The notes under the pieces were generated by a model that worked only from the letters and a program-made list of their open reading frames with translations, was not told the origin of the DNA and ran no database searches. A program made the translations under genes and the position numbers. Source: a virus. From it: DNA of 33,871 nucleotides. This document shows, piece after piece, positions 1 through 33,871 of this stretch (the first letter of the stretch is position 1; the number at the start of each line of letters is the position of its first letter). Location: positions 1-33,871 of the IMG/VR virus record IMGVR_UViG_3300029922_001249. The stretch is one strand, 5' to 3'.

Positions 1-2
1 CA

Positions 3-251
3 AAACCCCAAGCCCCTCAACCTATCACAATGGTCGAGCTACAGGCACAACTTGCAGAGGCTCGGCTGGAGATCGTTCAGCTAAAGCAGGCCAATACGGA
101 ATTGCAAATCCAGATTCAGTTGGCGCAGAAGGCGGCGCTCGGGCCATCGCTCGACCAAGTGCGGCAGCAGGCGCAGCAGGCGGTGCAGGACGCACAGCAG
201 GCCGCCAGATCGGCCCGGGCAATGGCGGATGCGGAACATCCCAAGAAGTAA
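3..251 (+). CDS. C-terminal part of a coiled-coil protein (5' end outside the window)
   Basis: The frame is open from base 3 and stops at 251. An ATG at 30 could start a 73-residue protein, but nothing resembling a ribosome binding site precedes it, and the upstream codons give a Pro/Gln-rich linker (KPQAPQPIT). I therefore read it as the end of a longer gene. The visible part is rich in Gln, Ala, Leu and Glu with heptad-like spacing (AQLAEARLEIVQLKQANTEL), so it is probably a coiled coil, and it ends in a charged tail. It is the only rightward gene at this end and probably closes the late, rightward arm. The function is unknown; a virion tail or assembly protein is possible from position only. 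Confidence 0.6.
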   Translation, partial: KPQAPQPITMVELQAQLAEARLEIVQLKQANTELQIQIQLAQKAALGPSLDQVRQQAQQAVQDAQQAARSARAMADAEHPKK

Positions 252-294
252 CGTAGTTGTGTGCACTGCGGTGCCTGAGAAGAACCGGCAAGAG

Positions 295-326
295 AAAGCC
301 CTCCTCAATCTTCCGAGGAGGGCTTT
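295..326. terminator. Bidirectional hairpin terminator between convergent arms
   Basis: A perfect 12-bp stem (AAAGCCCTCCTC, 295-306, pairing with GAGGAGGGCTTT, 315-326) has an 8-nt loop. It sits 44 bases past the rightward stop at 251 and 67 bases past the leftward stop at 393. The stem ends supply TTT runs in both directions, so it can serve both converging transcripts. Confidence 0.85.
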
Positions 327-392
327 CTAGCTTTACAGGAACGTTGATGTAAAATCCAGGATCAATCGGTGGAATATGGCACCTCCTTTCTG

Positions 393-1049
393 CTATTCGG
401 TAGCATTGAGAATGAAGTCAAAAGCTGCAAGCTCCTCGGCGCCTTCGATCTTTACCAAAGCATTCTGCCAGTCCATGTATTTAAACATGAGGCCAGCTTT
501 TGTAGGAATCATGCCGCCAGCATACTGGCCAAAAAGGATACGATCGCCGACTTTGAAAGCAGCTTTAGCTTTGGCCTCGGCACCCATAGAGACTACCACA
601 CCTGTTTGCGGGAGGTTCTTGGAGGTTTTTGGAATAATGATTGTGGCACCAACGCCTTTGCAGTCTGGACAAAGCTCATCCTTCTCGACTGACTTGTAGT
701 CGCCGCCGCATTCAGAACAGGGAATGTCTTTCCTTGCTTCTGATGCTGCTGATCCAAGTGTGTTTGAAATTTGAGCGATCTCTTCTAGAGAGTACTTGCG
801 TCCTGATCTACCGCAAGTTACACACTCACACTGGTGCTTGATACGCTTTCGACCTTTGCAAGTCTTGCATTCATAACCTGTGACAGCGAGGTCAATACTG
901 ACAATAATCCGCTCTCCTAAACCCTCAAAGGTGTAAGGAAATCCAGGAAAAGAAACCTTGTTTGATCCGTCAAGCACAAGATCCTTTACGCTAATCTCAC
1001 CTGCATCGTCAATCTTTTTCAGAAGTTCTGCTTCGCCTTCAAAGGGCAT
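393..1049 (-). CDS. GroES-like co-chaperonin with a DnaJ-type zinc finger inserted in the mobile loop
   Basis: A 218-residue protein, about twice the length of GroES (about 95). Residues 42-53 (EGLGERIIVSID) match the first GroES strand (PLHDRVIVKR type). Residues 135-202 match the rest: ATIIIPKTSK (mobile-loop end), VVVSMG, then VGDRILFGQYAG (165-178 region). Between them, residues 61-134 carry four CxxCxGxG-like motifs: C61-C64, C76-C79, C111-C114 and C127-C130. This is the layout of the DnaJ cysteine-rich domain, where motifs 1+4 and 2+3 each bind a zinc. The hydrophobic triplet I137-I139 falls where GroES has its GroEL-contacting IVL. Residues 1-40 are an extra N-terminal segment. The ATG directly follows the stop of the upstream gene (TAGATG). 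No GroEL is in the window, so the partner would be the host chaperonin. Fold assignment is confident; function is inferred. Confidence 0.85.
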   Translation of the reverse strand: MPFEGEAELLKKIDDAGEISVKDLVLDGSNKVSFPGFPYTFEGLGERIIVSIDLAVTGYECKTCKGRKRIKHQCECVTCGRSGRKYSLEEIAQISNTLGSAASEARKDIPCSECGGDYKSVEKDELCPDCKGVGATIIIPKTSKNLPQTGVVVSMGAEAKAKAAFKVGDRILFGQYAGGMIPTKAGLMFKYMDWQNALVKIEGAEELAAFDFILNATE

Positions 1050-2279
1050 CTACGGTCCTACCTTTCCGTTTTTTGCTGCTGGTGAATAGTACGTTTGCTT
1101 GTTCTGGGTTGTTTGTGTTATGAAACCCATTGTTTCGAGAATGAATAGGATACGATCAAGCGTCTCGCTGGTCATGTGGCGATGCAATGCTCGAAGCATT
1201 TCACGTTTGGATGCACGGCCATACTTTTCGATAAAGTCTTGTACACGTGCAGTGGCTGCTGCATCCATGCTTTCTCCAGCACCACGAAAAAGCTTTCGGA
1301 GAGAAGCTATGATTTTACCGACTTCTGCTATAGCATTGGCCATATCAAAAGCCTCAATCAGCAGGGTATCGCCGCGAGAAGCGGAGAAAATCATGGCAAG
1401 CTTTAAGACGTGTGCTTTCATCCTAGCACGAAAGTTTGCTACGGCCTCAGAATCATCTTGAGATGCGGCAGCGCGGTTCTGCTTTAGGAAGCTTTCAAAC
1501 ATCAGACGTGCCGCAGTATCAACTTTGAACTCACCATTCAGCGAGGCAATAGTTTTGAGGTCGGTTATAAGCTGATCGTATAAAGCTTTCGAGCGAGCAT
1601 TCTTTTTTAGCGGCTCCGGCCATGGAAGATCCTTGCTTGGATTCTCCGCATAGATAAACATGCATCTGCTAGAGAAACCGCCAGTAATAACCATGTGCGC
1701 TTCACGATTGACATTACGCAAAAAGTCAGGTACACTAGCAGCCAATAGACTACAGCACATGTTATCAATAAATACACTGCCTTTGTTTTTAGTTTGGTAA
1801 TCATAAGTTTTCTTGCTCCATGCCTCCTCCAGAAACTCCAACATCCACTCAGAAGCACCGAGCAATACTCGCAGCTCGGTGCTGAAAAGCAGGCAGTTAT
1901 GATCCTTTGCGCCGATCACAAGCTGCATGTTTTTAATTGTCGGTGGCGCTGACCAGCCATCTGCAATGCGTTCGAGAATGCGCTCAGCGGTTATGCGGTC
2001 ACTGAGGGTGTTTACAACCTCGGCGGGCTGAGCATCCTTGATCATATCCTCGATGATATTCATTGCTGTGCCTTTGCCAACCCCAGGCGGGGCAACCAGC
2101 ACTACAAACATGTTCGGATAAAGTGTGTACGTGCCAATCTCGAAATGTACGTTGTTTTTCAGCGCCGCACCAATAAGCGAAAGCGCACTCCAGACAATGA
2201 AATTATCCGGCGTGTCCGTATGCGGAGAGACGCAATCGAAAAATGCTTCGTGGAATGCTTTTCTCAGAACCCTAGCCAC
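1050..2279 (-). CDS. P-loop ATPase, probable replicative helicase/primase-associated (DUF3987-like)
   Basis: A 409-residue protein with a Walker A of GPPGxGKGT form (APPGVGKGT, residues 63-71), a Walker-B-like hydrophobic strand ending in FSTE (CLLFSTEL, about residue 130), and a C-terminal winged-helix-like part (RASKREMLRALHRHM). This resembles the DUF3987 group of phage and plasmid primase-helicase-like ATPases. The start is GTG at 2279, with AAAGG seven bases upstream, 12 bases after the polymerase stop. Next to a family A polymerase it is the best candidate in the window for the fork helicase, but there is no clear DnaB-type signature, so another nucleic-acid ATPase is possible. Confidence 0.7.
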   Translation of the reverse strand: MARVLRKAFHEAFFDCVSPHTDTPDNFIVWSALSLIGAALKNNVHFEIGTYTLYPNMFVVLVAPPGVGKGTAMNIIEDMIKDAQPAEVVNTLSDRITAERILERIADGWSAPPTIKNMQLVIGAKDHNCLLFSTELRVLLGASEWMLEFLEEAWSKKTYDYQTKNKGSVFIDNMCCSLLAASVPDFLRNVNREAHMVITGGFSSRCMFIYAENPSKDLPWPEPLKKNARSKALYDQLITDLKTIASLNGEFKVDTAARLMFESFLKQNRAAASQDDSEAVANFRARMKAHVLKLAMIFSASRGDTLLIEAFDMANAIAEVGKIIASLRKLFRGAGESMDAAATARVQDFIEKYGRASKREMLRALHRHMTSETLDRILFILETMGFITQTTQNKQTYYSPAAKNGKVGP

Positions 2280-2291
2280 AAGATGCCTTTC

Positions 2292-3800
2292 TTACACTAC
2301 TGGAATAAGTACCTGCTTTGGCTCCGCCGCGGCTAGAATATCTCGAAGTTTTTCCATCGCTCGTGCTACTCCTGCTCTGGAGATTTCTTTGATCTTGACT
2401 GTGGTTTGGAAGTCGTAACCGAGTTCCGCTTCGATTGGGATGTTGACTTCGATTCCATTGTGAAACTTAATAGTCCTGTCAAAGGCGGCGTTGGTTCGGA
2501 GAAGATATTTATAGACTGTTTCAGCGTCTGCTCGAATATCTTGGACAATGCTATCATGGCCTTCCTGGACGATAAATCGTTCTTGAATTCCATAGTTACT
2601 TTCGAGTTTGAGGAGAGCAAAACCGGTATTATCACCGACGACTGATTGTGGAATGTAAGCGTATGCTTCCTTGAAGACCGTCGCGTTTGAGTCGTTTGGT
2701 CTGGCATCGAGGAATTGCCTTTCTCGCCCAAAGGGCGTTACAAGCATGTGGGTTTTGGAGATCTGGTCCTTGACGTACTTGTGGAAGACAAGGTCTACTG
2801 ACGGATCATGCTCTGCTACCTTTTTGAGTAATGCTTGACAAGCGACCTCGCTAAAGCTAAAGCCTTCTTGTGCTAGGGCGTCGCTCATACGCCCGGCCTT
2901 CATATCGTAGTTGCTGGCGTGACGAGTTTTTTTACCAAGATACCTCTCCATTGAATCTTTCCACTCCCCCGGAGTTTTCGCAGCGAGCGGAATTCCAAAA
3001 ATAACACTGGCGAGTCTCGTGTGGCGGCCATATACATCTGTATCATCGCGTAGCTCTTTCAAGGCTTGATAATTCTCGCTGAGCGCCGATACTGGCCAGT
3101 CTTCGGCGGAGACTTGATCGACCATTAAAAAGATGTTTCCTGGACGTGCGACAAGGCATCGCCTGTACATTGCTGCTACGTCGCTGTGTTTAGGGAAGTT
3201 CTGAGCGTTATTTCCAAAGCCGAAAGTATGGCGTCTGGATGAACGTCTACCAGTGAGAGTTCCGGCAACGTTGTAGTTAGAGAGAAAGTACGCTTCTCCG
3301 GATCTTTCCAAGAGTCTAGCGCTAAGGTAAGAAGAGTACAACTTTCCGAGTTCTCTAATTTTGAGAATTGCTCTAATAGCAGGATCGCCTCCCGGATAGT
3401 TAAATTGATTTTTAGAGAGCATCTTCTGAAGCGCAAGCTCTCCTGTGCTGTATCCTTGTTCATAATCTCCCTCCGAGTTTTTCTTTGTGATTTTTACTAC
3501 TTCGTAGCCGAGGTTTTTGAGGCCGGTTAGGAGTGCGAACTTTCCTTGAGTAGCATTGATGTTGATTGCACCGCTGGCATTCAAGCCTTTTATAGCTTCG
3601 TCCGGTGCATTCGCCGCGCCGACAAAAACCTTTGTACCCCATTGATTGCTGGCGATTGCTAGTTGCTGTGCAACCTTTGCTTTGACAATGGCTTTAGCTT
3701 CGGCGATCCGTTGGACATTGACGCAGATGCCACGATTACCGACATGGTAATAAGCTGCTTGAAGAGCGTGCTCATAAGATGAGGTTACCTTATCTGTCAC
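2292..3800 (-). CDS. DNA polymerase, family A, polymerase domain only
   Basis: A 502-residue protein with Pol I polymerase motifs: TGRRSS (183-188); motif A with D228 and E233 (VDQVSAED); motif B as R286-xxx-K290-xxx-H294-xxx-Y298 (KKTRHASNYD); motif C with H415-D416 (EGHDS). It should synthesise phage DNA. No 3'-5' exonuclease motifs are present; these lie in the separate gene 4136-5242. Two positions are unusual: the QxE of motif A reads SAE, and the Gly after the motif B tyrosine is Asp (NYDM). The start is GTG at 3800, with GGAGG 4-5 bases upstream, inside the end of the preceding small gene. Confidence 0.92.
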   Translation of the reverse strand: MTDKVTSSYEHALQAAYYHVGNRGICVNVQRIAEAKAIVKAKVAQQLAIASNQWGTKVFVGAANAPDEAIKGLNASGAININATQGKFALLTGLKNLGYEVVKITKKNSEGDYEQGYSTGELALQKMLSKNQFNYPGGDPAIRAILKIRELGKLYSSYLSARLLERSGEAYFLSNYNVAGTLTGRRSSRRHTFGFGNNAQNFPKHSDVAAMYRRCLVARPGNIFLMVDQVSAEDWPVSALSENYQALKELRDDTDVYGRHTRLASVIFGIPLAAKTPGEWKDSMERYLGKKTRHASNYDMKAGRMSDALAQEGFSFSEVACQALLKKVAEHDPSVDLVFHKYVKDQISKTHMLVTPFGRERQFLDARPNDSNATVFKEAYAYIPQSVVGDNTGFALLKLESNYGIQERFIVQEGHDSIVQDIRADAETVYKYLLRTNAAFDRTIKFHNGIEVNIPIEAELGYDFQTTVKIKEISRAGVARAMEKLRDILAAAEPKQVLIPVV

Positions 3801-3969
3801 GTTCCTCCACCTTTGGTGTACTATAATGAAGATCAGGTTTTCTCACGCGAACAGAAAAAATCAAGTCGCCGTTTCTTATATACACATAGTACGCTGCGGC
3901 TGTCTCTGTGCATGATGGGCCTTCTGGGATTAGCTCGCATTCAGCGCGAGCATGGATTGGCTCGCTCAT
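3790..3969 (-). CDS. Small hypothetical protein (59 aa)
   Basis: It starts at ATG 3969, which overlaps the stop of the upstream 53-residue gene as ATGA, with AAGGAG upstream; a longer in-frame start at 4005 lacks this support. The protein (MSEPIHARAECELIPEG...) has two cysteines and a mostly beta-like, charged C-terminus, and overlaps the polymerase start by 11 bases. I do not recognise a family. Its place between the exonuclease and polymerase genes, with overlaps on both sides, shows co-translation with the replication genes. Confidence 0.6.
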   Translation of the reverse strand: MSEPIHARAECELIPEGPSCTETAAAYYVYIRNGDLIFSVRVRKPDLHYSTPKVEERDR

Positions 3970-4127
3970 TGCTTCTCCTTTAACTCCGCTTCGATCTTTG
4001 AGCACTCCGCAATAATGTTGCGGAGTGCTTCCTTGACTTCTGTTAGCATGTGTGTTATTGGAAACTGTGCGATCTTTCCTACGGATTCTCGAATTGAGAC
4101 AAGAGAGACCTCTACTTGGTTGTTCAT
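3966..4127 (-). CDS. Small hypothetical helical protein (53 aa)
   Basis: ATG at 4127 follows AGGAG at five-base spacing and lies eight bases after the exonuclease gene stop. The reading frame ends at 3966 in an ATGA overlap with the next gene. The product (MNNQVEVSLVSIRESVGKIA..., ending EAELKEKQ) looks helical and amphipathic, possibly a short coiled coil. It fills what would otherwise be a gap in a tightly packed operon, which supports it being real. The function is unknown. Confidence 0.6.
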   Translation of the reverse strand: MNNQVEVSLVSIRESVGKIAQFPITHMLTEVKEALRNIIAECSKIEAELKEKQ

Positions 4128-4135
4128 ACGTTCTC

Positions 4136-5242
4136 CTACTTCAACTGTGGGCGTTGTTGGAATTCAAGTTCTTGTTGCTCCCAAACCTCATATGTTACGC
4201 AAACATCCAAACAATTGTATCGCCGGAGTTTGTCCATATGCTTTACACTCCATCCATGGCCTTCGTCCTTGTAATAAGGCTCCCGCGTATATTGCCGAGT
4301 CAAAAACTGTAACTTATGCGAAAGCTCTGGCCACAGAATATGGTGTCTTAAAAGTGTGTCTTGTACACGATCCAGCGAGATTTGGAATCCAAGAGCCTCA
4401 AAAAAAAGCGCGTCAAAATTGAAGAAGTTCTGCCCCAGTATGGGCTTTCCTTTAAGCAATAAATCCAACGCTCTCCAAAGAGTCCTATTCTCACTTGGGC
4501 TGTCACGGAATAAGTTGAAGGATATCCCGAAGTCATGGCTGTCAGCAATGCCAACGGTAATCGGGTATCCAGGATGCGGAAGAAAGGCGCTTCCTTTGCG
4601 AGGGTATACTGTTTCAATATCAATTGATAAGAGTGGCGCTTTCCTGAATCGCTCAAAACATGACAGTATTTCGTTAAGCTCAAGATTTCCATAACGCATT
4701 GTCCTTTCTGGAAGCGGCCGCAGCGTACCATGCTTTTGCCAATAGACCAGCTCGTCCTGAAGCTTTTGCAGGTCCACGTACACCGTGACGTTTCGCTCTT
4801 TCCAATCGCCGACACATCTGTCGGGACCGTAAAGTGGCATCATGTAGTGCGGGTATTGGAGAACACCGCATTGCAGCAAGCTACCGGCATACTTCTGTAG
4901 TTGGCCAGGATTTGTCTCAACGGTCTTCGGTGTACGAAGTTCTGGCAAAAACCAACCAGCAACATCGCCAATCACAATAATCAACGGAGGCTTAGAAGCT
5001 GAAAGCTCAGACTCCAAATTTGTATAAGCGTGCAGATCATCAGTGTTAGGAGCACGAGAAGTGAAATACACACTGTAAGGATCAATACCAGCTTCACGAA
5101 GCATCTTGTCAAAAACATGCCCGAGTCCTCCTGACATGAGAGTATCCTTGCCGGTTTTTGGATCGTAGTCAGAGCTATAAGGCTTTGCTAGGATACACCA
5201 GATACGTGCATTGCGATTACCGCGTGGTTTGATGTAAGGCAT
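4136..5242 (-). CDS. UDG-like domain fused to a DnaQ-type 3'-5' exonuclease (polymerase proofreading subunit)
   Basis: In this 368-residue protein, residues about 12-165 resemble the uracil-DNA glycosylase superfamily (SGGLGHVFDKMLREAGID then VYFTSR; IVIGDVAGWFL; late VDLQKL). The catalytic GEAPG-type loop and the HPS/HPA-type motif are not recognisable, so this half is probably inactive and may bind DNA. Residues about 203-355 are a DEDD exonuclease: Exo I D208-I-E210, Exo II around N275-D277 (GQNFFNFD), D295, and Exo III Y342-D346 (YNCLD). SPO1-type polymerases carry UDG-like, exonuclease and polymerase domains in one chain; here the first two are separate from the polymerase at 2292-3800. 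It probably proofreads for that polymerase. Confidence 0.82.
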   Translation of the reverse strand: MPYIKPRGNRNARIWCILAKPYSSDYDPKTGKDTLMSGGLGHVFDKMLREAGIDPYSVYFTSRAPNTDDLHAYTNLESELSASKPPLIIVIGDVAGWFLPELRTPKTVETNPGQLQKYAGSLLQCGVLQYPHYMMPLYGPDRCVGDWKERNVTVYVDLQKLQDELVYWQKHGTLRPLPERTMRYGNLELNEILSCFERFRKAPLLSIDIETVYPRKGSAFLPHPGYPITVGIADSHDFGISFNLFRDSPSENRTLWRALDLLLKGKPILGQNFFNFDALFFEALGFQISLDRVQDTLLRHHILWPELSHKLQFLTRQYTREPYYKDEGHGWSVKHMDKLRRYNCLDVCVTYEVWEQQELEFQQRPQLK

Positions 5243-5448
5243 TAGGCAAGTATCCTATCCTTTATATCACGCAACCAAAACAGCATCTTCACGCTAACCG
5301 GCGCGCCGTCTCTAACACGTGCTATCATATCATACTCGTGCGAACGAAGCTCGTCTTGGTAGTCGTCGAGCATTGTGATTATGCGGAGGGCTTCTTCTCT
5401 ACGCTCGTCGGGGCCAAGTGTAGACTGGCTTAGATCGTTGTAGCTCAT
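5242..5448 (-). CDS. Small hypothetical protein (68 aa)
   Basis: I chose ATG 5448 because it overlaps the upstream stop as ATGA and has AAGGAG 5-6 bases upstream; an upstream in-frame ATG at 5484 lies inside the previous gene. The product (MSYNDLSQSTLGPDERREEA...) is acidic and helical, with a C-terminal WLRDIKDRIL helix. Its stop overlaps the start of the UDG-exonuclease gene. No family is recognised. Confidence 0.65.
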   Translation of the reverse strand: MSYNDLSQSTLGPDERREEALRIITMLDDYQDELRSHEYDMIARVRDGAPVSVKMLFWLRDIKDRILA

Positions 5449-5678
5449 GCTATCTCCTTCGGTGTTCTCTGTACCGCAAGCCACTTATCCAGAATTGCGT
5501 GAAGGCACTTTTGGCCGCAGACACAATCAGCGTCAGAATTGCCATAATCATCTTCGTGAAGCGTGTTAAAAGTACTTAGCAAGACTCCACTATTTCGTAT
5601 GCAGTATGCGTACCAGTGGTTAACTTCTCCTTTGATCGCGCCGCAGACTGCACAAGTGTAAGTGATTTTACTTGGCAT
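5445..5678 (-). CDS. Small probable zinc-binding protein (77 aa)
   Basis: The cysteines are arranged as C9-x2-C12, C26 and then C52-x-C54-x3-C58 with H60, suggesting one or two structural zinc sites. The rest is aromatic-rich (NHWYAYC) and ends in a helix (ILDKWLAVQ). It overlaps the next gene by ATGA and lies 18 bases after the HTH protein gene. The function is unknown. Small zinc proteins in phage early operons are often inhibitors or nucleic-acid binders, but nothing here decides this. Confidence 0.65.
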   Translation of the reverse strand: MPSKITYTCAVCGAIKGEVNHWYAYCIRNSGVLLSTFNTLHEDDYGNSDADCVCGQKCLHAILDKWLAVQRTPKEIA

Positions 5679-5696
5679 ATAAACGACCCCTCCTCT

Positions 5697-5972
5697 TCAG
5701 TTTGGCTTATTTGCTAGTTCGCTGCCTAAGCTCGCTCGCAACATCTTCTCAATCTCTGGATGCCGCACTATGAATATAGCAAGTCTCAAACTAGATTCGA
5801 AACCAAGAACACGATGAATTCTTGTAAATGCCGCATGAACAGCATGTTGACTCATTCTCAAAGTAATGCCTATCGCTTCCCTTGAAAACCCCAAAGCTGT
5901 CAAAGCGGCAACCTGTCTCAGACGCTTTGACAGCATCTCAAAACGCGCTGTTTCTTCCTGTGTCGCTGTCAT
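5697..5972 (-). CDS. LuxR/GerE-like helix-turn-helix DNA-binding protein (91 aa)
   Basis: Residues about 15-60 form a GerE/sigma-region-4-like tetrahelical HTH: AALTALGFSREAIGITL, then MSQHAVHAAFTRIHRVLGF. This is followed by a helical tail (LRLAIFIVRHPEIEKML). I chose ATG 5972 because it overlaps the upstream stop as ATGA and follows GAGGAGG. There is no sensor domain, so it is probably a small transcription regulator of phage or host genes. It lies within the replication operon. Confidence 0.7.
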   Translation of the reverse strand: MTATQEETARFEMLSKRLRQVAALTALGFSREAIGITLRMSQHAVHAAFTRIHRVLGFESSLRLAIFIVRHPEIEKMLRASLGSELANKPN

Positions 5973-6163
5973 TGAAATACCTCCTCTCCGTTTTGATTTT
6001 GTAGAGGCTGGACCCAGCAAAAGAGTTTATACTCCTCAAAGTGCTCTGCGCAAGCATCTACAAAATCAAAAGGACGATCGTTGGAAAAGTGCAAGCGGTG
6101 GAGAGCTTCATTCTCACACCGCTTGCCAGATACATCAGTGAAGGTACAGCGCCATCGTGCCAC
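5969..6163 (-). CDS. Small probable zinc-binding protein (64 aa, GTG start)
   Basis: The GTG at 6163 has AAGGAG seven bases upstream. The product has C6, C16, H22/H25, C38 and H41 in a CTFTDVSGKRCENEA... context. This resembles small treble-clef-like proteins that read as C-x9-C...C-x2-H, similar in pattern to the 7559-7903 product. It overlaps the HTH gene by ATGA. No specific family or function is recognised. Confidence 0.6.
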   Translation of the reverse strand: MARWRCTFTDVSGKRCENEALHRLHFSNDRPFDFVDACAEHFEEYKLFCWVQPLQNQNGEEVFQ

Positions 6164-6178
6164 GATGGACTCCTTGAA

Positions 6179-6679
6179 CTAGTTCTTGATCAGATTGGTA
6201 CTGTGCTTCTCAGTGCATCCCGCAACAGCACACTTGAACTGCCGCACATCATTAGACTTCTTGCCGTTGTACTCGCGGGTCGCAAGCTCTGCTTCAAGTG
6301 TCTTGTTGAGCAACGGTCCCTGATACTTCCACTGCGAAGGATCATCCGGGTTAGTGTCGCTGCCTTCGAACACGCCGGGAATGGTGAGGTTCTCCTTCTC
6401 GGTGCCGGCAAACTCATCCTGTACAACTTCCATCTGCAAGCCGGTAGCATGAATGAAGTCCGCCCACATCCAAGCCATCTTGGTGTTAAGGCCAACGAAT
6501 ACTCGCTTGCCGTCGTGATCAGTGCCGCCGATGATCGCAAGCTCGGCATTGAGTGAGACGGACTCGCCGTTCTTTGCAGCGCGTGGACGAAAGCCCTTGA
6601 TCTGCAAAGTGTACCAGCCATCAGGTGCTGGTGTTGAACCGGAAAACTCTTCTCTGCTGAAGTTCATTTGGAATGGCAT
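6179..6679 (-). CDS. Probable ssDNA-binding / recombination-associated protein (DUF669-like)
   Basis: A 166-residue protein with a beta-rich core: DGWYTLQIKGFRPRAAKNG, then SLNAELAIIGG, DGKRVFVGLN and an AWMWADFIHATGL helix. It resembles phage OB-like DUF669 proteins that are found next to Sak4/AAA_24 ATPases. The C-terminal part (from about 130) is basic and Lys-rich rather than the acidic tail of classic SSB. It has an AAAGGAG ribosome binding site and lies 42 bases downstream of the Sak4-like gene. The likely role is coating single strands in replication or annealing; the assignment rests mainly on context and overall pattern. Confidence 0.6.
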   Translation of the reverse strand: MPFQMNFSREEFSGSTPAPDGWYTLQIKGFRPRAAKNGESVSLNAELAIIGGTDHDGKRVFVGLNTKMAWMWADFIHATGLQMEVVQDEFAGTEKENLTIPGVFEGSDTNPDDPSQWKYQGPLLNKTLEAELATREYNGKKSNDVRQFKCAVAGCTEKHSTNLIKN

Positions 6680-6721
6680 TTGAACTGCTCCTTTGTTTGT
6701 GTTTGTGCGGCAGCGCCGCTG

Positions 6722-7531
6722 TTAAGCTTTTACAAGCGCGTTCTTAGCTAACGCTGCTCGCCTTTGACGGTGTTTTTCAATCATCGCCATAATGTCTGGT
6801 TCTTCGGTAGCATCAAGCATCATAGTTGTAGAAGCCATTACATCGTTTGATGGCCTACATGTCACTGTGTAGGTTATCTGATTTGGCCTCAGTGCGTTGA
6901 CTGTGATACGATAAACTTCGTTGAACAAGCTGAGACAGTTTGCAAGATACTGCGGATTGACTGTTACCTGTCCAGTATAAGCTGTCTTTTCTGATGTAGA
7001 CTCTGCGGCATCTTTTTCATCTCTCTCGTGAAAGACAAAAATGAGATTAACACCAAGGCCGGTTAGCTCGGAAACCAGATACTCAACGTAGCGTTGGATA
7101 CTAACGACAACATCCCAATCCTTTCCTTTGTAGACTGTTGTTGAGTTTCCGACTTTGATACCTTTGAAAAGCCCCGGAGACTGCCGACGAATCTCATCCT
7201 CAAGCGCTCGTACCATAAAGGTAACAGAATCAAAAACTATCGTCGCCGGAAGCGGAACCTTTTTTATCTTGTTTGCTTTCATGACAGATAAATCAGATTC
7301 CACGTCTAGCATTGTTGGATTGGACAGCACCAGCAAATTCGGCTTGCCTTCCAGCGACTCGGCACGATCATCGAAGTCATAGTATCTGATCGGACCGGGA
7401 GCAGTGGATGCAAGCCAGGATTTGCCACTTTTTGGACGCCCCATGATTGCTATCTTGAGACGCTCCGAGGCTACGATCGTCTCGGAGCGTATTCCTTTCA
7501 TATTAGCGAAAGGATTTGGTGTAGTGGACAT
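6722..7531 (-). CDS. Sak4-like RecA-fold ATPase (phage nucleotide-binding AAA_24 type)
   Basis: A 269-residue protein. Walker A is G31-S38 (GRPKSGKS), followed by the AAA_24 signature PIRYYDFDD, and Walker B is in PATIVFDSV (about 93-101). A strand ending in FVFHERDEKDA follows. This set is typical of phage AAA_24/Sak4 proteins, RecA-core single-strand annealing ATPases that work with a phage SSB and an exonuclease. Here an SSB-like gene is downstream and a RecB-like nuclease upstream. AAGGAG lies six bases before the ATG. The exact activity (annealing or recombination mediator) is inferred. Confidence 0.82.
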   Translation of the reverse strand: MSTTPNPFANMKGIRSETIVASERLKIAIMGRPKSGKSWLASTAPGPIRYYDFDDRAESLEGKPNLLVLSNPTMLDVESDLSVMKANKIKKVPLPATIVFDSVTFMVRALEDEIRRQSPGLFKGIKVGNSTTVYKGKDWDVVVSIQRYVEYLVSELTGLGVNLIFVFHERDEKDAAESTSEKTAYTGQVTVNPQYLANCLSLFNEVYRITVNALRPNQITYTVTCRPSNDVMASTTMMLDATEEPDIMAMIEKHRQRRAALAKNALVKA

Positions 7532-7558
7532 TTCCTGCTCCTTGGAGAGTTACTTCTT

Positions 7559-7903
7559 TTATGTTACAACTACTGGCGCATCCACTGGTGTGTCCGTTGC
7601 TACTTCGACTTCTGCTGCTGCTAACGTCGCTTCCGCCGCAGCAAGTTTTGCATCTCTGTCTTGCTCGATTGTAGCGTGACGCCGACAGAGTTGATAAGAA
7701 GTAACAGACTCATCCACTGCTTCTGGAATCTCTGTTTCATTTACTGTGTGCGCTGGCACCGTAGTTTGTGTAACTGCTGACACAAGCACATCTCCGGCTC
7801 TCCAGCATTGCATATGGTTTGGTAGAAGCCCAGAGCATTTACCGATTGGTACTCCTGTGCCACTGTCTGGCCCAAGGTCTGCGTAAGTTTTTGTGGTTGA
7901 CAT
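7559..7903 (-). CDS. Hypothetical protein with a small metal-binding pattern (114 aa)
   Basis: The N-terminal two-thirds carry C23, C33, C73 and H76 (LCRRH), which could hold one zinc. The rest is an Ala/Val/Asp/Glu-rich tail (AEATLAAAEVEVATDTPVD), probably helical then disordered. AGGAG precedes the ATG at ten-base spacing. It sits between the nuclease and Sak4-like genes, so a role around recombination is possible, but nothing in the sequence shows it. Confidence 0.55.
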   Translation of the reverse strand: MSTTKTYADLGPDSGTGVPIGKCSGLLPNHMQCWRAGDVLVSAVTQTTVPAHTVNETEIPEAVDESVTSYQLCRRHATIEQDRDAKLAAAEATLAAAEVEVATDTPVDAPVVVT

Positions 7904-7923
7904 TTTAATTCTTTCTCCTGCTC

Positions 7924-8979
7924 CTATGTGTTAGGTGCTACTTCTTCTGTGTTCCAGATTGGTAGCTGTACAAAACCATTTTTGAGTGTGGCAAGCTCAC
8001 CATCGGTGGAGCCTTGCCGACATACATCACGGTAGTCACATACACCGTAATGCCAGTTTACACATGCAGTTGTGTTACGTGGGACTGGCATCTGTGCAGC
8101 TACAAGCTCCATATCATCCACAAGATGATGTACAGTGTTTATCATTCTGTTTCTGTATGCCTCAAGCTGCTCAGCAGACTTTCTGATTGGTACACGCTTA
8201 AAACGTTCTTCTGGATTGGTTGTGGGTTTCTTCTGAATGAGGTTCATCAGAATCTTCGAGCAATCACGTTTTAGAAGCTGCTCCTCTGGTACAAGTGTTG
8301 GGAGAATCTTCGAGAGTGCGAAGATGTATCCGACTGGGCCTTCCTCGGTTTCAAATTGTAACCCAGGATCGCCGCGGAAAGTGCCCATGGTTTTATGATC
8401 CATGGGACAAATGAAGTAGCCATCATCCACAATCAAGTCCATCCGTCCAGCGAGATAAATCTCAATCTCCTCGCCGATGTAAAGTGGAACTTCACCATTG
8501 CGCCCAAAAGATACCTCAGCGCCAAGAATGCGAAGCTTCTCATTCTGTGGCGTCATCACTGTACCATACTGCGCAAGCAGTCCAACAAACCCATGCATAC
8601 CGCCGATGAGCTTGTACTCCTTGTGCTCACAGTGCTCGTCCATTTTTGCTTCGTGCCACTCAGCAACCGCTCTATCAGTCGCCCACGGCCATAGATCAAA
8701 GCCAGGTTTGCGAAAGTCTTGGTAGTAGATTTCAAACATCTTGTGTAGAAGGATACCAAAGTCTAAGTACCAGCTACGTTGACGTTCGCCCTCAACACGT
8801 ATGCCTTTCTTCTGCAAACCAAATACATTCCCGTACACGAAATGCTGAGAACAATTTCTATAAGTTTGCAAAAGGTGATTGTCTACTACCACAATAAGCT
8901 TTTGCTTTTGCTCATCCCAGTACATCCACGGTAGTGGATTCCGAGTTAGAAACTCTAAAAGCTCGACGCTCGGTTTCAT
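7924..8979 (-). CDS. PD-(D/E)XK nuclease with Fe-S-type cysteines (Cas4/RecB-like)
   Basis: A 351-residue protein starting at ATG 8979, one base after the upstream stop; a longer start at 9057 would overlap that gene by 77 bases. Motifs of the RecB/Cas4 family are present: FGILLHKMFE (H79), E155 in GAEVSF, D181 in AGRMDLIVDD, and D194-H-K196. C43 near the N-terminus with C306, C314 and C320 near the C-terminus matches the AddB/Cas4 four-cysteine 4Fe-4S arrangement. It is probably an exonuclease giving 3' single strands for the Sak4/SSB pair downstream. No cas1 or cas2 is present. Confidence 0.85.
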   Translation of the reverse strand: MKPSVELLEFLTRNPLPWMYWDEQKQKLIVVVDNHLLQTYRNCSQHFVYGNVFGLQKKGIRVEGERQRSWYLDFGILLHKMFEIYYQDFRKPGFDLWPWATDRAVAEWHEAKMDEHCEHKEYKLIGGMHGFVGLLAQYGTVMTPQNEKLRILGAEVSFGRNGEVPLYIGEEIEIYLAGRMDLIVDDGYFICPMDHKTMGTFRGDPGLQFETEEGPVGYIFALSKILPTLVPEEQLLKRDCSKILMNLIQKKPTTNPEERFKRVPIRKSAEQLEAYRNRMINTVHHLVDDMELVAAQMPVPRNTTACVNWHYGVCDYRDVCRQGSTDGELATLKNGFVQLPIWNTEEVAPNT

Positions 8980-8980
8980 G

Positions 8981-9301
8981 TTAGGACAACCTTTCTGAGA
9001 TAAGATGCGCGTAGCCTTCGATGTCAACCCAGGAGTCTTTGTAGGTTGGGTCGCCATTAAGAATACGTGCTATCTTATGCTGTATCATGTCCAGAGCTTC
9101 TCTCATGTCTGGGCTAAGATTATGCCAGTTAAAACAAACGTGCATATCAGCCTTTAGACTCTGCGCTATTTGTGCGTGGTCTGAGAACTTTCCGTATTTC
9201 TTTCTACGCTCTGCAAGCACACTTTCCACAAAAGGCAGCGGCTTAACATGCGAAGCCTGCTCTACCTTTTTTGCTGGTCTTAGGTACACTCCTCTTGGCA
9301 T
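8981..9301 (-). CDS. DUF6378-family phage protein (106 aa)
   Basis: The C-terminal half has the family pattern: RRKKYGKFSDHAQIAQSLK, then MREALDMIQHKIARIL, then DSWVDIEGYAHLI. These short all-helical proteins occur widely in phage early operons and resemble MazG-type helices, but no activity is established that I know of. The N-terminus (MPRGVYLRPAKK) is basic. An AAAGGGTG site precedes the ATG. It lies one base before the nuclease gene, suggesting coupled translation. Confidence 0.75.
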   Translation of the reverse strand: MPRGVYLRPAKKVEQASHVKPLPFVESVLAERRKKYGKFSDHAQIAQSLKADMHVCFNWHNLSPDMREALDMIQHKIARILNGDPTYKDSWVDIEGYAHLISERLS

Positions 9302-9308
9302 TCTGGTT

Positions 9309-9584
9309 TCACCCTTTCTCTATCAATTCAAATTCGACAATCTCAATTTCTTGAGATCTGCGTCCTGGAACTGAACGTGGCTCAAGATCAACATCCTCTC
9401 CACAGCCTCGCCATCCCCATTTACCGGCTTTCCAGGCATTCAAAGTATTTGAGGCGGCACTTCTGCGAGAGAATAACCTTGGATCGTTTTTTGCTGTGAA
9501 GTCTCTATAAGAGTTCACTTTTCCTCTCTTTCCATGAGGAAGATACAATCCGGTTACCTTATCTCTTAGTGCAAATGCTTTCAT
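9309..9584 (-). CDS. Small hypothetical phage protein (91 aa)
   Basis: A basic N-terminal half (KVTGLYLPHGKRGKVNSYRD), a middle with SAASNTLNAWKAGKWGWRG, and an acidic beta-strand end (IEIVEFELIEKG). The pattern of a modified-residue-like tag followed by a small beta strand is often seen in short phage proteins, but no named family is recognised. AAGGAG precedes the ATG and the gene is in the same operon as its neighbours. Confidence 0.6.
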   Translation of the reverse strand: MKAFALRDKVTGLYLPHGKRGKVNSYRDFTAKNDPRLFSRRSAASNTLNAWKAGKWGWRGCGEDVDLEPRSVPGRRSQEIEIVEFELIEKG

Positions 9585-9594
9585 CGGCTTCTCC

Positions 9595-10347
9595 TTATTT
9601 CTTGATTAGCTTCATAATATCATTCAACCCCAAGCCCTTAGCTTGCATCTGCTTTAACATCGCCGCAAGCTGCTCTTGCTGCTTGTTTTTACTAACCGTG
9701 CGAGTTTTCTTCACGGTCGTGGTTGTAGAATCATGCACAGTTGTTGTTGCTGGCGTTGGAATATGTATCTTCACTCCAGCATATCGGTGCATATACTCTG
9801 TACGTTTGCGTTCCTGCTCAGCGATCATCAAGCTAAGGATGTTCCGATGGTATTCTATCGAAAGATCAAGCTCCATGTCTGAAAGTTCTACAATCTTACG
9901 CTGACTGAAAAGCCAATCCAGACCATCGATCTTGATCTCACGCGCTTTACGACGGTAGAAAGTCGTTGTGCCGGTTTCGTCGTTCTTGTGTTCGTAGGTC
10001 TTTGTGATTGTACTCTTGGACATTGAAATGTCGCTAAGGCAGTTGACGCAATACTGCGCATCCACCGAAGAAGCAAAGTGCAAGCAGAATGCTTGGCCGC
10101 ACCGTGCACAGCAAATGCAGGTCTTGGTTGTGAGATTCAACTCCAAACACACATCACACACTGTGGATGTTAGATGCGCTTCTTCTACCGGAGTAGCTTC
10201 TAATGGAATATCCGTAGCTATTGCTTCCTCCGCGGAGATTTCCTCCGGCTCGTCTGTTGGTGCAAAGAATACTTCTTGCACGGGTTCCTCAAGTGCAGAA
10301 TCTTCTGACTCATCGGCTGGAAATAACTCTTGTTCTTCTTCTGGCAT
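9595..10347 (-). CDS. Acidic protein with a cross-brace-like zinc finger (250 aa)
   Basis: Residues 1-55 are strongly acidic and probably disordered (many Glu/Asp/Pro). Residues 64-103 hold C64-C67, C77-C79-C80-C83, C88-H90 and C100-C103, resembling FYVE/B-box/RING-type two-zinc fingers. The C-terminal half is helical and basic (VKKTRTVSKNKQQEQLAAML) and ends in a Lys-rich helix. A ribosome binding site (TAAGGAG) is present. A ubiquitin-type role is not expected in a phage; a protein- or nucleic-acid-binding zinc module is the reasonable reading. Function unknown. Confidence 0.65.
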   Translation of the reverse strand: MPEEEQELFPADESEDSALEEPVQEVFFAPTDEPEEISAEEAIATDIPLEATPVEEAHLTSTVCDVCLELNLTTKTCICCARCGQAFCLHFASSVDAQYCVNCLSDISMSKSTITKTYEHKNDETGTTTFYRRKAREIKIDGLDWLFSQRKIVELSDMELDLSIEYHRNILSLMIAEQERKRTEYMHRYAGVKIHIPTPATTTVHDSTTTTVKKTRTVSKNKQQEQLAAMLKQMQAKGLGLNDIMKLIKK

Positions 10348-10355
10348 GTTGCTCC

Positions 10356-10583
10356 TTACGCTTCTCGCGTGGACTGCCCAAATTGGGATTTTCGTAGCGC
10401 TTCCTCTGCTCGGTGCTTTTCCGCCGGCAAAAGAAGCCTTGCTTCTGGAATCCTGCCTTCAAAGTACAAATGCAATAGTACTCGTATCAAAGCAGAAGCA
10501 GAAGCTCCTTCTTTCTTTAGAGCTTCTGCTTGTGACTTGAGGATTCGCATTGTGGTTGCTGTGGTACTTTCGGACTGGCTCAT
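10356..10583 (-). CDS. Small hypothetical helical protein (75 aa)
   Basis: I chose ATG 10583 (MSQSESTTATTMRILKSQAE) because GAGGT lies five bases upstream and a strong promoter ends about 45 bases before it; longer in-frame starts would run through the promoter. The product is helical (KSQAEALKKEGASASALIRV) with a charged C-terminus. It is the first gene of the long leftward replication operon. No family is recognised. Confidence 0.6.
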   Translation of the reverse strand: MSQSESTTATTMRILKSQAEALKKEGASASALIRVLLHLYFEGRIPEARLLLPAEKHRAEEALRKSQFGQSTREA

Positions 10584-10628
10584 AGTACCTCGATGCGGTA
10601 GGGTTGCCTTTCCCAAGGCGACTCCCCT

Positions 10629-10658
10629 AGTATACAGCCGCAAAGTTCCGCCTGTCAA
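10629..10658 (-). promoter_or_regulatory. Sigma-70-type promoter of the leftward replication operon
   Basis: On the minus strand, TTGACA (10653-10658), an 18-base spacer and TATACT (10629-10634) lie about 45 bases upstream of the ATG at 10583. The -35 is consensus and the -10 differs at one base. A short GCCTT-GGGA-AAGGC hairpin lies between promoter and start. The rest of the gap (10659-10773) is GC-rich with no gene that I can support. Confidence 0.8.
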
Positions 10659-10773
10659 GAGGGGTGCATACGGCCATGAAATGCCGCAAGACGTTGAAAA
10701 CAAAGGGTTGGCATCCCTCCGACCCGCCAGGACCGCCCCGCCTCCAAGGGCGACCCCGGCGCAAGCCGTAGCA

Positions 10774-10971
10774 TCAACTTTCAGTCTCAATCGGCCTGTC
10801 TTCTGTGTCAGACCAGTCCTCTGGAATATCATCCTTCCAGTCATCATCTTCATACACATCTTCATCGAAGGGTTCGTCTTGCTCGTGGGCTTGGAACGCT
10901 GGCTCATAATCACCAGTTCCAAGATGCTGACGTTCCATTAGACGTTCTGCTTCATCGCGGGATTGCGGCAT
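10774..10971 (-). CDS. Small very acidic protein (65 aa)
   Basis: AAGGAGG lies six bases before the ATG at 10971, inside the last 20 bases of the FtsK-like gene. The protein is dominated by Asp and Glu (DEPFDEDVYEDDDWKDD) after a short helical start and is probably disordered. Such acidic phage proteins can act as DNA mimics, but length and composition alone do not prove this. It is the last gene before the 10.6-kb promoter region. Confidence 0.6.
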   Translation of the reverse strand: MPQSRDEAERLMERQHLGTGDYEPAFQAHEQDEPFDEDVYEDDDWKDDIPEDWSDTEDRPIETES

Positions 10972-12160
10972 ATTGCCTCCTTATTTGTTCGTTTTGCTCA
11001 ATGAGAGTTGCAATGTCTGTGATGCTAACGAACGCACTATGCGCTCGCCGTACAACGTCGTTGCCAGCTATCTTGTACAGGTAATCTCCCATACCGAGAA
11101 GATTCTGTGCGCCGTCAGCATCCAGCACAACACGACTGTCTACACGTGCCGGGACTTTGAAACACACGCGAGCTGGAAAGTTGTTTTTGATTGTGCCGGG
11201 GAGAACATCTACCGAGGGTCGTTGTGTGGCCAGAATAAGATGTACTCCGGCAGCACGAGAGATTTGGCTGATTTGTTGAAGCAGAAATTCTATACTCGGT
11301 GAACGAAGCTTCTTTTCCATCTGCATAAGCTCTGCTTCATCTTGCATAAAAACATCCGCGAGTTCATCTACGATGAGGATTTTGTACTTCATTCTGTGAG
11401 AATCAATAAGCTCTGGTCTGTCAGGATTGTAATAGCCCTCATTCATTTGATTCCACTCCCGAATGTTCCTCACCAGCCCACTCATTTGCATGTTTCTCAG
11501 TCTAACTTCTTCAAGTAACTGGACGAGGCTTGCTCTGAGGTCGCTGATGTTGTTGAGGACATATTTAACATGAGATAGTCCCCTGAATAGTACGAGATCA
11601 AGGTTTTTTGTGTCCACGAGTATAAACTCCAGCTCTTCTGGGCTGCGAAATAAAGCAAGCGAACATATAAGCTGGGCCGTGAAGACAGATTTACCTGAAT
11701 TCGTTGCGCCCGCAATGAGTAGGTGAGGTTGAGTCGCCAGATCCGCATATAGATGTTCTCCTGTAGTGGATTGGCCGAGCAACAGTGGCAAAGCCATTCC
11801 AGCGGTTTCGGTAGAAGTCATCATTTTATGGAGACAGGCATCGAAATGTATAGTTTGCCTATCCTCACGTGGCACCGCAATTGAGATTTCGCCGAGAGCG
11901 CGGTCAACGGAAACGCTTTCCACGGCGAGAGAGCCTGCAATTTCTTCTTCTTTGTTTAGCACGGAAGAAAACTTCGGCTCGCCGACAGGTTGGAAGTAAA
12001 AGGTACGTACAACTGGGCCTTCTACCAGACGTGTAAAAACCGCGCCGAAGCCGAGTACTAGCATCTTACGTGTTAGGACAGAAACTTGTTTCTGTACTAG
12101 CGGTGAGTAGGATGCTAGAAGAGCGGCTTGTGCGCGGGCGGTTTCAGAAGGAAGCCTCAT
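10952..12160 (-). CDS. FtsK/SpoIIIE-type DNA translocase motor
   Basis: The 402 residues contain the whole FtsK alpha/beta motor: DNA-contact strand region to about 135, Walker A GATNSGKS (151-158), the FtsK-specific FILVDTKNLDLVLFRG (179-194), Walker B ILIVDE (261-266), and ATQRPSVDVLPGTIKNN with SRVVLDADGAQNLLGMGD (311-359). These segments closely parallel bacterial FtsK. There is no membrane domain and no gamma (KOPS-reading) winged helix at the C-terminus. Two tiny membrane proteins are encoded immediately upstream, overlapping by ATGA. The motor probably moves on phage double-stranded DNA in replication, segregation or conjugation-like transfer; packaging is done by the terminase at 22940. 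Family certain, role inferred. Confidence 0.93.
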   Translation of the reverse strand: MRLPSETARAQAALLASYSPLVQKQVSVLTRKMLVLGFGAVFTRLVEGPVVRTFYFQPVGEPKFSSVLNKEEEIAGSLAVESVSVDRALGEISIAVPREDRQTIHFDACLHKMMTSTETAGMALPLLLGQSTTGEHLYADLATQPHLLIAGATNSGKSVFTAQLICSLALFRSPEELEFILVDTKNLDLVLFRGLSHVKYVLNNISDLRASLVQLLEEVRLRNMQMSGLVRNIREWNQMNEGYYNPDRPELIDSHRMKYKILIVDELADVFMQDEAELMQMEKKLRSPSIEFLLQQISQISRAAGVHLILATQRPSVDVLPGTIKNNFPARVCFKVPARVDSRVVLDADGAQNLLGMGDYLYKIAGNDVVRRAHSAFVSITDIATLIEQNEQIRRQYAAIPR

Positions 12161-12303
12161 CGAGAATACCTTCCTAGCATGAAAATAACATAAGCACCGG
12201 CTCCTGTTACAAAGCCGACTAAAGCTTCATGAAAATCATCTGTCCAAAGTATTGCAAAACCGACAAGAAAAGCCAAGAAAATGGTTATTAGAAGTCTTTT
12301 CAT
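12157..12303 (-). CDS. Tiny membrane protein (48 aa)
   Basis: ATG 12303 follows GGGGAGGA at about six bases, and the frame ends at 12157 as an ATGA overlap with the FtsK-like gene. The product has two hydrophobic segments: residues 4-19 (LLITIFLAFLVGFAIL) and about 28-44 (LVGFVTGAGAYVIFMLG), joined by a short acidic turn, so it is probably a hairpin in the membrane. Direct coupling to the motor suggests it may anchor or modulate it, replacing the missing FtsK membrane domain. This is inference from neighbourhood. Confidence 0.65.
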   Translation of the reverse strand: MKRLLITIFLAFLVGFAILWTDDFHEALVGFVTGAGAYVIFMLGRYSR

Positions 12304-12304
12304 A

Positions 12305-12427
12305 CTATTCCTCCCCTTCCCAGAAGTGTTCTACAAGCTCTTTCCATAAACGCAGAGCAAGCTCGTAGAGTTTAATCAGACCAAATGTTCCAAGAAGAAT
12401 TAAAAAGAAAACTATAAACTCAGTCAT
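12305..12427 (-). CDS. Tiny membrane protein (40 aa)
   Basis: ATG 12427 has GGAGG eight bases upstream and overlaps the end of the HTH gene; the stop is one base before the next start. Residues 3-18 are a hydrophobic helix (EFIVFFLILLGTFGLI), followed by an amphipathic acidic tail (LWKELVEHFWEGEE). A single-pass membrane protein is likely. It lies in the FtsK cluster. Function unknown. Confidence 0.6.
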   Translation of the reverse strand: MTEFIVFFLILLGTFGLIKLYELALRLWKELVEHFWEGEE

Positions 12428-12701
12428 CTTTCGAACCTCCATCGGAGAACAGCTCACGGACAGCACAGTTACATTCTACGGAGTTTGCTTGGAAAACATC
12501 TTTGTCATCTTCTACAAGTCTGCAAATTACAAAAGAAAGTACTTCAAAAGCTCCAGGGATTTGCTTGAGCTTCTTGATTGCGTTTTTGTAGTCTGTAGCT
12601 ACCGTGTGCTCGGAAATTTGAAGCTCAGCTGCGATTTGAGCGAGAGTCTTTACAGAATTTAGCCGTGGTTGACCGGGCTTTGGGCCGCGTTTCTTGCTCA
12701 T
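12420..12701 (-). CDS. Sigma-region-4-like helix-turn-helix protein (93 aa)
   Basis: A basic N-terminus (KKRGPKPGQPRLN) is followed by a typical HTH: TLAQIAAELQISEHTVATDYKNAIKKLKQI (about residues 19-48). This resembles sigma-70 region 4 or small phage late regulators. The C-terminus is acidic with two adjacent cysteines. GGGGAG precedes the ATG, which overlaps the vWA gene stop. It is probably a DNA-binding regulator of phage transcription; whether it binds RNA polymerase is unknown. Confidence 0.7.
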   Translation of the reverse strand: MSKKRGPKPGQPRLNSVKTLAQIAAELQISEHTVATDYKNAIKKLKQIPGAFEVLSFVICRLVEDDKDVFQANSVECNCAVRELFSDGGSKDD

Positions 12702-13489
12702 GCTTTCTCCCCACTTTCTACCGCTGCACGGAAACTGCCGCTAGAAAGCATCAGCCGGTTGATTGGCGCAAGGTACTTGAACGCTGTACGAAAGTTTACC
12801 TTCGCCGGATCAAAGTGTAGGAAGTATCCGCCGGTTTGCTCGCTGAGATAGCGAAGCAGGTCCATCTGATGATGCTTATAATCAGAACCACGTCCAAAGT
12901 ACACCGTGTCGATGGGGATACAGCCGCTGGCTGGCGCTACAGCGTGTGCGATCTTGATGATTACATCCGCTGAGGATTTCCAAGCATCGATTTGGCCACT
13001 GTAGTAGTCTTCTATCGAAGCTTTTTCATCATCTTCTGCTTGCAGGTGGTCTGTAGGAGAACCGTCGGTGAAAGCTACAAGTCGAGTAAGTGTGGGAGTG
13101 GCATTTAACGCATTTTTGAGTGTGTTAAAGAACGGTGTGCCACCGCTGGAGAGGTCAGCTTCTTTGATATCTAGTCCAAGCTGCGGCAAATCGCTGCGGA
13201 GACTCTGAAGCTGGTTGTGAGTATTCATAAAATGCACAGCAACAGCAGTCTGGTTGGGGATGCAGTTTCGTAGAAACTCTACAACACCTTCTTTGGCGTT
13301 GCCGATTTGGCTATCCATGCTACCGCTATCATCAAATACAACACGGATGCGATCTGTACACTTATCTGGCGAGATATAGCGTACAAGCGCATCCGGCTTG
13401 GCGCCACTAGCTGCTTTTGCGGCAGCGATAGCGGCGGCTTTTGCGTCCACCGAAGAGGGTGGTTTGTAGCTACCTATTTGGAAGGGCAT
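12698..13489 (-). CDS. von Willebrand factor A (vWA) domain protein
   Basis: A 263-residue protein. After an Ala/Lys-rich start, residues about 47-230 form a vWA domain with a full metal-ion-dependent adhesion site: D53-x-S55-x-S57 (DDSGS), T118 (SGGTPF) and D142 (AFTDGSP). It should bind a protein ligand through a divalent metal. A cytoplasmic role is likely because no signal peptide or membrane segment is seen. vWA proteins often pair with MoxR-type ATPases, but none is here; its neighbours are a J-domain protein and an HTH protein. The ATG is preceded by an AGGAGAAAACCAAA leader also used upstream of 14553. Confidence 0.85.
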   Translation of the reverse strand: MPFQIGSYKPPSSVDAKAAAIAAAKAASGAKPDALVRYISPDKCTDRIRVVFDDSGSMDSQIGNAKEGVVEFLRNCIPNQTAVAVHFMNTHNQLQSLRSDLPQLGLDIKEADLSSGGTPFFNTLKNALNATPTLTRLVAFTDGSPTDHLQAEDDEKASIEDYYSGQIDAWKSSADVIIKIAHAVAPASGCIPIDTVYFGRGSDYKHHQMDLLRYLSEQTGGYFLHFDPAKVNFRTAFKYLAPINRLMLSSGSFRAAVESGEKA

Positions 13490-13656
13490 TTTGGTTTTCT
13501 CCTATCGTACATGGTTAAAATTGATTCTGGTATTCTCCAGTCTCTCGCTTGAAAAAATTTTATAGCTTTGTCAAGAGCTACTTCAAAAGAGAGGTCAGAT
13601 TCTTTTCTTAAAGTGCAAACAGCTTTCAAGATTGAAAAAGGAGGTTCTTTAGCCAT
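13474..13656 (-). CDS. Small hypothetical protein (60 aa)
   Basis: ATG 13656 follows GGAG at nine bases and overlaps the end of the J-domain gene by eight bases; the stop overlaps the vWA start by 16 bases. The product is basic and helical (MAKEPPFSILKAVC..., FEVALDKAIKFFQARDW). No family is recognised. Overlaps on both sides suggest translation in fixed ratio with the J-domain and vWA proteins. Confidence 0.6.
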   Translation of the reverse strand: MAKEPPFSILKAVCTLRKESDLSFEVALDKAIKFFQARDWRIPESILTMYDRRKPKCPSK

Positions 13657-14221
13657 TGTACACACTCCAGAGCATGTTAAGCTCGGACATTTTGCTACCG
13701 TCGCCGTTGTTACGGTCTGGATGGTATCGCAGCGCCGCTTGACGGTAAGCGCGCTTGTCTAGCACCGGTCCCATAAGATCAGAAAGCTTCGCAGCAACAG
13801 TTTCCTTGGTCAAAGCTGGAGTTTTTGCTGGAGCGCTTTGCTGGTAGAAAAAATCCTCTGGTCTTGGCGCACGTGCGCGTTTGCCAGAAAGGTCAATGCG
13901 GTTGTTTGCTGCTTGAGAAGTAAGGTCTTCTACCTCAACACACTGTACTTCGTGTCCCATTGCGGCGGTAATTTGTCGCAGGCGATCAAGTACAGCAACG
14001 CCACAATTTCCTAGATAGCTCCAACACTTTGTACTATCGTCGTAACTTCGAAGACCAATTGGTGGCTCTTTGAGTGTGGTTTTGCAAAGGTCAAAAAGAA
14101 CCTTCTCAAGGTTGGTGCTAAATGCAATTGCGAGTCTGCCGTCGCTGTACGACGAGAGACGAAGCTCAAGAAGTACAGTAGCGCCAGCTGCATCACGGTG
14201 TTGTTCGTAGTATACGTACAC
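13649..14221 (-). CDS. J-domain protein (C-terminal HPD J-domain, no zinc finger)
   Basis: A 190-residue protein with a GTG start at 14221 (GGAAGGT upstream). Residues about 138-190 resemble a J-domain: a short helix I, helix II DKRAYRQAALRYHPDRN with H167-P168-D169, and helix III MSELNMLWSVYNG. The HPD loop is what stimulates DnaK ATPase. Residues 1-90 are a beta/alpha module ending in YDDSTKCWSYLGN, resembling the small substrate modules (WDPxxKxW type) found on some helicases; this part is uncertain. Residues 110-135 are a basic, Pro-rich linker. No Gly/Phe region or DnaJ zinc finger is present. The likely partner is the host DnaK. Confidence 0.78.
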   Translation of the reverse strand: MYVYYEQHRDAAGATVLLELRLSSYSDGRLAIAFSTNLEKVLFDLCKTTLKEPPIGLRSYDDSTKCWSYLGNCGVAVLDRLRQITAAMGHEVQCVEVEDLTSQAANNRIDLSGKRARAPRPEDFFYQQSAPAKTPALTKETVAAKLSDLMGPVLDKRAYRQAALRYHPDRNNGDGSKMSELNMLWSVYNG

Positions 14222-14301
14222 GTCTGCTACCTTCCCCGCGGCAACGCCGCATTTGGAATGTTTATGGGTGTGTTGGATGATTGTGGCTGTTGGTGCTGTT
14301 A

Positions 14302-14553
14302 CTACCGAAGTCCTGCTGCTCTTGCTTCATCGCACCAACGCTGCCAGTTTAGGCTCTCAATCTTAGAGGCTACTGTATAAGCTCTGCTGGTAGCTTTCAA
14401 ATTTTTAAAAAGCTCATAACGCATCGTAAGAAACAAAGCTTCTCCTCTGCTTGTATAAAAAGCATGTGTCAGTATTCTGTATGCTTTGACAGCGCGCTTT
14501 TCAGTGTTATTGAGTCCTCGCATTAGCTTCATTGTTTCGCTAGGCTGTGGCAT
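14302..14553 (-). CDS. Small hypothetical helical basic protein (83 aa)
   Basis: I chose ATG 14553 because GGAGAAAACCAAA directly precedes it; the longer frame from 14694 would read through a strong terminator. The product is helical and basic (NNTEKRAVKAYRILTHAFY..., ending CDEARAAGLR). No family is recognised. It begins the unit that runs through the J-domain and vWA genes. Confidence 0.6.
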   Translation of the reverse strand: MPQPSETMKLMRGLNNTEKRAVKAYRILTHAFYTSRGEALFLTMRYELFKNLKATSRAYTVASKIESLNWQRWCDEARAAGLR

Positions 14554-14603
14554 TTTGGTTTTCTCCTTTATATTGGTTTGGTTGTGCAGATCGTCTGTGA
14601 AGG

Positions 14604-14645
14604 AAAAAATCGGGCAACCAGCCGATCCGCTTTTGCTGGTTGCCC
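14604..14645 (-). terminator. Intrinsic terminator 50 bases upstream of the 14553 start
   Basis: On the minus strand, GGGCAACCAGC (14635-14645) and GCTGGTTGCCC (14612-14622) form a perfect 11-bp stem with a 12-nt loop, followed by GATTTTTT. It terminates transcription from the 15402 unit. It may also act as an attenuator for the gene at 14553, because there is little room for a promoter between. A second hairpin (GTCGCC-6-GGCGAC, 14664-14681) lies just upstream. Confidence 0.85.
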
Positions 14646-14832
14646 ATCCCGTTTTCAGTCGAGGTCGCCTACAGTGGCGACGCGCGATAGACAATTAGTA
14701 GGCATCATAGCAGTACGATTCTTGTTGCTTCGATGCTTGATAGCTCCGCCACGAAAAGGCTTGTCTATGGAGCCGTGTGAGCATGGCTGGTTTGCACATA
14801 CTCACATTGATTGATGCTATAGCAGAGTCGCC

Positions 14833-15402
14833 TTACCCCTCGGTCAGATCTTCCGCTTCCGCCACCGGACTAGAAGCAAGCAACGCAGCCAGCACAGCTT
14901 CCTGCCGGTCTGCCGGAATGCCCATAGCAGTAAGTTGCCGGACAAGCTTTTCAATATCCGACAGAGACTTGCGAGTGGGAGGCTCGTTGATTGCATCCTT
15001 CAGGTCGATGACATCCTGATTGTACTCCGGCGTCGGCTCCGGCTCGCCTTCCTTCTGAGACTTCATGAAGGCATTGGACTTTGCATTCTGAAGATAGTTC
15101 AAACCGCTCTGGAAGATGTAGATGAACTGGGTTTCGTCCGGTACAAGCAACTGTGCCGCTTCGATGCTCTTCACCGTATAACGGATGAATTCATTCTCGT
15201 TGAAAAGCGTATATCCAGCCTTTTCCAGTTCTGCCCAATTGGTGGGAAGGCCAGTGTCCTTGTCCAGCTTTTGCGCGCCGGCTTTGGTCTGAATCTCCTT
15301 CACAATGGTTTTGCCGCTTGCATCGGACTCGTACTTCACATAGGAACGATAGGTTGACTTCTCAGTGCTAATCGTTCCAGCCTGCTCCACTTCATTTGCC
15401 AT
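14833..15402 (-). CDS. Hypothetical protein (189 aa)
   Basis: I chose ATG 15402 (MANEVEQAGTIST) because AAAAGGAG lies seven bases upstream and a large hairpin leader lies before it; the longer frame from 15555 would run through the hairpin. The protein is mostly polar with a helical C-terminal half (LSDIEKLVRQLTAMGIPADRQ). The N-terminal half (TYRSYVKYESDASG...) looks beta-like. No family is recognised. It is followed by the 14604-14645 terminator with no other gene between, so it is a monocistronic unit. Confidence 0.7.
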   Translation of the reverse strand: MANEVEQAGTISTEKSTYRSYVKYESDASGKTIVKEIQTKAGAQKLDKDTGLPTNWAELEKAGYTLFNENEFIRYTVKSIEAAQLLVPDETQFIYIFQSGLNYLQNAKSNAFMKSQKEGEPEPTPEYNQDVIDLKDAINEPPTRKSLSDIEKLVRQLTAMGIPADRQEAVLAALLASSPVAEAEDLTEG

Positions 15403-15656
15403 TTGGTGCTCCTTTTGCGCGCTAGCGCGTGTTGCATTCTCTCCTTGACGGAGGGGTTGAGTATTCCCGATGGGATAGCGCCGAGGTGGCGCATGTACTC
15501 TATAGGATAGCTCGGAAAGGGAGGAGAATGAGTATGGCGATCGCCAGAAAACCATACTCCAAGAGTCCCTGCTTCGAGCTATCCTATAGAGCGCACCGCA
15601 AGTCTAGCTTGCGAAAAATGCTGTGGAGGCTCTATGCGGCGAAGTTTCTGTGCAAG
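15403..15656 (-). promoter_or_regulatory. 254-base structured leader of the 15402 gene
   Basis: It holds a 17-bp perfect inverted repeat: CTCTATAGGATAGCTCG (15498-15514) and CGAGCTATCCTATAGAG (15575-15591). A nested 8-bp repeat (GAGTATGG 15530-15537, CCATACTC 15552-15559) surrounds a GGCGATCGCC palindrome. Nearer the start, GGATAGC (15473-15479) is complementary to bases 15578-15584 of one arm and could compete for it. A CGCGCTAGCGCG palindrome (15418-15429) adjoins the ribosome binding site. No gene is seen. Confidence 0.7.
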
Positions 15657-15917
15657 TTAGTAGTGGTCGGCTACTATGGAGAGAGCGAGTTGAAGCTGTT
15701 CCTTTGTTGCGCCATTAACAGCTAAAATCTCCGCGTTTGTAGCATCTTCAATAATGCTGAAAAGATCGGCTTTAGCACCGAGAGATAGTGTGTTGGTGGT
15801 CGGATCAACCCATGCATCTAGTTCTTCTTGATCTCGAATCTTCAAGCGAAGTGTAATTGTTATTTCAACTTCTCGTGGGAAGCTTAAAGTAGCGATGGGC
15901 GTTGTTTGTATGGCCAT
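15657..15917 (-). CDS. Small hypothetical protein (86 aa)
   Basis: I chose ATG 15917 (MAIQTTPIATLSF): AGGAG lies 11 bases upstream and a consensus promoter lies just before; the longer frame from 15989 would include the promoter. The product has a beta strand region (EVEITITLRLKIRD) followed by WVDPTTNTLSLG and a helical end with a C-terminal TKEQLQLALSIVADHY. A small regulator or binding protein is possible. No family is recognised. Confidence 0.65.
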   Translation of the reverse strand: MAIQTTPIATLSFPREVEITITLRLKIRDQEELDAWVDPTTNTLSLGAKADLFSIIEDATNAEILAVNGATKEQLQLALSIVADHY

Positions 15918-15938
15918 TGGACTGGTTCTCCTAGTCTT

Positions 15939-15967
15939 AGGATACACCGGCGATGCCGGGATGTCAA
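15939..15967 (-). promoter_or_regulatory. Sigma-70 promoter with a palindromic spacer
   Basis: On the minus strand, TTGACA (15962-15967), a 17-base spacer and TATCCT (15939-15944). The spacer contains CCGGC-ATC-GCCGG, a 5-bp inverted repeat centred between -35 and -10, a position where a dimeric repressor would block polymerase. The start codon at 15917 is about 20 bases downstream. Confidence 0.8.
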
Positions 15968-16000
15968 GCCCTAAGAGGCCCAAATTCAACCTCTTAGAGC
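15968..16000. terminator. 11-bp hairpin between the 16011 stop and the 15.9-kb promoter
   Basis: Bases 15968-15978 (GCCCTAAGAGG) pair with 15990-16000 (CCTCTTAGAGC) with one mismatch or G-U pair. It lies just after the stop of the upstream leftward gene and abuts the -35 of the next promoter. The T run (GGTTTTT) is on the plus strand, so as an intrinsic terminator it would act best on antisense transcripts. Confidence 0.5.
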
Positions 16001-16010
16001 GGTTTTTCGG

Positions 16011-16589
16011 TTAGTTTACGGTGTCTGGAGTAGCATCGGTGGACGTGGTAGGCACGACCTCTGGAATGTACTTGTATAGCTTAGCAAGTACATCCTCTGT
16101 AGCGTGACAGTGCTGTTCAAGAAAGGCTACTACTTTCTCGTCAGGCCAATCAAAAAAGTCCTCGCTAGTCCCAATGCCTAAGCATAAGTGCGCAGCGTTG
16201 TGGTACGTGAGAAGCGCATTCAACGCTACGATACCAGCGTTTACGAAACGATTTTCGGAAGGTGTGGCTATGGTGAGTTGTTCTAGCGGATTGCAGGTTT
16301 TTGGTGAGGCTAACTCGCTGAGCATGTATCGCACAATGATTGAAGTTGCATGCTCAACTCCTGTGAGATAGTAGATTTTCGCAATTTCTTCCTTATCGAA
16401 GCTTGACTCGTCAGAGAGAAGAGACTTGCTTTTTTCTAGATACTCGACCATTGCATTTGAAATGTCATCCATCGCATGAATCATGCGACCGTTACTGTTG
16501 AGTGTGTTAAAGCTTGAAGGCTTGAAAGCTTCTGCGATTGTTGGCATGTTTTCAGGCCCTCTGGTGGAGGTGGATTTCTCATCTTGCAT
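16011..16589 (-). CDS. Hypothetical helical protein (192 aa)
   Basis: ATG 16589 follows GGGAGAAACCAAA, nearly the same leader as used at 13489 and 14553. The product is mostly helical, with a central segment AGIVALNALLTYHNAAHLCLG and an acidic Trp/Phe turn (EDFFDWPDEKVVAFL); the C-terminal 20 residues are Thr/Pro/Asp-rich. No family is recognised. It stands alone between a hairpin leader and a hairpin at 15968. Confidence 0.65.
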   Translation of the reverse strand: MQDEKSTSTRGPENMPTIAEAFKPSSFNTLNSNGRMIHAMDDISNAMVEYLEKSKSLLSDESSFDKEEIAKIYYLTGVEHATSIIVRYMLSELASPKTCNPLEQLTIATPSENRFVNAGIVALNALLTYHNAAHLCLGIGTSEDFFDWPDEKVVAFLEQHCHATEDVLAKLYKYIPEVVPTTSTDATPDTVN

Positions 16590-16613
16590 TTTGGTTTCTC
16601 CCTGTATGGTGTT

Positions 16614-16708
16614 GCTGTTAGAGCGTTGGTTCTTTTAGCTGCTGCTGATTGGCGTTCCTCATTAAGACTGCCTTCACAGTCACCAATCTAACAGCAGCTA
16701 AAAGAACC
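16614..16708 (-). promoter_or_regulatory. Hairpin leader of the 16589 gene with a competing third segment
   Basis: GGTTCTTTTAGCTGCTG (16628-16644) and CAGCAGCTAAAAGAACC (16692-16708) form 17 perfect base pairs. ATTGG/CCAAT (16648-16652, 16683-16687) extend the stem, and a GACTG/CAGTC hairpin (16666-16681) caps it. GCTGTTAGA (16614-16622) is perfectly complementary to 16687-16695 and lies just before the ribosome binding site, so an alternative fold is possible. Confidence 0.7.
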
Positions 16709-16744
16709 CGCGTTCTCTATACTAAGACTCTACTCGTGTACAGG

Positions 16745-16863
16745 CCGGCGGCAAGACCGCCGCGTGCAAAGGTTATATAGGAACCACGGAGTTGTAGGAA
16801 GTACGTAACGTGTATGGCTCCGCGGTTCCTTTTATAAACCTTTGGTGACGGTGAAGCCGCCGG
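16745..16863. repeat. Long imperfect inverted repeat after the 16864 stop
   Basis: Bases 16767-16791 and 16818-16844 form an imperfect stem of about 25 bp (CAAAGG, GGAACC and CGGAG blocks paired with CTCCG, GGTTCC and CCTTTG). An outer CCGGCGGC (16745-16752) pairs with GCCGCCGG (16856-16863). It begins at the stop of the 36-residue membrane gene and could work as a terminator or RNA-stability element. There is no T run of note. Confidence 0.65.
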
Positions 16864-16974
16864 CTAGAACATTACGAGAAGCAGCAGCCCCACAATAAAA
16901 CTGCACGCAATTGCCACTGCGCCGATTGCGAAGTCTTGCAGCTCCTCGATTGTGTCCTCATCGAGATGGAACAT
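16864..16974 (-). CDS. Tiny single-pass membrane protein (36 aa)
   Basis: I chose ATG 16974 because AAAGGCGG lies seven bases upstream and it begins one base after the upstream stop; the longer frame would overlap that gene. The sequence is an acidic N-terminus (MFHLDEDTIEELQD) followed by a hydrophobic helix from residue 15 to the end (FAIGAVAIACSFIVGLLLLV). The acidic-N, membrane-C layout suggests N-terminus inside or an inhibitor-type small protein. Function unknown. Confidence 0.55.
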   Translation of the reverse strand: MFHLDEDTIEELQDFAIGAVAIACSFIVGLLLLVMF

Positions 16975-16975
16975 G

Positions 16976-17197
16976 CTATGCCGCCTTTCGCGCTGCGACA
17001 GCAGCTTGTTTTCGTGCGCGCTTGGAGGTTTTAGCATACCGCCGGATAAGGTTTCCGTGAATGCTTTCGATGTAGGCATTGCGGTGCTCCAAAGAAAGCG
17101 GTCGTAGAAGAGCTAAGCTCGAAGCGCGCTTTCGTACTCCTGCGGTGTATGGCATTGCGGAGTTAGCGAGAGGTTCTGGGGAAGCTGAGTTATTCAT
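16976..17197 (-). CDS. Small basic protein (73 aa)
   Basis: I chose ATG 17197 (MNNSASPEPLANS) because AGAAAGGA lies 11 bases upstream and the start overlaps the upstream stop by eight bases. After a disordered start the protein is strongly basic (RRYAKTSKRARKQAAVAARKAA at the C-terminus begins near residue 53), so nucleic-acid binding is likely. No family is recognised. Confidence 0.6.
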   Translation of the reverse strand: MNNSASPEPLANSAMPYTAGVRKRASSLALLRPLSLEHRNAYIESIHGNLIRRYAKTSKRARKQAAVAARKAA

Positions 17198-17378
17198 ATT
17201 GTGCGAAATCCTTTCTGAGTGTTGTGATTGCTTTTGCTTGTCCGCAAACATACACTAGCTGAAGAAGCATGTCTAGAAGCTCCTCGTTTCTTGCTGACAG
17301 CGAGGTGAGAGTGCAAAACTCATTCCGTCGCTGGTGTAGGTCTGAGTCTTCAAGGAAACTATATCCCGGTGTCGGCAT
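17190..17378 (-). CDS. Small hypothetical protein (62 aa)
   Basis: The ATG overlaps the stop of the upstream gene as TAATG, with GGAG just inside that gene. The product (MPTPGYSFLEDSDLHQRRNE...) has a helix NEELLDMLLQLVYVCGQAKA and two cysteines. No family is recognised. Overlap at both ends shows it is cotranslated with the DUF7666-like gene and the basic protein. Confidence 0.6.
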   Translation of the reverse strand: MPTPGYSFLEDSDLHQRRNEFCTLTSLSARNEELLDMLLQLVYVCGQAKAITTLRKDFAQYE

Positions 17379-18103
17379 TATGTGTTCTCCTTACAAAAAG
17401 AGAGGTTTTTCGTCTTTAGGACTTTGTTGATGATTTTGATAAGGTCGAGAGAAGCAGCATAAGCAGCACAAGCAGCAGTAGCAACAGCATAAGTAGTATA
17501 AGCAGCATAAGCAGCATTAGCATCAGCAGCATAAGTAGCAGCAGAAGCAGCATAAGCAGCATAAGCAGCAGCATCAGCAGCACCAGCAGCAATATCAGCA
17601 GCAGTATAAGCAGCATAAGCATCAGCAGCATCAGCAGCAGCAGCAGCAGCAGTATAAGCAGCATAAGCAGCAGCATCAGCAGCATCAGCAGTTCTGTCTT
17701 CGCCACTTAACCATCTCTTAGCCCAGCTAACAAACTCCTGCTCTAGGTAAGTTTCCAAGGCACAATAGATCGCTATTGCGATTCTCTGTTCAACTGTGAG
17801 TATTGGAAGTTCAAGCTTCTCATGCGTTATCAGAGAGAAGCACCCGCATTTGAGTTGCCCTGCGCGTTTCGATACCCAACCAGACGCACGCCATAGAATT
17901 GGGTCCTTGATATTTGCATCTGCTGAATTTCTGAACACAGCTACAAAAGGGTTTTCGTAAGCATGAAGATAATGCTTGGTGCAAAGAGGTTTAGAGGTAT
18001 CTCTAAGCTCTGGTTCGATTGAGTGTTTGGTTCCTTCTTCCCAGTGGGTGTCACCAAAGGTATTCCCATTCTGGTCTGTCAATTTGTACAACCATCTGGC
18101 CAT
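17378..18103 (-). CDS. DUF7666-like protein with a long Ala/Tyr/Asp repeat tail
   Basis: Residues 1-137 match a domain common in phages and bacteria: YKLTDQNGNTFGDTHWEEG, then CTKHYLHAYENPFVAVFRN, DPILWRASG, LKCGCFSL, and TVEQRIAIAIYCALETYLEQEFVSWAKRWLSG in parts. Residues 139-218 are almost only Ala, Tyr, Asp and Thr (AAYAAY, ADAADA repeats), then a Lys-rich tail follows. Such repeats probably form a helix or coiled coil of variable length. AAGGAG precedes the ATG. The domain's function is not known to me. The repeat DNA is described separately. Confidence 0.8.
   Translation of the reverse strand: MARWLYKLTDQNGNTFGDTHWEEGTKHSIEPELRDTSKPLCTKHYLHAYENPFVAVFRNSADANIKDPILWRASGWVSKRAGQLKCGCFSLITHEKLELPILTVEQRIAIAIYCALETYLEQEFVSWAKRWLSGEDRTADAADAAAYAAYTAAAAAADAADAYAAYTAADIAAGAADAAAYAAYAASAATYAADANAAYAAYTTYAVATAACAAYAASLDLIKIINKVLKTKNLSFCKENT
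17450..17689. repeat. GCA/TAAGCAGC-type low-complexity repeat within the gene
   Basis: Bases 17450-17689 are built from AGCAGCATAAGCAGC-like units of three-base periodicity, encoding the Ala/Tyr tail on the minus strand. Units are imperfect, with no spacers, so it is not a CRISPR array. Slippage here would change the tail length in steps of whole codons. Confidence 0.8.
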
Positions 18104-18119
18104 TGTGTGTTCTCCTTAT

Positions 18120-18235
18120 AGAGTGTTAATTTTGCTGCTTACACTCTCTAGGAAGCATCGAAGGATAGCGCATTGGAACTTTATATCCTCAATACTAGCG
18201 CAGTAAGCTATGGCTTACCGATGCTTCCTAGAGAG
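18120..18235 (-). promoter_or_regulatory. Branched hairpin leader of the 18103 gene
   Basis: A 17-bp perfect inverted repeat CTCTCTAGGAAGCATCG (18144-18160) and CGATGCTTCCTAGAGAG (18219-18235) encloses two smaller stems: AGGATA/TATCCT (18162-18167, 18184-18189) and GTAAGC/GCTTAC (18203-18208, 18213-18218). A hairpin of AGAGTGT (18120-18126) and ACACTCT (18141-18147) overlaps one arm by four bases, so the two cannot form fully together. The ribosome binding site follows directly. Confidence 0.7.
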
Positions 18236-18300
18236 CATAAAAAGCTCTCGCGTACGTACCAGCAGCTACGCTGATTGTTGCTGTTGTCGTCGGCTGTTGG

Positions 18301-18438
18301 TTACCGCTGCCCCACCGACACAATTGGATGTGCAATCGGCCGTGGAAGATGCTGTAACCGATTCAAGTGCCCGCCTGCGGCTACGCCGCCGCCGGTGAAT
18401 GTGAGAAGCAGATATAGTACAAAGCTATAAAGCATCAT
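18301..18438 (-). CDS. Tiny membrane or exported protein (45 aa)
   Basis: The ATG at 18438 overlaps the stop of the upstream gene as ATGA, with GAGGAAT upstream. The first 24 residues (MMLYSFVLYLLLTFTGGG...) look like a membrane helix or signal peptide; the rest is polar and His/Pro-rich. The ATGA junction typical of this phage supports it, but there is no family match. Confidence 0.45.
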   Translation of the reverse strand: MMLYSFVLYLLLTFTGGGVAAGGHLNRLQHLPRPIAHPIVSVGQR

Positions 18439-18827
18439 CGTGATTCCTCAATTTCGCGGATGAGTTTATCGGCAAGCCGAACATCCTCGCGCTCGTTTAT
18501 GCAGTTTGCTACGGATTTCAGCGTCTCTAACAGCGCATCTTCCTTGATTTGCATCTGCTCAAGCTCGTCGAGCAGAAGCTGCACGATTGTGGTGCCAAAC
18601 TCGTGCAGCCTCTTGTGCGTCTCAGGCGTGGTTTTCAGCTTCACAATTGTCATTGATTCCTCGAATCTGGAGCATCTTGCGCTCCCATAGCCGCTCATCC
18701 GGTCAATCTTCGCGAGGTGTGACCACACTGCAAAGATCAGGTCTTTATCCGGCTCTAATATCCGAGCGGCTATGGCAGAGCAAGTCTGCCGGTTGCTAAA
18801 GAATGCTGATTGATACCACACAAGCAC
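18435..18827 (-). CDS. Hypothetical protein (130 aa, GTG start; shorter start possible)
   Basis: The GTG at 18827 lies 16 bases after the upstream stop with AAAAAGG upstream. An internal ATG at 18653 with GAGGA is an alternative that would give a 73-residue protein. The C-terminal 70 residues are helical and acidic (TIVQLLLDELEQMQIKEDALLETL type), probably a coiled coil. The first 58 residues have Cys and aromatic residues and no recognised fold. The frame is open throughout, so the longer form is kept with caution. Confidence 0.5.
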   Translation of the reverse strand: MLVWYQSAFFSNRQTCSAIAARILEPDKDLIFAVWSHLAKIDRMSGYGSARCSRFEESMTIVKLKTTPETHKRLHEFGTTIVQLLLDELEQMQIKEDALLETLKSVANCINEREDVRLADKLIREIEESR

Positions 18828-18843
18828 CTTTTTTGATTCTGCA

Positions 18844-19326
18844 TCAGCTGTCTCCTAAAGGTTCAAAATCTCCAAACGTAGGATCTTCTGAGTTGGCGAG
18901 AAACTCTCGTTTTGCGCTTGCACGTTCTTCGCGCTCACGCTTGAATTTCTCTGCTTCTTCCCATTCTTCTTTGGTGATGCTATCAGCAATGAGAGCTGTT
19001 TTAGCTGCTTCTGCTAACGACTGCCGATTTGTCTCTGAAGCCAACAAGTACAGTTCTTCATTTGTTGGATTCGGAGCCTCAATTGTTACCTGTCGAATCG
19101 CAGAGATATACTTTCCTCGCGCCGCATTGTAGACTTTACATGCTACCTTGTATACCCTACGTGCACGATCATACGTTGCTAGCTCAGCATCTGATGCATC
19201 TGGTCTATCCATCATCAAACGTATGTTTGTAAATCTCTTACATGCTGCTCTAAATTCAATCGACGCTAGAGAAAACTCACCTAGCGCCGTTGCATTTGTG
19301 TTTTGTATTGCTTTTCCAAAACTCAT
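18844..19326 (-). CDS. Hypothetical helical, coiled-coil protein (160 aa)
   Basis: I chose ATG 19326 (MSFGKAIQNTNATALG), as the longer frame from 19368 would include the promoter -10. GAAGGGCGAGAAAACA precedes it. The protein is helical with many Arg, Lys, Glu and Ala (SLASIEFRAACKRF...; KEEWEEAEKFKREREERA), so a coiled coil is likely. No family is recognised. It is the first gene of the unit from the 19.4-kb promoter. Confidence 0.65.
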   Translation of the reverse strand: MSFGKAIQNTNATALGEFSLASIEFRAACKRFTNIRLMMDRPDASDAELATYDRARRVYKVACKVYNAARGKYISAIRQVTIEAPNPTNEELYLLASETNRQSLAEAAKTALIADSITKEEWEEAEKFKREREERASAKREFLANSEDPTFGDFEPLGDS

Positions 19327-19359
19327 TGTTTTCTCGCCCTTCTTTTGGTCACTAGGGAT

Positions 19360-19388
19360 ATGATACACCTAGGCATGGGGCCTGTCAA
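19360..19388 (-). promoter_or_regulatory. Sigma-70 promoter of the 19326 gene
   Basis: On the minus strand, TTGACA (19383-19388), a 17-base spacer and TATCAT (19360-19365) lie about 34 bases before the ATG. Both the spacing and the GTGTATC context match the 15.9-kb promoter, suggesting a common class. Confidence 0.82.
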
Positions 19389-19399
19389 GTTTCAGCCTT

Positions 19400-19411
19400 G
19401 CGACATGTCGC
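19400..19411. promoter_or_regulatory. Palindrome upstream of the 19.4-kb promoter
   Basis: GCGACATGTCGC is a perfect 12-bp palindrome 12 bases upstream of the -35. A TTGGGTA-4-TACCCAA hairpin (19437-19454) lies further upstream. Either could be a regulator site. Confidence 0.5.
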
Positions 19412-19871
19412 ATGTTTTCAACGACTTACGGCATGGTTGGGTAGTCATACCCAAATGTCACCACCCACCGTGCCGGGCGCCTGCCTGCGACTGTGCCGCC
19501 GCCCTTGCACATCCAAAGCATAACTTTCTTCACTTCTCGGTACATACGCACCCTTCATAAGATTATATATATTTTAATCAACAACACAACAAAGAGAGAA
19601 TTATATATAAAAATATACTACTACAAGCTTCGCTCGCGCTACGTGAAAGCATGTTCTTTGGACGTGCATGAGTGGCCTGCCTCGCGGCGCGAAGCCTTGC
19701 CTCCGGGGGCGTTGTCACTTGCATAGCACTACCTAACCAACCCGTAAGTGTCTGAAAACAAAGCGCATCCCCAAGGGCTAGCTCTTCCCAGGCCCCATGC
19801 CTCCGCCGAGAGAGAGAAGTGTCCTAGAGAGAGTCCACAAATAGCACTGCACGCCAAGAAACAAACGTGCA
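19412..19871. other. Non-coding stretch with an AT-rich tract
   Basis: I see no supported gene here. It includes the 19437-19454 hairpin and a tract of nearly pure A/T around 19556-19622 (TATATATATTTTAATC, ATTATATATAAAAATAT), which could be a DNA-unwinding or promoter region. The rest is ordinary with GC-rich patches. Confidence 0.5.
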
Positions 19872-19910
19872 AAAGCAGCATAGAGCAAGAATGCTGCTCT
19901 ATGCTGCTTT
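19872..19910 (-). terminator. Intrinsic terminator after the 19932 gene
   Basis: AAAGCAGCATAGAGCA (19872-19887) and TGCTCTATGCTGCTTT (19895-19910) form 16 perfect base pairs with a 7-nt loop. On the minus strand the stem ends in TTTT followed by GCACGTTTGTTT. It lies 22 bases beyond the stop of the leftward gene. Confidence 0.85.
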
Positions 19911-19931
19911 GGCGCTTCGCGGCGGAGCCGC

Positions 19932-20468
19932 TTACTTCACCATGTTTGCATCAAACCCGTAGAACCTGCACAGCGCGCGGAATGCCTTGTCTGTTGCTTC
20001 TGGCAGGAATGTACGTTTCTCCAGAAGGCGGCTTTTTACGGCGGAAAGCAGCGTTAGTTGCTGTGAACCACTTGTCTCGTCTCCTAGCTTCTGAAGTTGT
20101 TGCTGTGCAAACTTCTTAATTGCATCCTCGGTGGACGTGAGTGCCAGATACCATTGCAGCAACGTCGCAAGGTATATCGGGCGACTCTCGCTGAAAATCC
20201 GATTGTTTGCTTCAGTGGTGATTGTGGCAATGCAGTACAGCGTAGCGCTGTCTGTAATGCCGGTGGCAATATGCTCAGCGTAAAGGTCACGTTCTGATTC
20301 CTTCATTGCTGCCCACTTGCCCGCGAGCGCTATACGCTGCCGCTCACTCAGTGTGTCCATAGGATTAAACGTTGCTGGTGTTACCGGCGCGGTTGGAGCC
20401 TTGACCGCTGTTGCTGTTGCTGTTACGGCTGTGTTGCTCAATTGATCGGCGATTGTGTTGTTACTCAT
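19932..20468 (-). CDS. Hypothetical protein (178 aa)
   Basis: I chose ATG 20468 (MSNNTIADQLSN): AAAGGAG lies about ten bases upstream, immediately after a palindrome. The first 45 residues are Ala/Thr/Val/Pro-rich and disordered; the rest is helical (SERQRIALAGKWAAM..., FAQQQLQKLGDETS, ending RALCRFYGFDANMVK). No family is recognised. It is flanked by a terminator and a promoter/hairpin leader, so it is a single-gene unit and the first leftward gene beside the origin-like region. Confidence 0.7.
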   Translation of the reverse strand: MSNNTIADQLSNTAVTATATAVKAPTAPVTPATFNPMDTLSERQRIALAGKWAAMKESERDLYAEHIATGITDSATLYCIATITTEANNRIFSESRPIYLATLLQWYLALTSTEDAIKKFAQQQLQKLGDETSGSQQLTLLSAVKSRLLEKRTFLPEATDKAFRALCRFYGFDANMVK

Positions 20469-20485
20469 TGGATGTTTCTCCTTTA

Positions 20486-20536
20486 CAGGGTTAACCCTGT
20501 GCAAGCCATACACTGAATACAGCTTGCACAGGGTTA
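20486..20536 (-). promoter_or_regulatory. Switch-like hairpin leader of the 20468 gene
   Basis: TAACCCTGTGCAAGC (20492-20506) and GCTTGCACAGGGTTA (20522-20536) form 15 perfect base pairs. The same CAGGGTT segment is also part of a 14-bp palindrome CAGGGTTAACCCTG (20486-20499) adjoining the ribosome binding site, so the two folds are mutually exclusive. A further TAACCCTG occurs at 20577-20584. Confidence 0.7.
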
Positions 20537-20588
20537 CTCACTGTGCGTGTAGCTCTGACGGCCTAAGCGATACTGCTAACCCTGCCAT

Positions 20589-20615
20589 ACTCTACACTTG
20601 TGAATCAATTGTCAA
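20589..20615 (-). promoter_or_regulatory. Possible promoter of the 20468 gene
   Basis: A consensus TTGACA (20610-20615) is followed at 15 bases by TAGAGT (20589-20594). The spacing is short, so the exact -10 is uncertain, but the position upstream of the hairpin leader fits. Confidence 0.45.
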
Positions 20616-20740
20616 ATACTCAGGTTCTCTGTGTGTTCCGTATGGCCTTGGCCTTACATCCTATATATAGCAATTAACGTGCCAAACTCCGCGCGGCGGC
20701 ATGGCCGCCCTAAGTCTTTTAGAATCAACAGCCGCTTAGG

Positions 20741-20937
20741 TTATGCACAGCTTATTCACAGGCGCGCCTACGCAATAACATATGCGCCTACGCACATCTG
20801 TACGCTTGCTCATGCTAACTCCAATGCTATCAACAACTTGCACTCTACACTCTTTCATAGTCCCTGTTATGCTTTCTTGAATGTACTACTTTGCTATTAA
20901 CGCCTATGCTACTTGACAGCCGCAAGCCGCCTATGCT
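20741..20937. other. Origin-like region: DnaA boxes and iterons
   Basis: Two direct DnaA boxes matching TTATNCACA lie 11 bases apart: TTATGCACA (20741-20749) and TTATTCACA (20752-20760). They are followed by four copies of CGCCTAYGCW: 20765-20774 and 20785-20794 (CGCCTACGCA), 20901-20910 and 20928-20937 (CGCCTATGCT). The last two flank the rightward promoter -35/-10. The region separates the leftward and rightward arms. A replication origin is the likely role; regulation of the promoter is an alternative. Confidence 0.6.
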
Positions 20938-20942
20938 ATAAC
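20913..20942 (+). promoter_or_regulatory. Rightward promoter toward the structural arm
   Basis: TTGACA (20913-20918), an 18-base spacer and TATAAC (20937-20942). The repeat CGCCTATGCT lies just upstream of the -35 and again ends on the first base of the -10. It is the only good promoter seen before the packaging genes. Confidence 0.65.
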
Positions 20943-21291
20943 GCTTGTGCCCTAGTTGTCCATCCCTCTAGTTGTCTATACAGGCTCCGCCTAAAAAATC
21001 TCAAACGCGAATAGAAAACGAGGGGGACACCGCTACTAATTTTTTCAACTTTTTTGAAAATAGCAATGTACATTATAAGAATATTCTCAAGGTGCTGAGC
21101 AGCAGCAAGCGGCAGCAGCGGTAGCGGCGGCGAAGCAGCGGTAGCAGCAAGCAACGGCTACAGCAGCAGTAGTGGCGGAGCGCCGGGACCGGTGGCCGGT
21201 GGGTGTATGCTGCCACAGAGTAGGTAATTTTGGCCTTGAAAATACCACTTTCGAGCTTGACAGCGCCGTGCAGTAGGTGTAACCTTGAAGC

Positions 21292-21498
21292 ATGAGCAAT
21301 CCCAACAGCGGCGTCGCAGCAGAAGTGTATACATGCTCCGAGCGTACTGATAGAAGTCCGCTTCGGCGTATGCTGAGACGGTACTTTGAGAATCAGCCAG
21401 GCGTGCTCACAGCGGCGGCTCCGTCGCCCTTTGGGTCTGCGAGAAGCGCCGGAGGCGCTAGCGCCGCGCTGGCGGTGGCACAAAAGGATGATATTTAG
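21292..21498 (+). CDS. Possible small protein (68 aa)
   Basis: The frame from ATG 21292 ends with TAG at 21498, immediately followed by the ATG of the next gene, the same TAGATG junction as at 1049/1050. The product is Ala/Ser/Gly- and Arg-rich (SPLRRMLRRYFENQ) with no family match. The ribosome binding site is weak and the region is GC-rich with repeats, so it could be chance. Confidence 0.35.
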   Translation: MSNPNSGVAAEVYTCSERTDRSPLRRMLRRYFENQPGVLTAAAPSPFGSARSAGGASAALAVAQKDDI

Positions 21499-22308
21499 AT
21501 GACGCTTGTAAGTAAACTAAACTTCTCAAAAGCCAGCGGCGCGGCCGCCGTAAGTGCCTCAGCTACCACGAGCAGCGCATCTACTGTGTCTGCGGCGGCG
21601 CCGGCCGGTCCAGTTTCCTCAACAACGACCACCTTACACTATGGCGGCGCACTCTCATCCACAAACAGGCTCGCACGGAAGCCAGATGCTAAACATCACT
21701 TTCGTACTCTAAAGCGCCTCGAAACTATGGCGCGTCTGGAAAATGCTGGCATTCCCGAGATTGCTGCCGCCGCAATGCTTACAATCTCTCTGCGGCGACT
21801 CCAAAGCATAAAATCCTCTCCCGACTATCTCAAAGTCCGAATGCAAATCACCCACGGCATCATCATAGATGCCGAATCACAGCTTGATCTCATAAAAAGC
21901 CAGCGTAAGGAGATGCTAGCACAACTTCTCCCATCGGCTTTTCAAGTTTTGGCGAATGAACTCAACGCGAAAGCAACCACAATCACAGAGCGTAAGCATC
22001 AGGTTGATGTTGCTCGTGATATCATGGATCGCGAAGGAACATTCGCCAAGGTATCTCGTGCAGAGATCAAGCCTGTTGATGCGTTTGATTTTGAGCGGAT
22101 GGACGAAGCTTCTCGTAGTATCATTAACACCATTCGTGGCATCGCAGCACCTGCTACGCCAATCCATGCGGCCGCCGCAGTAGAAGTAAACAACGAGTTC
22201 TCAAACTCCCACACGCTCTCACAGGTAGATCAACAATCAGCTCTCGATAAGCTAGAAGCCGAAGCAGCGATGCTAGAAGCACTTTCTATGGAAGGACCAG
22301 TGAATTAA
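21499..22308 (+). CDS. Probable terminase small subunit
   Basis: A 269-residue protein. The first 45 residues are Ala/Ser/Thr-rich and disordered; residues about 66-110 hold an HTH-like region (ARLENAGIPEIAAAAMLTIS...), then long helices (LDLIKSQRKEMLAQLLPSAF) and an AARxIMDREG-like segment (VDVARDIMDREGTFAKVSR). This helical pattern and the position just before the terminase large subunit gene fit a TerS that selects phage DNA for packaging. The sequence match alone is weak. AAAGGA lies upstream. Confidence 0.6.
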   Translation: MTLVSKLNFSKASGAAAVSASATTSSASTVSAAAPAGPVSSTTTTLHYGGALSSTNRLARKPDAKHHFRTLKRLETMARLENAGIPEIAAAAMLTISLRRLQSIKSSPDYLKVRMQITHGIIIDAESQLDLIKSQRKEMLAQLLPSAFQVLANELNAKATTITERKHQVDVARDIMDREGTFAKVSRAEIKPVDAFDFERMDEASRSIINTIRGIAAPATPIHAAAAVEVNNEFSNSHTLSQVDQQSALDKLEAEAAMLEALSMEGPVN

Positions 22309-22310
22309 GA

Positions 22311-22418
22311 ATGGGCCTTTCGATGAAACATCGACGTGATGTTTTCAGTCCGGTTTTTGGTTCTCATTGTTTTGAGTGGCCATACTGGGCTGAAGTAATG
22401 ACAACAGACATACCCTAA
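22311..22418 (+). CDS. Possible tiny protein (35 aa)
   Basis: ATG 22311 lies two bases after the TerS-like stop, with GAAGGA 20 bases upstream. The product (MGLSMKHRRDVFSPVFG..., with SHCFEWPYWAEV) has aromatic residues and no match. The rest of the gap to 22489 holds nothing else that I can support. Confidence 0.3.
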   Translation: MGLSMKHRRDVFSPVFGSHCFEWPYWAEVMTTDIP

Positions 22419-22489
22419 TACCGCGCAATTCAGTTCTAACGCAGGACTCACCGACTGCAAACCCCATAGCGTTTGCGCAAGGAGTAGAG

Positions 22490-22924
22490 ATGGCAAACAT
22501 TAACACGATTCTCTCAGAAGTTGGACATGCTTTCGAGGTGTTCTTCACAGGAGCCACCAAGGTAGCTCAGGTTGCAGAGCCAATTGTAGACGTGGCTTTT
22601 CCTGGTATCGCCTCACTGTATAACCTCACTGTCACCGCTGCTATCAATGCAGAGAATGCTGCAATCGCTGCAGGTGCACAAAGCGGTAGCGGCGCACAGA
22701 AACTGGCCTTGGTTGTGGCCTCAATTGAATCTGATTATGCTGATTATGCAAAATCAGCCGGCATTTCTGCTACGCCTGCCAATGTGACAGCTTGGGCAAA
22801 TGCTGTAGTAGCAACGCTGAATGCGATTCCGGCATCAACCACCACAGGAACAGCAGCATCGACAGTAGCAAATAAAGTCTCTGCTTCCACTGTGTCTACA
22901 CCTATTACCTCTTCAGCTCTCTAA
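22490..22924 (+). CDS. Hypothetical protein (144 aa), possibly membrane-associated
   Basis: AAGGAG lies about six bases before the ATG. The protein has a mildly hydrophobic N-terminal half (VFFTGATKVAQVAEPIVDVAF) and an Ala/Ser/Thr-rich C-terminal half. Hydrophobic Ala-rich segments near the terminase could suggest a holin-like or virion-associated role, but no typical transmembrane pair is clear. The ending (STPITSSAL) resembles that of the 25077-25406 product (ATIISSAL), which may be coincidence or a shared tail. Confidence 0.5.
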   Translation: MANINTILSEVGHAFEVFFTGATKVAQVAEPIVDVAFPGIASLYNLTVTAAINAENAAIAAGAQSGSGAQKLALVVASIESDYADYAKSAGISATPANVTAWANAVVATLNAIPASTTTGTAASTVANKVSASTVSTPITSSAL

Positions 22925-22939
22925 GAAAGCGGTTTCTGC

Positions 22940-24811
22940 TTGAGCGAACGAGAAACAAACCAACGTGTGCGGGATATACTCCGGTCTCTTGAGGTAGGAG
23001 AGATCGGAGATACCTTTGTGCCGCGGTCTACAGTTCTCGGATATAATCTCATACCTACAGAAATTGCAAAATCTCCGACAGAGAAAAAGCAAATCTATCG
23101 TGCGAATTCTTTGATGGACTTGTACTATTTCAGCACTATCGTAATGGGCAAGGACCGATTTTCAAAGAATCCGGATAAAGCTCACAATCTGCATTATCAA
23201 ATGTGTCTCACGGTCATGAAGGATGGCCTCAAAGAAGGCATTGAGATACCGCGCGATCACTTCAAGTCCACAGTATACTCTGAGTGCTTTCCAATCTGGC
23301 GCGCTTTGCCCTTCGGCCACCGTGAGGAAGACTTCTTTACCAGTGTTGGCTACACCGACCTCTATATTGAGTGGATGCGCCGTACACATTCACAAGACAT
23401 TCGCATTCTACTTGTCTCAGAAACCATCAAGAACGCCATTAAGCTCGGCATCCGTATCTCAAACCATTACGAGAACAACGCCTTCTTTCGCCATCTCTTT
23501 CCTGAGATTATGCCAACAGAAAAGGAGACGTGGACAAATGAGTCTCTCCATCAGCGGCGCACTCCCATTGGCCGTGGTCAAGGTGAAGGAACCTTTGACT
23601 TCATTGGTGTCGGTGCTGCTCTTCAGTCGCGGCACTACAACGTCGTCGTACAGGATGATCTTGTTGGAAGAGAAGCCCGTAAGAGTTCGATTGTCATGGC
23701 TGATACCATTGACTACCACCAAATCCTCGTAGGCGCAACAGACAATGACCCGAATAATCCTGGTAGAGACTTTGATGAGATAGTAGTAGGAAATCGCTGG
23801 AGTCATGATGATCTCAACTCGCACATTCGCCAAGAAGAGCCATACTTCAGTTGGACTACGCATAGTGCTCTTGGTGGCTGCTGTGCTTTGCACTCTTTTG
23901 GCCAGCCGATTTTTCCGGAAGCTTTCACAAGAGAAAAACTCCTTCGCTGGAAGCGTCGTTTGGGTAGCTATCACTTCTCCTGTCAGTTTCTTAATTATCC
24001 TATTGATCCGTCTAAGGCTAAGTTTAACATGGCGGATTTTCGCTACTTCCATTTCGAGAAGGTAACTGGTGCTCTGGCTATACCAAAAGAATCTGAGACA
24101 ATGTCTCGGCTCTTCGAAACTACGCAACCTCAGCAATATCGTATCGTGGTGCGACACCATGTTGCCGCCGGCGATGTAGAAAAAGACATCTTCCCACGAA
24201 ACCTTGACCGTTACATGGTTGTTGATCCAAACCACGGCGGTGCACACATGGGCCAAGAGGTCGGTAAGGATGGACGCTGCCGCCACGCTATCGCTGTGAC
24301 TGGTATAAGTCGCAGTCCCCGTAGAATCTATCTCCTCGATCAATGGGCAAAAGCCGCTCCGATTGATGAGTTTGTAAAAAAGATTTTCTTCTTTGCAATC
24401 AAGTGGAAGCTTCGCGTCGTCTATGTGGAAGCAGTCGCCGCACAAAAGTTCCTCCTCTATCATCTGAACTACTTCGTAGAAGAGCACAAGCATACTCACC
24501 CAGAGATTGCTGGAATTCAGTTTCTGCCTTTGAAAACTCCACAGAATGCAAATGCCAAAGCTGAGCGCATTGAGAACTTCATTCCAATTGTCGAGCGCCA
24601 CGAACTCTGGCTTGATGCTAACAATTGCATCGAAACCAAAGAAGAAGCAGAGCAGTACGGCCAGCGCAAAGGTTTGATTGATCTTCTAGATGTTCTCTCC
24701 TACGGGCCGCAGGTATGGAAGTTTGATACAGTCTCTGAAGAAAAGATCAATGAATTTCTTGCTAAACAAATGGCGCAATATCGTCGCCGCGTAGCTTCTG
24801 CGGTAGCTTAG
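22940..24811 (+). CDS. terL: Terminase large subunit (packaging ATPase and nuclease)
   Basis: A 623-residue protein. The N-terminal ATPase has a TerL-type Walker A (PRDHFKST, 104-111) and Walker B VVVQDD (235-240). The nuclease half has D429 (VVDPNHGG), E497 (VYVEAV) and D581/D584 (LIDLLDVLSYGP), as in RNase H-fold terminases. It packages phage DNA into the procapsid through the portal. The start is TTG at 22940; its ribosome binding site is weak (AAGCGG) and hidden in a small hairpin, so a downstream GTG cannot be excluded. The family assignment is not affected. Confidence 0.9.
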   Translation: MSERETNQRVRDILRSLEVGEIGDTFVPRSTVLGYNLIPTEIAKSPTEKKQIYRANSLMDLYYFSTIVMGKDRFSKNPDKAHNLHYQMCLTVMKDGLKEGIEIPRDHFKSTVYSECFPIWRALPFGHREEDFFTSVGYTDLYIEWMRRTHSQDIRILLVSETIKNAIKLGIRISNHYENNAFFRHLFPEIMPTEKETWTNESLHQRRTPIGRGQGEGTFDFIGVGAALQSRHYNVVVQDDLVGREARKSSIVMADTIDYHQILVGATDNDPNNPGRDFDEIVVGNRWSHDDLNSHIRQEEPYFSWTTHSALGGCCALHSFGQPIFPEAFTREKLLRWKRRLGSYHFSCQFLNYPIDPSKAKFNMADFRYFHFEKVTGALAIPKESETMSRLFETTQPQQYRIVVRHHVAAGDVEKDIFPRNLDRYMVVDPNHGGAHMGQEVGKDGRCRHAIAVTGISRSPRRIYLLDQWAKAAPIDEFVKKIFFFAIKWKLRVVYVEAVAAQKFLLYHLNYFVEEHKHTHPEIAGIQFLPLKTPQNANAKAERIENFIPIVERHELWLDANNCIETKEEAEQYGQRKGLIDLLDVLSYGPQVWKFDTVSEEKINEFLAKQMAQYRRRVASAVA

Positions 24812-24819
24812 GAGACAGC

Positions 24820-25068
24820 ATGGATTGGGCAGCCTGGGGACCAACAATTGTAAGTATTGTTACTTGTATCTTTTTTGCTGGGGTTTTGTATTCGAACCAG
24901 TCAACTCACTCAAAGCGATTGGATGAGCATGACATTCAGCTAGAGGATCACTCAAAAGAACTGAATGCTCACTCAGTGGAGCTTGGAAAGATAAGTGCTT
25001 TTCAGAGTGGTTATGCCACGGCAAAAGCTCTCTACGATCATGGCGCTCAGGCACATCAACGTAGTTAG
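24820..25068 (+). CDS. Small membrane and coiled-coil protein (82 aa)
   Basis: Residues about 7-25 are a membrane helix (GPTIVSIVTCIFFAGVLY), followed by a coiled-coil with heptads (RLDEHDIQLEDHSKELNAHS). This layout matches small i-spanin or XhlA-like phage membrane proteins, but location between terminase and portal is unusual for lysis genes. TTAGGAG lies six bases before the ATG. Role open. Confidence 0.65.
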   Translation: MDWAAWGPTIVSIVTCIFFAGVLYSNQSTHSKRLDEHDIQLEDHSKELNAHSVELGKISAFQSGYATAKALYDHGAQAHQRS

Positions 25069-25076
25069 GAGCAAGC

Positions 25077-25406
25077 ATGACAATTGATCCGCAGCAACTT
25101 ATGTTATTCTACATTGCCAATCAAGCTGCATCGGCTTTGGTGCAGGCTTTACCTGCACCAAATGGAAATGTAGTGTACCAGTTTTTCTATAAGTTTGTAA
25201 ACTTGTTAACAGCGGACTTTAAGACTTTCAGTGCGCAAATGCCGATGCCACAGTTTCAGTACACTCTCTCGGCGCCGCAGGTGCCTGGAAGCACGAGTGC
25301 CACGGAAACAATCACCTCTAACGTTACAAAGACAGTGGCCGATCCAGTGGCTTTAGCTAATATGGTTGCTGGAACAAATGCTACAATCATTTCGAGTGCC
25401 CTCTAA
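25077..25406 (+). CDS. Hypothetical protein (109 aa)
   Basis: TAGGAG lies before ATG 25077. The product (MTIDPQQLMLFYIANQAASA...) has a hydrophobic N-terminal segment and a long Thr/Ser/Ala-rich C-terminal part. The stop overlaps the portal start as TAATG. No family is recognised; it may be a small virion or morphogenesis protein. Confidence 0.55.
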   Translation: MTIDPQQLMLFYIANQAASALVQALPAPNGNVVYQFFYKFVNLLTADFKTFSAQMPMPQFQYTLSAPQVPGSTSATETITSNVTKTVADPVALANMVAGTNATIISSAL

Positions 25407-27361
25407 TGCCATATCAGCCACCTACAGAAGTTACCGAGAAAGAGTTTGGACCGGACAACTACAAAAAGCTGTGCGAGTTCATCAAGGAAAAAGTTGAGCA
25501 TCTTGACCGGCGGCTCCAGACATTTCGCACGGAGAAACTGCCAGAGTATGTGCGCTTGTATAAAGCTCGGCCAAAGAATCAATCTGCTGATTGGCCGTGG
25601 CCTGGCGCAGCAAATCTAGTCATTCCCATAATCGGCACTGCTTGTGACGAGTTGCTAGCCCGTATTATGGGTGGCATTTATATGTACGATCCACTCTGGG
25701 CAGCCACGATGAGTGGTGATCTTCCCTCGAAAGATGGAGAAGAGTTAAAGCAAATTGTGCAAAGCTTCCTTATGGACATGGCATATGATCCAGATGAGCT
25801 GGACTTATACCGCGTTGAGCAAAGTGCTTTTCACAGCGCTATCAAATATGGCACAGGGATTATCTATACACCATATGAATACGAGAGTGAGGTCGAACGA
25901 GTATATCTTGATGGTGGTTTAGAGGATGGTAATCCGGTTAGATCTGAGTCCAGGGTTTTTGTAAAGCGAGATGGTCCTCATCCAGAGCTGCTGCCGCTCA
26001 ACAGGTTTATCTTTGATCCATCTGTTCCAAAGCTTGAGAACATGAAGTTGATGGGCCATATCGACTCTCTGGATATGTGGGCTTTACAGGATTTGAAGTC
26101 TAAAAGTCCATATTACAAGCAGTCAGACATTGACAAGCTTCTCGCATCTCCAGATGCAGTTCAAGAAACTGAAATGGAGCGTGAAGTTAACGAGCAGTTT
26201 GGGATTGAATCCACTGGCGTAGATGCCGGAGCGGCGCGATGGTACATTTACACGTTGTTCTTTAAGTTTGATGTTCAAAGAAAGACCTACTCTTTCCAAG
26301 CAAAGTATCACAAGAAGAGCCGGAAGATTCTTTGGATAGCCTTTAACAACTATCCAAAGAACATGCTTCCATACCAGGACATGAAACTTGCATATGACGA
26401 TGAATCCTATCTCGGCACCGGCTTTGCTGAGATGATTCATATGATCCAGACGGAGCTTTCTAACAATAACAACTGGCGCACAAATAATCGTAACATGGCT
26501 ATGCTTGGTGTCTGGAGAGCAGATCCGGAATCCAAGCTTACCTCGATGCTTGATATTTTTCCTGGTGTTGTACTTCCAGCGAAAGAAGGAGAGCTTGAGC
26601 ATATTAAATCAGCAGCGGACCTTGGATATAGCGATGGGCCAGATCAGTTTCACATGGCTATTGCAAAGGAACGTACTGGAGTAGATCCGGCGACTGGTGG
26701 AACTGGCGGTGGAATTGTAAATCAAAAGCGTGGCATCTACAGTGCTGCCGGCACTTCCATGGTTATGATGCAGCAGAATAACCGAAACAACTTGCGCACT
26801 GGTGATATGCGCTCAGCACATGTAAAACTTGGATTAAAGTTTCTGACAATGTACTCAAACTATGGTATCGGCTCGAGACTTGAAAAGTATGGTACACAGG
26901 CAGAGAGGCTCAAAAAAGCTCTCGATCAGTATAAAGCTGGCGTGCTTGGCCTGAGACTTCGGCCAGCCTCAGCTTCTATGAACAAGGAGCTTGAACGCCA
27001 GAATGATATTCTGTTGAGCGATCGCATGGAGCGGCTATACAACTCCCAGGCCCAGGTTATTCAAGCAATCGCTCAGCCACAAATTCCACAAGATCTCAAG
27101 CAGTACTATCTTGAAATGCTTCTTGCGACACGAGTGATGGGTCAGACTCTGTTGCGTGATTTTAACAAAGATAATACTGAGACGCTTCTACCGAATGTCT
27201 CAAACATTATCGAAGCCGCAATGCAACAAGCAGCGCAAGCTGCGGGAGCAGGAGCAGGAAATGGAAATCAACAAAGTGGGAGACCTAATCCCGTATCGAC
27301 AGTTCCTCAAGGAATTGTGGGGCAGGGAGGAGTTCCAGCCGGTGCTGGGACTGCTCAATAG
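25406..27361 (+). CDS. Portal protein
   Basis: A 651-residue protein in the expected position after TerL, with the portal-type N-terminal stretch (SADWPWPGAANLVIPIIG, then DELLARIMGGIYMYDP), a long alpha/beta body (GTGIIYTPYEYESEV; SNNNNWRTNNRNMAMLG), and helices toward the C-terminus (LLATRVMGQTLLRDF). The C-terminal 40 residues are Gly/Gln/Pro-rich, likely disordered. It forms the ring through which DNA enters. The assignment is by size, order and pattern rather than a short diagnostic motif. Confidence 0.75.
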   Translation: MPYQPPTEVTEKEFGPDNYKKLCEFIKEKVEHLDRRLQTFRTEKLPEYVRLYKARPKNQSADWPWPGAANLVIPIIGTACDELLARIMGGIYMYDPLWAATMSGDLPSKDGEELKQIVQSFLMDMAYDPDELDLYRVEQSAFHSAIKYGTGIIYTPYEYESEVERVYLDGGLEDGNPVRSESRVFVKRDGPHPELLPLNRFIFDPSVPKLENMKLMGHIDSLDMWALQDLKSKSPYYKQSDIDKLLASPDAVQETEMEREVNEQFGIESTGVDAGAARWYIYTLFFKFDVQRKTYSFQAKYHKKSRKILWIAFNNYPKNMLPYQDMKLAYDDESYLGTGFAEMIHMIQTELSNNNNWRTNNRNMAMLGVWRADPESKLTSMLDIFPGVVLPAKEGELEHIKSAADLGYSDGPDQFHMAIAKERTGVDPATGGTGGGIVNQKRGIYSAAGTSMVMMQQNNRNNLRTGDMRSAHVKLGLKFLTMYSNYGIGSRLEKYGTQAERLKKALDQYKAGVLGLRLRPASASMNKELERQNDILLSDRMERLYNSQAQVIQAIAQPQIPQDLKQYYLEMLLATRVMGQTLLRDFNKDNTETLLPNVSNIIEAAMQQAAQAAGAGAGNGNQQSGRPNPVSTVPQGIVGQGGVPAGAGTAQ

Positions 27362-27578
27362 CCTCAAGCAAGAGGCTATTGATGGTGTGAGGATACTCAA
27401 TCTACAGAAGTCAGCAGAAGAGGTCAAGACTCACATAGCGATTCTAAAAACACAGCTTAACCTTGCAAATATGCTTCTTCAACTTCCAGAAGTCGTTGAA
27501 GAAATTGAAGAGAACATCGAAGCTCAGAGTAGGAAAGTAACCACTTTCAAATCTTCACAGGAAGGGAGTAATCTCTAA
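27261..27578 (+). CDS. Small helical protein overlapping the portal end (105 aa)
   Basis: I chose ATG 27261 because GGAGCAGGAA lies directly upstream; the longer frame from 27156 has no site. It overlaps the portal gene by 101 bases in another frame and ends with TAATG into the next gene. The product is helical with a coiled-coil C-terminus (EVVEEIEENIEAQSRK). It may be a head-assembly accessory. Confidence 0.6.
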   Translation: MEINKVGDLIPYRQFLKELWGREEFQPVLGLLNSLKQEAIDGVRILNLQKSAEEVKTHIAILKTQLNLANMLLQLPEVVEEIEENIEAQSRKVTTFKSSQEGSNL

Positions 27579-28297
27579 TGACATTTCTTAACTGGCAGAA
27601 AAAGGTAGCTGAAGATGGACAGGAGGGGTTTACGCTTCCTGACGATCTTCAGAAAAAGATCGACGATGGTGCTGCGGCCTCCGCAGAGCTTCCAAAGATT
27701 CGGGAAATGCTTGAAGAGCTTAAAAACATTCAAGTGACCGCTTCAGCAGAGCAAAAGAAAAAGGACGACGCCGCTGCTGCACGAGCCGCTGTTTCTTCTC
27801 GTCAAGAAGCAGAAGGTACATTGGAAGAGCAGATCGAAGCTCTGATGCTCGAAGGCAAGACCAAGCAAGCTCTTGCTTTGGCAAATCAACCTGTGACAAA
27901 CGAGGTTCTACTTCTTCGCGCTGATCGCGTTAAGCGTGAGGTCTTTGAGGATGAGCAGAAATTCAAATACTACCACGGTGACATCAAGCGCGAGGTAGAT
28001 GCTCTTATTGCCGCACAGAGCATTCAAGCCAAGAATGATGCCTCTGTGGTTGAAAATTGCTATAAGACAGTTCTGGGTAACCATACCGATGAACTTCTCG
28101 AAGGCAAGATCAAGAGTCGCTTCGCCTCTTCTGACAACGGTTCTCGTGGTACAAGCGGCGGCTCTGCTGGAGACACTGGCTCTGGTACTCACGAACGCAA
28201 AACCCCCACAGACGAAGTTCGTAAAGCGGCCAAGCTTCTTGGTTTTACTGCTGAGGATTATGCAGAGATGCTTGATAAAGAAGGGGTGGGATACTAA
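27578..28297 (+). CDS. Probable capsid scaffolding protein
   Basis: A 239-residue protein, strongly helical and charged (LPDDLQKKIDDGAAASAELP...; AEQKKKDDAAAARAAV), with a Gly/Ser-rich linker near residue 190 and a small helical C-terminus (AAKLLGFTAEDYAEMLDKEG). Long coiled-coil proteins between portal and capsid genes usually act as scaffold. TAATG overlaps at both ends. No sequence-specific match to a named family is claimed. Confidence 0.6.
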   Translation: MTFLNWQKKVAEDGQEGFTLPDDLQKKIDDGAAASAELPKIREMLEELKNIQVTASAEQKKKDDAAAARAAVSSRQEAEGTLEEQIEALMLEGKTKQALALANQPVTNEVLLLRADRVKREVFEDEQKFKYYHGDIKREVDALIAAQSIQAKNDASVVENCYKTVLGNHTDELLEGKIKSRFASSDNGSRGTSGGSAGDTGSGTHERKTPTDEVRKAAKLLGFTAEDYAEMLDKEGVGY

Positions 28298-28896
28298 TGC
28301 CTACGATAGAGCATAAAACAGAAACCGCTCAGGCTGCACAGGTTGCACAAGCTATTGCAGATCCAAAGCTTAACAATACAGAGCTTGAGGAGCAGATCAA
28401 GAAGGTTCTTTCAAACATCAAAAAAGAACGTGCAGAAGCTGCTGCTCCGAAGGAGCCGGACTGGAAGAATCTCAAGGAGCAGGATGCGTACGATACACGC
28501 ATCAATATTCCTGTGATCGATCATGAGATTCCAGATTATATGAACATGAAACTCAAAGATACCGAATATGAGATTGTTTGGGCTTCTACAGATCAGCGTA
28601 GGCTTGGTCAGCTTCTTGCAGAGGGTTATGAGTTTCTCAAGCCTGAGCATGTAGAGCCTACGTTTAAGGTGCCGTTGCTCTTCGATTCTGAAGAACGCTA
28701 CACTTATCAGGATGTGGTCTGTATGCGTGTTCATAAACGAATTCTCTATGGCAAGCGTCGTAGGGGACTTGAACTTTCAAAACGTCAACTCGGTAACAAC
28801 CACAGACCTCCGACTTCTAAAATCGTCGGCACTTTTGAACTTGGAGAGGCTCCGATGCTAGATAGATTCTCTACCTTCTACGAGCCGGAAGCTTAA
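28297..28896 (+). CDS. Hypothetical virion-region protein (199 aa)
   Basis: An acidic helical N-terminus is followed by a mixed region with INIPVIDHEIPDYMNMKLKD and a conserved-looking middle (EIVWASTDQRRLGQLLAEGY), then a basic C-terminal stretch (KRILYGKRRRGLELSKRQL). The pattern of EIVWASTDxRRLxxLLAEGYE is the sort seen in phage capsid-neighbour proteins of unknown role. It starts by TAATG overlap and ends before a 53-base gap. Confidence 0.55.
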   Translation: MPTIEHKTETAQAAQVAQAIADPKLNNTELEEQIKKVLSNIKKERAEAAAPKEPDWKNLKEQDAYDTRINIPVIDHEIPDYMNMKLKDTEYEIVWASTDQRRLGQLLAEGYEFLKPEHVEPTFKVPLLFDSEERYTYQDVVCMRVHKRILYGKRRRGLELSKRQLGNNHRPPTSKIVGTFELGEAPMLDRFSTFYEPEA

Positions 28897-28949
28897 CATC
28901 AACCGCGGTAGCAGGAGCCGCCTAAACATTTTCAGATGAGGTAAAGCAC

Positions 28950-29570
28950 ATGCCAGCAAATCTTACCACGCATCTGCCGATTCTCCAGGTACAGAATAAG
29001 GCGAACACTACACCTTATACTAGCTCTCAACCTGAAGCGGCCGGGCAAACTTTTCTTACTGGCGTCCCAGTGCAACTGAACGGCTCCGGCTATGTTCAAC
29101 AGTGGGATGGCACAACTGTATCGGCTGGGATTCTAGGAGTAGCAGAATCTTTCGGCCTTAACCTAGCAGCTGTTGGAACTGGTGCTCCGGTGCCGCCGTT
29201 TGGTGGAGTTACTGGCACTATTGCTATCCAAACCTACGGTTCTGTAGTCAATCAGCCTCTCGGTGTAAACATTGCTATTGGCACACCGGTTTCTGATGGA
29301 CGCACGTTGTATATGGAACCGAACCAGGATAACATTTTCCAGGCGCTGTTTGATAATGCGACTGGTAGTGTTTCTGCTGATTACACTCCTGTGCAGGCAT
29401 CTATTGGTCTTACCTACGGTCTTACCAAGGATGCTAACGGTTACTGGTACGTGGACAAGTCCAAGACCGGTGGCTCCGCAGTTGTACAGATTATTGCTCT
29501 TCCTCTTGGTTCCTATGTCAACGCACCAGTTAACTTTGTTTTTCTCACCGCTGCCATTCAGGTAGCTTAA
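28950..29570 (+). CDS. Probable capsid decoration / structural protein (206 aa)
   Basis: GAGGT lies seven bases before the ATG. The protein is beta-rich with many Gly, Thr, Val and Asn (GTIAIQTYGSVVNQ, NGYWYVDKSKTGGSAV). It lies directly before the major capsid gene, where head decoration or stabilisation proteins (lambda gpD-type or similar) are often found. Sequence resemblance is not specific, so the role is inferred from order and composition. Confidence 0.6.
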   Translation: MPANLTTHLPILQVQNKANTTPYTSSQPEAAGQTFLTGVPVQLNGSGYVQQWDGTTVSAGILGVAESFGLNLAAVGTGAPVPPFGGVTGTIAIQTYGSVVNQPLGVNIAIGTPVSDGRTLYMEPNQDNIFQALFDNATGSVSADYTPVQASIGLTYGLTKDANGYWYVDKSKTGGSAVVQIIALPLGSYVNAPVNFVFLTAAIQVA

Positions 29571-29586
29571 TCGAAGGAGATTTTCT

Positions 29587-30546
29587 ATGCCTCAAGTACG
29601 AGCGAAATTTCCACAACTTATGCAGCCGGGGCTTCGTAAAATCTACTTCGATAGCCTCGATAGCCAGCTCAAAGCTTCAGATTATCCGAAGGTGTTTCAC
29701 GAAGTTGATTCGGATTCTGAGTACGAACAAGAGCTGGAAATGGCGGGCGTTTCTATTCTACAGGAAAAGCCCGAAAACGCCTCAACTGCTTACACAGAAA
29801 TGAAGCAGGGTGCTTCTAAGCGTGTTGAACCTCTGACATACTCTTTGGGTATTCGTACCTCGAAGGAATTGTATGACGATGATAAGTATGGGTTGGTAGG
29901 TAAAAAGGGACCGACTATGCTTGCTCGTTCTGCTGCCTTTACCAAAGAGATGATTGCGTGGAATGTATTCAACCAGGGCTTTACCAGTGCCGTCACCACA
30001 TTCGACGGCAATCCGCTGTTCTACAATCAGCATGCTCTTCTCGGTGGTGCTTATGCTACCCAGATTGCTCCTGGAGCGGCGGGTGTTATTAGTGCGCCTG
30101 GCACATATCCTAATCGGCCCCCGGTGGACGTGGACTTCAGCGTTGCTGGATTACAGCTTGCTACCAATCATGCTTCTCGGATGATTGATAACATGGGCTT
30201 TCCGATTCGACTTCGCTGGGTCAATCTGATCACGCCTCCTGAGCTTCGGTTCCTTGTTCGTGAGATTCTTGGTTCTTCGGGTAAACCTTACACAGCAGAC
30301 AACACCATCAACTCTCTGCTGCCCGAGGATTACAAGAACATCGAAGTTCCTTGGCTCAATAATCCTAGCGCTTGGTTCTTGGTTGCAGAGAAGCAGGACC
30401 ATGCTTTGGAGGTTATCAACCGCGAAGCACCCTCCACGGACTTTGACGACGACTTCGATACGGATGCGATCAAGCAGAAAACTCGTATGCGTGTTGCTGC
30501 ATGGTGCCCTCGTTGGCAGGGAGTGTGGGGTACTCAGGGACCGTAG
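29587..30546 (+). CDS. Major capsid protein (Mu gpT-like, HK97 fold)
   Basis: A 319-residue protein. The N-terminal alpha region (LRKIYFDSLDSQL), the SYSLGI/RTSKELYDDDKYG part, and the central TFDGNPLFYNQHALLGG followed by ASRMIDNMGFPIRL match the pattern of Mu-type major head subunits. AAGGAG lies before the ATG and no other long gene follows at once. It should form the icosahedral shell. A hairpin follows the stop. Confidence 0.78.
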   Translation: MPQVRAKFPQLMQPGLRKIYFDSLDSQLKASDYPKVFHEVDSDSEYEQELEMAGVSILQEKPENASTAYTEMKQGASKRVEPLTYSLGIRTSKELYDDDKYGLVGKKGPTMLARSAAFTKEMIAWNVFNQGFTSAVTTFDGNPLFYNQHALLGGAYATQIAPGAAGVISAPGTYPNRPPVDVDFSVAGLQLATNHASRMIDNMGFPIRLRWVNLITPPELRFLVREILGSSGKPYTADNTINSLLPEDYKNIEVPWLNNPSAWFLVAEKQDHALEVINREAPSTDFDDDFDTDAIKQKTRMRVAAWCPRWQGVWGTQGP

Positions 30547-30554
30547 CCTCAAGT

Positions 30555-30619
30555 TTGCAACAATCCATCGTTGCAAGGTAGATGGGGAGAGCGGATCCTG
30601 CTCCCCGCTCTCCGTCTAC
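30555..30619 (+). terminator. Double hairpin after the major capsid gene
   Basis: TTGCAAC (30555-30561) and GTTGCAA (30570-30576) form a first stem. A second stem pairs 30578-30594 with 30605-30619, containing GGAGAGCGG/CCGCTCTCC and GTAGA/TCTAC. There is no clear T run, so it is probably a partial terminator or a 3'-end stabiliser of capsid mRNA. Confidence 0.6.
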
Positions 30620-30634
30620 TAAAAGGAGTTTAAA

Positions 30635-30922
30635 ATGAGTTTCTTTGCTGAATCCGGTTTGAAACACACTCTCTGGCGAGGCCCTTGGCGCTACTGTGCA
30701 AGATGTGACAGGAAAACAAAAATTGCACAGATGAAATGGGAACGGGGATTGCTGCTTTGCATTCATTGTCAAGATTCAAACTCTCGTCGTGGACCAGGAC
30801 TTCTAGGTGAGCGAGATGTGCGAATTGCACAGGTTCTCACAGACGGTAAAGAAGAGCTTGTTCCGGTAGAGAAGGTACGACAACCAGATTTTGCAGAAGA
30901 AGTGGAAGATTTTCTAGTCTAA
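30635..30922 (+). CDS. Small zinc-ribbon-like protein (95 aa)
   Basis: C21-x2-C24 (YCARCDRK) and C42-x2-C45 (CIHC) at 17-residue spacing give a zinc ribbon or knuckle in the first half; the second half is acidic (FAEEVEDFLV). AAAAGGAG precedes the ATG. Similar two-CxxC proteins are common next to phage capsid genes, with no firm role known to me. Confidence 0.65.
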   Translation: MSFFAESGLKHTLWRGPWRYCARCDRKTKIAQMKWERGLLLCIHCQDSNSRRGPGLLGERDVRIAQVLTDGKEELVPVEKVRQPDFAEEVEDFLV

Positions 30923-30950
30923 AAGCGCCAAGGCGCTGAAGGAGTTTCAA

Positions 30951-31643
30951 ATGAGTCAGACAGACGGACGCTGGACTCAGGATGTTTCGGTTCCTGACGG
31001 TCAGTTTTTTATCGGTGCATCGGAGTTCTTTGATACTGCCAGCCTGGCTGCTAGAGGATCGGCAGGAGCGGGACTCTTCTCACTTAACCTTGCAGCTACT
31101 CAAGCTGGAACTTTCTTTGCGAATCTGGAAGCTTTTATTCGCACAGGAGTTTATGCTACAACTGCATATGATCAGGAGCAGTATGGAACTGCTGCTTCGG
31201 TTCCTGGGCCTTCGACAGTAGCAGGTACAAGCGGTCCAGAAGGTATTACAGGATTTCCACCTACGTTGGCTTCTGCTATGGCGACCCTCATCGGACCGCA
31301 GAGTGGGCCAGTACCCAAGGGAACACAGATTGATAGTATCGATGTAATTTATGGAGTCTATGCTGCGGCTGCCACAGTAGCAACGATTGGGCTAACTAAG
31401 ACAGTCTTCTCCAATGCCGCTGCGCCAGTAGTATCGAATTTGATTGCTCTTGGTGCAAATGGACTTACAACTACCACAAACACGGCAGGTCAGGTGAAAG
31501 TTATCAATGTGCCGATCGCCTCTCCTGCTATGATCATTTCCGCGGATTCAGAGCTTGTCTTAAACGTTAACCTTACTGCGGGAGCTGGTGGTACAGTTTC
31601 ATTTTATGGTGTGGTAATCAAGTGCCACTTTAACTGGAACTAG
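30951..31643 (+). CDS. Hypothetical virion structural protein (230 aa)
   Basis: GAAGGAG precedes the ATG. The protein is rich in Ala, Thr, Gly, Ser and Val with beta-type segments (AVAPVVSNLIALGANG; LVLNVNLTAGAGGTVSFYG) and few charges, as in tail or head surface proteins. No family is recognised. Its place between the zinc-ribbon protein and a small structural-type gene suggests a head-tail or tail role. Confidence 0.6.
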   Translation: MSQTDGRWTQDVSVPDGQFFIGASEFFDTASLAARGSAGAGLFSLNLAATQAGTFFANLEAFIRTGVYATTAYDQEQYGTAASVPGPSTVAGTSGPEGITGFPPTLASAMATLIGPQSGPVPKGTQIDSIDVIYGVYAAAATVATIGLTKTVFSNAAAPVVSNLIALGANGLTTTTNTAGQVKVINVPIASPAMIISADSELVLNVNLTAGAGGTVSFYGVVIKCHFNWN

Positions 31644-31656
31644 AAAGGAGTAGCAG

Positions 31657-31932
31657 ATGGCAAATGATTACTCAGGCCGTATCTGGAAGATTACTGGTGC
31701 TGGCACCACTCCTTTTGGAACAGCAAATGTAAAGTTTAAAGGTGGTACTTGGACCGGTGCGGTAGCGGCTCAGACATTTATCATCACAGATGTAGCTGGT
31801 CGCGCATTTCAATGGACTTTTCCGGCTGATGGAAGTGCTGTAAACTTTCAAGAACTTGGCTGGATGAGCGGGCCGCTTACGTTTAGCGGTACCTTCACTG
31901 GAGAAGTTAATCTGTACCTCGGAACAAAGTAA
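31657..31932 (+). CDS. Small beta-rich structural protein (91 aa)
   Basis: GAAAGGAG precedes the ATG. The sequence (YSGRIWKITGAGTTPFGT..., FIITDVAGRAFQWTFPADG, then LTFSGTFTGEVNLYLG) reads as alternating beta strands, compatible with a small tail or decoration protein. No family is recognised. Confidence 0.6.
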   Translation: MANDYSGRIWKITGAGTTPFGTANVKFKGGTWTGAVAAQTFIITDVAGRAFQWTFPADGSAVNFQELGWMSGPLTFSGTFTGEVNLYLGTK

Positions 31933-31955
31933 GCGGGCAAAGCTTAGGAGTTTCC

Positions 31956-33871
31956 ATGGGACACGCGAAAACAGAAAAACTCGCAAATGGTAATTTAGGA
32001 GTCGAAATTACCTATGGCGGTCTTGAAGCTCCTTTTGGCGGCGTGGATACGTCTGCGCCGCCAGCTTATATCGATGGTAAATGTTTTGCTGCCTCGGATG
32101 GTTTTGTAGTTGTAGATAACAAGCTATGCGTTGCTAACTGGCAGTCGGTGGTATTCCCTACTCTTTGGTCTGGTACAATGGGAGTCACGTTACTTAAAGT
32201 AGGAACGTTTTACAGTTCTCCACTTGGGCAGTTAAATTATGCTCTTGGATTTGCTGAGGCCCCAGATGGATCTACTCTTAATGGGATAGTCTATACCTTC
32301 TATATGACCTCGTGGAATTATAATACATATGGAGCACCGGCACTTATCGGAAACGATACTTTTTCAGTACGGTTTTTACCTCCTATATTTCCACCGACAG
32401 TGGCTTCGATTACGCTACCAATACTCAGTCCACTGGGTCCAATAGCTCTCTTGGGAGATAAAGCATACTATTATGGAACCTTGGCACTTGGTGTGTATCT
32501 ATCAGGTGGGCTTATTGCTACTGTCTCGATAGCTGTTGGTGCGCCCCAAACAGTAGCGGAGGTCGTAGCAGCATTTGTTACACAGTTTAACACAGTTTTC
32601 AACGGCGCGCCTGGTTTCGATGCTGTCTTTGCTTCTGCATCAACTGATGGTCTTGGTATTGTAATAACTGCCAATGCCGATTCTTCTGCTAATGGAGCAG
32701 CAGGAAACAATTATCAAGTGGCAGATGCTTCAACAAATGGTAGTACTAGTCGCGGAATACCGTACTATTTTCCCGCCGCTCCTGTGACTTTCGGACCTAC
32801 GAATCTCCAAGGTGGAACAGATGCTTATACTACTCAACCTGTATTTAAGTCGTCAAATATTTCTACTGCCTCGGTAGGCGGTACTCTATACATGGCCGGC
32901 CTTGGACCGATGATCTTAAAGTATGCTGGTCCCGGTTTGTTCAAAGTTTCGTCACTTTATGCCGGGGTTCAAATACTTCGAAAGTTCGCAGGTTCTTTGA
33001 TTGGTCTTGGAAATATTCCAGCGCTTAATAACGTTGTACAAGATACGAGTATGATTTTTTCATGGAGTGCAGCAGAAGATTTAGATGAGTGGTCACCTGA
33101 AGACGGCTCTGGGAATATTACTGGAGCTGGCTTTACACAACTTGCAGATATTGGAGATTCTTTAACTGGTCTGGTAGTTTCAAACAATACCGCTTTCATC
33201 ATTCGCTCTGAGGGATTGTCTTATGCAACTGCTCTAGGAAGCGGTGCTGATCCATTTCAGTTTTCGCATATTGGACTTGGTGACTCTGGAGAAGGTGCGC
33301 AGGATTCGCAACTTGTGTGTGCATATGATCAAACTGGTGCATATGTTGGAAACACGAATATTTTTCAGCTTTCTAGTACGATAAGTCCGATTGGTAATAA
33401 AATCAAGGCGTTGTTTTTCAGTCTTCTTCAATCTCAAGCTGCCCTTACTGGAAGCGTTGCATGTGCAGTTACAATCGGTGGAGATACCTGGCCAGTTATT
33501 TTATTTATGATTGGTGGAAGTACGTTTTTATATAATACTTCCAACAACACTTGGCAAGTGTTCTCATACACTGGTACTCCCACTGGAAACGAAATCTTTT
33601 GCGATATTCTTGCTTTTGATCAAGGAGTAGCCAATCTCACAGCCTACTCGCCGGTACTGGTATTTCAGGAAGGTCGTCCGACTTCTTTAGTTGCTATTAG
33701 TTTAACTGAAGGATTGGCCAATGTTAACTCAAGATCAATTGCACCATTTGTTACATTTCCTCAAGAGGAGCTTCTTTTTGGCAGAGATATCACAGTTGAT
33801 GCTTTGTACATTGCGCTATGGGCAAATGTCACAGCAGATACTACAGTGACGTTTTACATCAACGGTATTAT
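31956..33871 (+). CDS. Large beta-rich virion protein, 3' end outside the window
   Basis: ATG 31956 follows TTAGGAG by six bases and the frame stays open through 638 codons to the last base. The product is poor in charged residues, rich in Gly, Ser, Thr and Val, with repeated blocks of strand-loop type (GFTQLADIGDSLTGLVVSN; SSAAEDLDEWSPEDGSGN-like segment about residue 370-385). The WSP... block followed by LTGLVVSNNTAFIIRSEG resembles beta-propeller-like tail-associated proteins of phages. It is likely a tail or baseplate component. Family not certain. Confidence 0.75.
   Translation, partial: MGHAKTEKLANGNLGVEITYGGLEAPFGGVDTSAPPAYIDGKCFAASDGFVVVDNKLCVANWQSVVFPTLWSGTMGVTLLKVGTFYSSPLGQLNYALGFAEAPDGSTLNGIVYTFYMTSWNYNTYGAPALIGNDTFSVRFLPPIFPPTVASITLPILSPLGPIALLGDKAYYYGTLALGVYLSGGLIATVSIAVGAPQTVAEVVAAFVTQFNTVFNGAPGFDAVFASASTDGLGIVITANADSSANGAAGNNYQVADASTNGSTSRGIPYYFPAAPVTFGPTNLQGGTDAYTTQPVFKSSNISTASVGGTLYMAGLGPMILKYAGPGLFKVSSLYAGVQILRKFAGSLIGLGNIPALNNVVQDTSMIFSWSAAEDLDEWSPEDGSGNITGAGFTQLADIGDSLTGLVVSNNTAFIIRSEGLSYATALGSGADPFQFSHIGLGDSGEGAQDSQLVCAYDQTGAYVGNTNIFQLSSTISPIGNKIKALFFSLLQSQAALTGSVACAVTIGGDTWPVILFMIGGSTFLYNTSNNTWQVFSYTGTPTGNEIFCDILAFDQGVANLTAYSPVLVFQEGRPTSLVAISLTEGLANVNSRSIAPFVTFPQEELLFGRDITVDALYIALWANVTADTTVTFYINGI

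Follow-up and report, generated by a model that had tools for sequence, protein, structure and literature searches.

A co-chaperonin gene with a cysteine-rich insert

The stretch of DNA analysed here, called the window throughout, is a virus record of 33.9 kb (33,871 nucleotides) from a tailed phage, in which the replication genes lie on the minus strand and the terminase, portal and capsid genes on the plus strand. The minus strand carries the exonuclease part (4136..5242) and the polymerase part (2292..3800) of a family A DNA polymerase, a DUF3987/primase-helicase gene (1050..2279) and, as the last gene of this operon, a co-chaperonin gene with a zinc insert (393..1049, 218 aa), recognised from its open reading frame, its PF00166 match, its relatives and a structure model. 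The preliminary description had given no strand for this gene. The order exonuclease - polymerase - DUF3987 - co-chaperonin is characteristic of the window's clade (clade A), where DUF3987 is the conserved upstream neighbour. The ATG of the co-chaperonin gene follows immediately 3' of the TAG stop codon of the upstream gene, as read from the sequence, and a purine-rich AAGGTAGGA (1056..1064, minus strand), about 7 bases 5' of the ATG, is a likely ribosome-binding site. The plus strand encodes the terminase large subunit (TerL, 22940..24811), an SU10-like portal protein (25406..27361) and a major capsid protein of 319 aa (29587..30546), a candidate client that is not large.

Some further features of the window were noted. 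Past the co-chaperonin stop codon lies a strong ribosome-binding-like AAAGGAGGT (375-391, minus strand); the open frame behind it opens with ATT in place of a usual start codon. An FtsK/SpoIIIE-like protein is encoded at 10952-12160 on the minus strand, with a strong PHROG match (5.3e-77). The split of the family A DNA polymerase into separate exonuclease and polymerase genes is kept in about 18 related contigs, in some of which extra ORFs lie between the two.

Comparison of the 218-aa protein with the Cpn10 profile PF00166 gave 34.4 bits (E=2.3e-8) over residues 136-183, above the gathering score of 21.1, and PF00166 was found in 26 of the 28 related contigs. The N-terminal half, containing LGERIIVSID, lies outside this match and was placed by alignment with GroES and by the model. 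The first Cpn10 strands, YTFEGLGERIIVSID, span residues 39-53 (891..935, minus strand; model strands at 40-42 and 47-52). The alignment with E. coli GroES stays collinear on either side of the insert, as the preliminary description had proposed for both flanking segments: GERIIVSID pairs with the first GroES strands and IIIPKTSKNLPQTGVVVSMG with the end of the mobile loop and the next strand, followed by KVGDRILF and the C-terminal strand. The hydrophobic triad of the mobile loop, I137-I138-I139 (633..641, minus strand), corresponds to GroES IVL and is followed by P140. Retention of this triad, also part of that description, is borne out by conservation, since position 137 is I, L or V in 59/59 aligned sequences; P140 is present in 49/59. 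The second half of the barrel, residues 149-203 (441..605, minus strand), is placed by the PF00166 match and by Foldseek. Within it, alignment with GroES places a shortened roof loop at residues 157-165 (555..581, minus strand), 9 residues long where E. coli GroES has about 15. The roof beta-hairpin of GroES is thus missing, a feature that varies within the Cpn10/GroES family (gp31 is without it) and is not strictly defining.

An AlphaFold2 model built with 8 close relatives was poor (pLDDT 40) and was discarded, whereas the model built with 59 sequences reached pLDDT 84.8 and pTM 0.69. In the latter, residues 135-203 make up one half of the barrel, which agrees with the earlier assignment of 135-205 to a Cpn10 barrel. 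The top Foldseek matches in the PDB were Cpn10/GroES structures, namely 4pj1 (E=9.9e-5), 8wuw, 3nx6, 8wuc and 4v4o; chain O of 4v4o gave a TM of 0.71 of target over 168 columns, some of the Foldseek alignments spanning the insert, and T4 gp31 (1g31) gave a TM of 0.60 of target. Among predicted viral proteins the best named matches were viral co-chaperonins, and the sequences of solved structures that matched the window protein were all co-chaperonins. An alcohol-dehydrogenase GroES-like domain was considered and rejected, having appeared as a single weak match in one relative only. The profile, the model with its GroES and gp31 matches and the large family described below bear out the topology originally suggested, a single Cpn10 fold with a zinc module inside its mobile loop.

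The putative zinc module in the mobile loop

The insert comprises residues 58-134 (about 75 residues; 648..878, minus strand), as delimited by alignments and motif conservation. All of its features lie on the minus strand. The outer motif 1, C61-C64 (858..869), has both cysteines in 59/59 sequences, and the outer motif 4, CPDCKGVG (C127-G134; 648..671), has them in 58/59. Between these lie an inner motif 2, most likely C74-x-C76 in the window's clade (822..830), two helices at residues 88-98 and 100-106 of the model (732..788 for the stretch 88-106), which clade B lacks, and a conserved inner motif 3, C111-C114 (708..719). Across the relatives, the strand after the loop mostly follows the final cysteine motif at a constant distance of 16 residues. 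Four CxxCxGxG-like motifs had been proposed at C61, C76, C111 and C127. Four cysteine pairs are indeed present; motif 4 alone follows CxxCxGxG strictly, and the second motif is better placed at C74-x-C76. Among the cysteines of the window protein (C61/C64, C74, C76, C79, C111/C114 and C127/C130), all except C79 are conserved in the window's clade. In relatives, A, S, T or H stands in place of C79, and five of these relatives (L033, L037, L038, L045 and L064) keep the CxC without C79. From this conservation, the predicted inner zinc site of the window protein is probably C74/C76 with C111/C114, not C76/C79.

The DnaJ profile PF00684 scored 14.8 bits on the window protein, below its cut-off of 32.7, in the profile comparison that the preliminary description had suggested; distant relatives reached 24-29 bits (at most 29.1, in L047), still under the cut-off. 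When the GTDB genomes were scanned with clade B member L051 as query, its zinc region retrieved bacterial DnaJ, with the J-domain HPD in 16 of 17 matches inspected; the matches covered the zinc region alone and were nearly all DnaJ. Weak profile matches of the zinc region also include anti-TRAP and Q proteins, and a BSD2 profile and BSD2 structures are among its matches. No match to a J domain, with its HPD, was obtained for the co-chaperonin. Judged by its sequence, the insert is a DnaJ-type module, and the term DnaJ-like fits the module, not the whole protein. Common descent of the insert from DnaJ is likely, not proven, because likeness among CxxCxGxG modules is weak evidence of descent and BSD2 and anti-TRAP are also similar.

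In DnaJ, the outer zinc is held by motifs 1 and 4 and the inner zinc by motifs 2 and 3. Along a tree of the family built without the insert columns, there were about six changes in which the inner pair (2+3) disappeared or appeared as a unit, with the outer pair (1+4) retained. These unit changes fit a nested arrangement with a predicted outer 1+4 and inner 2+3 zinc.

Distribution, variants and genomic setting of the family

Searches of IMG/VR contigs with growing alignments gathered 62 distinct related proteins, more than 60 of which have the nested design, so that other proteins with both domains in the same order, for which the preliminary description had proposed a search, do exist in number; 59 sequences were aligned. 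At least 46 have four CxxC; seven have two only, which were taken to be the outer pair, though ambiguously so in L128. The longest insert, with six CxxC in the mobile loop, belongs to L047 (4833-5573), whose frame ends at the contig edge. Three relatives, L056 (4983-5663), L111 (2947-3768) and L190 (4710-5480), have two further CxxCxGxG-like motifs, forming a second pair, within the roof loop, as if zinc modules were accepted by both exposed loops. Two zinc-motif-only matches (L081 and L082) were dropped, Cpn10 being absent from both contigs. In close pairs, dN/dS lies at about 0.02-0.12 for the Cpn10 core; the insert has higher values, mostly <0.4. Core and insert alike are under purifying selection, and the insert varies faster.

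The nested protein was not found in annotated phage genomes by tblastn. Of the weak matches there, one fell inside an annotated antitermination protein; the others that were inspected belonged to a CxxC protein of Polaribacter phage Freya that is unrelated, to a protein of CxxC repeats from a huge phage and, in a Bacteroides phage, to a plain GroES. The GTDB genomes gave no match with a clade A query and no nested protein with the clade B query. The plain GroES (87 aa; L154 1492-1755, QIG64938.1) is from Bacteroides phage SJC03, where it is annotated as a hypothetical protein, and matches to this stretch occur in Bacteroides phages DAC16, DAC19, DAC20, DAC22 and DAC23. A 510-aa protein of a 642-kb uncultured phage (L155 385-1917, LR756502.1) has a long series of CxxCxG-type repeats at its end; no sign of a co-chaperonin was seen in it.

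In clade B the co-chaperonin gene lies upstream of TerL and the portal gene, with a small-terminase-like gene before it in some contigs. The window's own TerL and portal fall in the same clusters as those of clade B, and relatives of this TerL have the co-chaperonin gene just upstream. When TerL served as the starting point of a search, which included some contigs already known from the first searches, 53 of the 61 contigs that had at least 1 kb of upstream sequence showed a co-chaperonin gene near TerL. The remaining eight comprise one with the gene elsewhere, six with <2.5 kb upstream and a 15-kb contig (L228) with none. Because 53 of the 61 carry the gene near TerL, the co-chaperonin looks like a core gene of a large phage group and not a passing acquisition. 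A Cpn60 or phage-encoded GroEL was not found in 28 related contigs, most of which are probably fragments, and therefore a host partner would be needed.

A putative lid for host GroEL and its alternatives

The nested domains, the retained triad, the conserved cysteine pairs, the purifying selection and the synteny are directly supported. We consider it fairly probable that the protein is a phage co-chaperonin which, like gp31, closes host GroEL as its lid in place of, or in competition with, host GroES and carries its own holdase-type zinc domains. We infer that the Cpn10 barrels would form a ring and that the I-I-I triad at each mobile-loop end would insert into the GroEL apical domains; docking on host GroEL is argued because this GroEL-binding triad is kept, with I, L or V at position 137 in every aligned sequence. 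With so short a roof loop, the dome would probably be open at the top. The first half of each mobile loop would hold a DnaJ/BSD2-type zinc module with an outer zinc (1+4) and usually an inner zinc (2+3), and because the module lies N-terminal to the triad, seven such modules would encircle the GroES-GroEL junction. Such a zinc collar may bind non-native phage virion or packaging proteins, which would thereby gain preferred access to the chamber. The free-standing DnaJ-type zinc protein ZnJ2 holds unfolded proteins (PMC5818400), and gp31, which has no roof loops, replaces GroES for capsid folding (PMC6318259); by analogy with this holdase activity and this folding role, a lid that recruits phage proteins is suggested. 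Enlargement of the cage for a phage capsid, put forward in the preliminary description, was rejected as a main reason, the major capsid protein having only 319 aa.

Some observations count against a GroEL lid. With about 75 residues beside the triad, the insert could get in the way of docking, a few members (L097, L098 and L099) show a degenerate triad region, and the best NCBIfam score for cellular GroES, 31.5 bits, falls short of the equivalog/subfamily cut-off of 96. A normal cage is large enough for the capsid protein, and the window's clade has the gene within the replication operon, not beside virion genes.

In clade B the gene immediately precedes TerL and portal and sometimes follows a small-terminase-like gene. 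This position would also suit a Cpn10-fold oligomer that makes no use of GroEL and serves head assembly or DNA packaging, its zinc modules touching terminase or portal. We regard this as unlikely, since it gives no reason for the family-wide retention of the GroEL-binding triad, and the clade A gene sits in a replication operon. The anti-TRAP and Q proteins among the weak profile matches point to a nucleic-acid or regulatory factor, in which a zinc domain like that of anti-TRAP or a Q antiterminator would be displayed on a Cpn10 barrel that serves oligomerisation alone. Such a factor would not need a Cpn10 with a retained triad, the genome scan retrieved DnaJ instead and no DNA-binding feature was found; we give it little credence.

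Phage proteins often attack host machines, and the docking anatomy would be the same if the protein occupied GroEL and blocked host folding instead of helping phage proteins. A conserved core gene that adjoins structural genes in clade B is hardly what a takeover inhibitor would be expected to be, and in the known case of a phage Cpn10, gp31, the co-chaperonin is productive (PMC6318259); this role appears distinctly improbable. A chance resemblance, or an artefact of frame or assembly, could be read into the sub-threshold DnaJ score and the poor eight-sequence model. It is nevertheless refuted already by the family and its probability is negligible: more than 60 distinct proteins share the nested order, the Cpn10 scores are from a curated profile, the 59-sequence model is confident and selection is purifying. 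A frame error or misassembly between the two halves, named earlier as a possible source of the arrangement, is further ruled out by a 100% identical protein in two other contigs from other metagenomes.

Among known systems, the putative GroEL lid described here resembles T4 gp31 in being a phage-encoded Cpn10 fold with an altered mobile loop, a missing or short roof and likely docking on host GroEL. The structural match is moderate, however, and the mobile loop of gp31 is simply a longer flexible stretch (22 residues, PMC6318259). No folded cysteine-rich domain is present in it, in agreement with the preliminary description. Bacterial GroES/Cpn10 and the ordinary phage GroES of SJC03 share the barrel, the triad (followed by proline in many) and the C-terminal strand, but have about 8-10 residues where the window protein has its zinc module. 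The cysteine-rich domain of DnaJ (Hsp40) has the same four CxxCxGxG-type cysteine pairs and probably the same outer and inner pairing, whereas the window protein is without the J domain and the C-terminal substrate domains; moreover, the spacing is shorter in clade B, and the window's clade has the helical insertion and the CxC inner motif. In BSD2 and ZnJ2, too, the zinc domain acts as a holdase without a J domain (PMC5818400), although these are free-standing chloroplast proteins outside any chaperonin lid. Cpn20 is likewise an enlarged co-chaperonin, and 7ekq is the best PDB profile match of clade B, but in Cpn20 the Cpn10 domain is duplicated and no foreign domain is nested. An engineered human Cpn10 scaffold carries foreign peptides in its mobile loop and, with suitable linkers, keeps its heptamer (PMC5118791); in that case the foreign sequences are man-made short peptides that replace the loop.

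The kind of protein, a phage co-chaperonin, is already known; what appears to be new is the folded zinc module in the GroES mobile loop. A zinc or DnaJ insertion in GroES was not found in the literature covered, which left out most subscription papers, and an earlier description is possible. Tentatively, and with rather more reserve than for a phage lid as such, these proteins may make up a co-chaperonin class that is new, the lid itself bearing Hsp40-type zinc modules (at least one per subunit, in some members on the roof loop too), so that a single phage-made ring on host GroEL would perform both substrate capture and encapsulation. GroES is among the most conserved folds, and it has to grip GroEL with its mobile loop. 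If this proposal is true, Hsp40-type holding and chaperonin encapsulation would be united in one ring, giving a virus a new way to re-aim the host folding machine and offering a natural design for client-choosing GroEL lids. It also makes testable the question of why phages whose capsid protein fits the normal cage bring their own co-chaperonin.
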